NCBI RefSeq assembly: GCF_027923555.1
Contig: NZ_AP025523.1
Location: 372,001-436,000 of the forward strand
DNA from: Vulcanimicrobium alpinum
GTDB lineage: Bacteria; Vulcanimicrobiota; Vulcanimicrobiia; Vulcanimicrobiales; Vulcanimicrobiaceae
DNA length: 64,000 bases
Direction: 5' to 3'
In this document: piece after piece, positions 1 to 64,000 of the stretch
Layout of the letters: each line of letters opens with the position of its first letter
Position numbering within the stretch: the stretch's first letter is position 1
Program-made: the position numbers and the translations under genes
Notes under the pieces: model-generated
What the model was told of the DNA's origin: nothing
Database searches by the model: none
What the model saw: only the letters and a program-made list of their open reading frames with translations

Positions 1-2
1 CG

Positions 3-602
3 TTCCTCGCGCTGATCGCCGCGACCGCGCTCGCGCCGGGCCTCAGTGCCGAAGGCGGCACGATCGCGCTGCTGTGGACGCGGCCTGCGACGCGCGACCG
101 CATCGCGTGGGCGTACGTTGCGGTCGACGCGCTGGCGATCCTCATCGCGTACGTGGGCGGGATTCTGCTCGCCGCCGTCCCGATCGGGATCGTCTTCGCA
201 CTCTTTCACGCGCGGGGGCAGATGCACGTCGACACCGGCGTCGCCGTGACGGAACTGGTGCTGAGCCTCGGCGCCGCGTTCATGTGGTACGCGCTGATAA
301 GCCTCGCCGCGTCGCGCCTTCCGGGGCGCGGACCGCTGCTCGCCGGAGCGAGCTGGGGTGTATTCGTCATCGCCGCCGGGCTGACGCAGGCGCCGTTCCC
401 ACCGTGGCTTCACGCGGCGATCATGGCGCTCAACCTGCTCAACCCGCTCGTCTATTTAGGCGGAATTCGTGTCAGCGACGGCGTGACGAGCAACACCAGC
501 GTCATCGCGATGACGCCGGAAGCGCGGGCGATCTGTGCCTGGGCGATTGCCGTCGTCGCGATATTCCTTGCCGCACGGTTGTGGTCGACTCGGGAGGCGT
601 GA
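3..602 (+). CDS. ABC-2-like membrane permease, 5' end outside window
   Basis: The reading frame is open from base 3 and stops at 602, so the N-terminus is missing. The visible 199 residues are mostly hydrophobic, with about five membrane segments. An early GGTIALLWTRP stretch followed by a charged TRDRIAWAY loop resembles the cytoplasmic loop of ABC-2 type export permeases. The matching ATPase gene would lie upstream and cannot be seen. A small ORF begins one base after the stop. The family assignment is by general pattern only; it could be another polytopic membrane protein. Confidence 0.55.
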   Translation, partial: FLALIAATALAPGLSAEGGTIALLWTRPATRDRIAWAYVAVDALAILIAYVGGILLAAVPIGIVFALFHARGQMHVDTGVAVTELVLSLGAAFMWYALISLAASRLPGRGPLLAGASWGVFVIAAGLTQAPFPPWLHAAIMALNLLNPLVYLGGIRVSDGVTSNTSVIAMTPEARAICAWAIAVVAIFLAARLWSTREA

Positions 603-603
603 C

Positions 604-774
604 GTGACGATCCTTGCTACGCATTTCGCGATCGTGCTGGGCGCGTGGCGCCTGCGCGTGCGCATCGACATCGACGAACCGCGCGACGAACGCCCGGTCC
701 GTCATGCGGAGACGGGCGGCGCAAACGGCGCCGCGACGCCCGAACCGGTCGAATCGCGCGGCGCCTGGAACTGA
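604..774 (+). CDS. small hypothetical protein (56 aa)
   Basis: A GTG at 604, one base after the preceding stop, opens a 56-codon frame ending in TGA at 772-774. The N-terminal part is moderately hydrophobic (ILATHFAIVLGAW), then basic, then proline- and alanine-rich and low in complexity. No family is recognised. The spacing suggests coupling to the permease, but the short length and weak sequence character leave real doubt that it is translated. Confidence 0.3.
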   Translation: MTILATHFAIVLGAWRLRVRIDIDEPRDERPVRHAETGGANGAATPEPVESRGAWN

Positions 775-800
775 CCGTCGCGGCGGCGAAGCCATCGGCC

Positions 801-2189
801 ATGATCGCTCCGCACGCCGATGCCCTGGTCGAACACGTCCGCGCCAACCGCGCGCGCTATCTCGACGAACTGCGCGCGTGGATCGCGATCCCGTCGATCT
901 CCGCGCAGCCGGCGCATGCCGGCGACGTGCGACGGTCTGCCGAGCATGCGGTCGCGCGCATGCGCGCCGCCGGGCTCACCGATGCGGAAGTCCTCGAAAC
1001 GGGCGGCCATCCGGTTGCGTACGGCGCGTGGCTCGGCGCGCCGGGCGCGCCGACGATCCTGATCTACGGCCACCACGACGTCCAGCCCGACGATCCGATC
1101 GCGCTCTGGACCTCGCCGCCGTTCGACGCGCAGGTCCGCGACGGCAAGCTCTACGGCCGCGGCGCCGTCGACGACAAGGGGCAATGTCTGATGCACCTCG
1201 CCGCGATCGAAGCGCACCTGCGCGTCAACGGCAAGCTGCCGCTGAACGTCAAGGTGGTGATCGAAGGCGAAGAAGAAGTCAGCTCGGCGCACTTCGAGAG
1301 TTTTCTCGCCCGCGAGAAAGAGCGGCTGGCCTGCGACTGCGTCGTCGTCTCCGACACCGCGGTCTTCGCCGAAGACGTCCCGTCCCTGACGACGTCGCTG
1401 CGCGGTCTCGTCGGCTGGGAGATCACCGTGCACGGCCCGGCGACCGATCTGCACTCGGGCTACTACGGCGGGATCGTGAAGAACCCGCTGGAGGCGCTCG
1501 CGCAGATGCTCGCGGCGCTCAAGGACGCGCACGGGCGCGTCGTCGTCCCCGGCTTTTACGACGGCGTGCGCGAGCTCTCGCCGGCCGAGCGCGCGGAGAT
1601 CGCGGCGCTGCCGTTCGATCCCGCCAAAGAAGCGGCGGCGCTCGGCGTCCCCGAGCTCAGCGGCGAATCGGTGCGTTTGCCGCTCGAGCGGATGTGGATG
1701 CGCCCGACGCTCGAGATCAACGGGATGTACGGCGGATATCAGGGCGACGGTTCGAAGACGATCATCCCGTCGTACGCGAAGGCGAAGCTGACCTCGCGGC
1801 TCGTCCCGCATCAGGATCCGCATGCGGTCCGTCACGCGGTGACGACGTTCCTCAAGCGCGTCGCACCGAAGGGCGTGACGGTCGAGATCGAGGAGCACGG
1901 CGACGTGCGTGCGGTCGAAACATCGCGCGATCACCCGGCCGTCGCCGCCGCCGCGCGCGCGATGGAACTCGGCTTCGGCAAACCGCCGGTCTTCATCGGG
2001 ACCGGCGGGACGATCGGGCCGGTCTCGTCGTTCGACCGCATCCTGCACCTGCCGCAGGTGCTGATCGGCGTCGGCCTTCCCGACGACGCGATCCACGCGC
2101 CCAACGAGCGCTTCGATCTTGGTCAGTTCTACGGCGGGATCGAGACGATGACGTACCTGTACGACGAGTTGGCGAAGGCGCTTCGGTGA
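801..2189 (+). CDS. M20 family dipeptidase / metallopeptidase
   Basis: 462 aa. It hydrolyses peptide or N-acyl amide bonds with a two-zinc centre in the cytoplasm. Visible M20 landmarks are YGHHDVQP (metal His near residue 91), GRGAVDDKGQ (bridging Asp and catalytic-site Asp near 124), IEGEEEVSS (catalytic Glu near 157-159), and a lid domain in the middle with HSGYYGGIVKNP. Length and order match the ArgE/DapE/CNDP-type dipeptidase branch. The ATG at 801 is preferred over earlier in-frame starts because the upstream translation is arginine-rich and unlike the family. Its stop overlaps the GTG of the next gene (GTGA), so the two are probably translationally coupled. Confidence 0.93.
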   Translation: MIAPHADALVEHVRANRARYLDELRAWIAIPSISAQPAHAGDVRRSAEHAVARMRAAGLTDAEVLETGGHPVAYGAWLGAPGAPTILIYGHHDVQPDDPIALWTSPPFDAQVRDGKLYGRGAVDDKGQCLMHLAAIEAHLRVNGKLPLNVKVVIEGEEEVSSAHFESFLAREKERLACDCVVVSDTAVFAEDVPSLTTSLRGLVGWEITVHGPATDLHSGYYGGIVKNPLEALAQMLAALKDAHGRVVVPGFYDGVRELSPAERAEIAALPFDPAKEAAALGVPELSGESVRLPLERMWMRPTLEINGMYGGYQGDGSKTIIPSYAKAKLTSRLVPHQDPHAVRHAVTTFLKRVAPKGVTVEIEEHGDVRAVETSRDHPAVAAAARAMELGFGKPPVFIGTGGTIGPVSSFDRILHLPQVLIGVGLPDDAIHAPNERFDLGQFYGGIETMTYLYDELAKALR

Positions 2190-2944
2190 ACCCGACGACG
2201 CGGTTCGACGATCGCGCCGGCGCGTACGTCGCGGGCCGTCCGTCGTATCCCCAGGCGGCCATCGACGCGCTCTTCGACGGGCTCGGCGACCCGCACGAGG
2301 TGCTCGCCGCGGACATCGGCGCCGGGACGGGGATCTCCTCGCGTCTGCTCGCCGCCGCCGGCGCGCGCGTCTTGGCGATCGAACCGAACGCCGATATGCG
2401 CAGCGCCGCCGAGCCGCATCCGAACGTGGAGTGGATCGCGGCGACCGGCGAAGAGACCGGACTCAACGAGGCGAGCGTCGATCTGGTGACCGTCTTCCAG
2501 GCGTTCCACTGGCTCGACCCGCACGCCGCGCTGCGCGAGTTCCTGCGCATCCTCCGGCCCGGCGGGCGCGTCGCGCTCGTGTACAACGAACGCGACGAGA
2601 GCGACGCGTTCACCGCCGCATACGGCGATCTGGTGCGGCTTTACGCGACCGACGAGACGGAGCGCCGCCGCGACGATGCGCGCAGCGCCTTCGAGCGCCT
2701 CGCGTCCGCGGGCGCATGGCATCAGCCGCGGCGGCTCACGTTCTCCAACACCCACGACCTCGACGCCGACGGGCTCTTCGCGCGCACGCGCAGCACCTCG
2801 TACCTCCCGAAAGGCGGTGCTGCGGCCGAAGAACTGCGCGCGGAATCGCGCGAGCTCTTCGCTCGCTTCGCCGCGAACGGCCGCGTGCAGATGCGGATGC
2901 TGACGATCGTCTCGATCGGCGACGTCGGCGGCGACGGCGCGTGA
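2186..2944 (+). CDS. class I SAM-dependent methyltransferase
   Basis: 252 aa. A soluble methyltransferase of the Methyltransf_11/25 type; the substrate cannot be read from sequence. The N-terminus TTRFDDRAGAYVAGRPSYP is the usual lead-in of this group. Motif I is DIGAGTGISSRLL near residue 44, an acidic residue follows motif II (AIEPNADM), and the post-motif region VTVFQAFHWLDP resembles UbiE/trans-aconitate methyltransferase-like proteins. The GTG start overlaps the TGA of the M20 gene by three bases. It ends five bases before the Uma2 remnant. Confidence 0.88.
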   Translation: MNPTTRFDDRAGAYVAGRPSYPQAAIDALFDGLGDPHEVLAADIGAGTGISSRLLAAAGARVLAIEPNADMRSAAEPHPNVEWIAATGEETGLNEASVDLVTVFQAFHWLDPHAALREFLRILRPGGRVALVYNERDESDAFTAAYGDLVRLYATDETERRRDDARSAFERLASAGAWHQPRRLTFSNTHDLDADGLFARTRSTSYLPKGGAAAEELRAESRELFARFAANGRVQMRMLTIVSIGDVGGDGA

Positions 2945-2948
2945 CGCG

Positions 2949-3209
2949 ATGAGTGATATGGCAGTCGAAGCGATACGGCGTCACGTCAGCGTCACGGAAT
3001 ACAATGCGATGGCGCAAGCGGGGATTCTCGGAGACGACGAACGCGTGGAAGGCTTGGACGGCGACGTCATCGTGGCGCCGCCGCAAGGACCGCCGCACGT
3101 CTCCGTCGTTGCGCGGATCGCCGACGTCCTGCGGAGCCGCCTCGATGCGCGGCTCGCGTTCCCGGACGTGACGTTTACCGTCGACGAGCTGATGGGCCCC
3201 GACCGCTGA
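2949..3209 (+). pseudogene. Uma2-family (DUF820) endonuclease, N-terminal remnant
   Basis: 86 aa. The start region (SVTEYNAMAQAGIL, DDERVEGLDGDVIVAPPQGPPHVSVVARI) matches the N-terminal half of Uma2/DUF820 restriction-endonuclease-like proteins, which normally run to about 185-200 residues. The frame stops just after VDELMGPDR, before the part expected to carry the PD-(D/E)xK core. The TGA at 3207-3209 overlaps the apparent start of the hydantoinase. The best reading is a truncated gene fused to the hydantoinase upstream region by a deletion; a short functional protein cannot be excluded. Confidence 0.6.
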
Positions 3210-5263
3210 GCGGCGCGCGGCTGCGCATCGGAATCGACGTCGGCGGGACGTTCACCGACGTCGTCGCGGTCGACGCGGCGACGCGCGAACTGATCGCGGC
3301 GGTGAAAGTGCCGACGACGCACGATCATCCCGACGGCGTCGCGGCCGGGATCGTGGCGGGCCTGGAGCGGATCCTCGCCGAGCCGCAGGTCGACGCGCAC
3401 GCGATCGCGTTCATCGCGCACTCGACGACGCAGGCGACGAACGCGCTGCTCGAAGGCGACATCGCGACCGTCGGCGTCCTGCTCCTCGGCGGACCGGTCG
3501 TGCGCGCCTTCGCGCGATTCGCGCCGTTCGCGCTCGCCGAAGGAGTGCAGTTCGCGCCGCGGTGGTACGACGGACGCGATCCCGCCGCGCTGGATGCCGC
3601 CGCCGCGGGGGGCGTCGACGCGATCGCGGTCAGCGATGCGTTCGGCGTCGACCGGCCACAGCGCGAAGCCGCGCTCGTCGGCGCGGCGCGCGCGCGCGGG
3701 ATCGCCGCGACGAGCGGCGCCGAGGTGTCGACGCAATACGGCCTGCGCGCGCGCACTCGCACCGCCGCGCTCAACGCTGCGATCCTGCCGCGGATGCTGC
3801 GCACGTCGCGCGTCACCGCGCGTGCCGTCGCCGACGCGCGCATCCCCGCGCCGCTGATGATCATGCGGAGCGACGGCGGCGTGATGGACGTCGGCGAAGT
3901 CGAGCGGCGCCCGATCCTCACCATGCTCTCTGGTCCCGCGGCGGGGATCGCCGGCGCGCTCTTTCACGAGAACGTCACCGACGGGATCTTCATCGAAGTC
4001 GGAGGGACGAGTGCCGACTGCTCGGTGATCCGGCGGGGTCAGCCGCAGATGCGTCCGGCACAGATCGGCGGCCACCGTACGCTCCTGCGCACGCTCGACG
4101 TGCGCACGATCGCCGTCGCGGGAGGTTCGCTCGCACGGCTGCAGCACGGGCGCGTCGTCGAGGTCGGTCCGCGCTCCGCGCACATCGCGGGATATCACTA
4201 CGCAGCGTTCACCGCCCGCGAGACGATCGCAAGCGCGCGCGCCGACCTCTCCGCCGGCGTGGGCGCTCTGGTTGCCGCCGACGGGACGCGGATCGCGGTG
4301 ACGCCGACGTGTGCGGCGAACGCGCTGGGCGCCGTCCCCCAAGGCGCGTTCGCGGCCGGCGATCGCGAGGCGGCGCGCGCCGCGTGCGCGCTCGTCGCCG
4401 CCGAACTCGGCACCGACGCCGACGCGCTTGCGCGGGCGATCCTCGATCGTGCCTCCGACCGTCTGCGGGCGACGATCGAGGAGCTCATCGCCGACTACGG
4501 GCTCGATCCGGCGACCGTGGTGCTCGTCGGCGGCGGCGGCGGCGCGGCCGCGCTCGTTCCCTACGCCGCGCAGCGGCTGGGCTTCGCGCACCGCATTGCG
4601 CGCGACGCGGCGGTGATCTCGCCGGTCGGCGTCGCGCTCGCGCTCGTCCGCGACGTCGTCGAACGGACGATCGTCGATCCCCAACCCGCCGACCTCGCGC
4701 GTATCCGGCGCGAGGCGATCGACGCTGCGGTTGCCTCCGGCGCCAACCGCGACTTCGTCGAGGTGGCGGTCGAGATCGACACGGCGCGCAACCGCGTGCG
4801 TGCCACCGCGTCCGGCGCCACGGCGATGGCGCAGGACGCCGGCGGCTCGGCGACCGCAGGTGAGACGGAACGGATCGCCGCCGCCGCCGAGCACCTGCGC
4901 GAACGGGCCGCGGACGTGCGCATCGTCGCGCGCACCCCTGGCCTGCTCGTCGCCGCGGGCGCGCGCGAACTCGCGGTCGTCGATGCGCGCGCGGTCGTGC
5001 GGCTCGTGCTCCCGTCAGCGCGCGCGCGTACGCTCGCCGCCGGCACCGTTGCCGACGCGCTGCCGCGCGAGATCGACGACGCCACGACGTTCGGCGACGT
5101 GGGCCGATCGCTGCCGGATGTGTTTCTCCTGCGCGGCGCGCGCATCGCCGAGTTCAGCGGGATGGCGGAGGCCGCACAGATCGCGGGGCTCGTGCGCGAC
5201 GAACTCGACGGCGTCGACGCCGCCGAGCCCGTCGTCGTGGTGACCGTGACGAAACGCGCCTGA
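3206..5263 (+). CDS. hydantoinase/oxoprolinase family protein (HyuA-like)
   Basis: About 685 aa. It belongs to the ATP-dependent hydantoinase A / 5-oxoprolinase N-terminal-half family, which opens cyclic amides using ATP. The family's opening motif, GIDVGGTFTDVV, lies upstream of the first GTG (3302), so the true start must be near CTG 3206 (CTGA overlap with the Uma2 stop) or CTG 3221; no ATG, GTG or TTG precedes the motif. Further motifs are AHSTTQATNALLEGD, LSGPAAGIAGA, VGGTSADCSV and LVGGGGGAAALVP. No HyuB partner is adjacent. A perfect hairpin covers its stop codon. Confidence 0.88.
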   Translation: MSGARLRIGIDVGGTFTDVVAVDAATRELIAAVKVPTTHDHPDGVAAGIVAGLERILAEPQVDAHAIAFIAHSTTQATNALLEGDIATVGVLLLGGPVVRAFARFAPFALAEGVQFAPRWYDGRDPAALDAAAAGGVDAIAVSDAFGVDRPQREAALVGAARARGIAATSGAEVSTQYGLRARTRTAALNAAILPRMLRTSRVTARAVADARIPAPLMIMRSDGGVMDVGEVERRPILTMLSGPAAGIAGALFHENVTDGIFIEVGGTSADCSVIRRGQPQMRPAQIGGHRTLLRTLDVRTIAVAGGSLARLQHGRVVEVGPRSAHIAGYHYAAFTARETIASARADLSAGVGALVAADGTRIAVTPTCAANALGAVPQGAFAAGDREAARAACALVAAELGTDADALARAILDRASDRLRATIEELIADYGLDPATVVLVGGGGGAAALVPYAAQRLGFAHRIARDAAVISPVGVALALVRDVVERTIVDPQPADLARIRREAIDAAVASGANRDFVEVAVEIDTARNRVRATASGATAMAQDAGGSATAGETERIAAAAEHLRERAADVRIVARTPGLLVAAGARELAVVDARAVVRLVLPSARARTLAAGTVADALPREIDDATTFGDVGRSLPDVFLLRGARIAEFSGMAEAAQIAGLVRDELDGVDAAEPVVVVTVTKRA

Positions 5264-5278
5264 CGGCGCCGCCGTCAG
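5260..5278 (+). terminator. hairpin at the hydantoinase stop codon
   Basis: CTGACGGC, a three-base loop GCC, then GCCGTCAG: a perfect 8-bp stem that includes the TGA stop. No T-run follows, so it may be a terminator or an mRNA 3'-end stabiliser. It marks a 152-base break before the ATG of the FAD oxidoreductase, the only sizeable break in this run. A second small hairpin (GCGGT/ACCGC) follows directly. Confidence 0.4.
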
Positions 5279-5415
5279 CGGTAGAAAACCGCAGCGAGCG
5301 GCAGGCACTCCAGCGAAGCCCCCGCGACGGCGCGCGCGAGGGCCCGCCGACTCGCCCAACCGTCGAACGTTTCGTCGCGAACGGAGCGGGCAACGCGGTG
5401 CGCGAAGGCGCGGAG

Positions 5416-6822
5416 ATGCGCGAGTACGACGTCCTCGTGGTCGGCGGCGGAAACGCCGGGTGCGCCGCCGCGATTGCGGCGGCGCGCACGGGTGCGCGCG
5501 TGATGCTCGTCGAGCGCTACGGTTTTCTCGGGGGCACCGCGACCGCGTCGATGGTCGGACCGTGGATGACGTTTCACTCCGGCGATGACCGGATCGTCGG
5601 CGGGATCGCGCAGGAGATCGTCGAGCGGCTCGTCGCGCGGGGCGGCTCGCCGGGACACATCCGCGACGCCTCCGACTACGTCCCGACGATCACGCCGTTC
5701 GACCCGGAGATGCACAAGGCGCTGCTGTTCGAGATGATGCGCGAGAGCGGCGTCGCGCTGCTGCTGCACGCGTGGTTCCTCGACGCGGTGATGTCGGGCG
5801 AGCGCGTCGCGGGCGGCCGCTTCGCGACCGTCGGCGGGACGCGCGAGATCCGCGCGAAACGGACGATCGACGCGACCGCGGACGCGTACGTCGCGGCGAG
5901 TGCGGGCGTGCCGACGCAGCAGGGCGACGCGCGCGGCCGCGTCCAGCCGGCGAGCCTGATGTTCCGGCTCTCGCACGTCGATCGCGATGCGCTTGCGCAG
6001 TACGTTCGCCGCAATCCCGAACAGATGCGCAGTTCGCTCAAAGCGCACGAACGAACGCCCGAAGCGCTCACCGCCGTCGCCGGGCTCTACGAGCTGTGGC
6101 AGGCGGCCCGCGAGCGCGGCGACGTCAGCGTTCCGCGCGAGCTGGTCTCGCTCTTCGCGACGCCCTACGACGACGAGGTGACGGTCAACATGACCCGTGT
6201 CGTCGACGTCGATCCGCTCGACCCCGACGATCTCACGCGCGCGGAGATCGAAGCGCGCGCGCAGGTGATGCAGCTGCTCGCGTTCTTTCGCCGCGACGTG
6301 CCGGGATTTGCGAACGCGCGGATCGCGGCGACCGCGACGCAGATCGGCGTGCGCGAGTCGCGCCGCATCGCCGGCGAGTACACGCTGACCGCCGACGACG
6401 TCCTGCACGCGCGCGCGTTTCCCGACGCCGTCGCGCGCAGCGCGTACCCGATCGACATCCACAATCCGTCCAGCAGCGGCACCACGACGCATCGGCCGCC
6501 GGCCGGCGGTTCGTACGAGATCCCGTACCGCTGTCTGGTCCCGCTCAACGTCGACGATCTGCTCGTCGCCGGCCGCTGCATCTCGACGACGCACGAGGCG
6601 CTCGCGTCGACGCGGCTGACGCCGACGGTGATGACGCTCGGCCAAGCCGCCGGAACGGCGGCGGCGCTCTCGCTCCACGCCGGCGTCGGCCCGCGCGAAC
6701 TCGACCCCGAACGCCTGCGCGCCCGCCTGATCGCCGACGGCGTCGACTTGCGCCGCTCCTCCGTCACCGCGAACGTTCCCGTCACCGTGAGCTCGTCGAA
6801 GGGCAGCGGTGAACGTGCCTGA
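5416..6822 (+). CDS. FAD-dependent oxidoreductase
   Basis: 468 aa. The N-terminal dinucleotide-binding motif VVGGGNAGCAAAIAAARTG is followed by an acidic VER. The C-terminal FAD-contact region has NVDDLLVAGRCISTTHEAL and TVMTLGQAAGTAAAL, the pattern of the FAD_oxidored family (PF12831-like). The substrate is unknown. ATG 5416 is preferred over GTG 5398: it directly precedes the conserved strand and has a GAAGG-type ribosome binding site. Placement after a hydantoinase and before an amino-sugar kinase and NanE suggests a role in catabolism of a nitrogenous sugar or cell-wall-derived compound (inference). Its 3' end overlaps the next gene by 14 bases. Confidence 0.9.
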   Translation: MREYDVLVVGGGNAGCAAAIAAARTGARVMLVERYGFLGGTATASMVGPWMTFHSGDDRIVGGIAQEIVERLVARGGSPGHIRDASDYVPTITPFDPEMHKALLFEMMRESGVALLLHAWFLDAVMSGERVAGGRFATVGGTREIRAKRTIDATADAYVAASAGVPTQQGDARGRVQPASLMFRLSHVDRDALAQYVRRNPEQMRSSLKAHERTPEALTAVAGLYELWQAARERGDVSVPRELVSLFATPYDDEVTVNMTRVVDVDPLDPDDLTRAEIEARAQVMQLLAFFRRDVPGFANARIAATATQIGVRESRRIAGEYTLTADDVLHARAFPDAVARSAYPIDIHNPSSSGTTTHRPPAGGSYEIPYRCLVPLNVDDLLVAGRCISTTHEALASTRLTPTVMTLGQAAGTAAALSLHAGVGPRELDPERLRARLIADGVDLRRSSVTANVPVTVSSSKGSGERA

Positions 6823-7117
6823 CGTCCGCGGCATCGCCGCCGCCTACGGCGTGCGCATCGAAGTCGGCGACCTCGGCGCATGGGGCGGCACGACGCTCGT
6901 CGCCGAGTACGATCCGCGCGGTCCGGTGATCCGCATCAACGAGCGCGCGCTCCCGCGCGCGTCGTCGTGCGAGGTGCGCGATGCGATCGACCGCGCGATC
7001 GCGCACGAGTTGTACCATCACCGCGAAGCGATCGGCGAGATCCCGTCTCTCGGCGACCGCGCCGCGCGCGAGCGCGCCGCCGACGCGTTCGCCGCGCACG
7101 TGACGCGCGACGCGTAG
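6809..7117 (+). CDS. ImmA/IrrE-like minimal zinc metallopeptidase
   Basis: 102 aa, GTG start inside the end of the FAD gene. It contains AIAHELYHHRE, an HExxH-type zinc motif, after a short sheet-like region (TTLVAEYDPRGPVIRINERAL) and before a helical AADAFAAHV end. This is the order seen in ImmA/IrrE (DUF955) peptidases. Unlike classical family members there is no helix-turn-helix repressor gene next to it, so the usual repressor-cleavage pairing is missing. It sits within a metabolic operon. The stop TAG overlaps the GTG of the downstream kinase by one base. Confidence 0.65.
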   Translation: MNVPDVRGIAAAYGVRIEVGDLGAWGGTTLVAEYDPRGPVIRINERALPRASSCEVRDAIDRAIAHELYHHREAIGEIPSLGDRAARERAADAFAAHVTRDA

Positions 7118-8046
7118 TGCGCTACGTCGCCGGCATCGATGGCGGACAGTCGTCGACGACCGCCGTGATCGTCGGCGACGACGGCCGCATCCGCGGCCGG
7201 GGAACCGCCGGCCCGGCCGATCACGTCGACGAACCGCCGGGATCGACGCGCTGCGCCGACGCGCTCGGCGCCGCCGTGACGCGCGCGCTCGCCGCCGGCG
7301 GCCTTCCGCCCGCGACGATGCTCGAAGCGGCCGTCGCCGGCATCTCCGGCTACGACCGGCACTTCGACGGCGCTGCGCCGCGCCTGCCCGCGCGCCGAAT
7401 GCGTCTGCTGCACGACGCGCCGATCGCGCTCGCCGGCGCTGTGCAGGCGCGGCCCGCGATCGTCGTCATCGCCGGGACGGGCTCGGTCGGCTACGGTGAC
7501 GACGGCACGCGGACGGTGACCGTCGGCGGCTGGGGCCACCTCTTCGGCGACGAGGGGAGCGCGTATGCGATCGCTCGCGAGGCGCTCGCAAGCGCGATGC
7601 GCGCCGAAGATCGCGGCGAGCGCGCGCCGCTAGGCGACGCAGCGCTCTCGTATTTCGACGTGCGCGATCTGCGCGCGCTGGCGACCGCGGCGCTGACGGG
7701 CCGGATCACGCGCGCCGCGCTGGCGTCGTTCGCGCGGCTCGTCCACGACGGCGCGCGGCTCGGCGACGCCGACGCGGCCGCCGTCGTCGACGACGCTGCA
7801 CGCGCGCTCGCCCGACTCGCCGCGACGACGATCGCCCGGCTCGACTTGGGCGAACGGACCCCGCGCGTCGCGTTCGTCGGCGGCGCGGTGAGCGGCGAGG
7901 GGTTCCGGGCGGCGATTCGCGACCGGCTCGCCCCGCTCGCGCCGGCGGCGATCGTCGTACCGCCTCGCTACGACGCGGCGGTTGGCGCAGCGCTGTTGGC
8001 ATTCGACGACGCGGGGCTGGCGCACCCCGAGCGGATCGTCGAGTGA
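7117..8046 (+). CDS. BadF/BadG/BcrA/BcrD ATPase family sugar kinase (GlcNAc-kinase-like)
   Basis: 309 aa in the ASKHA fold. Visible motifs are GIDGGQSSTTAVIV (phosphate 1), VIAGTGSVGYG (phosphate 2), GGWGHLFGDEGSAYAIA, typical of eukaryote-type N-acetylglucosamine kinases, and VAFVGGAVSGEGF (adenosine). The likely reaction is ATP-dependent phosphorylation of an N-acetylhexosamine. The pairing with NanE directly downstream (GTGA overlap) supports an amino-sugar substrate such as ManNAc or GlcNAc. The GTG start shares its G with the previous stop codon. Confidence 0.88.
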   Translation: MRYVAGIDGGQSSTTAVIVGDDGRIRGRGTAGPADHVDEPPGSTRCADALGAAVTRALAAGGLPPATMLEAAVAGISGYDRHFDGAAPRLPARRMRLLHDAPIALAGAVQARPAIVVIAGTGSVGYGDDGTRTVTVGGWGHLFGDEGSAYAIAREALASAMRAEDRGERAPLGDAALSYFDVRDLRALATAALTGRITRAALASFARLVHDGARLGDADAAAVVDDAARALARLAATTIARLDLGERTPRVAFVGGAVSGEGFRAAIRDRLAPLAPAAIVVPPRYDAAVGAALLAFDDAGLAHPERIVE

Positions 8047-8711
8047 GCGTCCTCGAAGCACTGCGCGGCGGCGTGATCGTCTCGGTCCAGGCGGAAGGCG
8101 GCTCGCCGCTCAACGCACCGGAGGCGATCGCCCTGCTCGCGCGGGTCGCGGCGGCGAACGGGGCTGCCGGGGTCCGGGCCGAGGGCCTCGCGCGGCTGGG
8201 CGCGGTGCGGCGCGCCGTGGACATCCCGATCGTCGGGATCGTCAAACGTCAGTACGATGGGTTCGCACCCTACATCACGGCGACCGAGCGCGAGATCGCG
8301 GAGGTCGTCGCCGCCGGCGCGGAGATTGTCGCGTTCGACGCGACCGGGCGGCCGCGGCCGGGTGGCTGGGACGACGCCGCGATGGTCGGCGCCATCCACG
8401 CGCGGGGCGCCCTCGCGATGGCCGACTGCGCCACCGCCGACGACGTGCGCCGCGCCGCCGCGGCAGGCGCCGACGTGACGGCGACGACGCTCTGCGGGTA
8501 CACCAAGGCCACGCGGGGGACGGAGCTGCCGGCGCTCGACCTGGTGCGGGCGTGCGCGGCGACGGGACGCTTCGCCGTGTGCGAAGGCGGGGTCGGGACG
8601 CCGGCGGCGGTACGGTCGGCGTTCGCCGCCGGGGCGCAGGCGGTCGTCGTCGGGACGGCGATCACGAACGTCGACGTGCTCGTGCGGCGGTTCACCTCGG
8701 CGACATCGTGA
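8043..8711 (+). CDS. nanE: N-acylglucosamine-6-phosphate 2-epimerase NanE
   Basis: 222 aa TIM barrel converting ManNAc-6-P to GlcNAc-6-P. Family motifs visible are LRGGVIVSVQAEGGSPL at the N-terminus, GIVKRQYDGFAPYIT, AEIVAFDATGRPRP, MADCATADD, and the phosphate site CEGGVGTPAAVR with VVVGTAITN at the end. Length is normal (about 220-235). The start GTG overlaps the kinase stop (GTGA), so kinase and epimerase are coupled and form a complete two-step module from free ManNAc to GlcNAc-6-P. NagA and NagB are not in the window. Confidence 0.94.
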   Translation: MSVLEALRGGVIVSVQAEGGSPLNAPEAIALLARVAAANGAAGVRAEGLARLGAVRRAVDIPIVGIVKRQYDGFAPYITATEREIAEVVAAGAEIVAFDATGRPRPGGWDDAAMVGAIHARGALAMADCATADDVRRAAAAGADVTATTLCGYTKATRGTELPALDLVRACAATGRFAVCEGGVGTPAAVRSAFAAGAQAVVVGTAITNVDVLVRRFTSATS

Positions 8712-8830
8712 AAAGTCAGCGACCGCGTTCGTCTCGTCCACGATAGTAGGAGTTGCAGCCACCTCGCGAGGAGAACAAGGCGCGTCGAGCGCCGCCGGGG
8801 GGAGGCGACATATCGCGTAGCGAGGAGCTC
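8712..8830 (+). promoter_or_regulatory. leader region of the oxidase operon, with the ribosome binding site that decides the coxB start
   Basis: 119 bases with no convincing gene. An in-frame TTG at 8753 would add 26 polar residues ahead of CoxB, but its purine tract (TAGGAG, 8746-8751) is too close to be a normal Shine-Dalgarno site. The TTG at 8831 has GAGGAG at 8822-8827 with proper spacing. No clear promoter hexamers stand out in this GC-rich stretch. Confidence 0.35.
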
Positions 8831-9916
8831 TTGGCACAGCGGACCGTCAAGCCGAAGACGAATCTCGGCCCTGGATTTTGGCAGATCACCGCGCTGATCG
8901 TGATCGTGTCGGCGCTGATGAGCTACTTCACCTGGATCAGCGACTGGCCGATCGGGCTGATCCCCGCCGGCGATCCCGCTCCTTCCACCGACTTCCTGTT
9001 CAAGTTCCTCGGGATTGTCGCGTCGTGGATCTTCAACATCGTCACGATCTACACGATCTATTTCGCGATCGTGTTCCGCCGGCCGAACGACGCGCCCGCG
9101 AGCGCGATCGGCGTGCAGATCCACGATCAGCCGGTCCTCGAGTTCTGGTGGACGGTGATCCCGACGATCCTCGTCGTGATCCTTGCGATCTTCTCGGTGA
9201 AGATCTGGAGCGACATCCAGAACACCCAAGGCGACGTGCTCACCGTGGAGGCGATCGGCTATCAGTTCGGCTTTCAGTTCCGCTATCCAAAGCTGGCGCA
9301 GCCCGTCACCGGGATCATGCACCTGCCGCTCAACACGCCGACGACGATCCACGTGACCTCGCGCGACGTGCTGCACGGATTCTGGATCCCGGAGATGCGC
9401 ATCAAGGCCGACATGGTGCCGGGTTTGGTGAACACGCTGCGCGTCACGCCGACCAAGGCGGGGACGTACCGCATCATCTGCACCGAGTTCTGCGGCGACG
9501 GCCACGGGCTGATGAAGACGCAGGTCGTGGTCGAGAACCAGCAGGACTTCGCCAAGTGGTTCCACCAGCAGGGCGGCACCGCGGGCGCAGGCGGCGGAAG
9601 TTCGGCGGCGATCGCGCTGGGCGCCGGGAAGGCCGATGCTGGACAGGCGCTCTTCGGGCAGAAGTGCAGCGCCTGCCACTCGGTCGGCCCGTACGCGCAG
9701 AAGCTCGTCGGTCCGGGCCTCGGTCAGATCTTCAGCGACTCGGCGCATCCTAAGCTCGTCAACGGCGCCGACCCGACGCCGCAGAACGTCGCGATGATCC
9801 TCAAAAACGGATACCAGGGTGATCTCGGCATCATGCCCAGTTCGCAAGTGAACCAGATTTCGAACACCGACATCGCGAATCTGGTCGCCTACCTCGTCAG
9901 CCTCTCGAAGAAATAA
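8831..9916 (+). CDS. coxB: cytochrome c oxidase subunit II with fused cytochrome c domain
   Basis: 361 aa from TTG 8831. Two N-terminal membrane helices (about residues 15-35 and 55-80) are followed by the FWWTVIPTILV helix end and a cupredoxin domain. The CuA ligands are present: His 182 (VLHGFWIPEM), then Cys 217, Cys 221, His 225 and Met 228 (CTEFCGDGHGLM). After a glycine-rich linker comes a cytochrome c domain with CSACH (Cys 279, Cys 282, His 283) and a likely axial Met in GIMPSSQ. It is thus a caa3-type subunit that accepts electrons from a soluble or membrane donor. First gene of the operon. Confidence 0.95.
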   Translation: MAQRTVKPKTNLGPGFWQITALIVIVSALMSYFTWISDWPIGLIPAGDPAPSTDFLFKFLGIVASWIFNIVTIYTIYFAIVFRRPNDAPASAIGVQIHDQPVLEFWWTVIPTILVVILAIFSVKIWSDIQNTQGDVLTVEAIGYQFGFQFRYPKLAQPVTGIMHLPLNTPTTIHVTSRDVLHGFWIPEMRIKADMVPGLVNTLRVTPTKAGTYRIICTEFCGDGHGLMKTQVVVENQQDFAKWFHQQGGTAGAGGGSSAAIALGAGKADAGQALFGQKCSACHSVGPYAQKLVGPGLGQIFSDSAHPKLVNGADPTPQNVAMILKNGYQGDLGIMPSSQVNQISNTDIANLVAYLVSLSKK

Positions 9917-9933
9917 CGGAGAACAGCCGACTT

Positions 9934-11640
<1,707 letters not shown>

Positions 11641-11660
11641 AGGGAGCGTAGGGAAGCGAC

Positions 11661-12305
11661 ATGGCGGTCTCCATCGCCAAACAAGGCTACAACCTCGGAC
11701 ACGGCGAGCACGGCGATCACGAACACGAACTGGTGATCTACCAGGAGACGCGCGACATGCGTCTCCTGGGGTTCGTCCTGTTCCTCGGTTCCGACGTCGT
11801 GCTGTTCTCGGCGTTCATCTTCGCGTACATCTACCTGCGCACGACCGTCTCACCGACGTGGCCGCCGATCCTGGACGGCCACCAGTTGCCGCGGCTCGAC
11901 ACCGCGTTCGCGGCCGTCAACTCGGTGGTGCTGTTCGGCTCCGGCGTCACGATGCACTACGCGCTGGAGAACTGGAAGCACGGAAACCGCCCGCGCTACA
12001 ACCTCTTCATGCTGCTGACGATCCTGCTCGGCGCGGGCTTTCTCGGCGGTCAAGCCTACGAGTACGCGCACGCGCAGATCGGCGGCTGGAGCGGCAGCAT
12101 TTTCGGCGCGTCGTTCTTCACGCTCACCGGGATGCACGGTTTCCACGTCTTCGTCGGCGTGGTCTACCTCATCGTCCTCTGGCTGCAAACCCAGCGCAAC
12201 GTCTACGACCAGGAACGCTACTTCGGCCTCACCGCCGGCACGCTCTACTGGCACTTCGTCGACGTCATCTGGGTCGCACTGTTCTTCCTGTTCTATCTCT
12301 GGTAA
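11661..12305 (+). CDS. coxC: cytochrome c oxidase subunit III
   Basis: 214 aa with five predicted membrane helices, a short form of subunit III as in caa3-type enzymes. A His-rich soluble N-terminus (HGEHGDHEHELV) precedes the first helix. The conserved end region GMHGFHVFVGVVYLIV and LYWHFVDVIWVALFFLFYLW is clear. It lies 20 bases after coxA with GGGAG upstream. Its role is stabilisation of the oxidase core and proton uptake. Confidence 0.94.
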   Translation: MAVSIAKQGYNLGHGEHGDHEHELVIYQETRDMRLLGFVLFLGSDVVLFSAFIFAYIYLRTTVSPTWPPILDGHQLPRLDTAFAAVNSVVLFGSGVTMHYALENWKHGNRPRYNLFMLLTILLGAGFLGGQAYEYAHAQIGGWSGSIFGASFFTLTGMHGFHVFVGVVYLIVLWLQTQRNVYDQERYFGLTAGTLYWHFVDVIWVALFFLFYLW

Positions 12306-12320
12306 GCGAGGCGATTCGAT

Positions 12321-12530
12321 ATGGAAGGACTGGCCGGAGTTGAAAAAATCATCGCGCTGATCGGCGCGGTGGCGGTGTTTGTGTTCGCGATCATCGGATT
12401 GCGAGGCGAGTGGCGGAAGACCGGGCTCGACGACAACGTCACCAAGGTACTTCTCGGCCTGATGGCGTTCGGCTGCATCCTCGTGCTGCTGGCGTCGTTC
12501 GGTGTTCTTCCGCGCGGAGGCGGTGCGTAA
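12321..12530 (+). CDS. small two-helix membrane protein of the oxidase operon
   Basis: 69 aa with two hydrophobic segments (KIIALIGAVAVFVFAIIGL and VLLGLMAFGCILVLLASFG) separated by a charged loop. It sits 15 bases after coxC in the same direction. By position it could be an accessory or subunit-IV-like component of the oxidase. No sequence family is recognised, so the link to the oxidase is inference. Confidence 0.6.
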   Translation: MEGLAGVEKIIALIGAVAVFVFAIIGLRGEWRKTGLDDNVTKVLLGLMAFGCILVLLASFGVLPRGGGA

Positions 12531-12607
12531 TGAAGACCATGATGAGGAGCGCGCCCTCTGGGGATCGCGCACGATCGATGATCGCGAGCGCGGTCGCTGC
12601 GTGGGGG

Positions 12608-12628
12608 CCCCATCGCGCAGCGATGGGG
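12608..12628. repeat. perfect inverted repeat inside the oxidase operon
   Basis: CCCCATCGC, loop GCA, GCGATGGGG: a 9-bp perfect stem between two small membrane-protein genes, in a 129-base stretch (12531-12659) with no convincing gene. It could be an mRNA processing or stability hairpin, or a REP-like palindrome. No T-run follows, so it is not a classical terminator. Confidence 0.5.
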
Positions 12629-12659
12629 AGCGCGGAGCCTGGGGCGGAGCGCCGTTAGA

Positions 12660-12836
12660 ATGTACGACTTGAAAGACGATCGGGGCGTGCCGATCTCGAC
12701 CGGGATTCCGCCGATCGTGACGTGGTCGGCGATCGCGTGCGTCGTCCTCATCTTCATCGTCGCGGGGATGGTGCTTTCGACGGCCGGATTCGGCCACGTC
12801 TGGCCGGCGGACAAGTCGCTGACCGTACCGCTCTAG
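12660..12836 (+). CDS. small single-helix membrane protein (58 aa)
   Basis: ATG 12660 to TAG 12834-12836. A polar N-terminus (MYDLKDDRGVPISTG) is followed by one strong membrane helix (TWSAIACVVLIFIVAGMVL) and a short polar tail. It is the last plus-strand gene of the coxB-A-C group and converges with the minus-strand membrane protein that stops at 12844. Size and location suggest a small oxidase-associated subunit, but no family is recognised. Confidence 0.55.
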   Translation: MYDLKDDRGVPISTGIPPIVTWSAIACVVLIFIVAGMVLSTAGFGHVWPADKSLTVPL

Positions 12837-12843
12837 CGGCGCG

Positions 12844-13476
12844 TTAGGCGATCTCTTCTTTGCGCCCGTGGATCCCGACGCCGAGCGCCGGGATGCGGGC
12901 CGGAAGGACGCCGGTCGAGCGGCCGTCGATCGTGTGGACGCCGCCGTATTCGGTGAACTCGCAGAGCGCGGGACGTACAAATTCGGGCAATTCGACCGGC
13001 CCCAGGGTCGGCCACTCGCAAGCGACGCTGCGATCCTCGGTCAGCACGGCGACGTAGCCGTTGCACATCTCGTCCGAGTACGCGTCGCGTCCGCGGTAGC
13101 GGATGTAACCGTCTACGATATAGACCGGTCGCAACGTATTGAAGAGCGCGCGCACCGGCGCGGCCATCACCCACAGCGCCCAGACGGCGCAGCCAAGGAC
13201 GCCCAGGGCAAAGACGGGCGCAACGATGATGATGTCCTTTGGAACCCATTTCGGCGAGAGGTGCGGCGCGGCGAAGATGCCGACGGTCAGCACGGAGAAC
13301 ACGATCCCGCAGATGACCGGCTCGATCGCGATGCTTGCGCGCCCGAAGAAGCCGGTGAGCACGACACTGCGTTCGCTGCGCGTCCAGGGCCGCCGGATCA
13401 ATCGCTCGGCACGGTCGTCGGCGGTGAGTCTGCTCGGCCGTACGCCGTGGATCATGCTGCTGCTCGTGTCGATCAT
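12844..13476 (-). CDS. hypothetical membrane protein
   Basis: 210 aa. Two hydrophobic segments (IEPVICGIVFSVLTVGIFAAP and IIIVAPVFALGVLGCAVWALWVM) are followed by a soluble C-terminal half with VYIVDGYIRYRGRD, consistent with a PH-like or small beta domain facing the cytoplasm. No family is recognised. The first codons overlap, on the opposite strand, the start region of the first SCO copy, so the true start may be downstream (for example the TTG in AERLIRRP). Its 5' part is inside the 566-bp repeat; this is the intact copy, and a broken copy lies at 13731-14042. Confidence 0.6.
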   Translation of the reverse strand: MIDTSSSMIHGVRPSRLTADDRAERLIRRPWTRSERSVVLTGFFGRASIAIEPVICGIVFSVLTVGIFAAPHLSPKWVPKDIIIVAPVFALGVLGCAVWALWVMAAPVRALFNTLRPVYIVDGYIRYRGRDAYSDEMCNGYVAVLTEDRSVACEWPTLGPVELPEFVRPALCEFTEYGGVHTIDGRSTGVLPARIPALGVGIHGRKEEIA

Positions 13477-13737
13477 GATGCTCGTTCCGGGGATTGCTCG
13501 TGCCGGTCAGCGGGTGCACGGCGTCGTGCTCGCCGTCACGCCGAAGACCGGGAACGTGATCGTGCGCCACGACGCCTTCGGTTCCATGCCGGCGATGACG
13601 ATGGAGTTTCGTATCGTTCCCCGCAGCCGGGCCTTGCAACTGCAAGCCGGCGCCACGATCGACGCCGACGTCGACACCGAAACGGAACCGTGGACGCTGT
13701 CGAACGTACAGAGCACAAGCGGGCAGCGGCTTACCGA
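13172..13737. repeat. tandem duplication, unit 1 (566 bp)
   Basis: Bases 13172-13737 are repeated directly and without any difference I can find at 13738-14303. The unit holds the 5' parts of two head-to-head genes: the minus-strand membrane protein and SCO. Since 566 is not a multiple of three, each gene is intact in only one unit. In unit 1 the membrane protein gene is complete and SCO is broken. Confidence 0.95.
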
Positions 13738-13795
13738 CACAGCGCCCAGACGGCGCAGCCAAGGACGCCCAGGGCAAAGACGGGCGCAACGATGA
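13424..13795 (+). pseudogene. truncated first copy of the SCO gene
   Basis: The GTG start, signal peptide and CusF-like domain are identical to the intact gene at 13990. After residue GQRLT the frame runs into the second repeat unit and ends after 21 unrelated residues at 13795. It lacks the whole thioredoxin-fold SCO domain. It is a by-product of the tandem duplication. If translated it would give a secreted protein of about 120 aa with an intact CusF-like domain. Confidence 0.75.
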
Positions 13796-14042
13796 TGATG
13801 TCCTTTGGAACCCATTTCGGCGAGAGGTGCGGCGCGGCGAAGATGCCGACGGTCAGCACGGAGAACACGATCCCGCAGATGACCGGCTCGATCGCGATGC
13901 TTGCGCGCCCGAAGAAGCCGGTGAGCACGACACTGCGTTCGCTGCGCGTCCAGGGCCGCCGGATCAATCGCTCGGCACGGTCGTCGGCGGTGAGTCTGCT
14001 CGGCCGTACGCCGTGGATCATGCTGCTGCTCGTGTCGATCAT
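13731..14042 (-). pseudogene. truncated second copy of the minus-strand membrane protein
   Basis: 103 codons identical to the N-terminal half of the protein at 12844-13476 (both membrane segments in part), then a stop just past the duplication junction. The C-terminal soluble half is absent. It is a by-product of the 566-bp tandem duplication and shares its 5' end with the intact SCO start on the other strand. Confidence 0.75.
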
Positions 14043-14303
14043 GATGCTCGTTCCGGGGATTGCTCGTGCCGGTCAGCGGGTGCACGGCGTCGTGCTCGCC
14101 GTCACGCCGAAGACCGGGAACGTGATCGTGCGCCACGACGCCTTCGGTTCCATGCCGGCGATGACGATGGAGTTTCGTATCGTTCCCCGCAGCCGGGCCT
14201 TGCAACTGCAAGCCGGCGCCACGATCGACGCCGACGTCGACACCGAAACGGAACCGTGGACGCTGTCGAACGTACAGAGCACAAGCGGGCAGCGGCTTAC
14301 CGA
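13738..14303. repeat. tandem duplication, unit 2 (566 bp)
   Basis: Second unit of the perfect direct repeat. The bases flanking the junctions (C before 13172, A before 13738, G at 14304) differ, so the borders are sharp and no microhomology is visible. In this unit the SCO gene continues into its full-length C-terminal part, while the minus-strand gene is cut off. Confidence 0.95.
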
Positions 14304-14997
14304 GGACGTCTCCTCGCCGCTGCGCAACGTGCCGCAGCTCAAGATCGGCGACGTCGTCCCCGACGCGGCATTCGTCGACCAGCGCGGCGCGCCGTTCCGC
14401 TTCTCGTCGCTGCGTGGTCAGGATGTCGTCCTCTCGTTCATCTACACTCGCTGTCAGGATGCGCGCATGTGTCCGCTGATCAGCGCGAAGTTCCGCCAGC
14501 TCCAGCAGCTCGCCGGCGCACGTCGCGTGCACCTCGTCGAAGTGACGCTCGATCCGGCGTACGATCGCCCGCCGGTACTCGCGCGCTATGCGCGCACCTT
14601 CGGCGCCGATCCGCGCCGTTGGAGCTTCGCCGTGGGCGATGCCGATCCGACGCTCGACTTCGCCGCGCGTTTCGGGATCACGGCGTTCGCCGATCCGCGC
14701 GTCGGGATCATCCACGCTGAGAACACGGTGCTGATCGGCCCCGACGGCCGCATCACGGAGATGAACACCGAGACCGCGTGGCTGCCGAACGAACTGCTCG
14801 CGCAGATCGACGCTGCGCACGGCCGCGGCGGCAACTGGCTGGCGCGGTTGGACCTCTTCCTGAAAACCGGCGCGACCGCGATCTGCGGCAACAGCGTCGC
14901 CGGCTTCAGCGGCCTCACCGACCTGCTCGTCGTCCTCGCGATCTTCGCAGCGCTGGGCTACGCGGTCTACCGGCTCGCGCGCACGATCTTCGCATAG
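13990..14997 (+). CDS. SCO1/SenC copper chaperone with N-terminal CusF-like domain
   Basis: 335 aa from GTG 13990. Order: signal peptide or anchor (WIMLLLVSIMMLVPGIARA); a CusF-like copper-binding domain with GSMPAMTMEFRI (about 55-66); a thioredoxin-fold SCO domain with copper ligands Cys 155 and Cys 161 (YTRCQDARMCPL, CX5C spacing) and His 242 (GIIHAENTVLI); and a C-terminal membrane helix (LLVVLAIFAALGYAVYRLA). It likely delivers copper to the CuA site of the upstream CoxB. The 5' half is in the tandem repeat. It ends one base before a perfect hairpin. Confidence 0.9.
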   Translation: MSLLGRTPWIMLLLVSIMMLVPGIARAGQRVHGVVLAVTPKTGNVIVRHDAFGSMPAMTMEFRIVPRSRALQLQAGATIDADVDTETEPWTLSNVQSTSGQRLTEDVSSPLRNVPQLKIGDVVPDAAFVDQRGAPFRFSSLRGQDVVLSFIYTRCQDARMCPLISAKFRQLQQLAGARRVHLVEVTLDPAYDRPPVLARYARTFGADPRRWSFAVGDADPTLDFAARFGITAFADPRVGIIHAENTVLIGPDGRITEMNTETAWLPNELLAQIDAAHGRGGNWLARLDLFLKTGATAICGNSVAGFSGLTDLLVVLAIFAALGYAVYRLARTIFA

Positions 14998-15020
14998 CGC
15001 AACGTCAGCGTGACGTTGCG
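14998..15020. terminator. bidirectional hairpin between SCO and the MFS gene
   Basis: CGCAACGTCA, loop GCG, TGACGTTGCG: a perfect 10-bp stem directly after the SCO TAG (14995-14997), with the stop codon of the minus-strand MFS gene (15005-15007) inside it. It probably serves both convergent genes. A U-tract is absent. Confidence 0.55.
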
Positions 15021-16432
15021 GCGCGCTCTTGCGAGCGTGAGGCGAGCGCGGCGGTGAGCAGGGCCGCGGCGAGTGCGATCCCCGCGAAGACGAAGTACGC
15101 GATGCGATAGCCGGCGATCGGATCGCCGTGCGAGTCGGCGACCCCTCCGCCGAGCGAGCCGCCGAGGATCTGTCCGATGATCAGCATGATCGAGAGCAGA
15201 CCGACGGCGCTCGCGCGCCGTTCCTGGCCGGCGCGGTTCGTCACGATGTATCGCGTCGGCGCGCCGAGCAGCGACCCGAAGCCGGCGCCGGCGACGACCA
15301 TCGCGAGCAGCGCGAGCCCGAGGCTCGCGAACCCGAGCGCGAAAATCACCATCCCCAGCGCCGTGAGCAGCGTGCCCGCGAACAGGACGGCGCGGCTGCC
15401 GACGACGTCGAGCGCGCGGCCCGAGAGCGGGATGACGGCGACGAAGCAGAACGCGCCGACTGCCGCCACGCCGCCCGCGACCGCGTAGCTGACATGCTGC
15501 GCGGCGACGAGCGCGGCCGGGATAAAGAAGAGCGAACCCTCGAGCGCGCCGATCAGCACTTCGAGCGCGTACGTCACCAGCAGCTGACGGTCGCGAAAGA
15601 ACGCCGGCGGAATCACCGGCTGGGCAGCGCGCCGTTCCACGGCCGCGAAGATCCCGAACGACGCGAGCGCGATCGCGACCAGCGCCCAGCCGCGGGCCTG
15701 ATCGGCGACGCCGTCGACGCGGTACAGCCGCGTCAGCAGCGCCATCGTCGCGAGCAGGCCGGCGGCGAGCGAGACGATCCCCGCGACGTCGAGCGGGCCG
15801 CGCACGTTCGCCGCGTTCGCGGGGACGTGCCGGCGCGCCATCACGATCACGACGATCGCGAGCGGGATGTTGAACGCGAACACCCAGTGCCACGAAAGAA
15901 CGTGCGTGACGAGCCCGCCGACGACCGGGCCGATGATCGCCGCCAAACCCCATGTTGCGGCGACGAGTCCGAGTGCGGCGCCGCGGCGTTCCACCGGCAC
16001 GCGATCGGCGATCGCCGCGGTGGCGACCGGAAAGATCCCGCCCGCGCCGGCGGCCTGGATCGCGCGGGCGATCAGGAAGACCGTGAAGTTGGGCGACGCG
16101 ATCGCCAGCACGCTTCCGGCGCCGAAGATCGCGACGCACAGGATGTAGATCGGGCGCCGTCCGTTGCCGTCGGCGAGCTTCGACATCACCGGAATCGCAA
16201 CGACGTTCGCGAGCAGGTACAGCGTGAACACCCACGCGAGGTCGTGTGGCCCGACGTTGAACGCGCTGCCGAGCGCCGGAAGCGCCGGCGAGAGCACGCC
16301 CAAATCGAGCGCGCCGGCGAAGACGCCCAAACCGAGCGTGACGAGGAGCGGGATCGTGCTGCGGTCGAGCCGGTGGCCGGCGAGGGTCGTCGCGGCGTCG
16401 GCCGCGACCGGCGGAGTCTCGGTGACGGCCAT
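15005..16432 (-). CDS. MFS transporter, DHA2-like drug:H+ antiporter
   Basis: 475 aa, with more than twelve hydrophobic helices and a size fitting the 14-helix DHA2 group. The loop between helices 2 and 3 carries SKLADGNGRRPIYI, matching the GxxxDRxGRR-type MFS signature, and helix 5 has WGLAAIIGPVVGGLVTHVLSWHWVFAFNIP, the antiporter motif C region. The substrate is unknown. It is the last gene of the minus-strand group that also holds ctaA and ctaB; the 18-base gap to ctaB suggests co-transcription. Confidence 0.9.
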   Translation of the reverse strand: MAVTETPPVAADAATTLAGHRLDRSTIPLLVTLGLGVFAGALDLGVLSPALPALGSAFNVGPHDLAWVFTLYLLANVVAIPVMSKLADGNGRRPIYILCVAIFGAGSVLAIASPNFTVFLIARAIQAAGAGGIFPVATAAIADRVPVERRGAALGLVAATWGLAAIIGPVVGGLVTHVLSWHWVFAFNIPLAIVVIVMARRHVPANAANVRGPLDVAGIVSLAAGLLATMALLTRLYRVDGVADQARGWALVAIALASFGIFAAVERRAAQPVIPPAFFRDRQLLVTYALEVLIGALEGSLFFIPAALVAAQHVSYAVAGGVAAVGAFCFVAVIPLSGRALDVVGSRAVLFAGTLLTALGMVIFALGFASLGLALLAMVVAGAGFGSLLGAPTRYIVTNRAGQERRASAVGLLSIMLIIGQILGGSLGGGVADSHGDPIAGYRIAYFVFAGIALAAALLTAALASRSQERAATSR

Positions 16433-16450
16433 CAGATGCGTACCGGCGGC

Positions 16451-17389
16451 TTAGACGACGTGCGGCAGCGGGACGACGCGGTCGAGCACCATCGCCGCGC
16501 ACATCAGCGCCAGATACAGCAGCGAGTACTTGAAGAGCACGCGCGGCGCGCGCTTCGTCGGGTCGCCGGCGACCTTCCACGCGTCCCAGAGAAACACGCA
16601 GCCGAGGATCAGCGCGCAGCCGCCGTAGCACGGACCCAGCACGTGCAGCGGGAAGAACGCGAGCGAGACGCCGACGAGCACGAGCGAGTAGATCATGATC
16701 TCGCGCTTCGTGCGCGCGACGCCCTTCACGTTGGGCAGCATCGGGATCCCCGCTTTGTCGTAGTCAATGTTCGTCATCAGCGAGAGCGCCCAGAAGTGCG
16801 GCGGCGTCCACAGGAAGATCACCGCGAACAGCGCGAACGCCGGCGAGCCGAGCTGATGCGTCACCGCCGCCCAGCCGACCAGCGGCGGGACCGCGCCGGC
16901 CGCGCCGCCGATCACGATGTTCAGCGGGGTGATGCGCTTGAGCCACATCGTGTAGATCGCGACGTAATACGCGTTCCCCGCGAGCGAGAGCCACGCGGCC
17001 AGCGGGTTCACCAGCACGTAGAGCATCGCGAAACCGGCGAGCTGCGCGACCGCCGCGAAGACGAGCGCGTCGCACGGCGCGATCGCACCGCGCGCGACCG
17101 GCCGGAACTTGGTGCGCACCATCAGTCGGTCGATGTCGCGATCCCACACGCAGTTGATCGCGCCGGCCGAGGCCGCGGAGAGCGCGCCGCCGAGCAGGGT
17201 CCAGAACGTGAGCGCGAGCGGCGGGATGCCGCGCGCCGCCATCACCATCGCCGCGAACGTCGTGACGAGCAGCAGGAAGATGATGCGCGGTTTCGCGAGC
17301 TCGTAATAATCGTCGACGATCGCGCGCCAACCGCTCTTCGCGCCGGGAAACGGCGCGGCACCGTCGACGCGTGAGAGCGTCGAGCTCAT
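16451..17389 (-). CDS. ctaB: protoheme IX farnesyltransferase (heme O synthase)
   Basis: 312 aa UbiA-family membrane prenyltransferase making heme O from heme B and farnesyl-PP. The first Asp-rich motif NCVWDRDIDRLMVRTKFRP is clear near residue 80. The YELAKPRIIFLLLVTT lead-in and the TPPHFWALSL and DYDKAGIPMLP motifs are family-typical. The ATG at 17389 overlaps the ctaA stop (ATGA), so the pair is coupled. Together they supply heme A to the oxidase encoded a few kilobases away on the other strand. Confidence 0.96.
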   Translation of the reverse strand: MSSTLSRVDGAAPFPGAKSGWRAIVDDYYELAKPRIIFLLLVTTFAAMVMAARGIPPLALTFWTLLGGALSAASAGAINCVWDRDIDRLMVRTKFRPVARGAIAPCDALVFAAVAQLAGFAMLYVLVNPLAAWLSLAGNAYYVAIYTMWLKRITPLNIVIGGAAGAVPPLVGWAAVTHQLGSPAFALFAVIFLWTPPHFWALSLMTNIDYDKAGIPMLPNVKGVARTKREIMIYSLVLVGVSLAFFPLHVLGPCYGGCALILGCVFLWDAWKVAGDPTKRAPRVLFKYSLLYLALMCAAMVLDRVVPLPHVV

Positions 17390-18381
17390 TGCGGCGTCCC
17401 GTGCGCTTCGGCGCCGCGGCCGACGCTCACGGTGCGCCGCTCGACGGCGTGCGCGCTGCGGAGCGGCACCGTACCGTCGATCGCCGCGAACACGACCGCG
17501 CCGAGGAACGCGAGGTAGGTCGCGCAGGCGTTTGCGGCATGTGCTTCGCGCAGCACCATCGGCAGGGCCCACGCGACGTTCGCGATCCCGAGCATCGCCT
17601 GCAGGACGATCAGCGCGTAGGCGAAAAGCGCGGCGACGCGCACGCGCGGCGTCGTCCCGAGCGCCGCCGCGTATGCGGCGACGGTTGCGGCGGCGAACAG
17701 TGCCGCGGCCAGCCAGCGATGCGTCATTTGCGCCGCCTGCAGGGCGCCCGTCCCGGTCCAACTGCCGCCGTCGCAGGCCGGCAGGGTCGAGCACGCCAGG
17801 CCGGCGCCGCTCGAGCTGACGTACGCGCCGGCGCACATCACCGCGAAGGCGAGGACGAGGCAGACGCTGAGAACGCCGCCCAGCACGGAGTGCCGGATGA
17901 CGATGTGCCGCGGCCGGACGATCGCCAGGACCGCGAGCGCGGTCAGTCCGGCGAGGAACAGCATCGCCGTCCCCCAGTGCACGACGACCGACCAGGGGCT
18001 GTTCGCAAGGAACACGGTCAGACCGCCGAGCGACACTTGCAAGACGAAGACGACCGCGACGAACGCGACCGTCTGCGTGACCCCGGCGATCTCACGGCGC
18101 GCGCGCAACGCCGCCCAGAGTGCCGCGAGGACGACGACGCCTTCGACCAGCGCGACCAGGCGATGGGACCATTCGAAGATAACGCCGCCCGCCAGCGACG
18201 GGATCAGCGCGCCGTTGCACAGCGGCCAGTCGGGGCAGGTCATCCCCGCCCCGTTGATGCGCACCCAACTGCCGAGAACCGCGAGGAGAAACGCACCGAC
18301 GGCCGCCGCCAGCGAAAAGGCCCGGAACATCAGGCGAAGCGTACCGCGGCCGGCGTCGGAACGAAACGACTCAGGTCGCAC
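17386..18381 (-). CDS. ctaA: heme A synthase
   Basis: 331 aa COX15/CtaA-family protein with about eight membrane helices, oxidising the heme O C8 methyl group to give heme A. Visible signs are GSWVRINGAGMTCPDWPLCNG with the first Cys pair, IFEWSHRLVALVEG with a heme-ligand His, VVVHWGTAMLF, and a second Cys pair (GLACSTLPACDG) followed by MTHRWLAAAL in the duplicated half. The start is ATG 18381; the Met at the first helix (18330) is an alternative. It is transcribed ahead of ctaB. Confidence 0.95.
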   Translation of the reverse strand: MRPESFRSDAGRGTLRLMFRAFSLAAAVGAFLLAVLGSWVRINGAGMTCPDWPLCNGALIPSLAGGVIFEWSHRLVALVEGVVVLAALWAALRARREIAGVTQTVAFVAVVFVLQVSLGGLTVFLANSPWSVVVHWGTAMLFLAGLTALAVLAIVRPRHIVIRHSVLGGVLSVCLVLAFAVMCAGAYVSSSGAGLACSTLPACDGGSWTGTGALQAAQMTHRWLAAALFAAATVAAYAAALGTTPRVRVAALFAYALIVLQAMLGIANVAWALPMVLREAHAANACATYLAFLGAVVFAAIDGTVPLRSAHAVERRTVSVGRGAEAHGTPQ

Positions 18382-18394
18382 TTACCGACCGCGT

Positions 18395-19108
18395 TCAGCA
18401 CCCGGAGGCGGCGGCGACGCTATGGTCGGCGGCGACGCCCTCGTCGGACAGAATCGCGCCATTGCGGTCGCCCAGATCCTCCGCGATGGTGCGCATGATC
18501 TTGTTGTACGACTTGGGCGAGGTGTTGATCACTTGGCGCTGCTGGTTCACCGCCGCTTCGTTGATCCACGGCGGCGTCGGGTTCGCGCGCGTCATCAAGT
18601 CGTGCGCTTCGGTCGACTCTTCGCGGCCTTGCATGATCGTCACGTCGCGCATGAACTCGGCTGCCGCTTTCGTCTGTCGGTAGATCGCGCCGCCGAGCGC
18701 GTCGGTAAAGGCTTTGAGCTCCGCTTTGCGCTGTGGGTCGGTCGACGTCTCCGCCATCTCGCGCAGCTTCTTGATCTCGCCGTCCGCGGCTTTGCCGCCG
18801 ACGCGGATCGTGCTGGCTTGATTCATCAGATCGTTGATCGCGTTGCGCCGCTGCAGATCGTTGAGACGATCGAAGTCGACGTTGCGCAGGTTGGTCGTGA
18901 TGATCCCGAGGAGGCGGTCGTTGTCGAGCGCGTTGGTGATCGCGCCGTTCGCGTGCACGACGATCGTCGTGCACACGCTTGTGCGCACGCGTCCGATCTC
19001 GGTGAGCGGCGTCGGGCGCGGCGCCGCGCTCGGGGCGGGAGAAGGTTGGCTCGCCAGAGCCACGAGGAGCGGCAGCAGGCTCAGCATGTACGCCGACTTC
19101 CGTCGCAC
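18395..19108 (-). CDS. hypothetical secreted protein
   Basis: 237 aa. The N-terminal signal peptide (LSLLPLLVALASQPSPAPSAAP) is followed by a proline-rich linker. The mature part is charged and mainly helical (NALDNDRLLGIITTNLRNVDFDRLNDLQRRNAINDLMNQAS). I recognise no family. It is upstream of ctaA on the same strand with a 13-base gap, so it may be in that transcript, and divergent from the lipoprotein at 19153. Confidence 0.6.
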   Translation of the reverse strand: MRRKSAYMLSLLPLLVALASQPSPAPSAAPRPTPLTEIGRVRTSVCTTIVVHANGAITNALDNDRLLGIITTNLRNVDFDRLNDLQRRNAINDLMNQASTIRVGGKAADGEIKKLREMAETSTDPQRKAELKAFTDALGGAIYRQTKAAAEFMRDVTIMQGREESTEAHDLMTRANPTPPWINEAAVNQQRQVINTSPKSYNKIMRTIAEDLGDRNGAILSDEGVAADHSVAAASGC

Positions 19109-19152
19109 CTGCGGGGTATCCTCGGAGTCAACCGTCGAACGGTCGGTCCTCG

Positions 19153-19590
19153 ATGCGGCGAATTTTCGTCGCCCTGATGATGGCCGCCGTTCTCACCGGC
19201 TGTCGAGAGGTGCGCGTCAACCAGCAGAAGTCCGGCACGACTCCGATCTCCGGAGGCCGCGAGGTGACCGTCGTGCGGGACAAGCGCACCCTTGAGAGCC
19301 TCGGGGTCGCGGCGCCGGTCGATTTCCGCAAGGAGTTCGCGGTCCTGCTCCTGATGGGGCCGCACAAGGAGACGGGCTGGAGCCAGATCGTCGAGTCGAT
19401 CCGGGCCAACAGCGACCGCGTCCGGATCGTCGCGTTCGAGCGCGGCCCGCTCGACGGCGGGGAGCCGGCGCCCAGGGAGTACCGCACGTTCACGATGTGG
19501 ATCGTCCCGAACGCCGTGTACCGGCCCGGGGCGAAGGTCGAGGTGGTTTCCCCCTCGGGCGAAACGATCGCCACGACGACGCTGCGTTGA
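19153..19590 (+). CDS. PrcB-like lipoprotein
   Basis: 145 aa. The signal peptide ends in a lipobox (VLTGC, Cys near residue 17), so it is a predicted lipoprotein. The mature domain (VDFRKEFAVLLLMGPHKETGWSQ, then a strand-rich end with YRTFTMWIVPN) resembles the C-terminal domain of the protease-complex subunit PrcB. Function is unknown. Its TGA overlaps the TTG of the alanine-racemase-like gene, so it heads the 19153-28559 run in which most junctions are 4-base overlaps. Confidence 0.6.
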   Translation: MRRIFVALMMAAVLTGCREVRVNQQKSGTTPISGGREVTVVRDKRTLESLGVAAPVDFRKEFAVLLLMGPHKETGWSQIVESIRANSDRVRIVAFERGPLDGGEPAPREYRTFTMWIVPNAVYRPGAKVEVVSPSGETIATTTLR

Positions 19591-20558
19591 GTCCCGAGAT
19601 TCGGCTCGACGGCCCGACGCTGCGCGCCAACGCCGCCGCGTTCGCGGCGCTCGGCGCGCCGGTCGCCGCGGTCGTGAAGCGCGACGGCTACGGCTGGGGA
19701 GCGCGTGCGCTCGCTCGCGAGCTCGACGACGTCGTGGAATCGTACGTCGTCGCCGACGACGTGGAACTCGCTGCGCTCCGGCCGGCGACCGGTCGTCCGA
19801 TCCGTCTCCTCGCCGACGCGCCGCCGGGGATGCTGGCCCGGATCCTCGACTTGGGCGGGATCCCCAACGTGAGCACCGCCGGCGCGGTCGCCGAGGCGCG
19901 TGTCGAAGCCGCGCGGCGCGGCCCGTTCGCGGTCCGGGTCGGGATCGTGGACAGCAGCCTGTGGGCGGCGATCCGCGCGCCCGACGCGGGAGCGTTCGCC
20001 GCCTCGCTCGCGGGCGCAGGCCTCGCGGTGGAGCTGTGGACGCACGTCACCTCGCCCGCGCGCGCCGGCACGATCCTGCGCGAGTTCGCCGCCGCGCGCC
20101 GGGCCTTCGAGGACGCCGGCGTCCCGGTCGCGTCGGTTGACGCCGCGAGCACGGCGTCGGCCGCGGCGCCGATCGCGTTCGACCGTCTGCGGATCGGGGC
20201 CGGGCTGTTCGGCGCGCGGATGGGCTGCGGGGTCGCGGTCCGGTGCGCGATCCGCGTGCACGCGCCGGTCGTGCGCCGGCTTGTGCCCGGGAGCACGAGT
20301 TGGGCGGGCTACGGCGACGTCCCGCTGCCGCCGCATCTTTCGGCCGTCGTCCTGCGTTGCGGTTACGGTGACGGATTCCCGAAAGCGCTGGCCGGGACTG
20401 CCGATATCCTTTCGGTAGGTATGCAGTACACCGCGCGGGCAACGTCCGACGGAAACGACCCGCAGGTGCTCGTCGGCGCCGACGACGACGTCGATACGCT
20501 TGCCGCCCGCGCGGGGATCAGCCCGCACGAGTTCGTGATAGGTTTTGCTTGCACATGA
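19587..20558 (+). CDS. alanine racemase-like PLP enzyme, short form
   Basis: 323 aa from TTG 19587 (TTGA overlap). A fold-type III PLP enzyme. The PLP Lys is in VVKRDGYGWGA (near residue 30), matching the family's VVKADAYGHG. The C-terminal beta domain has AGYGDV (probable catalytic Tyr) and VVLRCGYGDGFPKAL, matching the GYADGYPR region. It is about 45 residues shorter than typical Alr (about 370). It could supply D-Ala or act on another amino acid. The stop overlaps the GH130 gene (ATGA). Confidence 0.75.
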   Translation: MSPEIRLDGPTLRANAAAFAALGAPVAAVVKRDGYGWGARALARELDDVVESYVVADDVELAALRPATGRPIRLLADAPPGMLARILDLGGIPNVSTAGAVAEARVEAARRGPFAVRVGIVDSSLWAAIRAPDAGAFAASLAGAGLAVELWTHVTSPARAGTILREFAAARRAFEDAGVPVASVDAASTASAAAPIAFDRLRIGAGLFGARMGCGVAVRCAIRVHAPVVRRLVPGSTSWAGYGDVPLPPHLSAVVLRCGYGDGFPKALAGTADILSVGMQYTARATSDGNDPQVLVGADDDVDTLAARAGISPHEFVIGFACT

Positions 20559-21640
20559 TGCTCGACGCCCTGGCGCGGTTCGACGGCACGATCACCCGGC
20601 TGGGGATCGTGCTGAGCCCTGACGGATCGCCCGAAGAGATCGAAGGCGTCCTCAACCCGGCGAGCGCCACCACGCGCGACGGGACGCTGCTGCTGTATCC
20701 GCGCGCGGTGGCGCAGGGCAACGTCTCGCGGGTCGGCCTCTGCGTCGGCGAGCGTCACGGCGACGACCTGCAGTTCGCGCGCCGCGGCTTCGCGCTCGAA
20801 CCGTCGGCTCCGTACGAAGTGCGCACCGCGCCCGGCGGGATGGGCTGCGAAGATCCGCGCGTGACGTTCATCCCGGTGCTCGATCGCTACGCGATGGCGT
20901 ACACGGCGTTCGGTCCCGACGGTCCGCGCATCGCCGTCGCGCTCTCGCAGGACGGCTACCGGTGGGAACGGCTCGGCTTGGTGCGCTTCGCCGCCGGCCT
21001 GCATCAGGGCGACGACAAAGACGGCGTCTTCTTCCCCGAGCCGGTGCTCTCGCCCGACGGCGTGCGCTCGATCGCGCTCTACCATCGGCCGATGCTGCGG
21101 CTCTCGACGATGGACGGACGCGGGGCGATCCCGACCCTGCTCGATCTGCGGCCCGAAGAGCGCGAGTGCACGCGCATCGCGTACATCCCGCTCGAACCGG
21201 TGCAGCGCGATATCCGAAACCTGCTCGACGTGCGCGAGAGCGCGCTCGTGCTAATCCCCGACTCGCCATGGTGCCGCATCAAGACCGGCGCGGGAACCCC
21301 GCCGGTGCGCGTCGCCGAAGGCTGGTTTTCGATCGTTCACGGCGTCGACGCGAAAGACGTGGGCGACGGCCACTACACGATGCAGTACAGCGCGGGTTTC
21401 GTCGTGCACGATGCGGAGCGTCCGCACATCGTGCGCTACCGCTCGCAGACGCCGGTGATGGTTCCCGAAGGCGCCGACGAGACGCACGGGATCGTGAACA
21501 ACGTCGTCTTCCCGACCGCGATCGAAACGATCGGCGAGCGCCGCTACGAATTCTTCTACGGAATGGCCGATGCGCGCATCGGCCGCGCGCGGCTCGAGCT
21601 CGCGCCGTCCTTCGCCGGCGTCGAGGAACCTGCGGCCTGA
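20555..21640 (+). CDS. GH130-family glycosidase/phosphorylase-like protein
   Basis: 361 aa five-bladed propeller type. GMGCEDPRVTFIPVLDRYAMAYTAF carries the EDPR signature of GH130 beta-1,4-mannosyl phosphorylases. HQGDDKDGVFFPEPV, FSIVHGVD and GIVNNVVFPTA are further conserved blade motifs. Likely action is phosphorolysis or hydrolysis of beta-mannosides; the exact substrate is unknown. ATG 20555 overlaps the upstream stop (ATGA), tying it to the racemase-like gene, an unusual pairing. Confidence 0.88.
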   Translation: MMLDALARFDGTITRLGIVLSPDGSPEEIEGVLNPASATTRDGTLLLYPRAVAQGNVSRVGLCVGERHGDDLQFARRGFALEPSAPYEVRTAPGGMGCEDPRVTFIPVLDRYAMAYTAFGPDGPRIAVALSQDGYRWERLGLVRFAAGLHQGDDKDGVFFPEPVLSPDGVRSIALYHRPMLRLSTMDGRGAIPTLLDLRPEERECTRIAYIPLEPVQRDIRNLLDVRESALVLIPDSPWCRIKTGAGTPPVRVAEGWFSIVHGVDAKDVGDGHYTMQYSAGFVVHDAERPHIVRYRSQTPVMVPEGADETHGIVNNVVFPTAIETIGERRYEFFYGMADARIGRARLELAPSFAGVEEPAA

Positions 21641-21644
21641 CGGG

Positions 21645-22136
21645 ATGGCCCGCTACTACCTGATCGCGACGATCATCGTCGTCGCGTTCGGGTGCATCGT
21701 GTTCGCGCGGCGCGTCGCGACGCTGCGCGACTTCGAGGTGCGCGCCGGCGCCGGGGCACCGCCGTCGCCAGCGGGCGCGCAGCGCGACGGCGTGCCGCCG
21801 CCCGCGCAGACGTTCGCCGGCGACGGACCGTGGGTGCTCAGCGCGCTGCCGTCGTGTTTCGCCCAACAGTCGTCGCTGACGGGGACGGCGCTGCAGCTCG
21901 CGTTCGACGTGCCGCCGGCACGCGAACGGGTCGCCCCCGGCACGCGCCTGCACAGCGGCAACTGTACGCTCGTCGTCGGAGCGCACGACGTCACGATCGA
22001 ACGCGACGGCGACCGCCTGCGCGTACCGCCCGACGCCGCGCTCTACGACACGCCAAAGGGCCTCACGCTCTTTCACACGCACGCCGGCCGCGCCGAACTC
22101 CGCGTCTACAATCGCCTCCCCGTCACCCTGAGGTGA
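21645..22136 (+). CDS. hypothetical membrane-anchored protein
   Basis: 163 aa. One N-terminal membrane helix (YYLIATIIVVAFGCIVFARR) is followed by a Pro/Ala-rich linker and a small beta-rich soluble domain with two cysteines (LPSCFAQQSS, HSGNCTLVVG) that could form a disulfide in the periplasm. No family is recognised. It lies 4 bases after the GH130 stop and 44 bases before RF3. Confidence 0.55.
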   Translation: MARYYLIATIIVVAFGCIVFARRVATLRDFEVRAGAGAPPSPAGAQRDGVPPPAQTFAGDGPWVLSALPSCFAQQSSLTGTALQLAFDVPPARERVAPGTRLHSGNCTLVVGAHDVTIERDGDRLRVPPDAALYDTPKGLTLFHTHAGRAELRVYNRLPVTLR

Positions 22137-22180
22137 CCGGCGCGAAGGCGCGGGGAGGGAGCGCTCGAACCTCGTCGCTG

Positions 22181-23782
22181 ATGGACCTGCGCGAGGAAGT
22201 CGCTCGCAGGCGGACGTTTGCGATCATCTCGCACCCCGACGCCGGCAAGACGACGCTGACCGAGAAACTGCTCCTGTACGGCGGGGCGATCGTCACCGCC
22301 GGTCAGGTGGCCGCCCGCCGGCGCGCCCGCGCGGCGACCTCCGATTGGATGGAGCTGGAACGCGAACGCGGGATCTCGATCACCTCGACGGTCCTGCAGT
22401 TCCCCTATCGCGACCACACGATGAACCTGCTCGACACCCCGGGCCACCAGGATTTCGGCGAAGACACGTACCGCACGCTGCTCGCCGCCGACGCCGCGGT
22501 GATGCTGATCGACGCCGCCAAAGGCGTCGAGCCGCAGACCCGCAAGCTATTTGCGATCTGCCGCGCGCGGCGCATCCCGCTCTTCACGTTCATCAACAAG
22601 ATGGACCGGCCCAGCCGCGATCCGCTCGAACTCCTCGACGAACTCGAGAACGTGCTCGGGATCGGCGCCTATCCGATGAACTGGCCGCTCGGCAACGGCG
22701 AGACGTTCCGCGGTGTCTACGACCGCGCGTCGGGCGACGTGCACGTCTTCGAGCGCACCCGGCACGGTGCGAAGCGCGCGCCGGTCACCGCTTCCGATCC
22801 GCGCGACCCGAAGATCGCCGCGCTCGTCGACGAACGCACGTATCGCGAGTTCCTCGATCAGCTCGACCTGCTCGAAGGCGCGGGCGCGGCGTTCGAGCGC
22901 GATGCGATGCTGCGCGGCGACGTCACGCCGGTGTTCTTCGGAAGCGCCGTGACCAACTTCGGCGTCGAGCTCTTCCTCGACGCGTTCGTGACGATGGGGC
23001 CGCCGCCCGCGCCCCGGCTCGACAGCGCGAAGCACCTCGTCGAGCCGACCGACGGCAGGTTCAGCGGCTTCGTCTTCAAGATCCAGGCCAACATGGACCC
23101 GCGCCATCGCGACCGCATCGCCTTCCTGCGCGTGTGCAGCGGCAAATTCGAGCGCGACATGACGGTGCGCAACGTGCGCACCGGGAAGGACGTGCGTCTC
23201 ACCCGCGCGATGAAGCTGTTCGCCTCCGACCGAGAATCGGTCGACGTCGCGTTCGCCGGCGACGTCGTGGGGCTCGCGAACCCCGGCGTCTTCGCGATCG
23301 GCGACACGCTCGCCGAGGGCGACGGCGTGCGTTTCGAACCGATCCCCGCGTACGAGCCGGAACATTTCGCGCTGGTGCGCAGTATCGACACGGCGAGCTA
23401 CAAGTCGTTTCAGAAAGGGATCGCGCAGCTGCGCGAGGAGGGCGCGATCCAGGTCTTCTATCCATTCGGGCAGACGCGGATCGAGCCGATCCTCGCCGCA
23501 GTCGGCGCCCTGCAGTTCGAAGTCGTGAAGTATCGCTTGGAGTCGGAGTACAACGTGAAGACCGCGTTCCAGACGTTGCCGTACACCACGGCGCGCCGTG
23601 TCGCCGGCGACAATCCCGGCGCCGCGACGCTCGGGTCGAGCGCGCGGCTCGTCGAGGACTGGGACGGCAAACCGATCGCGCTGTTCGAGAGCGAGTGGGG
23701 GATCGGTCTGGTCCAGCAGTGGAATCCCGGGCTGCGCTTCGAGGCGTTCGGCGCGCGCGAACTCGCCGAGGTGGGCGCGTGA
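22181..23782 (+). CDS. prfC: peptide chain release factor 3
   Basis: 533 aa translational GTPase that recycles RF1/RF2 (E. coli RF3 is 529). G1 SHPDAGKTTLTE near residue 17, switch I ERERGISITSTV, G3 DTPGHQDFGEDTYRTL, and G4 NKMDR are all intact. The RF3-specific ATSDWMELE is present, as is the C-terminal YNVKTAFQTLPY region. ATG 22181 was chosen because it begins the conserved N-terminus; upstream in-frame sequence is arginine-rich. The stop overlaps the next gene (GTGA). Confidence 0.96.
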   Translation: MDLREEVARRRTFAIISHPDAGKTTLTEKLLLYGGAIVTAGQVAARRRARAATSDWMELERERGISITSTVLQFPYRDHTMNLLDTPGHQDFGEDTYRTLLAADAAVMLIDAAKGVEPQTRKLFAICRARRIPLFTFINKMDRPSRDPLELLDELENVLGIGAYPMNWPLGNGETFRGVYDRASGDVHVFERTRHGAKRAPVTASDPRDPKIAALVDERTYREFLDQLDLLEGAGAAFERDAMLRGDVTPVFFGSAVTNFGVELFLDAFVTMGPPPAPRLDSAKHLVEPTDGRFSGFVFKIQANMDPRHRDRIAFLRVCSGKFERDMTVRNVRTGKDVRLTRAMKLFASDRESVDVAFAGDVVGLANPGVFAIGDTLAEGDGVRFEPIPAYEPEHFALVRSIDTASYKSFQKGIAQLREEGAIQVFYPFGQTRIEPILAAVGALQFEVVKYRLESEYNVKTAFQTLPYTTARRVAGDNPGAATLGSSARLVEDWDGKPIALFESEWGIGLVQQWNPGLRFEAFGARELAEVGA

Positions 23783-24219
23783 GCGCGCCGGCGCCGGGTC
23801 TGCGCAACGTGACCCCGCCGCCGCGCGCGCGGCAGAACTCGATCCTGATCCTCGCCCTCGTGGTCGTCGTCGTCGCGCTCGTCCTGCGCGCGTGCGCGGG
23901 CGGCGAGAACACGTACGAGAAGATCGCGCACCAGTTCACCCAGGCGGTGCAGAACAACGACCTCGCGGCGGTGCAGAAACTCGAGAACAGTCAGACCGCC
24001 GCCGATACGACGCACGGCCGGCTCGGGCGCGGCGCCGATGCGTTCGGGCCGCTGGGGAAGATCAAGCGCGTGAAGGAGACGCCGACGAACGACACCACGC
24101 CGCGCGTCCACGAGTTCGACGTCACCTTCGAGAAGGGCACCGTCCACGAGAAGCTGCAGTTCGATCCGCAAAACAAGGTCTTCCGCTTCCGCTACGACGC
24201 GCCGGTGCCGAAGACGTGA
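23779..24219 (+). CDS. hypothetical membrane-anchored protein
   Basis: 146 aa from GTG 23779. A short basic N-terminus precedes one helix (SILILALVVVVVALVLRACAG). The remainder resembles small secreted domains that measure or bind through a beta-sheet (HEFDVTFEKGTVHEKLQFDP). No family is recognised. It is coupled by GTGA overlaps to RF3 upstream and the ammonia-lyase downstream. Confidence 0.55.
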   Translation: MSAPAPGLRNVTPPPRARQNSILILALVVVVVALVLRACAGGENTYEKIAHQFTQAVQNNDLAAVQKLENSQTAADTTHGRLGRGADAFGPLGKIKRVKETPTNDTTPRVHEFDVTFEKGTVHEKLQFDPQNKVFRFRYDAPVPKT

Positions 24220-25193
24220 TCGGCGAGGTCGCGCACGCCGCGTCGTTCGACGACGTGCGGCGCGCGGCGCAGCGCCTGCGCGGGACCGCCCACCGCACGC
24301 CGGTGATCGCGTCGCGCACTCTCGACGAACGGACCGGCGGCCGCGTGTATCTCAAAGCGGAAAACTTTCAGCGGATGGGCGCGTTCAAGTTCCGCGGCGC
24401 CTACAATCGCCTCGCGCAGCTCACGCCCGATCAGCGCGCGGGCGGCGTGGTCGCGTTCTCGAGCGGCAATCACGCGCAAGGCGTCGCGCTCGCGGCGAAA
24501 CTGCTCGAGGTCCCGGCGGCGATCGTCATGCCGTCGGACGCGCCGGCCGCGAAGCTCGCGGCGACGCGGGGGTACGGCGCCGAGGTCGTGTTCTACGATC
24601 GCGAGCGGATGAATCGTGCCGAACTCGCCGCGTCGATCGCGAACGAACGCGGCGCGACGCTCGTCCCGCCGTACGACGATCCCGCGATCATCGCCGGCCA
24701 GGGAACCGTGGTGCTCGAACTGATCGAAGACGCGGGACCGCTCGACGTGCTCTTCGTGTGTTTGGGCGGCGGCGGACTACTGGCCGGTTCGTGTCTCGCC
24801 GCGTGCGCGCTCTCGCCGGGCGTGCGGATCTACGGCGTCGAGCCCGAAGCCGGTGACGACTGGGTGCGTTCGTGGCAGGGCGGCCGCATCGTCTCGATTC
24901 CGGTTCCCAAGACGATCGCCGACGGCCAGCAGACGCAGGCTCCGGGCGAGCTGACGTGGCCGATCGTCCGCCGGCTCGCCGAGGGGATCGTCACCGTCAG
25001 CGACGACGAAATTCGCGACGCGATGCGCTTCGCGTTCGAGCGGCTGAAGCTCGTCGTCGAGCCGAGCGGCGCGTCGGCGCTCGCCGCCCTGCTCGCCGGC
25101 CGCGTCGACGTGCGCGGCGCGCGGGTCGGCGTGACGATCAGCGGCGGCAACGTCGACCCGGCGACGTTCGCGGAGTGCATCGCGACCCGGTGA
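24216..25193 (+). CDS. threonine/serine dehydratase-like PLP enzyme
   Basis: 325 aa fold-type II PLP enzyme. The Schiff-base Lys is in AFKFRGAYNR (near residue 55), and the SSGNHAQGVALAAK loop and GGGGLLAGS phosphate-binding loop are present. Without a C-terminal regulatory ACT domain it is the catabolic type, near threonine ammonia-lyase TdcB, serine racemase or 3-hydroxyaspartate ammonia-lyase. Substrate choice cannot be made from sequence alone. GTG start with GTGA overlap. Confidence 0.9.
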   Translation: MIGEVAHAASFDDVRRAAQRLRGTAHRTPVIASRTLDERTGGRVYLKAENFQRMGAFKFRGAYNRLAQLTPDQRAGGVVAFSSGNHAQGVALAAKLLEVPAAIVMPSDAPAAKLAATRGYGAEVVFYDRERMNRAELAASIANERGATLVPPYDDPAIIAGQGTVVLELIEDAGPLDVLFVCLGGGGLLAGSCLAACALSPGVRIYGVEPEAGDDWVRSWQGGRIVSIPVPKTIADGQQTQAPGELTWPIVRRLAEGIVTVSDDEIRDAMRFAFERLKLVVEPSGASALAALLAGRVDVRGARVGVTISGGNVDPATFAECIATR

Positions 25194-26761
25194 GAGCGTT
25201 TGTGTGCGCGCTGCTCCTGCTCGCGCTGGGCGGTTGTGCGGCGCGGGGGAGCGCCGCGCACGATCCCTCAACGCTGGTCATCCTCGAAGCCGGTGACGCC
25301 GGCTCGATCGAACCGCTGCTCACCAACCAGTACTACGCGTTTCTCTATCAGAACCTGATCTTCGACACCCTGCTGGGTACCGGCGCGAATTACGTGCCGA
25401 CGCCGAAGCTCGCGCTGCGCTGGGAGTCCAATCCGGCCGGGACGGTGTGGACCGTGCACCTGCGCAGCGGCGTGCGATGGTCGGACGGCACGCCGTTCTC
25501 GGCCGCCGACGTCGTGTGGACGTTCGACGCGCTGATCGATCCCAAGACGGGCTCGCCGTATCAAGGGCAGTACGCGTTCATCAAGCGTGTCGTCGCCCCC
25601 GATCCGCGCACGGTGCGGTTCGAGCTGAGTTCGCCGAACGCCACCTTCGTCGCCAACGCGCTGCAGTCGCAGTGGATCATGCCGGCGCACGTCTTCGCCG
25701 GAATCCCGCACGCGCAGATTCGCACAACGCCGTTCGGCGAGCACCCGATCGGCACCGGCCCGTACGCGCTGGTGCGCTGGCAGCACGACCAGGAGTGCCT
25801 GCTGCGCGCGAACCCGCTCTGGTGGGGCGGGACGCCGCGCGTCCGCCAGATCGACGTGCGCGTGATCCTCGACGCGCAAGGCGCGACCGACGCGATGCTC
25901 AACGGCGATGCCGACGTCGACGACGGGATCGGCGCCGAGGCCTCCGAGCGGCTGCGAACCGATCCCGGGATCGTCCAAGTCAACATCCCCGACCTCTACA
26001 CGCGCTTCATGCAGATCAACTTCCACGTGCGCGGCCTCGACGACGTGACGGTGCGTCGCGCGATGCTCTACGGGTGGGACCGTGAAGGGATCGCGCGCGG
26101 CCTGCGCCACGGCACGGCGACGGTCGCGTCGTCGGTGATCCCGGCCGGACTGCCGCCCTGGCATGACGACGCGGTGAAGCCGTATCCGTACGACCCCGCG
26201 CGCGCCGCCGCGCTGCTCGACCGCGCCGGCTGGGCACGCGGCGCGGACGGCGTCCGCGCCAAGAACGGCGTGCGCCTCTCGTTCACGGTGCTGATGCCGC
26301 AGGGTCCGCTCGACAACGACATCGCCGCCGAGTTTCAAGCCGATATGCGGCAGATCGGGATCGCCATCGCTCCGCGGCTGATCGACTACGCGACGTTCAT
26401 CCAGGAGACGAACGCGTCGAAGTTCGATCTGGCATGGACCGGCTGGGGCGGCGCGCCGGATCCCGATCAGCTGACGCTGCTCGACTCGAAACAGATCCCG
26501 CCGACGGGCAACAACTACGGCTACTTTCGCGATCCCGCGGTCGACCGCGACGTCGAAGCCGGGCTGCTCACGAACGATCCGGTGAAGCGCCGCCGCTATT
26601 ACGACGACATGCAAGAGCGCAACGCACAGAACATCCCCGTCCTGTTCGGAAACAACGAGAACTACCTCGCCGCGTACCGCAAGCGCGTGCACGTCGCGGG
26701 TCCGCTGATGCCGGGCTTGTACTTCTACACCAACGTCACCGACTGGACGCTCGACCCGTGA
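25190..26761 (+). CDS. peptide ABC transporter substrate-binding lipoprotein (SBP family 5)
   Basis: 523 aa. A lipobox at LALGGC (Cys near residue 15) follows a short signal. SBP_bac_5 hallmarks are RSGVRWSDGTPFSAADVVWTFDAL, GTGPYALVRWQHDQE, DDVTVRRAMLYGWDRE and an AEFQADMRQIGI segment. It binds oligopeptides or related solutes outside the inner membrane. GTG start overlapping the previous stop. Followed by two permeases in coupled order. Confidence 0.93.
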   Translation: MRAFVCALLLLALGGCAARGSAAHDPSTLVILEAGDAGSIEPLLTNQYYAFLYQNLIFDTLLGTGANYVPTPKLALRWESNPAGTVWTVHLRSGVRWSDGTPFSAADVVWTFDALIDPKTGSPYQGQYAFIKRVVAPDPRTVRFELSSPNATFVANALQSQWIMPAHVFAGIPHAQIRTTPFGEHPIGTGPYALVRWQHDQECLLRANPLWWGGTPRVRQIDVRVILDAQGATDAMLNGDADVDDGIGAEASERLRTDPGIVQVNIPDLYTRFMQINFHVRGLDDVTVRRAMLYGWDREGIARGLRHGTATVASSVIPAGLPPWHDDAVKPYPYDPARAAALLDRAGWARGADGVRAKNGVRLSFTVLMPQGPLDNDIAAEFQADMRQIGIAIAPRLIDYATFIQETNASKFDLAWTGWGGAPDPDQLTLLDSKQIPPTGNNYGYFRDPAVDRDVEAGLLTNDPVKRRRYYDDMQERNAQNIPVLFGNNENYLAAYRKRVHVAGPLMPGLYFYTNVTDWTLDP

Positions 26762-27717
26762 CCGCGTATATCGTGCGCCGCGTCGCCGGCGCGCTGCCGC
26801 TGCTGCTGTTCGTCTCGTTCGTGTCGTACGCGCTGATGGGGCTGGCCCCCGGCGGCCCGGCGGGGATCCTCGCGCAGCAGGGCCGCGCGCTCAGCCCCGC
26901 GGCGCGCGCCGCGTTCGCCGCCTCGCTCGGCTTGGACAAGCCGTGGTACGTGCAGTACTTTTACTGGCTCAAGGAACTCGTGCTGCACGGCAGCCTCGGG
27001 CGTTCGTTCGTCGACGGCCGGCCCGTCCTCGAACGGATCGCCGAGAAGATGCCGGTGACGCTCGAACTGATCGTGCTCGCGACGATCCTCACGCTGGCGA
27101 TCGCGTTGCCGCTCGGCATCGCCGCGGCGGCCAAGCGCAACTCCGCGTTCGACGTCGGCGCTACGGCGCTGGCGTTCACCGCGTACGGCGTCCCGATCTT
27201 TTGGCTCGGGATCGTGCTGATCGATCTCTTCGCGGTGAAGCTGCGCTGGTTTCCGTCGTCCGGCGTGTCGTCGCTCGGCCGCGAGGGCGATCCGCTCGAC
27301 CGGCTGTGGCATCTGGCCCTGCCGATCGTGACGCTGACGGTCGTCGGCTTCGCGTCGTGGATGCGCTACGAGCGCGCGACGATGATCGACGTGCTCGGCC
27401 AGCCGTACATCCGCACCGCTCGCAGCAAGGGACTCTCCGAACGCAGCGTGCTCTATACGCACGCGCTGCGCAACGCGCTCATCCCGATCGCCACCCTGCT
27501 CGGGCTGAGCCTGCCCGCGCTGGTCGGCGGCGCCTACTTCGTCGAGTACGTCTTCTCGGTGCCGGGGATGGGCTATCTCGGCCTGAACGCGGTCTTCCAG
27601 CGCGACTATCCGACGGTCATGGGGATCACGCTGATCTCCGCCGCGCTGGTGATCGCCGGCAACCTGCTCGCAGACATCTCCTACGCGCTGCTCGATCCGC
27701 GCGTGCGGTACGAATGA
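26758..27717 (+). CDS. peptide ABC transporter permease, DppB-type
   Basis: 319 aa with six membrane helices. The N-terminal YIVRRVAGALPLLLFVSFVSYAL is typical of DppB/OppB. The EAA loop that docks the ATPase reads YIRTARSKGLSERSVLYTHALRNALIPIATL. GTG start overlaps the SBP stop. It forms the channel together with the next gene. Confidence 0.95.
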   Translation: MTAYIVRRVAGALPLLLFVSFVSYALMGLAPGGPAGILAQQGRALSPAARAAFAASLGLDKPWYVQYFYWLKELVLHGSLGRSFVDGRPVLERIAEKMPVTLELIVLATILTLAIALPLGIAAAAKRNSAFDVGATALAFTAYGVPIFWLGIVLIDLFAVKLRWFPSSGVSSLGREGDPLDRLWHLALPIVTLTVVGFASWMRYERATMIDVLGQPYIRTARSKGLSERSVLYTHALRNALIPIATLLGLSLPALVGGAYFVEYVFSVPGMGYLGLNAVFQRDYPTVMGITLISAALVIAGNLLADISYALLDPRVRYE

Positions 27718-28559
27718 GCGGACTGCTGCGCCGCTTTGTGCGCGAGCCGCCCGCCGTCGCCGCGGCGCTGGTGCTGATCGTCATCGTCGCCGCCGCCCTG
27801 CTGGGGCCCGTGGTCTGGCAGCCGTCGCCGAGCGCCGTGAACCACGCGGTGCTCGGCCTGCCGCAGCCGCCGTCGGCGGCGCACCCGTTCGGGACCGACG
27901 TGCTGGGGCGCGATCAGCTCGCGCGCGCCCTGCAGGGTGCGCGCATCTCGCTCACGGTCGGCGTCACCGCGATGCTCGTCTCGATGCTGCTGGGATCGCT
28001 GTACGGTGCGATCGCGGGACTGGCGGGCGGACGCGTCGACGCGCTGATGATGCGCTTCGTCGACGCGATGCTCTCGTTCCCGACGTTCTTCCTGATCATC
28101 ACCGTCGAAGCGCTGACGAACCGCTTCTCGGTCGCGCTGATCGTGCTCATCATCGGTCTGCTGTCGTGGATGGGCGTCGCGCGGCTCGTCCGCGCCGAAG
28201 TGCTCACGTTGCGCGAGCGCGACTTCGTCGAGGCCGCGCGCGCGCTCGGCGCCGGTCCGGTCCGTCTCATCGCACGCCATCTGCTGCCCAACGCGCTGGC
28301 GCCGATCGCGGTCGCCGCCGCGCTCGCGATCGGCGACAACATCCTGATCGAGGCCGGTCTGTCCTATTTGGGCCTGGGCGTGCAAGTTCCGACCGCATCC
28401 TGGGGCAACATGCTCCAGGATGCGCTCGGTGAAGCCGGCTTGAACGCGCCGTGGCTCATCGTCGCCCCCGGCGCGCTCATCGTCGTCACCCTGCTCGCGT
28501 TCAACCTGCTCGGCGAAGGGATCCGGGTCGCATTCGACCGCTCAATCGCTCAGGAGTGA
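27714..28559 (+). CDS. peptide ABC transporter permease, DppC-type
   Basis: 281 aa, DppC/OppC type: N-terminal helix, HPFGTDVLGRDQLARALQGAR signature, and EAA loop DFVEAARALGAGPVRLIARHLLPN. ATGA overlap with the preceding permease. The operon ends here: its TGA is immediately followed by the stop codon of a minus-strand gene with no base between. The DppD/DppF-type ATPases expected next are absent, so they must be encoded elsewhere. Confidence 0.95.
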   Translation: MSGLLRRFVREPPAVAAALVLIVIVAAALLGPVVWQPSPSAVNHAVLGLPQPPSAAHPFGTDVLGRDQLARALQGARISLTVGVTAMLVSMLLGSLYGAIAGLAGGRVDALMMRFVDAMLSFPTFFLIITVEALTNRFSVALIVLIIGLLSWMGVARLVRAEVLTLRERDFVEAARALGAGPVRLIARHLLPNALAPIAVAAALAIGDNILIEAGLSYLGLGVQVPTASWGNMLQDALGEAGLNAPWLIVAPGALIVVTLLAFNLLGEGIRVAFDRSIAQE

Positions 28560-31500
28560 TCAGAGTTTGATCCGCAGATCGACGGCCGCCTGGAACGGGA
28601 TCTTCACGCCGACGTTCCCGGTATTGAGGTTGTTGTTGAAGTCGCCGTACGGATAGCGCAGCTGCACCGGCGTCTGCGCGAGCGGGATGAAGTTCCCCGA
28701 CGGTCCGAGCCCGGCGCCGCCCGACGGCAGCTCCGAGTAGACGCAGATGTTCGGGTCGTCCCACGCGTAGCCGCGCTGGTAGCACTTGTCGATCAGCCCG
28801 GTCAGCGTGACGACCAGCTTCACGTTCTTGCTCGCTTCGAACGACGTCGCGAGGTTGAGCGTGAGACGTGAGGGCTGTTTGAACGCGCCGAGGTTGTCGA
28901 ACGCACCGGTGAAGGCGTTGGGGATGAAGAGGTAATCGAGGCCGAAACCGCTCGCGCTGGTGAACCCGGAGCACGTGTACGGAACGCCCGGCATCTTGCA
29001 GCCGCCGTCGGGGATGTAGCCGGGATAGCTCAGCGGCGAACCGTACGACGCGCCGGAGGTGTACGTCAGGCTCGGCGTGATCGCGAACTTGCCGTGCTTG
29101 TACTGCACGATCGCCGAGAGCACGTGCGGCGTTTCGTACCCGTTCTCGCCGACGAACGGCTGCGGGATCTGATCGTAGGTCGTGTACTCGGCGTTGACGG
29201 GGAAGAGGTTCTGCACCGGCTGGCTGTAGTAGGGGTTCGCCGTCGCCGTCGCCGGGCACGCGCCCCCGACGGCCGCGACCGGGCCGTTCGTCGCCGCGTC
29301 GTAGCACGGCGCCGGCGCGCCGCCGCTGACGGTCGTCCCGCAGCGCGGGTCAGCGGGATGCGTTCCGCAGAACGACGTGTAGGCGTTGTAGTCCTTGACG
29401 TACAGGTTGATCGAGTCGATCACGTTCGTCCCCGACGGGAACTGCGCGTACTTGATCCGGCTGTGCGTGTACGTGTACGCGAGCTGGCCGGCGAAGCCGT
29501 CGCGCGCGAAGTCGCCCTTGCGCAGCGCGAGTTCGACGCCGTACGACGTCTGATGCCCGACGTTGAAGCCGCTGACGATCCCGCCGACGCCGATCGGGAA
29601 CGCCTGGAGCTGATCGCGCGTGCTGCGGTAGAACGGCGTCAGCTTGAACGACGTGTCGGTCCCGCGGATGTGCTGCTCGAGGGAGAGGTCGTAGTTGTAC
29701 GAGGTGTCGGGCCGCAATTGGTGGGCGGGCGTGCTGAAGCCGTAGCCCAGGAAGTTCGATGCCGCGTACTTCGTCCAGTCGCGGTCGTTGAGGTCGTTGT
29801 ACTGCAGCCACGAGGTGTTGACCGGACGCGAGTACACGCCGAACGAGCCGCGCACCACCGTATCGGGGTTGAACGTGTAGGTGAACGCGAGGCGCGGCTG
29901 GACCACGCTGTTCGAAATCTTGTCGAGCGTGCTGTTGCGGAAGTTGGCCGGGACGTAGCCCGGTCCGACGGCGGCGCAGTTCGCCGGCGTCGCGAACACG
30001 CCGTTCGCGTCGGGCGGCGAGCTCGAGACGTTGACCGCTCCGAAGACGCCGGGCTTAAAGCAGTACTCGTTGTTGTAGGCTTTGATCCAGAACGCCCGGT
30101 TGAGCGAACTCCCGCCGATCGGCGCGGCCGTCGTGCCGGAGAGCCGGTTCGTGTAGTTCTCAAAGCGCACGCCGAGGTTGAGCGTGAGCTTGTCGGTCGC
30201 GTTCCACACGTCGGTCAGCGACGCGGCGGTGAACACCGGCGAGACGTTGTTGACGCGTCCCAGCGGGCCGTTCTCGGTGACGAGCCACTGCGGGCTCGCG
30301 CCGTTCGCGAACGCCGCTGCGGCGATCGGAAGCGTCGGCGTGGTGAAGGTACCGCGCGTCGTCCCCGCGCCGCTGAAGCAGCTGGTGAAGCCGCCCGTCC
30401 CCGGATCGTAGCAGTTTCCGGTCTGCGCCGCGGTGCGCGGATCGATCAGGTTGGTGAACGCGGTTCCCAGCCCTTGATTCCCGGGAAATGCGTAGAAGTA
30501 ACGGCGCTGGATCTTCGTCTGGCTCTCGTTCGCCGAGAACGTGAGCAGATGTTTGTCGGTGAGCTGGTTGGAGTACAGCATACTCGCGCCGTAAGTGTGG
30601 CTGGGGATCTCGTAGTCGTTGAGTTCGGCGCCGAAGCAGCAGGTGAAATTCTGGTTGGCGGGACCGGCGATCAGCCAGCGCGAGTACACCGAGTAGCCGA
30701 AGAGCCGGACGAACGAGCGTTCGTTGATCGCGTGCTGATACTGCGCTTTGACGACGGCGACGCCGTTGTCGTTGGTATCGCGCGCGCTGTTGGAGAGGTT
30801 GCCGCCGAACGGACGGTTTGCGGGGCTGGTGTTGAAATAGTACGGGACGACGGCGGAAGCGTTCGGCGCCGCGAAGAGCGGGCCGTTGTACACGTAGCCG
30901 TCGTGCCAGAACGCCTGGTACGGTCCGGTCGCCGCAGGTCCGCCGTTCCCTTCGGCGAGGGCGTTCGCGACGTACGTGGGGCCGCCCTGATCGTTGACCG
31001 AGCTGTAGTACGCGTTGAAGAGTTCGCTCGTGACGTAGAGCGCCTGCACGTCGTCCTTGAGCCCGCCGTGCTTGTGCGGGATCCCCCAGTGCAGGTTGAT
31101 CACGTTGTCGCGCTGGCTCACCGTCGAGATCGCGTACGTCTGACCGGGCGCGAAGTAGAGCCCGTCGCCGGGCGTCGCCGGATTGCCGGAGACGTAGCTG
31201 GGCGAGCCGTCGTAGATGTTGAAGCGGTTGAAGTTGTCGCCGAACGGAAACGCGATCGGGTAGAAGAAGCGCGGATCGCTCGCGCCGTTGTTGTTGTCGA
31301 GATAGCGATAGTCGGAGTTCGCGCCCGACGCGCCGACGTAGTAGGTGAAGAGACGGTCTTTCGTCGCCCCGCCGACCTCGCCCGAGAGGCGATGGAAGAA
31401 CGCCGGTGCGCCGACGCCCGCGTTCACCGTGAGCGAGAGCGGATACGTGCCGGTGCGGATCACCTGGTTCACGTAGCCCGAGAGCCCTTGTCCGTCGGAC

Positions 31501-32201
31501 GTCGCGGGCGTGCCGCCGGTATACACCTGCAGCTCTTGCTGGCCGAGCGTGGAGAGCATCGTTTGCGGCGCGTTGTCGTACACGCGGTTGACGGGGATGC
31601 CGTCGAGTTCGTAGCCGACTTGATCGATGTCGCCGCCGCGAATCGAGAGCTGCTGATACCAGCCTTGCTGGCCCGCCTGCACGACCGTTCCCGGGACCGA
31701 CTGGATCGCGGAGTACGCGTTCGTCAACCCGCCCGGACCGCCGAGCGCGGCCGCGGCGTCGGCGTTCGCGCCGCTCACCGAGTAGACGTCGCTCGTCGTC
31801 CCCGATTTCACCAGGTCGCTCGCCCGACGCGACGTCACGTTGCCGATCGTCTTGAGTTTCGGCGCGAGCGCGCGGTTGAGCGTCTGCGCCTGATCGGCCT
31901 GCACCGTGATCCCTGCGAGCGTCAGCGTGTCGTATCCGTCGCGCGCGATCTCGACGGTGTACGTGTCGGGCGCAAGCGAAAGAAACCGGAACCCGCCGCT
32001 CGCATCGGTCGTCGACGACTCGGTCTGCGAGGGCGAGGAGGCCGTGACCTTGGCGCCGGCGATCGCGGCGTTCGTGTTGAGGTCGACGACGTGCCCGACG
32101 ATCGTGCCGGTGGTGCCGGCCAGCGCGGGCGAGGGCAGCAGCGATGCAGCGAGCACCGCCGCGGTAACGAGCGCCGCGGCGGCGCGAACGAGAGCCTTCA
32201 T
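28560..32201 (-). CDS. TonB-dependent receptor-like outer membrane protein with carboxypeptidase-regulatory domain
   Basis: 1213 aa from ATG 32201 (GTG 32210 is possible). Order: signal peptide (AALVTAAVLAASLLPSPALA), a CarboxypepD_reg-like beta domain (GTIVGHVVDLNTNAAIAGAKV), a plug domain with QLSIRGGDIDQVGYELDGIPVN, then a long Tyr/Asn/Pro-rich barrel ending in an aromatic-poor LRIKL. It probably transports or binds a large ligand at the outer membrane. No SusD-like partner, TonB or ExbBD is present. Its stop abuts the ABC permease stop on the other strand. Confidence 0.85.
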   Translation of the reverse strand: MKALVRAAAALVTAAVLAASLLPSPALAGTTGTIVGHVVDLNTNAAIAGAKVTASSPSQTESSTTDASGGFRFLSLAPDTYTVEIARDGYDTLTLAGITVQADQAQTLNRALAPKLKTIGNVTSRRASDLVKSGTTSDVYSVSGANADAAAALGGPGGLTNAYSAIQSVPGTVVQAGQQGWYQQLSIRGGDIDQVGYELDGIPVNRVYDNAPQTMLSTLGQQELQVYTGGTPATSDGQGLSGYVNQVIRTGTYPLSLTVNAGVGAPAFFHRLSGEVGGATKDRLFTYYVGASGANSDYRYLDNNNGASDPRFFYPIAFPFGDNFNRFNIYDGSPSYVSGNPATPGDGLYFAPGQTYAISTVSQRDNVINLHWGIPHKHGGLKDDVQALYVTSELFNAYYSSVNDQGGPTYVANALAEGNGGPAATGPYQAFWHDGYVYNGPLFAAPNASAVVPYYFNTSPANRPFGGNLSNSARDTNDNGVAVVKAQYQHAINERSFVRLFGYSVYSRWLIAGPANQNFTCCFGAELNDYEIPSHTYGASMLYSNQLTDKHLLTFSANESQTKIQRRYFYAFPGNQGLGTAFTNLIDPRTAAQTGNCYDPGTGGFTSCFSGAGTTRGTFTTPTLPIAAAAFANGASPQWLVTENGPLGRVNNVSPVFTAASLTDVWNATDKLTLNLGVRFENYTNRLSGTTAAPIGGSSLNRAFWIKAYNNEYCFKPGVFGAVNVSSSPPDANGVFATPANCAAVGPGYVPANFRNSTLDKISNSVVQPRLAFTYTFNPDTVVRGSFGVYSRPVNTSWLQYNDLNDRDWTKYAASNFLGYGFSTPAHQLRPDTSYNYDLSLEQHIRGTDTSFKLTPFYRSTRDQLQAFPIGVGGIVSGFNVGHQTSYGVELALRKGDFARDGFAGQLAYTYTHSRIKYAQFPSGTNVIDSINLYVKDYNAYTSFCGTHPADPRCGTTVSGGAPAPCYDAATNGPVAAVGGACPATATANPYYSQPVQNLFPVNAEYTTYDQIPQPFVGENGYETPHVLSAIVQYKHGKFAITPSLTYTSGASYGSPLSYPGYIPDGGCKMPGVPYTCSGFTSASGFGLDYLFIPNAFTGAFDNLGAFKQPSRLTLNLATSFEASKNVKLVVTLTGLIDKCYQRGYAWDDPNICVYSELPSGGAGLGPSGNFIPLAQTPVQLRYPYGDFNNNLNTGNVGVKIPFQAAVDLRIKL

Positions 32202-32247
32202 GCGGCCCACTACGCTGGTGGCCGCTAGGTCCCTTTAGCCGAACGCG

Positions 32248-32634
32248 CTAGCCTTTGATCGCCGCGCACCCCACGACGGGCGACGTCTCTTCGCTCGTCT
32301 TGTGAATCAGCACTACGTCGCCGACGAGCGCCTGCAGCGTGGTGTTGGGAAGGCGCGTCTCCTGCGCGGTGCCGAGCGGCCACTTCGCGGCCTGCGCGTA
32401 CGACGAGCAGGTGCCCTTGCGCACGTCGACCGACGACGGCGTGGCGCCCGTGCCGGTCACGTTGAGCCCCACCTGCACGTTGCCGCCGAGCTGGAAGAGC
32501 GTGACGTTGCCGTGCACGGTGGTGCCGTTCACCGGCCTGATGGGTGCCACCAAGGGGTTGTTGAGTGCCAGCGCCGGAGCGCCGAGTCCGATTGCGGCGA
32601 AGGCCGCGCCGATCATCGCAATGCGTGAACGCAT
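32248..32634 (-). CDS. small secreted protein, KGTC family (paralogue A, histidine pair lost)
   Basis: 128 aa with a signal peptide (AMIGAAFAAIGLGAPALA). It aligns with the proteins at 33277 and 33761: HGNVTLFQL, DVRKGTC, WPLG, TRLPNTTLQALVGDVVLIHK, then a late VVGCAA. Two cysteines (KGTC and near the C-terminus) are shared and could form a disulfide. The HxH before KGTC in the paralogues is here VDV, so the putative metal site is missing. It sits 46 bases upstream of the TonB receptor on the same strand and is likely co-transcribed. Confidence 0.75.
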   Translation of the reverse strand: MRSRIAMIGAAFAAIGLGAPALALNNPLVAPIRPVNGTTVHGNVTLFQLGGNVQVGLNVTGTGATPSSVDVRKGTCSSYAQAAKWPLGTAQETRLPNTTLQALVGDVVLIHKTSEETSPVVGCAAIKG

Positions 32635-32666
32635 GACGTTGCGCTTACCCCGTCAGGGCATCGCCG

Positions 32667-33308
32667 TCACCGCCCGTCGGCTGCTCGCCCCATCGCGTAG
32701 AATTGAGGGTTCGGTCGCATGTCCATGAGACCGGCCATGCGGTTGGAAAATCCGAAGAACGCCGCGACCGCGGCGATGTCCCAGGCGTCGTCGTCGGTGA
32801 GCCCGAGCGCTTTGAGTTCCGCGAGTTCCTTGTCGCTCGCGGCGAAGCCGCGATCGTTCACGCGCGACGCGAACGTGAGGATCGCGCGCAGGCGCGGCGA
32901 GAGCTCGGCGGTGCGCCAGTTCACCGCGATCTGATCGGCGACGAACGGATCTTTGCCGAGGATGCGCAGCGCGGCGCCGTGCGAGGTCACGCAGTACAGA
33001 CACGCGTTCTCCGCCGAGACCGCCACGACGATCGCCTCGCGTTCGGCACGTGAGAGGCCGCTCGGGCCTTTCATCAGCAGATCGTGATAGTGCATGAACG
33101 CACGGAAGTGCTCGGGGCGCTTCGCGTACGCGAGGAAAACGTTGGGGACGAACCCGATCTTCGCGCGCGTCTCCTCGCAGATCGCGCGGATGTCGTCGGG
33201 CATCTCGTCGAGCGACGGGACGCCGAAACGCGAAGGCGCCGCAACGTGTGCGGCGCCTTCATTGAACGGCGGGTGGCTACTTTTTGCCGAGGTCGGCGCA
33301 GGCGACAT
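32667..33308 (-). CDS. AhpD-like peroxidase-related protein
   Basis: 213 aa carboxymuconolactone-decarboxylase/AhpD fold. Signature ENACLYCVTSHGAALR provides a CxxC redox pair plus the downstream His, as in the peroxidase-related family; the lead-in KIGFVPNVFLAYAKRPEHFRAFMHYHDLL is typical. The N-terminus is uncertain. ATG 33308 lies inside the upstream gene, and its first ~25 codons run through a terminator-like hairpin; ATG 33203 is the only other in-frame start and would give 178 aa. It is flanked by members of the KGTC family, suggesting an oxidative or metal stress role (inference). Confidence 0.85.
   Translation of the reverse strand: MSPAPTSAKSSHPPFNEGAAHVAAPSRFGVPSLDEMPDDIRAICEETRAKIGFVPNVFLAYAKRPEHFRAFMHYHDLLMKGPSGLSRAEREAIVVAVSAENACLYCVTSHGAALRILGKDPFVADQIAVNWRTAELSPRLRAILTFASRVNDRGFAASDKELAELKALGLTDDDAWDIAAVAAFFGFSNRMAGLMDMRPNPQFYAMGRAADGR
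33232..33260 (-). terminator. strong hairpin after paralogue B
   Basis: GAAGGCGCCGC, 7-base loop, GCGGCGCCTTC: a perfect 11-bp stem located 16 bases past the stop of the gene ending at 33277. A U-run is weak. It could terminate or attenuate transcription into the AhpD-like gene, whose longest frame overlaps it. Confidence 0.6.
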
Positions 33309-33681
33309 AGACGGGGATTTCTTTCGTCGACTTGTGGACGTTGATCGCCCATTCGCCCTTCTGCAGGTCGGCGAGCGTTGTGTTCGGCACCGTCGTCTCG
33401 GAGAAGCCGTTGACCGCGTTGTGCAGCGGATAGGTCGGCTTCGGATCGAGCTTCGCGCAGGTGCCCTTGTGGATGTGCGCCGGCTGCGGCTCGTCGCCCG
33501 CGCCGCTCATGCGGAGGCGGACGATGACGCCGGCCGCGCCCTGGAGCAGCGTCGCGGTGCCGTGTTCCCCGGAACCGTTCTGGGCGAGGATCGGAATCTG
33601 GATGGGTGTGGCAGCGCCGGCCGCCGTTGCGGTCAGCGCGGCGGCAGCAAGGGCCGCGGCGGTCACGAATTTCAGCGACAA
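33277..33681 (-). CDS. small secreted protein, HxHKGTC family (paralogue B)
   Basis: 134 aa. The TTG at 33681 is chosen because a full Shine-Dalgarno AGGAGG (33692-33687) lies five bases upstream and a signal peptide (FVTAAALAAAALTATAAGA) begins at once; an ATG at 33741 would add an unlikely polar extension. The mature domain has HGTATLL, PAHIHKGTC, YPLHNAVNG, TTVPNTTLADLQKGEWAINVHKS and VYVACADL. The HIH and later VHK histidines with the Cys pair recall the metal-site layout of CHRD or Cu/Zn-SOD-like beta sandwiches, but this is only resemblance. Confidence 0.8.
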   Translation of the reverse strand: MSLKFVTAAALAAAALTATAAGAATPIQIPILAQNGSGEHGTATLLQGAAGVIVRLRMSGAGDEPQPAHIHKGTCAKLDPKPTYPLHNAVNGFSETTVPNTTLADLQKGEWAINVHKSTKEIPVYVACADLGKK

Positions 33682-33760
33682 GATAACCTCCTGATAATGA
33701 AGCGCGTCTCGGGCCATTCGGCCCGGCGACGGCGTCTTCATGTGCGGTTCTCCACCGGAG

Positions 33761-34171
33761 CTATTTGACGTCTCCGCACGATACGTACGTCGCGATATCG
33801 GTCGTCGACTTGTGGGCGTTGATCGCGAACTTGCCGCGGAGTTCCCCGATCGTCACGCCCGGGACGGTGGTCACGGACATCCCGTTGACTACGTTGTGCA
33901 GGGCGTAGGCCGGCTTCGGGTCGAGCTTGGCGCACGTGCCCTTGTGCAGGTGCATCGGCTGCGGGCCCTTGGCGTTCTTGAGGTGCACGGTGACCACGAG
34001 GCCCCGGGCGGTGTCGCGCAGCATCGCCGCGCCGGTCTCCCCGGAGCCGTTCTGCGCCGCCATCGTCACGGCGAGCGGCTTGGTCATCATCGTCATCGGA
34101 GCGGCTTCGGCGACGAGCGCCGTCGCGGCGATCGCCGCGACGAGCGCGGCGCTGAATGCGGATGAGTTCAT
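33761..34171 (-). CDS. small secreted protein, HxHKGTC family (paralogue C)
   Basis: 136 aa, signal peptide (FSAALVAAIAATALVAEA). Closely parallel to paralogue B: QNGSGETGAAML, MHLHKGTCAKLDPKPAYALHNVVNG, TVPGVTIGELRGKFAINAHKS, TYVSCGDV. A GGAG ribosome binding site lies about 7 bases before ATG 34171. It also carries a short Met-rich stretch (PMTMMTK) after the signal, a common copper-binding sign. First of the three paralogues on the minus strand. Confidence 0.8.
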   Translation of the reverse strand: MNSSAFSAALVAAIAATALVAEAAPMTMMTKPLAVTMAAQNGSGETGAAMLRDTARGLVVTVHLKNAKGPQPMHLHKGTCAKLDPKPAYALHNVVNGMSVTTVPGVTIGELRGKFAINAHKSTTDIATYVSCGDVK

Positions 34172-34201
34172 GGTTCATCTCCTACGTCACGCTTGGTGAA
34201 C

Positions 34202-34226
34202 GGAGGCAGGACCTTCCCGCCTGCTC
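34202..34226 (-). terminator. imperfect hairpin after the cysteine-cluster gene
   Basis: GGAGGCAGG and CCTGCTCC can pair with one bulged base around a short loop, 29 bases past the stop at 34256. It lies in the 84-base gap (34172-34255), which otherwise holds only the ribosome binding site of paralogue C. Confidence 0.3.
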
Positions 34227-34255
34227 CGCGCGTTGCCTGCGCTCGCGGCTTGCGC

Positions 34256-34966
34256 TCAGGAGAGCCGCTTTGCCGGCGTGCCGTTGACGCGCCGGCGTTT
34301 CGGCTGGAACGGCGATCCGACCTGATACCTCCCGCCGCGCGGCAGGGCCGTGTCGACGTCGTCGCAGCCGATGGGGGTGAACGCGGCGCAATCGTGCGGG
34401 CGCGCTTCGTAGATCCCGCAGTAGTACTTGCCCGAGCGCGATCCCATGAGGAAGACGCATTTGTCGGCCACGTCGTCGGTCACTTTGCGCAGCCACCCGA
34501 CGTAGGAGCCGTCGGCGGATTCGCGCGGGATCACGTACTCCGCGAACGCTTCGTCGTAGCTCATCTGCAGATGGTCGGCGATGCGCTGCACGTCGGCGCG
34601 CGAGACGAACGGCTCGTACCCGCTGCAGCATTCGGCGCAGCCCGGCGGGCACGCAACATTCTCCGGGAGATCGTAGAGATGCTTGCGCGAGAGCTCGATC
34701 ACGCGCCGGACCGCCTCGACGAACTCGGCGTCGTCGTTGTATTTGTAGACCCACTCTTTGTGGCTGATCTCGTTCGCGTTGTAGCTGCGCTTCGTCGTCT
34801 TGTTGTACTGGATCGTGACGTGTTCTTCGTCGATTTCGATCTGCTGCACCGTCGTCATCGGGTCGAGATCGAGTTCCGAGAGCCGGGTGGGTTGACCGGT
34901 CTCACGCGTGAATCGGCGAAGGTTGCGCGTCTCGCGCATGGCGATGAGATCGATCGTCTCTTGCAT
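34256..34966 (-). CDS. YkgJ-family cysteine-cluster protein
   Basis: 236 aa. The zinc- or iron-binding cysteine cluster is visible as ACPPGCAECCSG (near residue 110) and CVFLMGSRSGKYYCGIYEARPHDC near the end, the CxxxCxxCC...CxxY..RPxxC layout of the YkgJ/Fliw-like family. Function is unknown in most members. ATG 34966 begins the well-formed protein; the longer frame to 35056 adds an arginine-rich stretch. Divergent from the ROK kinase with a 117-base gap that probably holds both promoters. Confidence 0.85.
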   Translation of the reverse strand: MQETIDLIAMRETRNLRRFTRETGQPTRLSELDLDPMTTVQQIEIDEEHVTIQYNKTTKRSYNANEISHKEWVYKYNDDAEFVEAVRRVIELSRKHLYDLPENVACPPGCAECCSGYEPFVSRADVQRIADHLQMSYDEAFAEYVIPRESADGSYVGWLRKVTDDVADKCVFLMGSRSGKYYCGIYEARPHDCAAFTPIGCDDVDTALPRGGRYQVGSPFQPKRRRVNGTPAKRLS

Positions 34967-35083
34967 CGCGGCATCTTCGCGATGCCGTCCCGCGAACCCG
35001 GGCGCCGCGCGCGCATCCGGCGGGGAGCGGCGCTCGCGCCGCGAAACGGCGCGCATGCGGACGAAGCGGATGGGAACGCGTTA

Positions 35084-36064
35084 GTGGCGCGCGGAGCGAT
35101 CGGCGTCGATTTGGGCGGCTCGCACGTGATGGCGGCGGCGGTCGACGAAGACGGGCGCATCCAAGCGAAACACGAGCGCGACATCGACGACCGGGCACCG
35201 TCGGCCGTCGTCGATGCGCTCGCCGAGGTCGTCAACGCGGCGATCGGTGCGGCGAAATTCGAGGTCGCCGGTATCGGGATCGGTTCGCCGGGCAACGTCG
35301 ACCCGATCACCGGCACGATCCGCTACTCGCCGAATTTCGGGTGGACGCACGTCCCGCTCGGCGAGCGAGTGCGCGCCGCGTTCCCCAAATACAAGATCTT
35401 CGTCGGCAACGACGCGCGCTGCGCGACGCTCGGCGAGTACGTGCACGGCGTCGGCGCGGGCACGAAGGACTTCACGCTGCTCACGCTCGGGACGGGGATC
35501 GGCGGCGGCGTCGTCGCCGGCGGCGTCCTCGCGCTCGGTTATCAGATGGGCGCCGGCGAGTTCGGTCACCACCAGATCCGGCCCGACAGCGGGTTCATCT
35601 GCGGCTGCGGAAAGGTCGGCTGTTTCGAAGCGCAAGCGTCGGGAACGGGATTGATCCGGCATGCCTTTCGCGCGGCGCCGTCGTTCCCGCGCTCCGCGCT
35701 GCTCGACGTGCCGCGCGAGAAACTGGGATCGAAAGCGATCCGCAAAGCGGCGCAGGCGGGCGATCCGCACGCGCTCGCCGCGTTCGGCGCGTTCTGCGAC
35801 GACTTGGCGCTGGGACTCGCCAACGTCATCGCGTTCGTGAACCCCGAAGTGATCGCGCTGGGCGGCGGTGTCTCGAGCGGCGGCGACTTCCTGCTCGACC
35901 GCGTCCGTCCGCTCGTCGACGTGCGCACGACGATGGTCCCGCCCGGGACGACCCGCATCGTGCGGGCGTCGCTCGGCAACGACGCCGGCGCCGTCGGCGC
36001 GGCGACCGCGGCAATGCGGGGCGGCCTCATCGCGCAGTCTGCCGAAACCGTAAGCGTTGCGTAA
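35084..36064 (+). CDS. ROK-family sugar kinase (glucokinase-like)
   Basis: 326 aa. ATP site IGVDLGGSHVMAAAVDEDG, sugar-binding VGNDARC and LGTGIGGGVV, ROK signature region EFGHHQI with the zinc motif CGCGKVGCFEAQASG, and a C-terminal ALGGGVSSGGDFLL. Phosphorylates glucose or a related hexose in the cytoplasm. GTG 35084 is the closest start to the conserved strand; upstream translation is arginine-rich. No transport partner is adjacent. Confidence 0.92.
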   Translation: MARGAIGVDLGGSHVMAAAVDEDGRIQAKHERDIDDRAPSAVVDALAEVVNAAIGAAKFEVAGIGIGSPGNVDPITGTIRYSPNFGWTHVPLGERVRAAFPKYKIFVGNDARCATLGEYVHGVGAGTKDFTLLTLGTGIGGGVVAGGVLALGYQMGAGEFGHHQIRPDSGFICGCGKVGCFEAQASGTGLIRHAFRAAPSFPRSALLDVPREKLGSKAIRKAAQAGDPHALAAFGAFCDDLALGLANVIAFVNPEVIALGGGVSSGGDFLLDRVRPLVDVRTTMVPPGTTRIVRASLGNDAGAVGAATAAMRGGLIAQSAETVSVA

Positions 36065-36108
36065 GCGAACGTAAACCGCCCGTAACGTCGGCCCACTACG
36101 CTGATTGC

Positions 36109-36330
36109 GTGAACGAACGTGACGTGGCGGCGATGCTGCCCCCGACCTGTGAGGACTGCGGCCACCGGGCCTCACTCCACCACCTGGACGGATGCCGGGC
36201 CCTCCTGCTCGGGCGCGGCTCGCCGAGCCGCTCCTGCGGCTGCAAGACGACCCTGCGGGAGATCTTGGGGGCGCGCTACCCGGCCGCGCGCCCACCCGGA
36301 GAGGTGCGCGAGCGTCAAGCCGCGTTGTAG
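36109..36330 (+). CDS. small cysteine-rich protein (zinc-ribbon-like)
   Basis: 73 aa from GTG 36109. It contains CEDCGHRASLHHLDGC followed by SCGCK, so five to six Cys and two His able to form a zinc-binding knuckle. No family is recognised. Coding probability is moderate: the residue pattern is non-random, but the frame is short. It is 44 bases downstream of the ROK kinase and its 3' end overlaps the tail of the DUF4397 remnant on the other strand. Confidence 0.5.
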   Translation: MNERDVAAMLPPTCEDCGHRASLHHLDGCRALLLGRGSPSRSCGCKTTLREILGARYPAARPPGEVRERQAAL

Positions 36331-37133
36331 CGGCTATTCGAGATCGAGAGGTGCGCCCCGGCCGAACGGCGGACGAGAAGTCGGCCGCCAGGGCCTGCTC
36401 GGATGCCGTCGGGTTCTTCAGCCCGGAAGCCGGCTGCGACGGGGTCGCCGTCACGAGCGGCTTGAACGTCGTGCTCGACGCCGGTGCGCCGGCCGCAAAG
36501 CCGATCGCCGCCGGTAGACCGCCCGGCAGCGGCGAGAGGAAGAACGCGCCGCCGGTCGCCGCTCCGCTCGCGGCGGGGCCGCTGACGCCGGAGGTCAGCG
36601 AGAAGGCGAAGACGGTCGTCGGCGAGGCCGGCACGGCCGCCGACGCGTCGTAGTCGCCGACGATGACGGGGGCCGCGAGCGCGCCCTGCACGATCGGCGA
36701 GGCATGATGGACGAGGAGCGCGATCTGGCCCGCCGTCTCCGCCGGCTCGACGAAGTTCGCGAACTGCAGCGTCTTCGCAGCGACCTTGCCGCCGACAACG
36801 ACGCTGTACGCCGTCTGCGCAGCGACCGTCACGTTCTCCGATGCGCCGGAGCGGTCGTGCTCGCGGCGCCGGCCGGCCGATGACGTCGATCGTGTAGGTT
36901 CCGACGGGGACGTTGAGGTAGCCGGTGATCGGCGGATACGCCGCGGCTGCGACGGTCGGCGACGACGGACGCGTGCTGCCCAATGGGTAGGCGTAGAGGT
37001 CGACGGGCCGGGCATCGGGGGAGTCGTGTACCGCCCGGGCCAGCGCCGTCGCCGACCCGGTTGCGAACGGCGGCGGCGTGACGGTGCCGTTGTTGCATGC
37101 GGCGAGGAACATGACGCCGAGAGCGACCGCCAT
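36315..37133 (-). pseudogene. DUF4397 lipoprotein with two compensating frameshifts
   Basis: The N-terminal part in one frame gives a lipoprotein signal (VALGVMFLAAC), then the DUF4397 opening LARAVHDSPDARPVDLYAY and GYLNVPVGTYTIDVIG. Near 36850-36890 the homology moves to another frame: ENVTVAAQTAYSVVVGGK, then a second repeat-like VHHASP...PVIVGDYDAS. Near 36360 returning to the first frame gives a natural end (HLSISNSRYNAA, stop 36315). One base gained and one lost, both in GC-rich tracts, would explain this. It is a decaying gene or carries sequencing errors; the protein would be a surface beta-sandwich lipoprotein. Confidence 0.7.
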
Positions 37134-37230
37134 GCGCCGGACGATCGAGGACGAAAAGGCCACCAGAAAAGCTTCGTCGAGCGAGCAGAACTGCGGTACG
37201 AGAACGCGCCGTCCGTCTCCGTTGGACGCC

Positions 37231-37656
37231 TCAACCGGAGAGATATCGTACGTAGAAGACTTCAGGATCGCCGGGATCGAGGTGATCGACTTCGCCGCAG
37301 CGTGTCCAGCCGTATCGCGACAGCACCGCGTGCATCGCCGCGTTGGAGCGATTCGTCGAGGTGAAGATTCGGTTGCTGACGGCGCGTGTCGCCGCGTGCG
37401 CGAGCAGGTCGCCGGCGTAGCCGCTGCGCCGCCGCTCCGCCGCAACCGCGAGCGCGTTCACGAACGTGTGCGCGAAGAACTCGGTCAGCCAGCTGAAGCC
37501 GACGATCGCACCGCCGTCTTCCGCGACGTACACGTCGCCTGCGGCGAGCGCGCGCAGCAGCCGCCCGCGTTTGTGCGGCGGCGCGAGAAATGCCGGCAGG
37601 ATCGGTTCGAGCGCTGCCAGATCGTCCGCCGACGCCGCGCGGACGAGTGCGCTCAC
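37231..37656 (-). CDS. GNAT-family N-acetyltransferase
   Basis: 141 aa from GTG 37656. Order: VRAASADDLAALEPIL, acceptor region, VAEDGGAIVGFSWL, then the acetyl-CoA loop in ALAVAAERRRSGYAGDLLAHA (R/Q-x-x-G-x-A), and the late NRSNAAMHAVLSRYGWTRCG strand-helix pair. The acceptor is unknown. The start overlaps the M20D stop (GTGA), making it the last gene of a four-gene minus-strand operon. Confidence 0.85.
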   Translation of the reverse strand: MSALVRAASADDLAALEPILPAFLAPPHKRGRLLRALAAGDVYVAEDGGAIVGFSWLTEFFAHTFVNALAVAAERRRSGYAGDLLAHAATRAVSNRIFTSTNRSNAAMHAVLSRYGWTRCGEVDHLDPGDPEVFYVRYLSG

Positions 37657-38840
37657 GGGGCGTGCTGCGGTGCGTCCAGCGCGAGCGCGGTCATCATCGT
37701 GACGCCGGCGGCGAGCGCCGACTCGTCGATGTTGAAGCGCGCGTGATGGTGAGGCCACGAACTCTCGGGGCCGCCGTTCGAACCGATGGTGAAGAAACAC
37801 GCGGAAACGCGCTCGGCGAAGAACGAGAAGTCTTCCGCACCCATCAGCCGCGGAACGTCGGCACAACGCTCTGCACCGACGATCCGCTCGCCGAGCGCGC
37901 GCACGTAGCGAGTCTGCTCGACGTCGTTCGAAGTCACCGGATAGCGCCACAGATACGTGAATTCGTACGTCGCGCCGGAACTCTCGCAGATCCCGCGCAG
38001 CACGCGTTCGATGCGCTCCGCCATCGCCGCCCGCACGCCGGGATCGAACGCGCGCACGGTGCCGAGCAGGCGGACACGGCTCGGGATGACGTTGTGCGTC
38101 GTTCCGCCGTTGAACGCGCCGATCGTGACGACCGCGGGCTCGATCGGATCGATGTTGCGCGAGACGATCTGCTGCACCGCGACGACGAACTGCGAGGCGA
38201 CGTAGACGGGATCGACCGAGAGGTGGGGCGCGGCGCCGTGTCCGCCCTTACCCTCGATGGTGATCTCGATCGAGTCGCTCGACGCGTAGAACAGCCCTTC
38301 GCGAAAGCCGACGATCCCGGCGGGCTGCGATGACGCCAGGTGGAGACCGTAGGCGCGCTCGATCCCGAAGCGTTCGAGGACGCCGTCCTCGATCATCGCC
38401 TTCGCGCCGCCCTTGCCTTCTTCGGCCGGCTGGAAGAGGAAACAGATCGTTCCGGCAACCTCGTCGCGGCGCCGCACGACGAGTTCGGCGGCGCCGAGCA
38501 GCATCGCGACGTGTCCATCGTGTCCGCACGCGTGCATGCGCACCGGCGTCTGCGACCGGTACGAAACCTCGTTCTCCTCCTCGAGCGGAAGCGCGTCCAT
38601 GTCGGCGCGCAGCATGACCGTCTTCCCCGGTGCGCTGCCGCGCAGGACGCCGACGACGCCGGTCTTGCCGATCCCCGTGTGGACCTCGAGGCCGAGGCCG
38701 CGCAGACGCTCGGCGACGACCGCCGACGTGCGCTCTTCCTCGAAGCCGAGTTCGGGATGCGCGTGGAGGTCGCGACGCGTCGCCACGACCGTTTCGAGGA
38801 CCGCCGGCGGAACGTCGACGGTGAGGATTCCTGCCGTCAC
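37653..38840 (-). CDS. M20D family amidohydrolase
   Basis: 395 aa. Zinc ligands appear in MHACGHDGHVAML (near residue 105), with RRDLHAHPELGFEE at the N-terminus, FQPAEEGKGGAKAMIEDG (catalytic Glu) and the C-terminal PRLMGAEDFSFFAE. This is the aminoacylase/carboxypeptidase (HipO/AmhX/IAA-amino-acid hydrolase) branch that removes acyl groups from amino acids. Coupled to the GNAT gene, which is suggestive of opposite acetylation and deacylation steps, though no substrate link is shown. Confidence 0.94.
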   Translation of the reverse strand: MTAGILTVDVPPAVLETVVATRRDLHAHPELGFEEERTSAVVAERLRGLGLEVHTGIGKTGVVGVLRGSAPGKTVMLRADMDALPLEEENEVSYRSQTPVRMHACGHDGHVAMLLGAAELVVRRRDEVAGTICFLFQPAEEGKGGAKAMIEDGVLERFGIERAYGLHLASSQPAGIVGFREGLFYASSDSIEITIEGKGGHGAAPHLSVDPVYVASQFVVAVQQIVSRNIDPIEPAVVTIGAFNGGTTHNVIPSRVRLLGTVRAFDPGVRAAMAERIERVLRGICESSGATYEFTYLWRYPVTSNDVEQTRYVRALGERIVGAERCADVPRLMGAEDFSFFAERVSACFFTIGSNGGPESSWPHHHARFNIDESALAAGVTMMTALALDAPQHAP

Positions 38841-38841
38841 G

Positions 38842-40002
38842 CTACCCGGCGGCGGGGATGACGCGCCGCCCGACGCGGGCGATCTGCGCGATCAGTTCGG
38901 CGATACGGCGCGATGAGCCGCGCGGCGCGACCGCCGTCTGCTGGGCGCGCATCTTCGCCAGGCGTTCCTGGCTGTGGACGATCCGCGCGACCGACTGCAC
39001 CACCTCGGCGGTCGTCAGCGCGACCACGCCGATCCCGTTGGTGCGCACGTAGTCGAGGTTGCCGCGCTCCTGTCCAGGGACGTAATCGTAGACGACGACC
39101 GGGACTTCGGCGACCGACGCCTCCGCGATCGTCCCCGGACCCGCCTTGGTGACGAGCAGGTCGGCGGCGCGCATCAGCTCCGGAACGTCGTTGCGGAAGC
39201 CCAGGACCGTCATCGGCGTCGGCAGGCTGGGGGCAAGTTCTTCGAGCTTCGCCTTGAGGGCGGCGTTGCGGCCGGTGACGACGACCAAGTGGTAGTCGAG
39301 TCCGGCTTTCGCCAAGCCCATCGTCGTGGGGAGCAGTTTGCCCCCGCCCTCGCCGCCGGCCATCAGCAGACAGATCGTCCCGTCGATCGGGAGGCCGAGT
39401 TTCTTGCGCAGCTCGCTCTTGGTCGCCGAGACGTCTTCGAAGCGCGGATGGATCGGGTGGCCGAGGAGCCGGAGCCGCTCGGGCGGGACGCCGCGGTCGA
39501 GCGCACGCTGGTAGACTTCGCGCGCGGGGACGACGGTCAAGTCGGCTTCGGGGAGGAGCCAGCCTTCGTGGACGCGCCCGAGGTCGGTGATGACGGTGAC
39601 GATCGGGACGGCCTGCATCCCGGCGTCGGCCCGCGCGCGCAGGGCGGCGTGGTTGAGCAGCGGGTGGACCGAGACGATGACGTCGGGCTGGTACTGCGTG
39701 AAGACCTCGCGCAGCCGTTCGCGGTAGAGCGGCTCGCAGAACCGCACGATCGTGCGGTACCGGCGGCGGCCGTTGGTGGCGTGATAGAGCGCGCCGTAGA
39801 TGGGGGGCGCGTAGCGAAGGGCCGCGCTATACGCCGGCCCCAATTTGGAAAGCGGGAACGTGCAGTGGGTGGCGATATCGTCGATCCGCCACTCGAAGCG
39901 GGTCGCTCCTTCGATCTCGTCAAGGGCGGCGCCGATGGCCTGTGCACCGGCGCGATGGCCTCCGCCCGTATCGGAGATCAGAAAGAGGACACGTTTCGTC
40001 AA
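38842..40002 (-). CDS. MGDG-synthase-like glycosyltransferase (GT28 type)
   Basis: 386 aa from TTG 40002. The N-terminal MGDG_synth domain starts RVLFLISDTGGGHRAGAQAI; DVIVSVHPLLNHAAL and ITDLGRVHEGWLLP follow; the C-terminal donor domain has GGEGGGKLLPT, LGFRNDVPELMRAADLLVTKAGPGTIAEA. It transfers sugars to diacylglycerol or a related lipid at the membrane face. TTG 40002 follows a GAGGCGG site just after the upstream stop; the ATG at 40044 lies inside the previous gene. One base separates it from the M20D start. Confidence 0.9.
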   Translation of the reverse strand: MTKRVLFLISDTGGGHRAGAQAIGAALDEIEGATRFEWRIDDIATHCTFPLSKLGPAYSAALRYAPPIYGALYHATNGRRRYRTIVRFCEPLYRERLREVFTQYQPDVIVSVHPLLNHAALRARADAGMQAVPIVTVITDLGRVHEGWLLPEADLTVVPAREVYQRALDRGVPPERLRLLGHPIHPRFEDVSATKSELRKKLGLPIDGTICLLMAGGEGGGKLLPTTMGLAKAGLDYHLVVVTGRNAALKAKLEELAPSLPTPMTVLGFRNDVPELMRAADLLVTKAGPGTIAEASVAEVPVVVYDYVPGQERGNLDYVRTNGIGVVALTTAEVVQSVARIVHSQERLAKMRAQQTAVAPRGSSRRIAELIAQIARVGRRVIPAAG

Positions 40003-40009
40003 TTCCGCC

Positions 40010-40609
40010 TCAACTCGTTTGCTTCGCGACGGTTCGTCGCGCAACCGTGCGCCGCTTCGCGCTCACGGCTCGTCGTACCGAGACGGGTTTGCGGCGTTTC
40101 ATCGTCCGCGTCCAACTGCGCAGGACGCCGAGCGTGGCGCGCGCGGGCGCGTCGTAGAAACGGAAGATGTCGCCGAACTCGATCTCCGGGTTGACGTGGT
40201 GACCGTTGTGGTCTTCCGGCAGCACCAGGCCGGTCGCGCGTGCGATCCGAACGAACCAAGCCGGCGTTTGCCACCCGAGCTCGCAGGTATGCCGCCACCA
40301 CACGTGCGTCTGACCGAGGGCGAGCCCGAGGATCGCGCCGGCGACCGAGATGCGCGCGCAAACGATCGCAAGCACGATGTACGGCAGCGCGCCGAGCAGA
40401 CCGTCGAGGAGGACCTGCGGATCGCGGCTGAGCACCGCATGATCCCAATACGAACGACGGCGATCGTGGTGCGTCCGGAGGTGGAGTTTCCCCCACGCAT
40501 GCTGCGGAACGTGATAGAAGAAGGTCGAGGCGAAATCTCCGACGAGCAAAACGGTGAGCATTGCTGCAATCGCGGAGAACACCGGCGAGCCCAGCACGGT
40601 CGTGTTCAC
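40010..40609 (-). CDS. membrane fatty-acid/carotenoid hydroxylase-like protein
   Basis: 199 aa from GTG 40609, with AAGGA upstream. Several hydrophobic helices carry histidine boxes for a di-iron site: FFYHVPQHAWGKLHLRTHHDRR and a late EDHNGHH. This order fits the fatty acid hydroxylase / sterol desaturase superfamily (including CrtZ-like enzymes), although the protein is short. The lysine/arginine-rich tail is unusual. Head of the operon that continues with the glycolipid glycosyltransferase, hinting at lipid modification. Confidence 0.75.
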   Translation of the reverse strand: MNTTVLGSPVFSAIAAMLTVLLVGDFASTFFYHVPQHAWGKLHLRTHHDRRRSYWDHAVLSRDPQVLLDGLLGALPYIVLAIVCARISVAGAILGLALGQTHVWWRHTCELGWQTPAWFVRIARATGLVLPEDHNGHHVNPEIEFGDIFRFYDAPARATLGVLRSWTRTMKRRKPVSVRRAVSAKRRTVARRTVAKQTS

Positions 40610-40624
40610 GCTGATCCTTGTTAA

Positions 40625-41278
40625 GTGGAGAGGGCTAACGGCGGATTGGTCCCGATTCCTGGAAACCCTCTTGCCGCTGCCATCGTGGCGGTCGCTTGGA
40701 CCGTAGCTCCGGTGCGGATCGACGGAGTTCAAGATGCCGCTCTATCGTGGCATATACCCCCGCCGGTCCCCGTTATGCGAGGTCTGCGCTTGCTGATGGA
40801 CGCAGGTCCCAAGGCGCCGCAGAACGTGAAGGTTGCGCGCGAGATCCTGCGCGCCAATCCCCGGATCGGGGAGATCGATGCTCTGCTGCTCGCAACGCGG
40901 ACGATCGACGCCGCGGCGCGCAACGGGATCTCGCCGAATTTTCTGGCCGCGACGCTGCTGCAGGAGTCGGCGTTCGATCCGCGCGCGATCTCCCCGGCGG
41001 GGGCGATCGGGCTCGCCCAGTTCACGATCGCGACGGCCGACGACTACGGCGTCGAGCCGTGGGATCCGCTCTCCGCGATCGACGGCGCGGCGAGACTGCT
41101 CGGCGGCTACGTCGCCCAGTACCGCGGCGGCCGCGAGGATCCGTACGCGCTCGCGCTGGCCGCGTACGACGCGGGTCCGGGCGTCGTCGCGCACTACGGC
41201 GGCGTTCCCCCGTACGACGAGACGCGGCTCTACATCAGGCTGGTGCGTCTGCGCTGGTCGCGGATCGTCGGGCGCTGA
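40625..41278 (+). CDS. lytic transglycosylase (SLT domain)
   Basis: 217 aa. The catalytic domain begins near residue 95: LLQESAFDPRAISPAGAIGLAQFTIATADDYG, with the catalytic Glu in QES and the family's GLxQ motif, then ALALAAYDAGPGVV. It cleaves peptidoglycan glycan strands in the periplasm. The N-terminus has one hydrophobic stretch (PLAAAIVAVAWTVAPV) that may be a signal. The start is uncertain: GTG 40625 leaves only 15 bases to the divergent gene, and ATG 40773 is another option. Confidence 0.85.
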   Translation: MERANGGLVPIPGNPLAAAIVAVAWTVAPVRIDGVQDAALSWHIPPPVPVMRGLRLLMDAGPKAPQNVKVAREILRANPRIGEIDALLLATRTIDAAARNGISPNFLAATLLQESAFDPRAISPAGAIGLAQFTIATADDYGVEPWDPLSAIDGAARLLGGYVAQYRGGREDPYALALAAYDAGPGVVAHYGGVPPYDETRLYIRLVRLRWSRIVGR

Positions 41279-41287
41279 ACGCCCGCG

Positions 41288-41968
41288 TTACGCGAACGAG
41301 CGCCGCAGGAACGACTGCACGCGATCCCACGCATCGGCGATCTGACGCGTCGCGATCGTGCCGAGGTCTTCCCGGAAGAACGAGTGTCCGACGTCGGCGT
41401 ATTCCTGGATCTCGAACGTCTTGTTGTTCTCACTGAGCCGTTTGCGGATCGTCGCGATCTCGTCGGGACCGATCTGCTCGTCGTGGCCGCCGAAGACCAG
41501 GAGCAGCGGCGTGCGCACCGCCGCGCCCGCCTCGTCGAGCGCGGTGGCGCTGGTACCGGGGATCGGGCGCGCGATGCTCTGCTCGTAGAACGCGATCGAG
41601 GCGGCGAGTCCCGGGAGCGTCGAGGCGAGAAACGCCGCCGTGCCGCCGTAGCCGAAACCCCAGGTCGCGATCTTTCCGTGCTGCACGAAGCTCTGGTCGT
41701 CGAGCCAGTCGCGCGTCGCGGCGACGTCGGCGCAGACGTCCTGCGCGTTGAAGACGGTCTTTGCGTCGCGCCCGCGCAGATAGTCGATCGCGATCGCCGC
41801 GTAGCCCGCCGCGGCCGCTTGGTTCGTGATGCGCTTGATCTCGTCGTCGAAGCCGTAGATCCCCTCGAGGACGATCACCGCCGGGCGGCGCCGGTTGTCT
41901 TCGGTGCGCGCGAGATGCGCGTTCATCGCACCCGACGGGGCGTCGATCGTGATCTCCTCGGTGATCAT
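41288..41968 (-). CDS. dienelactone-hydrolase-like protein lacking the nucleophile
   Basis: 226 aa alpha/beta hydrolase, a clear paralogue of the next gene. Asp (LLLVFGGHDEQIG) and His (YADVGHSFFRE) of the triad are present, but the nucleophile elbow reads TWGFGYGGTAAF: residue 106 is Gly where the paralogue has Cys. The Glu of QEIFG in the paralogue is shifted or replaced too (LEGIYG). It is therefore unlikely to be a standard dienelactone hydrolase. Its ATG overlaps the paralogue's stop (ATGA), so both are made together. Confidence 0.9.
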   Translation of the reverse strand: MITEEITIDAPSGAMNAHLARTEDNRRRPAVIVLEGIYGFDDEIKRITNQAAAAGYAAIAIDYLRGRDAKTVFNAQDVCADVAATRDWLDDQSFVQHGKIATWGFGYGGTAAFLASTLPGLAASIAFYEQSIARPIPGTSATALDEAGAAVRTPLLLVFGGHDEQIGPDEIATIRKRLSENNKTFEIQEYADVGHSFFREDLGTIATRQIADAWDRVQSFLRRSFA

Positions 41969-42720
41969 CGGAGGTGCTCCCCGAGAAATGCCTGGACACG
42001 ATCCCAGGCGTCGGCGACGTCGCGGGGCGTCGTCGCGTCGGCGCGATTCGACGGATCGAGCTGCGCGCCGCTGTCGCGGAAGAACGCGTGCCCTTGATCC
42101 GGGTAGACCTGGATCTCGAAGTGCTTGTGCGCCGCGGTCAGCGCCGCGCGGATCTGTTCGATGTGGTCGGCGGTGATGTAGTCGTCTTTGCCACCGAAGA
42201 CCAGCAGCAACGGCGCCCGGATCTCGGCCGCGTCGCCGATCGGGGCCGGCTCGCCGCCGGGAAGCGGCACGGCGATATTGCCGCCGTAGAATGCCACCGC
42301 CGCCGAGAGTCCGGGGAGGGTCGCGGTGACGAACGCGGTCGTCCCGCCGAAACAGAATCCCCAGGTCGCGATATGGTTGAATTCGACGAAGTCCTGGGAA
42401 TTGAGCCAGTCTACGGCAGCCGCTACGTCCGCGCGCAGCGTGGCTTTGGTGACGGCTCCCGCCGCCTTGAAGCCTGTTTGCAGCCCCTCGGGGGTATAGG
42501 GTTCGTTGAGGTAGGGGTGCGTGCGGTGATAGTAGTTGATGGCCAAACCCACGTAACCGGCGCCGGCGACGAGGTCGGTGATCCGCTTGACCTCGGTATT
42601 CACGCCGAAGATCTCCTGCAGTACGATGACGGCCGGCCGCGGCGCGGGGTCATCGGGCCGCGCTAGGTAGGCCGGCATCGGGGAGCCGGCGACGTCGATT
42701 TCGAGCGATTGAGAGATCAC
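41965..42720 (-). CDS. dienelactone hydrolase family protein
   Basis: 251 aa from GTG 42720, with AGGAGG four to five bases upstream. The active-site set is complete: Glu 36 (QEIFG), nucleophile Cys 123 (TWGFCFGGTTAF), Asp in FGGKDDYIT, and His in PDQGHAFFRD. Hydrolyses dienelactones or similar esters. Divergent from egtD with a 55-base gap (42721-42775) that must contain both promoters. Confidence 0.94.
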   Translation of the reverse strand: MISQSLEIDVAGSPMPAYLARPDDPAPRPAVIVLQEIFGVNTEVKRITDLVAGAGYVGLAINYYHRTHPYLNEPYTPEGLQTGFKAAGAVTKATLRADVAAAVDWLNSQDFVEFNHIATWGFCFGGTTAFVTATLPGLSAAVAFYGGNIAVPLPGGEPAPIGDAAEIRAPLLLVFGGKDDYITADHIEQIRAALTAAHKHFEIQVYPDQGHAFFRDSGAQLDPSNRADATTPRDVADAWDRVQAFLGEHLR

Positions 42721-42775
42721 GCTGCCTCCTGAAGTACTGCAAACTCGTCTGGAACGCGGGGGTTCGAACATAGAC

Positions 42776-43780
42776 ATGGCTTGGACGACGCCGGGGACAT
42801 TCGCCGACCGCTTCGCGCTCCATCGCGATCCGCACCCCGCGCGGGTGGCGACGTTCGCCGAGGACGTGCGGACAGGCCTCGGTGCGCGACCGTTCGCGCT
42901 CTCGCCCAAGTATTTCTACGACGATCTCGGGTCTGCGATCTTCGAAGCGATCACGCGGCTGCCGGAATACTACCTGACGCGCGTCGAGCGCGATCTGCTC
43001 GCGACGTACGGGCGCGAGATCGCGGGCCGGTTCGCGGGGCCCCTCGAACTCGTCGAGCTCGGCAGCGGTAGCGCGCTCAAGACCCGCATCCTGATCGACG
43101 CGATCCTCGAGCGCCAGCCGCGGCTGACGTATCATCCGATCGACATCTCGGCCGACGCCGTCACCGAATCGTCGCTCGCGCTCACCGCCGCGTACGAACG
43201 GCTGCGCGTCGTCGCGTACGCCAGCGACTACTTCCCGCTGCTGCGCGAGAAGCGGCTGGTGACCCACGATCGCGTCCTCGCGCTCTTCCTCGGCTCCAAC
43301 ATCGGCAACTTCGAACCGCAGGACGCCCGCGAACTGCTGACGTTCCTTGCGCGCGCGCTGCGTCCCGGCGACGGCGTGCTCATCGGCTACGATTTGAAGA
43401 AGGACCCGACGATCCTCGAACTCGCGTACGACGATCCGACCGGCGTGACGGCGGCGTTCAATAAGAATCTGCTGGCGCGGATGAATCGCGAGCTCGGCGC
43501 CGGCTTCGAGTTGAACGCGTTCCGCTTCCGCGCGAGATGGAACGAGCGGCACGGCGCGGTCGATTCGTTCCTGGTGAGCGAGCGCGATCAGCAGGTGCGG
43601 ATCCCGGCCTCCGGTCTCACGGTCGACTTCGCGGCGGGCGACACGATCCACACCGAGTCATCATACAAGTTCACGCGCGACGAGATCGCGATGCTCGCGA
43701 CGCGCTGCGGCTTCACCGAGACGGCGTCCTACACCGACGCGGCGGGACGCTACGCGCTCTCACTCTTTGCCGTCGCCTGA
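42776..43780 (+). CDS. egtD: L-histidine N-alpha-methyltransferase EgtD
   Basis: 334 aa. It trimethylates histidine to hercynine, the first step of ergothioneine synthesis. Typical elements: SPKYFYDDLGSAIFEAITRLPEYYLTR, the SAM loop ELGSGSALKTRILIDA, ALFLGSNIGNFEP (Asn of the histidine site), IGYDLKKDP, and IHTESSYKF with the Glu and Ser that bind the histidine amine. EgtB, EgtC and EgtE are not in the window. Its 3' end overlaps by 21 bases the GGCT-like gene that closes the OpuC-type operon. Confidence 0.95.
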   Translation: MAWTTPGTFADRFALHRDPHPARVATFAEDVRTGLGARPFALSPKYFYDDLGSAIFEAITRLPEYYLTRVERDLLATYGREIAGRFAGPLELVELGSGSALKTRILIDAILERQPRLTYHPIDISADAVTESSLALTAAYERLRVVAYASDYFPLLREKRLVTHDRVLALFLGSNIGNFEPQDARELLTFLARALRPGDGVLIGYDLKKDPTILELAYDDPTGVTAAFNKNLLARMNRELGAGFELNAFRFRARWNERHGAVDSFLVSERDQQVRIPASGLTVDFAAGDTIHTESSYKFTRDEIAMLATRCGFTETASYTDAAGRYALSLFAVA

Positions 43781-44218
43781 GCGCCCGCGGCGCAGCCGGT
43801 CGCGGACGGGCGCGAACGCACCGATTGCGCGTTCGACTTCCTCGTTCGCGAGCGCGGCGAGCAGCGCCAAGCCGGCGACCGGCTCGACGTGCGTACTCGC
43901 CGCGTAGACATAGGTGCAGGCGGCGACGAGGCCGCGCGCGGTCTGCACGTCGACGCGCACGCGGTGGTAGTTCGGGACGTCTTCCCACGCGTCGGCGACG
44001 GCCCAGCCGGCGCCGTCGAGTGAGATCAGTACGCCCTCGACACGATCGAACGCGCTTGGCTCGATGCTCAGATAGCCGGAGGCGGTGATGACGACGCGCC
44101 GATAGCCCGCCAGCACCGCGTCTTCCCACGCGTACGACGCGCCCAGGATGCGCGCGCGCCACTGCTCGTCGCGAAACGTCCCGTACCCGAACAGCGGGAG
44201 GCTGCCGGATTCGTTCAT
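43760..44218 (-). CDS. gamma-glutamylcyclotransferase-like (AIG2/GGCT) protein
   Basis: 152 aa. The GGCT fold opening LPLFGYGTFRDEQW is clear, followed by AVLAGYRRVVI, VEGVLISLDGAGWAVADAWE with the conserved acidic residue, and YHRVRVDV with ACTYVYAAS. Family members release 5-oxoproline from gamma-glutamyl compounds. The ATG 44218 overlaps the stop of the OpuC-type permease (ATGA), so it is the last gene of that transporter operon. Overlaps the egtD 3' end in convergent orientation. Confidence 0.85.
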   Translation of the reverse strand: MNESGSLPLFGYGTFRDEQWRARILGASYAWEDAVLAGYRRVVITASGYLSIEPSAFDRVEGVLISLDGAGWAVADAWEDVPNYHRVRVDVQTARGLVAACTYVYAASTHVEPVAGLALLAALANEEVERAIGAFAPVRDRLRRGRSGDGKE

Positions 44219-44826
44219 CGCTGCGCGGAGCGCTCGACGGCGCGCAGCGCGAGATCCGCGCCGATCGCGAGCGCTGCCGAGGCGAGTGCGCCGGCGACGA
44301 TCTTCTGCGGGTTGTTCGTCGAGATGCCCTCGAAGAGGAGCATCCCTAAGCCGCCCGCGTTGGTCCATGCCGCGATCGTCGCGAGCGCGACCAGCGAGAC
44401 CGTCGCCACCCGCACGCCGCCGAGCACGACCGGCAGCGCGGCCGGAACTTCCACCTGCAGCAGCGTTTGGCGCGCGGTCAGCCCGAGTCCGCGCGCGGCG
44501 TCGACGAGCGCCGGATCGACGCTTTCGAGGCCCGCGACGACGCCGCGTATGAGCACCATCTGCGCGTAGATGACCAGCGCCGCGATCGCGGTCGCCGAAC
44601 CCAAGCCGAGCACGTAGACCAGCAGCGCCAGCAGGGCGAGGCTCGGGATCGTGTAGAGTGCGCCGGTGATTCCGAGGACGAACGCGCGCAGCGGCGGCCG
44701 GCGCGCGGCGGCGACGCCGAGCGGGATCGCGATGACGAGCGCGATCGCCAGCGACGCAGCGACCAGCGCGAGGTGCTGGCCCAGCAGCAGCGCGACGCGG
44801 TCGCCGTGTGCGACGAGGTAGGTCAT
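44215..44826 (-). CDS. quaternary-amine ABC transporter permease (OpuCB type)
   Basis: 203 aa, about five membrane helices. GALYTIPSLALLALLVYVLGLG and the EAA loop DPALVDAARGLGLTARQTLLQVEVPAALP match OpuBB/OpuCB, and ATIAAWTNAGGLGMLLFEGI is the usual end region. Coupled at both ends by 4-base overlaps to the ATPase and the GGCT gene. Confidence 0.92.
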   Translation of the reverse strand: MTYLVAHGDRVALLLGQHLALVAASLAIALVIAIPLGVAAARRPPLRAFVLGITGALYTIPSLALLALLVYVLGLGSATAIAALVIYAQMVLIRGVVAGLESVDPALVDAARGLGLTARQTLLQVEVPAALPVVLGGVRVATVSLVALATIAAWTNAGGLGMLLFEGISTNNPQKIVAGALASAALAIGADLALRAVERSAQR

Positions 44827-45635
44827 CGCTCGATCAGCGGGCGTTCCGACGCCAGCCGGCGCGTCTGTGCGTCGACCCCGACGAGATCGCGCACGAAGTC
44901 GTCGGCGGGTGCGCGCAGCAGGTCGTCGGGCGCGGCCGTCTGCACGACGCGTCCGGCGTTCATGACGACGACGCGGTCGGCGAGCCGCAGCGCTTCGTCG
45001 ACGTCGTGGGTGACGAAGACGATCGTCGTGCGCAGTTCGCGGTGGACGCGCGCGATCTCGTCCTGCAGTGAGGCGCGGACGATCGCGTCGACGGCGGCGA
45101 ACGGTTCGTCCATCAGCAGGACGCGCGGCTCCGCGGCGAGCGCGCGCGCGACGCCGACGCGCTGCGCTTCGCCGCCGGAGAGTTCGCGCGGCTTGCGATC
45201 GCGGTAACGCGCGGGCTCGAGACGCACGAGCGCGAGCAGCTCGTCGACGCGGCGGGCGATACGCGCGCGATCCCAGCCCAGCAGCGACGGGACGACGCCG
45301 ACGTTCTGCGCGACGGTGTAGTGCGGGAACAGCCCGACCGCTTGGATGACGTAGCCGATCCCGCGCCGCAGATCGGTCGCGTCGCGCTCGCGCGCGTCGG
45401 CGCCGTCGATCAGCACGGTGCCCGACGTCGGCTCGACGAGCCGGTTGATCGTGCGCACCAGCGTGCTCTTTCCGCAGCCCGACGGGCCGAGCAGCACCGC
45501 GAACGTCCCGCCGCCGATCGCGAGGTCGACATCGCGCACCGCCGGCGCCGCGGCGCCCGGATACGCGACGCTGACGCCGCGGAAGGCGACGGCGGCGCCG
45601 GTGCTACGCGAGTCCGTGGGCTTTGAGGAAATCAC
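44823..45635 (-). CDS. quaternary-amine ABC transporter ATPase (OpuCA type)
   Basis: 270 aa. Walker A GPSGCGKST near residue 50, Q-loop YVIQAVGLFPHYTVAQNV, ABC signature LSGGEAQRVGVARAL, Walker B VLLMDEPFAAVD, and H-loop VFVTHDVDEAL. It lacks the C-terminal CBS pair found in OpuCA/ProV osmosensors, so osmotic gating of that kind is not expected. The frame overlaps the SBP gene by 32 bases. Confidence 0.93.
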   Translation of the reverse strand: MISSKPTDSRSTGAAVAFRGVSVAYPGAAAPAVRDVDLAIGGGTFAVLLGPSGCGKSTLVRTINRLVEPTSGTVLIDGADARERDATDLRRGIGYVIQAVGLFPHYTVAQNVGVVPSLLGWDRARIARRVDELLALVRLEPARYRDRKPRELSGGEAQRVGVARALAAEPRVLLMDEPFAAVDAIVRASLQDEIARVHRELRTTIVFVTHDVDEALRLADRVVVMNAGRVVQTAAPDDLLRAPADDFVRDLVGVDAQTRRLASERPLIER

Positions 45636-46488
45636 GGGCGACGTCCGCCGGTTCGCGCTTCGCCGAACCGTCCACGTCCAGGTTCATGTTCTGCATGTCG
45701 TCGTCGTTCAACAAAGCGGTGACCTTGTTCAGGACGGTCGCGAGTTGCGGCTTCGCGGCGAGGATCTCGCGCCGTACGACCGGCGCGACGTGATACGCCG
45801 GGAAGAGATGCTTGTCGTCTTCGAGGACGATGAGATGCTCGGCTTTGAGTTGGCCTTCGGTCGAGAACGCGATGACGACGTCGACGTCGCCGTGCTCCAG
45901 CGCCTGATACTTCAGCCCGTTGTCGACGATCTTCGTCGCCTTGAAGCGAAAGCCGCCGTAGCGTTTCTGCAAGCCCGGCAGACCGTCGGCGCGCGAGAGA
46001 AACTCGGGGACGCAGCCCAGCCGCAATTCGCCGGCCTTCGCCGCGAGGTCGCTGAGCTTTTCGAGCGAGAACCTCCCGGCGACCGACTGCGTCGTCGCCA
46101 ACGCCTGCGTGTCGTTCATCGGCGACTGGTCGAGCCAGACCAGACCGTACTGCTTCTCGAACGCGTTCTTCACCGTCGTGTAGGCGCGCTTCGGATCGCT
46201 CTCCGGCGGGAGATGCAGGACGTTGAGCAGCGCCGTGCCGGTGTATTCCGGATAGAAGTCCAGCTCGTTGCGGTGCAGTGCCGCCATCGCGATGTCGGTG
46301 GTCCCCAAGTTGAGGCGGCGCGTCACCGCGAATCCCGCATGCTCGGCGGCCTGCGCGTAGAGTTCGCCGAGGATGAGCTCTTCGGTGAAGTTCTTCGAAC
46401 CGGCGCGCACCGTGTCGCGCGGACCGCACGAGACGGCGAGCGGTGCGGCGGCGAGGAGCCCGAGCGCGCGGGCGCGTGACAGATCCAT
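45604..46488 (-). CDS. quaternary-amine-binding lipoprotein (OpuAC/OpuBC family)
   Basis: 294 aa. A signal with lipobox LAVSC, then the OpuBC-type start AGSKNFTEELILGELYAQ and ALHRNELDFYPEYTGTAL, with QALEHGDVDVVIAFSTEGQLKAEH further on. Binds a trimethylammonium-type ligand such as betaine, choline, carnitine or a histidine betaine. Located between the two permease genes' operon positions, 6 bases after the first permease. Confidence 0.93.
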   Translation of the reverse strand: MDLSRARALGLLAAAPLAVSCGPRDTVRAGSKNFTEELILGELYAQAAEHAGFAVTRRLNLGTTDIAMAALHRNELDFYPEYTGTALLNVLHLPPESDPKRAYTTVKNAFEKQYGLVWLDQSPMNDTQALATTQSVAGRFSLEKLSDLAAKAGELRLGCVPEFLSRADGLPGLQKRYGGFRFKATKIVDNGLKYQALEHGDVDVVIAFSTEGQLKAEHLIVLEDDKHLFPAYHVAPVVRREILAAKPQLATVLNKVTALLNDDDMQNMNLDVDGSAKREPADVARDFLKAHGLA

Positions 46489-46494
46489 GTTCTC

Positions 46495-47088
46495 CTAGAC
46501 TTCGAGACGGCGCTGCGCGGCGCCGACAGCGGCGTCTGCGGCGAGGGCGAGCACCGCGACGGTGACGGCGCCCAGCAGCAGTTCCTGAACGTTCGCAGTT
46601 TGGAGCCCGCCGACGATGTAATCGCCCAGGCCGCCGCCGCCGATGAACGCGGCGAGCGTCGCCGAGGCGATCACTTCGACCGTCGCGGTGCGGACGCCGA
46701 CGGCGACGACCGGAAGCGCGAGCGGCCACCGCACCCGTACCCCGATTTGGCGCTCGGTCATCCCCGCTGCACGGGCCGCGTCGAGCGTCGCCGCGGGGAC
46801 CGCGCGCAGCGCGACGTCGGTGTTGACGAGGATCGGCGGCAGCGCAAGGACGACGAGCGCGAGCAGCGCGGGGGCGAAGCCGAGTCCGAGCAGCGGGATC
46901 GCGAGCGCCAGGATCGCCAGCGAAGGGACGACGCGGAGTCCGCCGGCGAGGGCGAGCAGGACCGAGCGCGGGAGCGGACGATCCGCGGTGAGCCCCGCGA
47001 ACGGGATGCCGACGGCGAGTGCGAGAGCGAGCGCGGAGACCGCGAGGGCCAGGTGGGAGCCGATGTGCGCGAAGAGGTCGGCGATCAC
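46495..47088 (-). CDS. quaternary-amine ABC transporter permease (OpuCD type)
   Basis: 197 aa from GTG 47088. Helices ALAVSALALALAVGIPFAGL and GGLRVVPSLAILALAIPLLGLG, EAA loop ATLDAARAAGMTERQIGVRVRWPLALP, and ASATLAAFIGGGGLGDYIVGGLQ. First gene of the minus-strand operon permease-SBP-ATPase-permease-GGCT. The longer frame to 48204 is antisense to ppk and is not part of it. Divergent from ppk with a 21-base gap. Confidence 0.92.
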   Translation of the reverse strand: MIADLFAHIGSHLALAVSALALALAVGIPFAGLTADRPLPRSVLLALAGGLRVVPSLAILALAIPLLGLGFAPALLALVVLALPPILVNTDVALRAVPAATLDAARAAGMTERQIGVRVRWPLALPVVAVGVRTATVEVIASATLAAFIGGGGLGDYIVGGLQTANVQELLLGAVTVAVLALAADAAVGAAQRRLEV

Positions 47089-47109
47089 GCGACGAACCCG
47101 GCAGTGGCC

Positions 47110-49230
47110 ATGATCACCGGTTCGCAAGTCGGCTCCGACCTCCGCCCGTCGCCGACCGCGCCTGCGCCGCTCGCGCTGGACGACCCCGCGCTCTACATCA
47201 ACCGCGAGACGTCGTGGCTCGAATTCAACGATCGCGTCCTCGAAGAGGCGCTCGACGAGCGCAACCCGCTCCTCGAGCGGTTGAAGTTCATCGCGATCTA
47301 CGGTACCAACCTCGACGAGTTCTTTATGATCCGCATCGCGGGTCTGATGCAGCAGATGGCGGCGGAGGTGCACAAGCGCTCCGACGACGGCCGGCTTCCC
47401 GAAGAACAGCTCGCGCTCGTGAGCGAGCGGCTGCGCCGTTCGCTCGCACGGATGACCGACTGTCTGCAGAATCAGCTCTTTCCCGCACTCGAACGCCACG
47501 GGATCCGGATCCTGCGCTACGAGCAGCTCGACTCCGAGACGAAGCGCGCGATGCGCCGGTACTACGACGAGCGGGTCTTCCCCGTGCTCACGCCGCTGGC
47601 GATCGACAAGGGCCATCCGTTCCCGTACATCTCCAACCTCTCGATCTCGCTGGCGGTCGAACTCTCCGAAACGACGGCGGACGGACCGGTGCACTACGTC
47701 GCGCGCGTCAAGGTGCCGGGCTCGCTGCCGCGCTTCGTCCCCGTCGACTCCGCGCCGCCGGGACAGCGCTGGTTCGTGCTGCTCGAGGACATCATCGGGC
47801 ACAACCTCGAGGCACTTTTCCCGGGCCTGCGCGTCACCGCGTCGCACGCGTTCCGGGTGACGCGCGATGCCGACCTCGACCTGCAGGAGGACGAGGCCGA
47901 CGATCTGCTGCGCGCGATCGAGTCGGAACTCCGCAAGCGGCGTTTCGGCGAACCGGTTCGGCTCGAAGTCGAGCCCGAGATGCCCGAGAGCCTGCGCGCC
48001 AAACTGCTCGAAGCGCTCGAACTCGACCGCAATGACTGCTACGAAGTCGACGGGATGATGGGGACCGCCGATTTGTGGACGCTCTACGCGATCGACGAGC
48101 CCGCGCTCAAAGATCCGCAGTTCACGCCGGCGATCCCGAAGCGGCTGATCGGTCAGACGGACATCTTCGCCGCGATTCGCGAAGGCGATCTGCTCCTGCA
48201 CCATCCGTACGAATCGTTCGATCCGGTCGTGCAGTTCGTCCAGCAGGCGGCGAGCGACCCGAGCGTGCTAGCGATCAAACAGACGCTGTACCGCACCTCC
48301 GGCAACTCGCCCGTGGTCGCGGCGCTGCTCGACGCGGCCGAGAACGGCAAGCAGGTTGCGGCGCTGATCGAACTCAAGGCGCGCTTCGACGAAGAAAACA
48401 ACATCCACTGGGCGCGCACCTTGGAGCGCGTCGGGGTGCACGTCGTCTACGGTCTGCCAGGGCTCAAGACGCACGCGAAGGTGACGCTGGTGGTGCGCGA
48501 CGAGCCCGACGGGATCCGCCGCTACATGCACTTCGGGACCGGCAACTACAACGACAAGACCGCGCGCGTCTACACCGATCTTTCGCTCTTCACGTGCCGC
48601 GCCGATCTCGGCGCCGACGCGACCCAGCTCTTCAACGCGCTCACCGGCTTCTCGAAAGCCGACAGCTACGAACAACTGATGGTCGCGCCGACCGGCCTGC
48701 GGACCGGCTTCGAAGAGCTCATCGCGCGTGAGACGGAGCACGCGCTCGCCGGACGCCCCAGCGGAATCATCGCTAAGCTCAACGCGATCAGCGATGCCGG
48801 CATCGTGCAGGCGCTCTATCGCGCGTCGCGCGCCGGCGTCCCGATCGACCTGGTCGTGCGCGGAATGTGCGTGCTGCGTCCCGGGATCCCGGGCGTCAGC
48901 GAGACGATCCGCGTGCGGAGCATCGTCGGACGATTTCTCGAGCACTCACGCGTGTTCGTATTCTCCAACGGCGGCCAACGGGAGATCTACGTCGGCAGCG
49001 CCGACTGGATGGGCCGCAATCTCGACCGCCGCGTCGAAACCGTGGTCCCGGTGTTCGACGCGATGCTGGGCGACATGATCGTTGACGACATCCTCGACGT
49101 GTATCTCGCCGACAACGTTAAGGCGCGAACCCTGCTCCCCGACGGCAGCTACGAGCGCCGCGGCGTGCTTCCTGGTGAGCCGCGCATCGACACCCAGCAG
49201 ATCTTCCTCAAACGCTACCAAGCCGTCTAG
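47110..49230 (+). CDS. ppk1: polyphosphate kinase 1
   Basis: 706 aa (E. coli 688). N-terminal RETSWLEFNDRVLEEALDERNPLLERLKF, then YGTNLDEFFMIRIAGL; the catalytic PLD-like region has LKTHAKVTLVV (phospho-His near residue 455), GTGNYNDKTARVYTDLSLFT, and the second HKD-like part near VYVGSADWMGRNLDRRVE. Makes and uses polyphosphate with ATP at the membrane. ATG 47110 (or GTG 47104) begins just upstream of the conserved domain. Ends directly against the EVE gene with no base between. Confidence 0.96.
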   Translation: MITGSQVGSDLRPSPTAPAPLALDDPALYINRETSWLEFNDRVLEEALDERNPLLERLKFIAIYGTNLDEFFMIRIAGLMQQMAAEVHKRSDDGRLPEEQLALVSERLRRSLARMTDCLQNQLFPALERHGIRILRYEQLDSETKRAMRRYYDERVFPVLTPLAIDKGHPFPYISNLSISLAVELSETTADGPVHYVARVKVPGSLPRFVPVDSAPPGQRWFVLLEDIIGHNLEALFPGLRVTASHAFRVTRDADLDLQEDEADDLLRAIESELRKRRFGEPVRLEVEPEMPESLRAKLLEALELDRNDCYEVDGMMGTADLWTLYAIDEPALKDPQFTPAIPKRLIGQTDIFAAIREGDLLLHHPYESFDPVVQFVQQAASDPSVLAIKQTLYRTSGNSPVVAALLDAAENGKQVAALIELKARFDEENNIHWARTLERVGVHVVYGLPGLKTHAKVTLVVRDEPDGIRRYMHFGTGNYNDKTARVYTDLSLFTCRADLGADATQLFNALTGFSKADSYEQLMVAPTGLRTGFEELIARETEHALAGRPSGIIAKLNAISDAGIVQALYRASRAGVPIDLVVRGMCVLRPGIPGVSETIRVRSIVGRFLEHSRVFVFSNGGQREIYVGSADWMGRNLDRRVETVVPVFDAMLGDMIVDDILDVYLADNVKARTLLPDGSYERRGVLPGEPRIDTQQIFLKRYQAV

Positions 49231-49692
49231 TCACGCTTCGCGCCCCAAACGCACGATCAACGCCCATTCCTGATCGCTGACCGGCTGTACGGAGAGCCGC
49301 TGCCCGCGACGCAGCAGCGGCATGTACGCGAGATCCGGAATCGCGCGCAGTTCCTCGATCGCGATCATCCGCGGAAATTTCTCCACGAATCCCACATCGA
49401 CGCACCACCACTTCGGGTTCGCGCGGCTCGACGAGGGATCCCAGTACTCGCCCTTCTTCACGAACTGCGACGAGTCGGGATGCGCCTCGGCGACGACCTT
49501 GCAGATCCCCACCACGCCGGGCGGCGAGATGCTCGAATGATAAAAGAACCCCAGATCGCCGAGCTTCATCTCGCGCATCAGATTGCGCGCCTGGAAGTTG
49601 CGCACGCCCGACCATTCCGTCGTTCCGTCGCGCGCGAGATCGTCGATCGAGAACGTCTCCGGTTCGGTTTTGAAGAGCCAGTGTCGCGGCAC
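49231..49692 (-). CDS. EVE domain protein
   Basis: 153 aa. WLFKTEPETFSIDDLARDG, GVRNFQARNLMREMKLGDLGFFYHS, and a late VQPVSDQEWALI define the EVE (PUA-related) fold that reads modified bases in nucleic acids. Stand-alone members are widespread in bacteria. Its stop starts at the base after the ppk stop. Confidence 0.95.
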   Translation of the reverse strand: MPRHWLFKTEPETFSIDDLARDGTTEWSGVRNFQARNLMREMKLGDLGFFYHSSISPPGVVGICKVVAEAHPDSSQFVKKGEYWDPSSSRANPKWWCVDVGFVEKFPRMIAIEELRAIPDLAYMPLLRRGQRLSVQPVSDQEWALIVRLGREA

Positions 49693-49718
49693 GCCCGCCG
49701 GCTTCGATCCGGAGAAGC

Positions 49719-49751
49719 GAAGAGCCCGCCGCGGTGCGCGACGGGCTCTTC
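49719..49751 (-). terminator. hairpin terminator of the second TonB receptor
   Basis: GAAGAGCCCG, 13-base loop, CGGGCTCTTC: a perfect 10-bp stem starting 26 bases past the receptor stop (49777). It is in the 84-base gap before the EVE start and probably isolates the two genes. Confidence 0.65.
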
Positions 49752-49776
49752 ACGATTCGGGCCCGCAGCCCGCAGG

Positions 49777-52700
49777 CTAGAGCGCGAAGTTCAACGACAT
49801 GCGCACCGTCCGCGGGGGCAGGGCGTTGATGTTGGTCGTGCCGTTCACGTTATAAAACGTGCTGTTCCCGGGCAGCAGCCGGCCGGTCGCGGCGTTGTAC
49901 CACAGCGTCGGCTCGATGTTCCCCTGGTTGCTGAGGCTGCGCCCCAGCGCCGTCCCGGTGTTGAGATTGAACAGGTTCTGCACCGAGACTTTGATCCGCG
50001 CGCGCTTGGCGATCGGGATCTGTCCGGCCGCGTCCCAAATGGTGTACGCCGGTCCGAACGTGTAGTTGTTGGGACCTTCATAATCGGCGCCGAGCGAAAA
50101 CGCGTCGCCGCGCGCGTCGCCGTAGCTGATCGATCCGTACGCCTTGAAGAACGGATTCCCGAACAGCTGCGCGCCGCTGACGTTGAAGTTGCCGTTGGTC
50201 GCCGACGTGTTCGAGAGGTAGATGCTCAGCGGCAACTGGTCGAGGTAACTGCGGTTCAGCGTCGCAGAGACGAAATACCCGAAGCCGTTGACGGGATTCT
50301 TCGTCAGCGAAAGTTCGACGCCGTACGTGCGCTGCAGCGGGCCGTTGATTTGGTTGCTCTGAAGGCACAGGGCGTTGGGGAACGACGTGTTGCCGCTGCC
50401 GGGTCCGCAGATACCGGCGATCGTCCCGAGGTTCGTCGTGTTCGAGAGGAATACGTCGTGAACCGTGTTGTCGTAGAGGTCCATCGACAGCACGCCGCCG
50501 TCGGCGAGTCGCTGGTCGAAGCCGAGATCGTATGCGACCGTCGTCTCCGGCTTGAGGTTGAAGTTGGGAATCGTGTTCACGTAATTCGGCTGCGCGGCGT
50601 TGGGGATCGTGATCGAGCCGAAGCCCGAGACGAGCGCCGGATACGGCTGCGTGATCGACGATCCTGCTGTGCCGCGGATGCTCAGATCGCGCGTCGCGCG
50701 ATACTGGAATCCGAGGTGCGGATCGTAATGGTTGTACGTCTGCCCGCGCGGAACGAGCGCGACGGGAGCCGCGGCCGAGTTTCCGAGCGCCGCATACGCC
50801 GCGAGTACGTTCGGATCTTCGATTTGCGCGTTGAGCTTGTAGACTTCGAAGTAGTTTCCGAGCGCGACGCGCAACCGCGGCGTCACCTGGAACGAGCCCG
50901 TCAGCGCGAAGTCGCCGTACTGCGAAACCGTCGGCGGCGTGCCGATCGACGAGCGCGGCAGGAAGTCGTACGACGCGTAGGGACCGGCGAAGTTGCCGAG
51001 CGGGCACGAGGGCTGGTATGACGTCCCTGCCAGCGGTCCGTTTTTGATGAACGCGTTGCCCGCCGTTGCCGAACCGATCACGAAGGAGCAGCCGGGGGCG
51101 GCGGCGCTGGTGTCGCTGCTCTGCGACTGCGAGAGATCCTTGCGGTAGTCGTAGCTGAAGTTGACGACGTTGTTGCCCATCGGGTGGATGTAGCTGAACG
51201 TGTAACCGTTGAGGCGGTCGAGCTCCGGCTGCGAGAACGGCGACGAATACCCGACGGTGCCGTCGTTTTGGAAACCGGTGCGCGTCGTGTAGCACGTGAA
51301 CGGCGGAGCCGCGGAACAGACGGGCGCGGCGTTCGTGGTCGGGAAGACGACCGACGGGCCGGCGGTCCCGATGTAGGCGGGCGACGTGGGGCTCAAGTTC
51401 GCCGGGAAGCATGGGCCGGCGGCGCCTGTCGCGGGGCCGCCTTTCGTGCCGGGTGCCAGAAACAGCGGCTGGCAATTCGCCGAGCTGGTCACCGCGTACC
51501 AGGCACCGCCGTTGCCGGGGTAATGGTTCTCAGCCACGCCGCTGATGTAACGGTTGATCAGGTGCGTGTACGGACGAAAGAGGATGGTGTCGTTCTTGAA
51601 CGTCGTGCGCAGTTCGGCGGCGAACGTCGGTTCGTTGTTCTGGATGAACGAGTTCGGAAACCACGTGTATGCATCCACCGCATTGCCGATGTTTCCGAAC
51701 GTATACGGCGCCGTGTAGGTGGACTGCGACGTGCAGGTCGCCAGCGTCGGCTGGAACGCCGCGCCGTTCTGACACGCCTGCAGCGTCATCGAGCCCAGGT
51801 ACGACGCGTACGAACCGCCCTGCGGCTGATATTGGCCCTGGAGGCCGAGATACTCCAGCGTGATCGACGACGATTCGCTGAAGCGGTAGCGCAGCTTCGC
51901 AAGCTCGCCCTGCAGCGAGTAGCGGTTCGAGAAGTCGCCGGTCCACTGATCGAGGCCGATGAAGCTAGGGACCTGATTCGTCGCGGTGGCGAGCGACGAC
52001 GTGTTGGTGATCCCGGCGCGGTCTTTGATGTTATTGTCCCAGGGACCGTTGAAACCGACGAAGGCCTTCTGAGCGATAAGGCTCGCGCGGTTGTCCTTGA
52101 GGAAGTTGACGTCGGCGAAGGCGTTGTAAAAGCCGCCGGAATAGCTGTCGGCGCCGATCTCCAAACCGGCGGTGTTGCTGCGGGTGAAGTCGCGCGTACG
52201 CACGTTGACCGTGCCGATCGCGGATTCACCGGCGATCGAACCGTTGAGTCCGGCGCCTTTCGCGACTTCGACGTCCTGGAAGATGCTGGCGACGGCGTAG
52301 TTTGTGTTCCACTGGCCGGCGATCCCGGAGCTGATCGGATGGCCGTCCAGCGTCACGCGCGTTTGCAGCCCCGCCCCGCGGACGACGAAGTTCGTGTTCG
52401 GGGTCGCCGAGAACGTGCGCTGGACGACGACGCCCGGCAGCGTCGCGACCGTGTCGGTGAGGTTGTTGTTCTCGCGCAGCGAGATCAGTGCCGGCGGCAG
52501 AACGTTGACCGGCGATTCGGAAATGTTGAACGCGTTGCGTCCCGCCGCCGTCGTCGACGTCCGCCCGATGACGCGCAGCGACTGGAGGTTCGTCTCGCTG
52601 AGCGTGATGCTCACTTTGACGCCCGATCCGGCGACGACCGGGATCGGATCGCTCTGCGACTGATTATAGCCGGCGTGACTTACCAGCAGCGTGTACACCC

Positions 52701-52950
52701 CGGGAGCCGCGGGGATACTGAAGTTGCCGCTGCCGTCGCTTGTCGCGGTGCGATTTCCCGCCGGCCCGGTCGCGACGACGGTCGCACCCGCGAGCGGGTT
52801 GCCGCGCTGATCGAGGACGCGGCCGGAGATGGTTCCTTGGGCGGTCGAGGCCTGAGCGATCACATCCGAACTCGTCGCCGCACTCACGGGTCCGACGAGG
52901 CTGAGGAGTGCAAACGCGAAAGCCGCCGCCGCACGGTAGGGTCTGTGCAC
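49777..52950 (-). CDS. TonB-dependent receptor-like outer membrane protein
   Basis: 1057 aa from GTG 52950, chosen because AAAGGGAA lies just upstream; ATG 52980 is the longer option. Signal peptide (AAAFAFALLSLVGPVSA), CarboxypepD_reg domain (GTISGRVLDQRGNPLAGATV), plug (NFVVRGAGLQTRVTLDGHPIS, IFQDVEVAKGAGLNG), then a barrel ending PPRTVRMSLNFAL with a terminal Leu after aromatic Phe. The ligand is unknown. Divergent from the next receptor over a shared 222-base regulatory gap. Confidence 0.88.
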   Translation of the reverse strand: MHRPYRAAAAFAFALLSLVGPVSAATSSDVIAQASTAQGTISGRVLDQRGNPLAGATVVATGPAGNRTATSDGSGNFSIPAAPGVYTLLVSHAGYNQSQSDPIPVVAGSGVKVSITLSETNLQSLRVIGRTSTTAAGRNAFNISESPVNVLPPALISLRENNNLTDTVATLPGVVVQRTFSATPNTNFVVRGAGLQTRVTLDGHPISSGIAGQWNTNYAVASIFQDVEVAKGAGLNGSIAGESAIGTVNVRTRDFTRSNTAGLEIGADSYSGGFYNAFADVNFLKDNRASLIAQKAFVGFNGPWDNNIKDRAGITNTSSLATATNQVPSFIGLDQWTGDFSNRYSLQGELAKLRYRFSESSSITLEYLGLQGQYQPQGGSYASYLGSMTLQACQNGAAFQPTLATCTSQSTYTAPYTFGNIGNAVDAYTWFPNSFIQNNEPTFAAELRTTFKNDTILFRPYTHLINRYISGVAENHYPGNGGAWYAVTSSANCQPLFLAPGTKGGPATGAAGPCFPANLSPTSPAYIGTAGPSVVFPTTNAAPVCSAAPPFTCYTTRTGFQNDGTVGYSSPFSQPELDRLNGYTFSYIHPMGNNVVNFSYDYRKDLSQSQSSDTSAAAPGCSFVIGSATAGNAFIKNGPLAGTSYQPSCPLGNFAGPYASYDFLPRSSIGTPPTVSQYGDFALTGSFQVTPRLRVALGNYFEVYKLNAQIEDPNVLAAYAALGNSAAAPVALVPRGQTYNHYDPHLGFQYRATRDLSIRGTAGSSITQPYPALVSGFGSITIPNAAQPNYVNTIPNFNLKPETTVAYDLGFDQRLADGGVLSMDLYDNTVHDVFLSNTTNLGTIAGICGPGSGNTSFPNALCLQSNQINGPLQRTYGVELSLTKNPVNGFGYFVSATLNRSYLDQLPLSIYLSNTSATNGNFNVSGAQLFGNPFFKAYGSISYGDARGDAFSLGADYEGPNNYTFGPAYTIWDAAGQIPIAKRARIKVSVQNLFNLNTGTALGRSLSNQGNIEPTLWYNAATGRLLPGNSTFYNVNGTTNINALPPRTVRMSLNFAL

Positions 52951-53172
52951 GGGGTTCCCTTTCAAGGATGATCGGCCCATCGGGCCGACGCTAGCCTACG
53001 GTGGTCGCCTTAAGCGAGCGTTATCGACTTTTCCTTGGGACGTTCGGACGTAATCGCATAATCTCGTGCTAATATTCGGTTGGTACTTTCAGCACCCGCG
53101 CCGCCTTGGTCGCGGGCCTCGTTCGTCGCATCCCTGCGGTGCGACGGCTTCTGACGAGTCGAAGGAGCTCAC
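52951..53172. promoter_or_regulatory. divergent promoter region between two TonB receptors
   Basis: The largest gene-free stretch of the window and relatively AT-rich at its centre (53011-53090). For the plus strand TTGGGA (53035-53040), an 18-base spacer and TAATCT (53059-53064) form a plausible promoter. Hairpins flank it: TCGGCCC/GGGCCGA at 52972-52988 in the minus-strand leader and CGTCGCA/TGCGACG at 53124-53146 in the plus-strand leader. AAGGAG at 53162-53166 serves GTG 53173. Confidence 0.45.
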
Positions 53173-56100
53173 GTGCACATCCCGCCTCGCGTCCTGAGCT
53201 TCATGGGTCTGTTTGCGCTCGCCGTTGGACCTCTCAGCACGGCAGCGGCACTCGCGCAGACCGCCCCGATCGTCGCTCAGAACGCCCCTGCCGCCGCGGC
53301 CCAAGTCACGGGCACGGTGGCCGACAGCGCAGGCAGTCCGCTCGCGGGCGCGACCGTCATCTTCCGCGGCGCACGGACGTACGCGGCGACGACCGATGCG
53401 CGCGGCGCGTTCTCCGTGCCCAATCCGGCGCCGGGTATCTACACGGTCACCGCCTCGCATCCCGGGTATACGGCCGCGTCCGAGAGCGATTTCGCGATCG
53501 TCGCCGGCCAGCCCAACACGCTGAGCGTGCGGCTCAACGCCGCGACCCTCTCGTCGCTGCAGACCATCGGCCGCGTCTCGGTGAACCGCCGCTCGACATT
53601 CAACTCGACCCCAGCGTCGGTGCAGAACGTCAGCGCCCAGACCTACATCGATCAGGGCCAACTGCAGGTGCAGCGCGTGCTCGATCAGACGCCCGGCATC
53701 GTGATCGATCACCCCGGGACGAACGCCACCAACGCCTCTCCGGGCGCGATCACGTTCCCGTCGATTCGCGGCGGCCTCGGCTTCGAAACGGCATCGCTCA
53801 TCGACGGCCACCCGCTCGCGGTCGGTAACTTCGGGGATTACGTGACGACGTTCCTCAACTCCGACGTGCTCGCCAACTCCGAGATCGTCAAAGGACCCGG
53901 CGCGAACTCACCCGAGGTGAACTACGCCATCGGCGGGACGATTAATTTCCGCACGCTGGAACCGACGCGCAAGCCCGCCGGCCAGGTGAAGTTCGGGATC
54001 GACTCGTTCGGCGGCACGTTCTCGAACTTCCGCTACACCGGAACGACGACGAGCGGCAAGCTCGGATGGGCGCTCGACTACGCGCTGAACGGAACGCCGG
54101 GGCCGGTGAACAACCAGCCCGGCTACGTTACGCTCTCGAGCGGGAATTCGATCAACGGCCAGCAGCAGTCGGGCTTCACGACGAACCCGCCGCCGGGCGC
54201 CGCGAACAACGGAATACAGAACAACCCGCTGTACTACTCGACGTCGCTCGTGGCGTGCTGTCTCCCGGTCTCGCAGACGTACACCAACAAGACCGAGCTC
54301 GTGAAGCTGCGCTACAACGCCTCGCAGACGACGGCGTTTACGGCGAGCTACCTGGGCTCGCAGACGTACACCGACCAGAATGGCAACCATCTGTACCAGT
54401 TCGGCTCGCTCTTCACGCCGGGCGCCGCGTATTCGGGCGGCATCCCGACCGGTCAGCCGGTCAACACGTGGCAGAGCGTCTTCTTCCCGCCCAACGAGTA
54501 CGAGATCAACAACGAGCCGATCTTCCAGGCCGAGATCCGTACCGCGCTCCGCAACGACAACATTCTGGCGCGCTACTACGCGGCGTCGATCAACCGCCTG
54601 CAGTACAACGCGCTGCAGAATCCGACCGACACGTTCACGCAGAATCTGAACCTGTCGGGGACCGTGAGCCTCTGCCCGCCGGGCAGCGTACTGAGCGGCG
54701 GGAAGTGCGGGCCGGCCGGGGGTCCGTACACCGTGACGCCGGTGAGCACGGCGTTCAACGATCAGAACGCGATCGTCGGATTCACAAACAGCGGCGGCGT
54801 TTGCGGCAACGCACAGACCGGCTTCATCGGCGCAGGAACGCTCAACGGCGCCGGCGCGGCGTGCGGGAGCGCCGCGAACCCGTTCACGTACTACCTCAGC
54901 CCGCAGTACTTCCGCGCGGCGGAAGAAGACAAACTGCACGGGTTCTCGTTCGAGTACGATCACCCGTTCGGCGAAACTGGTAACCTCGTGTCCCTCTCGT
55001 ATGACCAGACGAAGTCGCGGACGTACGCGTACGACTATCGCGGCGCGCCGACCGTCCCCGGAGTTCCGGACGGCGCCAACCAGACGTTCAGGACGATCCT
55101 GCTGCGCGTGAACTACAATGCGACCGATCGCCTCAACGTGCTCGCGTCCGCGTACGACAACCTCTATCAACAGGTCTACTCGACGAACTCCGCAGTGCGG
55201 CTGTCGAGCGGACAGACGGTGTTCAACCCGTTCCTGACCTTCACCGCGTCGAACTACAGCCACTTCGACGGGCGCCTGGCGCTGACGTACCGCCTCAACC
55301 CGAACGCGATCGTTCGCGCGTCGGCGGGCTCGGCGATCGCGCCGCCCTACCTGAATCTGCTCAACCGTACCGCCACATCGCCGGTGCTCTCCGCGGACAA
55401 GACGTACTACACCAACACCGCGGCGAGTCAGGATCTGCGGCCCGAGACGTCGTTCGGTTACGATCTGGGGACCGACATCCGGCTGTTCGACGGACAGACG
55501 ATCCTCACGAGCGACGTGTACCGCACGACGCTGCAGAATCAGTTCATCACGTCGCTGTTCTCCAACGGCTGCACCGACGGCACCAGCTTCGCCGCCTTCG
55601 CCGCATCGGGCCAGTGCCCGAACGGGTTCTCGCCGCTCTACAGTTCGCAGGTCCACAACATCGGCCACGCGCGCTACGAAGGGCTCGAGCTCGCGGTCAC
55701 GCGCGATCCGGCGGTTGGGTTCGGGTTCAAAGCGCAGGGCGCGCTGCTGCGGGCGTATCCATACGATCTGCCGCCGTGCTTCTACGCGACGAACCTGAGC
55801 TGCAACGTCGCGACGAACCTCGCGATCATCTCCGGCGTCAACTTCCAGAACAGCGGGACGGGCGGATCGCCGGGCAGCTTCAACTCCGTCTCGAACCACG
55901 CCGAGCCGTACGCGCAAGGCTATGCGGAAGGGCACTACCGGACGCCGAACGGCGGGTATCTCTCGTTCGGCGAGCAGTTCTACGGGAAGAACAACTCGCT
56001 CAACGTCCCGCCGTTCTGGGTCGCGAACGCCAACCTGCGCCTCCCGCTCGGCGGCCTCTCCGCGCAGACGTCGCTGGGGTTCAACGTCGACAACCTCTTC

Positions 56101-56241
56101 AACGCCTATCCGAACGCGTACATCACGCCGTTCGCCGGCACCGCGGTCCCGCTCGTCAACGGCAAACTCGGCCTGACGAACCAAAACGTGATCGGCCCGC
56201 GCAACGTGCGCATCTCGATCACGAAAAACTTCGGCGGCTGA
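53173..56241 (+). CDS. TonB-dependent receptor-like outer membrane protein
   Basis: 1022 aa, GTG start with AAGGAG. Signal peptide (FMGLFALAVGPLSTAAALAQ), CarboxypepD_reg domain (TGTVADSAGSPLAGATVIF), plug domain (FPSIRGGLGFETASLIDGHPLA, SEIVKGPGANSPEVNYAIGG), and a barrel ending NVRISITKNFGG. Overall plan matches the neighbour at 49777, so the pair may have arisen by duplication and inversion. An IS3-type element begins 13 bases past the stop. Confidence 0.88.
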   Translation: MHIPPRVLSFMGLFALAVGPLSTAAALAQTAPIVAQNAPAAAAQVTGTVADSAGSPLAGATVIFRGARTYAATTDARGAFSVPNPAPGIYTVTASHPGYTAASESDFAIVAGQPNTLSVRLNAATLSSLQTIGRVSVNRRSTFNSTPASVQNVSAQTYIDQGQLQVQRVLDQTPGIVIDHPGTNATNASPGAITFPSIRGGLGFETASLIDGHPLAVGNFGDYVTTFLNSDVLANSEIVKGPGANSPEVNYAIGGTINFRTLEPTRKPAGQVKFGIDSFGGTFSNFRYTGTTTSGKLGWALDYALNGTPGPVNNQPGYVTLSSGNSINGQQQSGFTTNPPPGAANNGIQNNPLYYSTSLVACCLPVSQTYTNKTELVKLRYNASQTTAFTASYLGSQTYTDQNGNHLYQFGSLFTPGAAYSGGIPTGQPVNTWQSVFFPPNEYEINNEPIFQAEIRTALRNDNILARYYAASINRLQYNALQNPTDTFTQNLNLSGTVSLCPPGSVLSGGKCGPAGGPYTVTPVSTAFNDQNAIVGFTNSGGVCGNAQTGFIGAGTLNGAGAACGSAANPFTYYLSPQYFRAAEEDKLHGFSFEYDHPFGETGNLVSLSYDQTKSRTYAYDYRGAPTVPGVPDGANQTFRTILLRVNYNATDRLNVLASAYDNLYQQVYSTNSAVRLSSGQTVFNPFLTFTASNYSHFDGRLALTYRLNPNAIVRASAGSAIAPPYLNLLNRTATSPVLSADKTYYTNTAASQDLRPETSFGYDLGTDIRLFDGQTILTSDVYRTTLQNQFITSLFSNGCTDGTSFAAFAASGQCPNGFSPLYSSQVHNIGHARYEGLELAVTRDPAVGFGFKAQGALLRAYPYDLPPCFYATNLSCNVATNLAIISGVNFQNSGTGGSPGSFNSVSNHAEPYAQGYAEGHYRTPNGGYLSFGEQFYGKNNSLNVPPFWVANANLRLPLGGLSAQTSLGFNVDNLFNAYPNAYITPFAGTAVPLVNGKLGLTNQNVIGPRNVRISITKNFGG

Positions 56242-56321
56242 GCGACATGTCACGTGAACCTGACCCCCAAAAGTGGACACATCCAAGGCCTCCAATCGGG
56301 GGCTGAGAGAAGGGTTGTCCG

Positions 56322-56759
56322 ATGGGAGTCAAGGGTCGCCGAACGTATACCGAGTCGTTCAAGGCTGACGCGATTAGGATGGTCACGCAGGGAGGCAAGA
56401 GCGTGCGGCAAGTTGCCCGCGATCTTGACCTCGATTCCGGATCACTTCATACCTGGGTGCGACAGCAGCAAAAGCGCTCCGGCGATGTCGCGCAGGCGGC
56501 CTCGACGGGTCCGCTTGAGGACGAGGTGCGCCGCTTACGCAAAGAGTTGGCGCGCGTTACGGAAGAGCGCGATATTTTAAAAAAAAGCGACGGCGTACTT
56601 CGCGAAAGAAAGCAAGTGTGGTACGCGTTCATTCGGGAAACGCGCAACACTGGCCGATCTTTCGAATGTGCGACGTACTGGACGTTTCGAGAGCCGGCTA
56701 CTATGCGTGGCGCAGCCGGCCGACAAGCAGGCGAGTCGTGGTTCATCGCGAGTTGCTGA
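56322..56759 (+). pseudogene. IS3-family OrfA (helix-turn-helix), altered 3' end
   Basis: Opens RRTYTESFKADAIRMVTQGGK, a typical OrfA helix-turn-helix, and continues to a leucine-zipper segment ERDILKK. There an A8 run (56578-56586 area) normally marks the frameshift window; the expected ATAYFAKESK continuation is found in another frame, so the run has probably gained or lost a base. The remaining 40 codons in the listed frame are not OrfA-like. Confidence 0.75.
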
Positions 56760-57476
56760 CCAGGATCAAAGGCGTTCACAAGCAGCCGAGGGACGTACGG
56801 CAGCCCGCGAATTCGCATACAGCTTTTGCGTGAGGGCGCTCAGCACAGCCGTAAGCTGATCGCCAGGCTGATGCGTCAGAATGGCGTACGGGCAAAGAAA
56901 GGCCGCCGTTTCAAAGTCGTCACCACAGATTCCGGCCATACGTTTCCGGTCGCACCCAATCTGGTTAGTCGACGTTTCGCGCCTGAACACAACCAGATTG
57001 ATCGGACTTGGATCAGCGACATCACGTATGTGCCGACCGGCGAAGGTTTTCTCTATCTGGCGATCGCGACTCGCGCGAGATCGTCGGTTGGTCAATGCAT
57101 CCGACACTCGACACGGTCATTATCATGGATGCGCTGCAAATGGCGATAGCTCGTCGACGTCCCAAAGCCGGCCTCGTGTTCCACTCAGACCGCGGCGTGC
57201 AATATGCATCATCGCGCTTTCGAGAGCTGCTTCACTCGCACGGCATCGTGCAGGGTATGAGCGGCAAGGGAAACTGCTGGGACAACGCCGTCGCCGGAGA
57301 GTTTCTTTTCGACTCTCAAGACGGAGCTCGATGGCGTTCGCCGGTTCAAGACTCGGGACGCGGCACGGGCCGCTATCTTCGAGTTCATCGCCGTCTGGCA
57401 CAACCGCCACCGGTTGCACAGCGCGATAGGCCACCAGACCCCGGCCTCGATCGGGCGGGATCCGGCGGCAGCTTAA
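56618..57476 (+). pseudogene. IS3-family OrfB (DDE integrase), several frameshifts
   Basis: Fragments in different frames join to one OrfB: WPIFRMCDVLDVSRAGYYAW; then near 56790 a shift to GTYGSPR...REGAQHSRKLIARLMRQNGV; IDRTWISDITYVPTGEGFLYLAI (first Asp); a shift with a small deletion near 57070; FHSDRGVQYASSRF (second Asp); an extra G near 57297; then ESFFSTLKTEL (Glu) to HSAIGHQTPASI and TAA 57474-57476. At least three indels break it, although the DDE residues themselves remain. Confidence 0.8.
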
Positions 57477-57506
57477 ACACTAACTGTCCACTTTTCGGGG
57501 GCACGT

Positions 57507-57974
57507 TCAGCGTGAGAGCGTGCGGCCTTCGAAGGCTTCGAGGCGGGTGCGCTGGCCGGGTGTCCAGGGGATCGCGCGTTCGCCGTCGCTCGCGACGATC
57601 GCGATGCGCGCGATCGCGCGTATCTCGTCGCTCTCCGTGGCGGTGAGTGCGTGTTCCATCGTCGCGCTGCTGCGTCCCACCGCGACGGTGCGCGTGTGCA
57701 CCAGCAATTCTTCCTCGTAGAACGACGGGCGCAGCATGCGGAATGCGATCTCTACCGCCATGTGGTTGAACGCGAACGCGCGCCGGGGGGCATCGTCCGC
57801 CTCGCCGATCGCGCCGAAGTAGCGCAAGCGCCCGAGTTCCCAGTAGACCGGATAGATCACGTTGCTGACGTGCCCGAGGCCGTCGATCTCGCAGAATCGC
57901 GGGCGCACCTCTTGCGCGAAACGAAAGGAGCGAAGCCATGCGGCTTCGCTCCCGGAGTCGAACAGTTCGAGCAC
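57507..57974 (-). CDS. acyl-CoA thioesterase (4HBT/hotdog fold)
   Basis: 155 aa. EVRPRFCEIDGLGHVSNVIYPVYWELGRLRYF is the YbgC/FadM-type active-site region (Asp, His and Asn of the hotdog helix). EIAFRMLRPSFYEEELLVHTRTVAVGRSSATMEHAL follows. Cleaves acyl-CoA thioesters. GTG 57974 is the likely start just after the glutaredoxin stop. The stop codon TGA is part of the IS right end, so the native C-terminus may have been altered by the insertion. Confidence 0.85.
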   Translation of the reverse strand: MLELFDSGSEAAWLRSFRFAQEVRPRFCEIDGLGHVSNVIYPVYWELGRLRYFGAIGEADDAPRRAFAFNHMAVEIAFRMLRPSFYEEELLVHTRTVAVGRSSATMEHALTATESDEIRAIARIAIVASDGERAIPWTPGQRTRLEAFEGRTLSR

Positions 57975-57982
57975 GCGCGCCG

Positions 57983-58333
57983 TCAGCGGAGCTGGATCGT
58001 CGGCGTGACGCCTTTGTCTTTGAACGTGGTCTCGAGCAGCTTCGCGAGCTCGCCGCTCTGCGCCATCGGCCCGAGGATGTCGGTGTCGCCGTAGAACTGC
58101 CCGTCGATGAACACCTTCGGCAGCGTCTGCCAATCGGTGAGCTCCGAGAGCGCCAGGCGCTTGGGCATGTTCTCGAGGACGTCGATCACCTCGAACGGGT
58201 AGCCGAAGCTGTTGAAAAACTGAATCGTCTCGAGCGTGAAGCCGCAGCGCGGCGCGTCTTTGGTTCCTTTGCCGTAGACGAGAATCGTGTGGTCGGCGAT
58301 CTCGCGCTTGATCTCGTCGTGCAGGTCAGCCAT
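57983..58333 (-). CDS. monothiol glutaredoxin (Grx4 type)
   Basis: 116 aa. YGKGTKDAPRCGFTLETIQFFNSFG holds the active-site Cys in CGFT where the family consensus is CGFS; WQTLPKVFIDGQFYGDTDIL carries the cis-Pro and GD glutathione-binding features. Such proteins bind a [2Fe-2S] cluster with glutathione and hand it over with BolA. ATG 58333 overlaps the bolA-like gene by 8 bases, confirming the functional pair. Confidence 0.94.
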   Translation of the reverse strand: MADLHDEIKREIADHTILVYGKGTKDAPRCGFTLETIQFFNSFGYPFEVIDVLENMPKRLALSELTDWQTLPKVFIDGQFYGDTDILGPMAQSGELAKLLETTFKDKGVTPTIQLR

Positions 58334-58568
58334 GGGTGTCCTCGGGGGTTGCGGTGCGAATCTGAAGAGCGTGGATGCGGCCGTCGGCGCGGCCCGGCGC
58401 AAGCGCTTTCTCGACCATGCGGTGCCGGTCGAGCGGCGAGACGCCGACGAATGCCTTCGAGCGTACGAACACCTCGAGATGGTCGGTGGTGCCGCCCAGG
58501 CCGTACACCTGCACCTCGGCGTCGGGCATCGTCTCGCGCAGCATTGCGCTGATCATCGTTTCGGTCAC
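58326..58568 (-). CDS. BolA/IbaG family protein
   Basis: 80 aa. MLRETMPDAEVQVYGLGGTTDHLEVFVRSKAFVGVSPLDRHRMVEKAL shows the BolA alpha-beta fold, with the conserved HRMV after a short loop and a final HALQIRTATPED with the second conserved His. Partner of the monothiol glutaredoxin in [2Fe-2S] cluster trafficking. First gene of the minus-strand trio bolA-grx-thioesterase. Confidence 0.94.
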   Translation of the reverse strand: MTETMISAMLRETMPDAEVQVYGLGGTTDHLEVFVRSKAFVGVSPLDRHRMVEKALAPGRADGRIHALQIRTATPEDTHG

Positions 58569-58610
58569 GCGACGCCACCACTACGACCCGCGCGCCCGGC
58601 CCACCCGCCG

Positions 58611-58631
58611 CGGGCTCGCCATCCGAGCCCG
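58611..58631. repeat. hairpin in the divergent gap upstream of bolA
   Basis: CGGGCTCG, 5-base loop, CGAGCCCG: an 8-bp perfect stem in the 87-base gap between bolA (minus) and the membrane protein at 58656 (plus). It may be an operator-like palindrome or a leader hairpin; no promoter hexamers are clear. Confidence 0.35.
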
Positions 58632-58655
58632 GATGGTGTACGTTATCAAGCGAAG

Positions 58656-59090
58656 ATGGGGCAGAGGATTTGCGTAGGCGCTGCGGCGTCGGCCTCGATC
58701 GCCGCGGCCGCCGCCTTGGTCGCCGCGGTGCTGCTGCTCCTTGCTCGAGCAGGCGTGGTGCTCTGCCACGCGCCCGCACCGGCAGCCGCGACGATGCGCA
58801 TGGACGGGATGCCCGCGATGATCCACGCGGCGACCGCGGTCGCGGGCCCGGGCGCGGTGTGTCCGGTGCTGCTGCATGCAGCCCTGATCGCCGCCGCCGC
58901 CGCCGTCCTCTCGACGCTGATCGCCGCCTTGACGGCTGCGGCGCCGCTCGCCCGCGCATTCGCGGCGGCGGCCGCTCGCCGGAGTCCGCGGGCCGTGCTC
59001 CACGTGCCGCGGCTGCGGGTCGTTCCGCCGAGTGCCGCATTCGCTCCGCTCAGTCGACCGCCGGGTCGGGCTCCCCCGCTCCGCCGCTAG
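58656..59090 (+). CDS. hypothetical membrane protein with Met/His-containing loop
   Basis: 144 aa. Two to three alanine/leucine-rich helices (ASIAAAAALVAAVLLLLARAGVV and LLHAALIAAAAAVLSTLIAAL) enclose a loop with LCHAPAP and TMRMDGMPAMIHAA; two Cys (LCH and VCPVLL) flank it. The tail is Pro/Arg-rich. The Met/His content suggests a metal-handling small membrane protein, but no family is certain. It precedes a TonB receptor by 120 bases, similar to small cobalt/copper-associated proteins near receptors (inference). Confidence 0.5.
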   Translation: MGQRICVGAAASASIAAAAALVAAVLLLLARAGVVLCHAPAPAAATMRMDGMPAMIHAATAVAGPGAVCPVLLHAALIAAAAAVLSTLIAALTAAAPLARAFAAAAARRSPRAVLHVPRLRVVPPSAAFAPLSRPPGRAPPLRR

Positions 59091-59210
59091 CGTCCGTCCG
59101 CCGCGCGGCGCCTCCGACCGCAGCCTTCACGGAAATCTTATGCCTGAGGCACAGCGTTGGACGCGCGCGATGCGCGGCCGTTGCCTTTTGCGCTCGACCG
59201 GAGTTCATGT

Positions 59211-61493
59211 ATGGATCGAAATCGCCTTGTCCTCGCCGCGCTCGTCTTCACCGCCGCGGCACTGTGCTCGACCGTCGCGCCCGCCCGCGCCGACGTCGTC
59301 GGGATCGTCCGCGGCACGCTGACCGGCGCCGATCGCCGCCCGCTCCCGCAGGTCGCCGTCACGCTGACCGGCGAGCGCGTCGCGTTGACCGCGACCACCG
59401 GTGAGGACGGCCGCTTTGCCTTCGCGCGCGTTCCGTTCGGACGTTATCGGCTCGCCGCGCGCGGTCCCGCGGGGACTGCGTCGGCGACCGTCGAGGTTGC
59501 GAGCGACGCCGTCGTCGACGTCGCGCTGATCGCTGCGCCGGTCATCGGCCGGGCCACGGCGACCGCGACGGGCGTGCGCGGCACACCGGTCTCGCAGAAC
59601 GCCTTCGGCGCGAACCGGTTGGCGGCGCTGCCGCGGAACGACCGGCTCGACGCGGTCGTGGAACAAGTTCCCGGCGTGGTGCGCTTTTCGTACGACGAAC
59701 CGGTCGCTCACGGGTTTCACGGCTTGAGCTACGAACTCGACGGCGCGCCGCTTCCGCAGTCGACGAGTTCGAATTTCGCACAGCTCATCGATCCGCGCAA
59801 CGCGCAAGCCGTCGAGGTCTTCACCGGGGCGTTCCCGGCGGAGTTCGGCGGCTCGCGACAGGGGGCGATCGTCAACGTGATCAGCGGCGGCACCGATGCC
59901 GGCGCGCGCGGCGGCGCGTTGACGCTGGGCGGCGGAGAACTGGGAACGGCGGACGTGCGGCTCACGCAGCGCTTCACCTCCGGCAAGGCGCAGATTGCGC
60001 TCGCGTTCAACGGCTCGCGCACCGGTCGCGGTCTCGATTCGCCCTCGCGCGACGCGCAGCACGACGACTCATCGGCATCCGATCAGTTCCTGCGGATTGC
60101 GGTCCCGCTCTCCGAACGCAACCTGCTGGCGCTCGATCTCTCGAATCAATACAGCAGCTTCCAGATTCCGATCAACTTGAGGGCGAACGATCCGAATTCA
60201 CCGCTGGTCGCGGCGCCCGGCACCGACGACGTCCAGAACGAATACGATCGCTTCGCGAGCCTGTCGTTCACGCGCACCTCGCGCGACGGCAACGGTTACG
60301 TCCGCGTCGTGCCGTGGGCACGCTACAACCGCGTGTCGTACAACGGCGACCTCGAGCGCGACGTGCAGGCGTTCGTGAACAACGGCGACGGCACGACGAC
60401 GCCGCAGAACGGGCTTCGTCAAGATCGCACGGCGAGCTACGCGGGGCTGCGGATCTCGACGTTCCACGCGAGCGACCGGCACGCGATCAAAGCCGGAATC
60501 GATCTCACCCAAGAGAACGTCCGCTCGAACGCGCTCATCCGCATCACCGGCGCACCCGACTTCGTCGACAACGCGGCGCAACGCGGAACGCAGACCGGCA
60601 TCTACGTCGAAGACAAGTGGACGCCGGCCGCGCGGCTCGCGATCAACGCCGGCGTGCGCTGGGACCGCAGCACCGGCTACGTCGGCGGCGCGCAGCTCGG
60701 TCCGCGCATCGAGATCAACGACGAGGTCGCGCCCGGCACCGTGCTCCACGCCTATTACGGCCGGCTCTACTCGGCACCCGGGCTTGAGGATACGCGCCGC
60801 GACGCCGTCGTCACGCAGACGGCCTCGTCGGCCGCGCCGGTGTACGACCTCAAACCCGAACGCGACACGTACGTCGAGTTGGGCATTGCGCGGACGTTCC
60901 GTCCGGGTCTGCGCGGATACGTCAACGCGTTCAACCGCACCGCGGTGAACGTGCTCGACACGACCCAGCTCGCGAACACGCCGCTCTTCGCGGTCTTCAA
61001 CAACGCGGTGGGCCGCGTGCGCGGTGCGGAATTGCGCGTGGACGGGAGTTCGCCCAGGAGCGATCTGGGGATCTCGGCGACGTTCTCGCGCGCCGAAGCA
61101 GGCGGTGTCTCCGGGAGCACGTTCCTCTTCCCGCCCCAGAGCGCCGGCGACATCACCCTGCAGCCGGAAGACCACGATCAGCGCTGGGAAGCGAACGCGT
61201 TCGCGACGCGCCGCTTCGGCGCCGGCCTTCGTTCGTTTGCGACGCTGCAGACCGAGTACGGCACCGGCTTTCCGGTGCAGTTCCAGAACGGTCAGGGCCG
61301 CCTGCCGGCGCACTGGCTCGTCGACGCGTCGGTCGGTCGTCAGCCGGATCGCGCCGCGCGGTCGCTCGGGTACACGCTCTCGGTGGATAATCTCCTCGAT
61401 CACCGCTTTCTGATCAAAGCGAACAACGGGTTCAACACGACGCAGTGGAACGCGCCGCGGCGGATCGTTCTGCGGATTACCGCGCCGTGGTGA
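59211..61493 (+). CDS. TonB-dependent receptor, shorter type
   Basis: 760 aa from ATG 59211 with GGAG nine bases upstream. Signal peptide (VLAALVFTAAALCSTVAPARA), CarboxypepD_reg domain (GTLTGADRRPLPQVAVTLTG), plug (LDAVVEQVPGVVRFSYDEPVAHGFHGLSYELDG, VFTGAFPAEFGGSRQGAIVNV), and a barrel with VYDLKPERDTYVELGI, ending RRIVLRITAPW. This is closer to classical siderophore/vitamin receptors in length than the other three. The 120-base gap upstream (59091-59210) shows no clear riboswitch. Confidence 0.9.
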   Translation: MDRNRLVLAALVFTAAALCSTVAPARADVVGIVRGTLTGADRRPLPQVAVTLTGERVALTATTGEDGRFAFARVPFGRYRLAARGPAGTASATVEVASDAVVDVALIAAPVIGRATATATGVRGTPVSQNAFGANRLAALPRNDRLDAVVEQVPGVVRFSYDEPVAHGFHGLSYELDGAPLPQSTSSNFAQLIDPRNAQAVEVFTGAFPAEFGGSRQGAIVNVISGGTDAGARGGALTLGGGELGTADVRLTQRFTSGKAQIALAFNGSRTGRGLDSPSRDAQHDDSSASDQFLRIAVPLSERNLLALDLSNQYSSFQIPINLRANDPNSPLVAAPGTDDVQNEYDRFASLSFTRTSRDGNGYVRVVPWARYNRVSYNGDLERDVQAFVNNGDGTTTPQNGLRQDRTASYAGLRISTFHASDRHAIKAGIDLTQENVRSNALIRITGAPDFVDNAAQRGTQTGIYVEDKWTPAARLAINAGVRWDRSTGYVGGAQLGPRIEINDEVAPGTVLHAYYGRLYSAPGLEDTRRDAVVTQTASSAAPVYDLKPERDTYVELGIARTFRPGLRGYVNAFNRTAVNVLDTTQLANTPLFAVFNNAVGRVRGAELRVDGSSPRSDLGISATFSRAEAGGVSGSTFLFPPQSAGDITLQPEDHDQRWEANAFATRRFGAGLRSFATLQTEYGTGFPVQFQNGQGRLPAHWLVDASVGRQPDRAARSLGYTLSVDNLLDHRFLIKANNGFNTTQWNAPRRIVLRITAPW

Positions 61494-61506
61494 TCGCGGC
61501 GATTCC

Positions 61507-61734
61507 CTAGGGCGTCAGCCGCCGCTGATCGCCGCGCACGACGGCGGCCAGCTTCGTCGCCTCGCGCAGCACGTCGGTGAGCGAGGGCGCGGCGAGCGCC
61601 AGCACGCGCACGGTCCCGGCGGAGAGCACCACCGCGCTCACGCCGATGAGAATTGCGGGCGCGCCGCGTGCCCGGAAGTCGCCGACACGAATGTTCGAGG
61701 CGCGCAGGAGCCGGGCGAAATCGGGGAATGCCAT
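61507..61734 (-). CDS. hypothetical protein (75 aa)
   Basis: 75 aa, with one moderately hydrophobic centre (GAPAILIGVSAVVLSAGTVRVLALAAP) and a start MAFPDFARLLRASNIRVGDFRARG. Not recognised. It is divergent from the acyl-CoA synthetase with a 41-base gap and converges with the receptor. A loose inverted repeat (CGCGGCGAT at 61495-61503, ATCGCCGCG at 61528-61536) near its 3' end could stop both transcripts. Confidence 0.5.
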   Translation of the reverse strand: MAFPDFARLLRASNIRVGDFRARGAPAILIGVSAVVLSAGTVRVLALAAPSLTDVLREATKLAAVVRGDQRRLTP

Positions 61735-61775
61735 GCGAGCGGGTGCGCCGGGCCGATCTGCGAATCCTCGGCCGC

Positions 61776-63386
61776 ATGAGCGACTCCGCGTTTCGTTGGG
61801 ACGTCCCGTCCGACTTCAACTTTGCGCGCGACGTGGTCGACCGGCTCGCGGCTGAGGATCGCCGCGGCCTCGTCGCCGTCGACGCCTCGCTTCAGCGGCG
61901 CGAGTACACGTTCGCCGAGATCGCGGATGCGACGAAGCGCTGGGCGTCCGTGCTGCGCGAGGCGGGGATCGCCAAGGGCGATCGCGTGCTGGTCGTCATC
62001 CCGAAGATCCCGGAGTGGCTGTTCTGCATGACGGCGCTGCTGCGCATCGGCGCGGTCGCGGTGCCGAGCGCCGAGCAGCTGCGTGCCAAAGATCTGCTCT
62101 ATCGCGCGACGCACAGCGGCGCGGTGGGCATCGTCGGCCACGCGAGCAACGCCGCCGAACTCGAGGCGTTGCGCCCCGACGCACCCGGCGTGCACGCGTG
62201 GCTGCTCGTCGGCGGCGAGCGCGCCGGGTGGTCGAACGCTGACGCGCTCGTGCGCGACGCGCAGGGCTGGGACGGCGCGCCGACGTCGCCGGCCGACATG
62301 GCGTACATCGTGTACACGAGCGGCACGACGAAAGATCCGAAAGGCGTGGTGCATACCGTCGCGTGGACGTTCGCGAACCGCACGCAAGCCGCGACGTGGT
62401 TCGACGTGAAGCCGACCGACCTCGTGTGGTGCACCGCCGGAACCGGCTGGGCGAAGTCGCTGTGGAACGTGCTGCTCGGCCCGTGGTCGTGCGGTGCGCC
62501 GATCGTGCTCGACGAAGGCGCGTTCGTCCCCGAACGCCGCATGGACATGATCCGCGATCTCGACGTGACCGTGCTGTGTCAGGCGCCGACCGAATACCGT
62601 CTCGAAGCGAAGCTGCCGGATCTGGGCGCGCGCTGGAAACTCCCGAAGCTGCGCCACTGCGTCTCGGCCGGCGAACCGCTCAACCCCGAAGTCATCGAGA
62701 TCTGGAAGAACGCCATCGGGCTGACGATTCTCGACGGCTACGGCCAAAGCGAGAACACGCTGCTCGTGTCGAATCGCCCGGGCGTCCCGGTGCGGCCGGG
62801 CTCGATGGGCAAACCGACGCCCGGTCACGACGTCGCGGTCGTCGACGAGCACGGTGCGGTCTGCGAGCCGGGTGAGATCGGCGACATCGCGCTGCGCGGC
62901 AACCCGCCGTCGCTCTTCGTCGGCTACTACAAGAACGACGGCGAGACCGCGGGGTCGCGCCGCGGCGAGTGGTATCTCACCGGCGACCGCGCGCAAGTCG
63001 ACGACGACGGCTACTTCTGGTTCGTAGGCCGCGCCGATGACGTGATCTCCTCGGGCGCGTACCGCATCGGCCCGTTCGAGGTCGAGAGCGCGTTGATCGA
63101 GCATCCGGCCGTGATGGAGTCCGCGGTCGTCGGTTCGCCCGATCCCGATCGCGGCAACATCGTCAAGGCGTTCATCGTCCTGCGTCCGGGCTTCGAGCCC
63201 AGCGATGCGCTGGTGAAAGAACTCCAAGAGCACTGCAAGCGCGTGACCGCGCCCTACAAGTATCCGCGCGCGATCGAGTTCGTCGCGGAACTCCCGAAGA
63301 CGCGCTCCGGCAAGATCCGCCGCGTCGAACTCCGCCAGCGCGAACTCCAAAAGAAAGGCGCCACCGCCGCCAGCGGCTTCGTCTAA
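61776..63386 (+). CDS. acyl-CoA synthetase, AMP-forming (medium-chain type)
   Basis: 536 aa. The AMP-binding motif YIVYTSGTTKDPKGVVHT, an ACSM-like CTAGTGWAKSLWNVLLGPW, ILDGYGQSENTLLVSN (A5), GEWYLTGDRAQVDDDGYFWFVGRADDVISSGAYRIGP (hinge and A8), and the C-terminal catalytic Lys in TRSGKIRR. Activates a carboxylic acid to its CoA thioester. ATG 61776 matches the start of homologous proteins. Confidence 0.95.
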   Translation: MSDSAFRWDVPSDFNFARDVVDRLAAEDRRGLVAVDASLQRREYTFAEIADATKRWASVLREAGIAKGDRVLVVIPKIPEWLFCMTALLRIGAVAVPSAEQLRAKDLLYRATHSGAVGIVGHASNAAELEALRPDAPGVHAWLLVGGERAGWSNADALVRDAQGWDGAPTSPADMAYIVYTSGTTKDPKGVVHTVAWTFANRTQAATWFDVKPTDLVWCTAGTGWAKSLWNVLLGPWSCGAPIVLDEGAFVPERRMDMIRDLDVTVLCQAPTEYRLEAKLPDLGARWKLPKLRHCVSAGEPLNPEVIEIWKNAIGLTILDGYGQSENTLLVSNRPGVPVRPGSMGKPTPGHDVAVVDEHGAVCEPGEIGDIALRGNPPSLFVGYYKNDGETAGSRRGEWYLTGDRAQVDDDGYFWFVGRADDVISSGAYRIGPFEVESALIEHPAVMESAVVGSPDPDRGNIVKAFIVLRPGFEPSDALVKELQEHCKRVTAPYKYPRAIEFVAELPKTRSGKIRRVELRQRELQKKGATAASGFV

Positions 63387-63522
63387 CAGCCCCGTGAAAA
63401 AATCGGCGCGTGGTTCGCGAACTGCCCGTTCAGCACGGTTTTCGGGAGGTCGGCGGACCTCTCGAAGCCCGTTGCCGAGCGGTTCATCTCGAAAACGCCC
63501 CTCGGGTCAGCATCACTTCGCA
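63387..63522. other. non-coding stretch, probable IS end
   Basis: 136 bases between the synthetase stop and the transposase stop. AGCCCCGTGAAAAAATC near 63389 resembles the G/C-then-A-run ends of many insertion sequences, but the far end is outside the window, so the border cannot be confirmed. It also holds a 6-bp hairpin (GAGGTC/GACCTC, 63446-63461) and the palindrome GTTCGCGAAC. Confidence 0.35.
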
Positions 63523-64000
63523 TCATGTCGCGGCCCTCAGATTGCGTATCCTGATCAAGTTGTACGCCGCGGCCGTCCAGCGCACAATGTCGCCGACCAG
63601 ATCAAGCCCGCGGAAATGCACCTTGCGCAATCGGCCGATCGTCTTGCCCCACCCGAAGCTCTCCTCGATCAACTTGCGCCTGCGTTGACTCACCGTGTAG
63701 CCCGGATGGCGGACGGTTCGGCGGTCGATCGCGCTGCGGCGACGGGTCGTATTTTGAGCAACGTGCGGCGTCACGTTGAGCGCTCGCAACGCCTCGACAA
63801 AGTCTTTGGTATCGTACGCCTTGTCGGCGCCGAGCGTGATTCGGTTGCTTCCGCTGACCCCGCGAATCAATTCCAGCGCTGCTTCGCGTTCGGCGATCCC
63901 GGTCGCGCGAGTGGTCTTCACGCCGACGATCAAGCCGTTGCGATTCTCCATCAGAGCATGTCCGAGATAGCCGAGAATCGCCGGCGCGCCGCTGCTCTTG
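63523..64000 (-). CDS. IS5-type DDE transposase, C-terminal part (continues beyond window)
   Basis: 159 codons are open through the right edge, so the N-terminus is missing. AILGYLGHALMENRNGLIVG and the Asp of LGADKAYDTKDFVEAL are typical of the DDE_Tnp_1/IS5 group, followed by IEESFGWGKTIGRLRKVHFRGLDLVG, which contains the catalytic Glu, and ending NLIRIRNL. The C-terminal part is intact, unlike the IS3 element, suggesting a younger insertion. Confidence 0.9.
   Translation of the reverse strand, partial: KSSGAPAILGYLGHALMENRNGLIVGVKTTRATGIAEREAALELIRGVSGSNRITLGADKAYDTKDFVEALRALNVTPHVAQNTTRRRSAIDRRTVRHPGYTVSQRRRKLIEESFGWGKTIGRLRKVHFRGLDLVGDIVRWTAAAYNLIRIRNLRAAT

Follow-up and report, generated by a model that had tools for sequence, protein, structure and literature searches.

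Our analysis favours a model in which egtD and a four-gene ABC importer facing it form a long-lived functional neighbourhood that, as read from sequence, probably serves histidine-betaine uptake for salvage beside synthesis. EgtD produces hercynine, from which the antioxidant ergothioneine is made. In our model, hercynine made by EgtD would be carried towards ergothioneine by an unlinked EgtB-like sulfoxide synthase, the importer would take up ergothioneine or hercynine through its lipoprotein substrate-binding protein (SBP), and the cell would both make and salvage a histidine betaine. The locus lies in a stretch of 64,000 nucleotides from Vulcanimicrobium alpinum (the window), in a 3.5 Mb genome on a single contig, and comprises the following features:

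42776..43780, plus strand: egtD, histidine N-alpha-methyltransferase, 334 aa (TIGR03438, PF10017, histidine-pocket residues)
43760..44218, minus strand: GGACT/AIG2-like protein of gamma-glutamyl cyclotransferase fold, 152 aa, last gene of the operon (PF06094, motif, fold)
44215..44826, minus strand: permease 2 (BPD_transp_1), 203 aa (domain match)
44823..45635, minus strand: ATPase of the ProV family, 270 aa if the start is the GTG at 45635 (ABC_tran)
45604..46488, minus strand: SBP lipoprotein of ProX/OpuC fold with a D339/Q341/F419 pocket type (PF04069, pocket table, AlphaFold)
46495..47088, minus strand: permease 1 (BPD_transp_1), 197 aa (domain match)
47110..49230, plus strand: ppk1, polyphosphate kinase, a divergent neighbour outside the proposed unit

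Judged by the TIGR03438 cut-off and the histidine-pocket residues, the window egtD encodes a genuine EgtD. The protein scores 321.9 bits against the NCBIfam TIGR03438 equivalog (cut-off 290.9) and 336.5 bits against PF10017; no second PF10017 protein occurs in the genome. It retains Y39, Y56, N166, and E282 of Mycobacterium smegmatis EgtD, which we take to be the histidine-binding residues there, while M252 is replaced by Ser. The earlier note had called the gene complete and had described a convergent operon of permease, SBP, ATPase without CBS domain, permease and a GGCT-like gene; both descriptions hold, and the minus-strand operon is tightly packed, with ATGA overlaps at the ATPase/permease 2 and permease 2/GGACT junctions and a 32-nt overlap between the SBP and ATPase genes, provided that the ATPase starts at GTG 45635. 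The 3′ ends of egtD and the GGACT gene overlap by 21 nt, and 21 bp separate the ppk1 start from the first start codon of the operon, that of permease 1. Because egtD and the importer are convergent, they share no transcript, and this layout counts against our model.

The SBP matches PF04069 with 210 bits, its predicted lipobox cysteine (Cys21) is invariant across 16 relatives, and its AlphaFold model has a pLDDT of 91.6. The best PDB matches of the SBP are of the choline/betaine/acetylcholine type; the fold also matches H. pylori EgtU (8dp6/8dp7) and S. pneumoniae EgtUC (7txl). The NCBIfam matches of the importer are OsmF/ProV-like and all under cut-off, the ATPase scoring 293 bits against TIGR01186 proV (cut-off 326.6). 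Both sets of matches would suit an ordinary osmoprotectant system for glycine betaine, choline, or carnitine, whose proximity to egtD would be inherited synteny without shared function, an explanation that we consider rather unlikely given the genome comparison and pocket described below. A domain search found no CBS domain in the window ATPase; a weak or single CBS tail is present in some of its relatives.

Our comparison covered 98 relatives, with 40 regions read and their genes clustered, in the poorly studied Eremiobacterota class, which probably corresponds to Vulcanimicrobiia. EgtD was detected in 77 of the 98 genomes, the SBP in 79. Among the 75 genomes with both, the two genes lie no more than 8 kb apart in 63 and are convergent in 62. 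In most of the 12 non-linked genomes, the egtD or SBP gene sits at a contig end; the real exceptions are G046, with 70 kb between egtD and the SBP gene, and G027, G053, and G092, in which egtD adjoins an EgtB-like gene instead. G027 and G053 have this arrangement without the window SBP type, which counts against our model. Conservation of egtD with the operon, a check suggested in the earlier note, holds for the transporter, whereas the GGACT gene was found in 12 of the 98 genomes only.

The association of egtD with the importer exceeds general synteny. In family f1, the importer lies near egtD and many other window neighbours are kept too, as an osmoprotectant system held in place by synteny would allow. 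In family f2, ppk1, a neighbour conserved in both f1 and f2, has shifted to the opposite side of egtD and the transporter stays. Family f3, the most distant examined, argues against inherited synteny: the four transporter genes are kept at 5/5 loci as the sole survivors of 14 tested neighbours, and none of the ten others, including ppk1, MGDG synthase, SLT, EVE, and GGACT, remains at these five loci. The f3 loci were chosen for SBP linkage, and the informative part is the loss of all other neighbours. In a quick SBP tree, the egtD-linked proteins form a single clade (99) on a backbone without resolution.

The binding pocket separates the window SBP from the characterised ergothioneine importers. 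Using the numbering of S. pneumoniae EgtU, G244, F293, and the Y337 switch are diagnostic of the EgtU subcluster, and E375 and R379 bind ergothioneine at its imidazole and carboxylate (PMC9732360). In the window SBP, G244 is replaced by F, F293 by Y, Y337 by M, and Y341 by Q; an EgtU orthologue was therefore rejected, and the idea that the importer is of EgtU type falls with these diagnostics. Ergothioneine may nevertheless be the ligand, as H. pylori EgtU, also outside the SpEgtU subcluster, still aids ergothioneine uptake, with lower affinity (PMC9732360). The window importer resembles EgtU in being a ProX/OpuC-type ABC importer and in keeping E375, R379, D381, Y443, and K242, and differs in having separate SBP and permease genes, which are fused in S. 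pneumoniae, and in its position next to egtD, in an organism that has a biosynthetic gene set. Much of the superfamily shares E375/R379/D381, and this lack of specificity counts against our model.

Of the four cage positions (293, 341, 419, and 443), the window SBP has aromatic residues at three (Y293, F419, and Y443) and Gln at 341; all 28 egtD-linked SBPs compared also have Gln at 341. In our model, Y293, F419, and Y443 would form the cage, D339 and Q341 would lie at the hinge, and E375/R379/D381 would contact imidazole and carboxylate. Replacement of the Y341 cage tyrosine of characterised SBPs counts against our model; equally, it sets the pocket apart from the osmolyte type. Compared with the OpuC/OpuB and ProX osmolyte importers, the window system shares the SBP fold (~33–40% identity to solved members) and the operon organisation, whereas its cage has three aromatics rather than four, with a conserved Gln at 341, and osmolyte metabolism genes were not recognised near it.

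Support for a histidine-betaine ligand also comes from SBP relatives outside the class. The Ala-Ser-Gly triad forms the MIO group of aromatic-amino-acid lyases. This triad is absent in 11/11 lyases beside SBP relatives, which adjoin such MIO-less lyases in Paenibacillus, Brevibacillus, Cohnella, Aeribacillus, Lederbergia, Rhizobium, Martelella, and Klebsiella, a context that argues against an ordinary osmoprotectant system. The closest plasmid relatives (Martelella, Rhizobium) have hutC and a histidine ammonia-lyase-like gene as neighbours, and a hut-like cluster surrounds a more distant relative on a Klebsiella plasmid. In a genome scan, operons of Bacilli with close SBP relatives encode a lyase, a urocanase, S-Me-THD (thiohydantoin desulfurase-like), an amidohydrolase, and an M20 hydrolase. 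This set presumably matches the five-step ergothioneine degradation route that Beliaeva, Leisinger and Seebeck reportedly reconstituted in 2021, and by gene content some of these operons look like carriers of the whole degradation set. Ergothionase, a lyase that likewise lacks MIO (PMC13405746), is the best solved match of the Rhizobium lyase. The two bacillar lyases tested are closer in sequence to histidine ammonia-lyases, so that their substrate is deduced from the operon and the absence of MIO.

The SBPs of the putative degradation operons (Lederbergia L147, Aeribacillus L124, Cohnella L125, Brevibacillus L130) are 45–49% identical to the window SBP and share with it D/N339, Q341, F419, Y293, and F244; the operons have the same two permeases, SBP, and ATPase as the window, but are linked to the lyase, urocanase, S-Me-THD, amidohydrolase, and M20 genes rather than to egtD. 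More generally, D339/Q341/F419 occurs both in the SBPs of Eremiobacterota and in most ergothioneine-type SBPs of Bacilli, and bacillar SBPs with Gln at 341 carry D/N339 and F419. We read the importer as a histidine-betaine system because of the class-wide egtD linkage, the MIO-less lyase contexts, and this shared pocket, and the ligand predicted in the earlier note is in agreement with these observations.

The membership of the SBP relatives of Bacilli and rhizobia in catabolic operons raises the question of whether the window importer instead feeds histidine-betaine catabolism. We consider this very unlikely: the only aromatic amino acid lyase of the genome carries the MIO Ala-Ser-Gly triad, and no lyase, urocanase, or S-Me-THD genes were found near any linked locus of the class. 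As no ergothionase-like enzyme was found in the genome, which has the MIO-type lyase only, degradation through such a lyase was rejected and salvage is favoured. Gene identities, linkage, pocket residues, and the surroundings of the relatives are observed, whereas ergothioneine or hercynine as the ligand and salvage over catabolism as the purpose are inferred.

EgtB is absent from the window, as noted earlier, and a search of the genome identified an EgtB-like protein of 423 aa (G000:C1:1819200-1820468), 1.4 Mb from the locus; most of the class has close relatives of it. The protein keeps the iron motifs GHI 53–55 and HEEMH 147–151 (three-His site), scores 161 bits against TIGR03440 (cut-off 360), and is also under the OvoA and SenA cut-offs; its nearest solved structure is EgtB-IV. 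In M. thermoresistibile EgtB, a D416/R420 pair presumably holds gamma-Glu-Cys; in the EgtB-like protein, F and Y occupy these positions. Gamma-Glu-Cys ligases of the GCS1 and GCS2 families were not found in the genome, nothing scored above cut-off for EgtC, and a search for EgtE gave generic PLP matches only (best 104 bits, cut-off 400). The genome resembles mycobacterial EgtABCDE in having a genuine EgtD and an EgtB-like sulfoxide synthase. It differs in lacking an EgtA-type ligase and any EgtC or EgtE above cut-off, and its EgtB-like protein is nearer to EgtB-IV and OvoA than to mycobacterial EgtB. CthEgtB uses cysteine as sulfur donor (PMC10903977), and by analogy cysteine is the likely donor for the EgtB-like protein, which would leave no EgtC step to replace.

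These findings bear on the last gene of the operon. The GGACT protein matches PF06094 with 44.4 bits (cut-off 22.8), its YGT motif and E79 are invariant among six sequences, and its AlphaFold model best matches AIG2-like proteins, gamma-glutamyl cyclotransferase (GGCT), and GGACT; phmmer against the PDB gave no match, so that the fold was predicted instead. The earlier note had proposed that imported or self-made hercynine enters an EgtB route with gamma-Glu-Cys, with this protein removing glutamate in place of EgtC. The fold, the motif, the catalytic-type Glu, and the missing EgtC would fit this proposal, and wherever a GGACT gene was found on the contig of egtD, no other called gene lies closer to the 3′ end of egtD. 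However, neither a GCS1 nor a GCS2 ligase was found, the D/R pair is missing from the EgtB-like protein, and GGACT was found only in the genus of the window and two sister genera, in contrast to the class-wide EgtD and EgtB. For these reasons we rejected the substitution as the most improbable of the explanations weighed here. The GGACT gene is a lineage-specific addition that probably plays no part in ergothioneine synthesis and is unlikely as an EgtC replacement; in relatives, other genes can stand between it and the permease.

To our knowledge, bacterial ergothioneine importers have been described mainly in organisms unable to make ergothioneine. If our model is correct, the presence of a conserved importer next to egtD in an organism predicted to make ergothioneine would mean that producers also salvage histidine betaines or recover leaked hercynine. 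Moreover, the residue signature would provide a simple means of finding further histidine-betaine importers among systems that currently carry an osmoprotectant annotation. We tentatively speculate that SBPs with D339/Q341/F419 form a distinct histidine-betaine importer subfamily, serving salvage in Eremiobacterota producers and degradation in Bacilli and far wider than EgtU, including members in Cyanobacteria, Chloroflexi, and Clostridia. The Q341-type SBPs of these three groups have no lyase nearby and, with the exception of one locus, no egtD within ~7 kb, so that this kind of pocket extends beyond the contexts from which a ligand can be read. Their occurrence counts against our model, would suit an osmoprotectant role, and may mean that the Q341 pocket serves another quaternary amine there. 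The exception, L135, is a cyanobacterial contig with egtD near a Q341-type SBP.

Adjoining egtD in the window or kept near it in related genomes are the following genes:

41288-42720, two tandem dienelactone-hydrolase-family genes, related to one another and immediately upstream of egtD
38842-40044, an MGDG-synthase-like glycosyltransferase gene, which has stayed close to egtD in two families of the same class, f1 and f2

The EgtB-like gene lies elsewhere, at a separate locus:

7201-8472 of locus L003, EgtB-like gene

Two Mutator-family transposases lie upstream of it, while its downstream side carries genes for a ketopantoate reductase-like protein and for an AMP-binding enzyme; no C-S lyase was present among its scanned neighbours. 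In three relatives (G027, G053 and G092; loci L058, L059 and L063), an EgtB-like gene directly adjoins egtD, replacing the transporter neighbourhood. In a further relative, G038 (L042, 2242-3738), a B12-binding radical SAM gene separates the GGACT gene, the last of the importer operon, from the permease. Finally, a contig labelled Rhodospirillales (L100) carries egtD and a substrate-binding protein (SBP) of the Eremiobacterota-like kind, and this contig is probably wrongly binned.

In Bacilli, OpuC-type importers lie inside operons with catabolic-type genes (L124, L125, L130, L140, L147 and L149), the gene set of which, not complete in each locus, comprises an aromatic-amino-acid lyase lacking the MIO triad, urocanase, S-Me-THD, an amidohydrolase and M20; no MIO-less lyase was seen within L140. 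These are apparent ergothioneine degradation operons. Another operon type, in Brevibacillus and Paenibacillus (L105, L111 and L132), has Tyr at SBP position 341 (EgtU numbering), a lyase whose MIO triad is deleted, and urocanase, together with an imidazolonepropionase-like amidohydrolase gene in L111 and L132, and could serve hercynine degradation.

Importers are also plasmid-borne. On Klebsiella oxytoca plasmid p1 (L086), an OpuC-type importer clusters with a MIO-less aromatic lyase, hutU-like, hutD-like and hutC-like genes and a formimidoylglutamate deiminase, which looks like histidine-betaine use carried by a conjugative plasmid. Further Klebsiella plasmids have similar SBP matches, and Klebsiella accounts for 168 of the 572 SBP-positive plasmid records. 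An Aerococcus tenax plasmid (L078) encodes a permease-SBP fusion that resembles EgtU, and close to it lie genes for a flavocytochrome c and for a member of the ornithine cyclodeaminase family; the rhizobial importers are likewise adjoined by ornithine cyclodeaminase-family genes.
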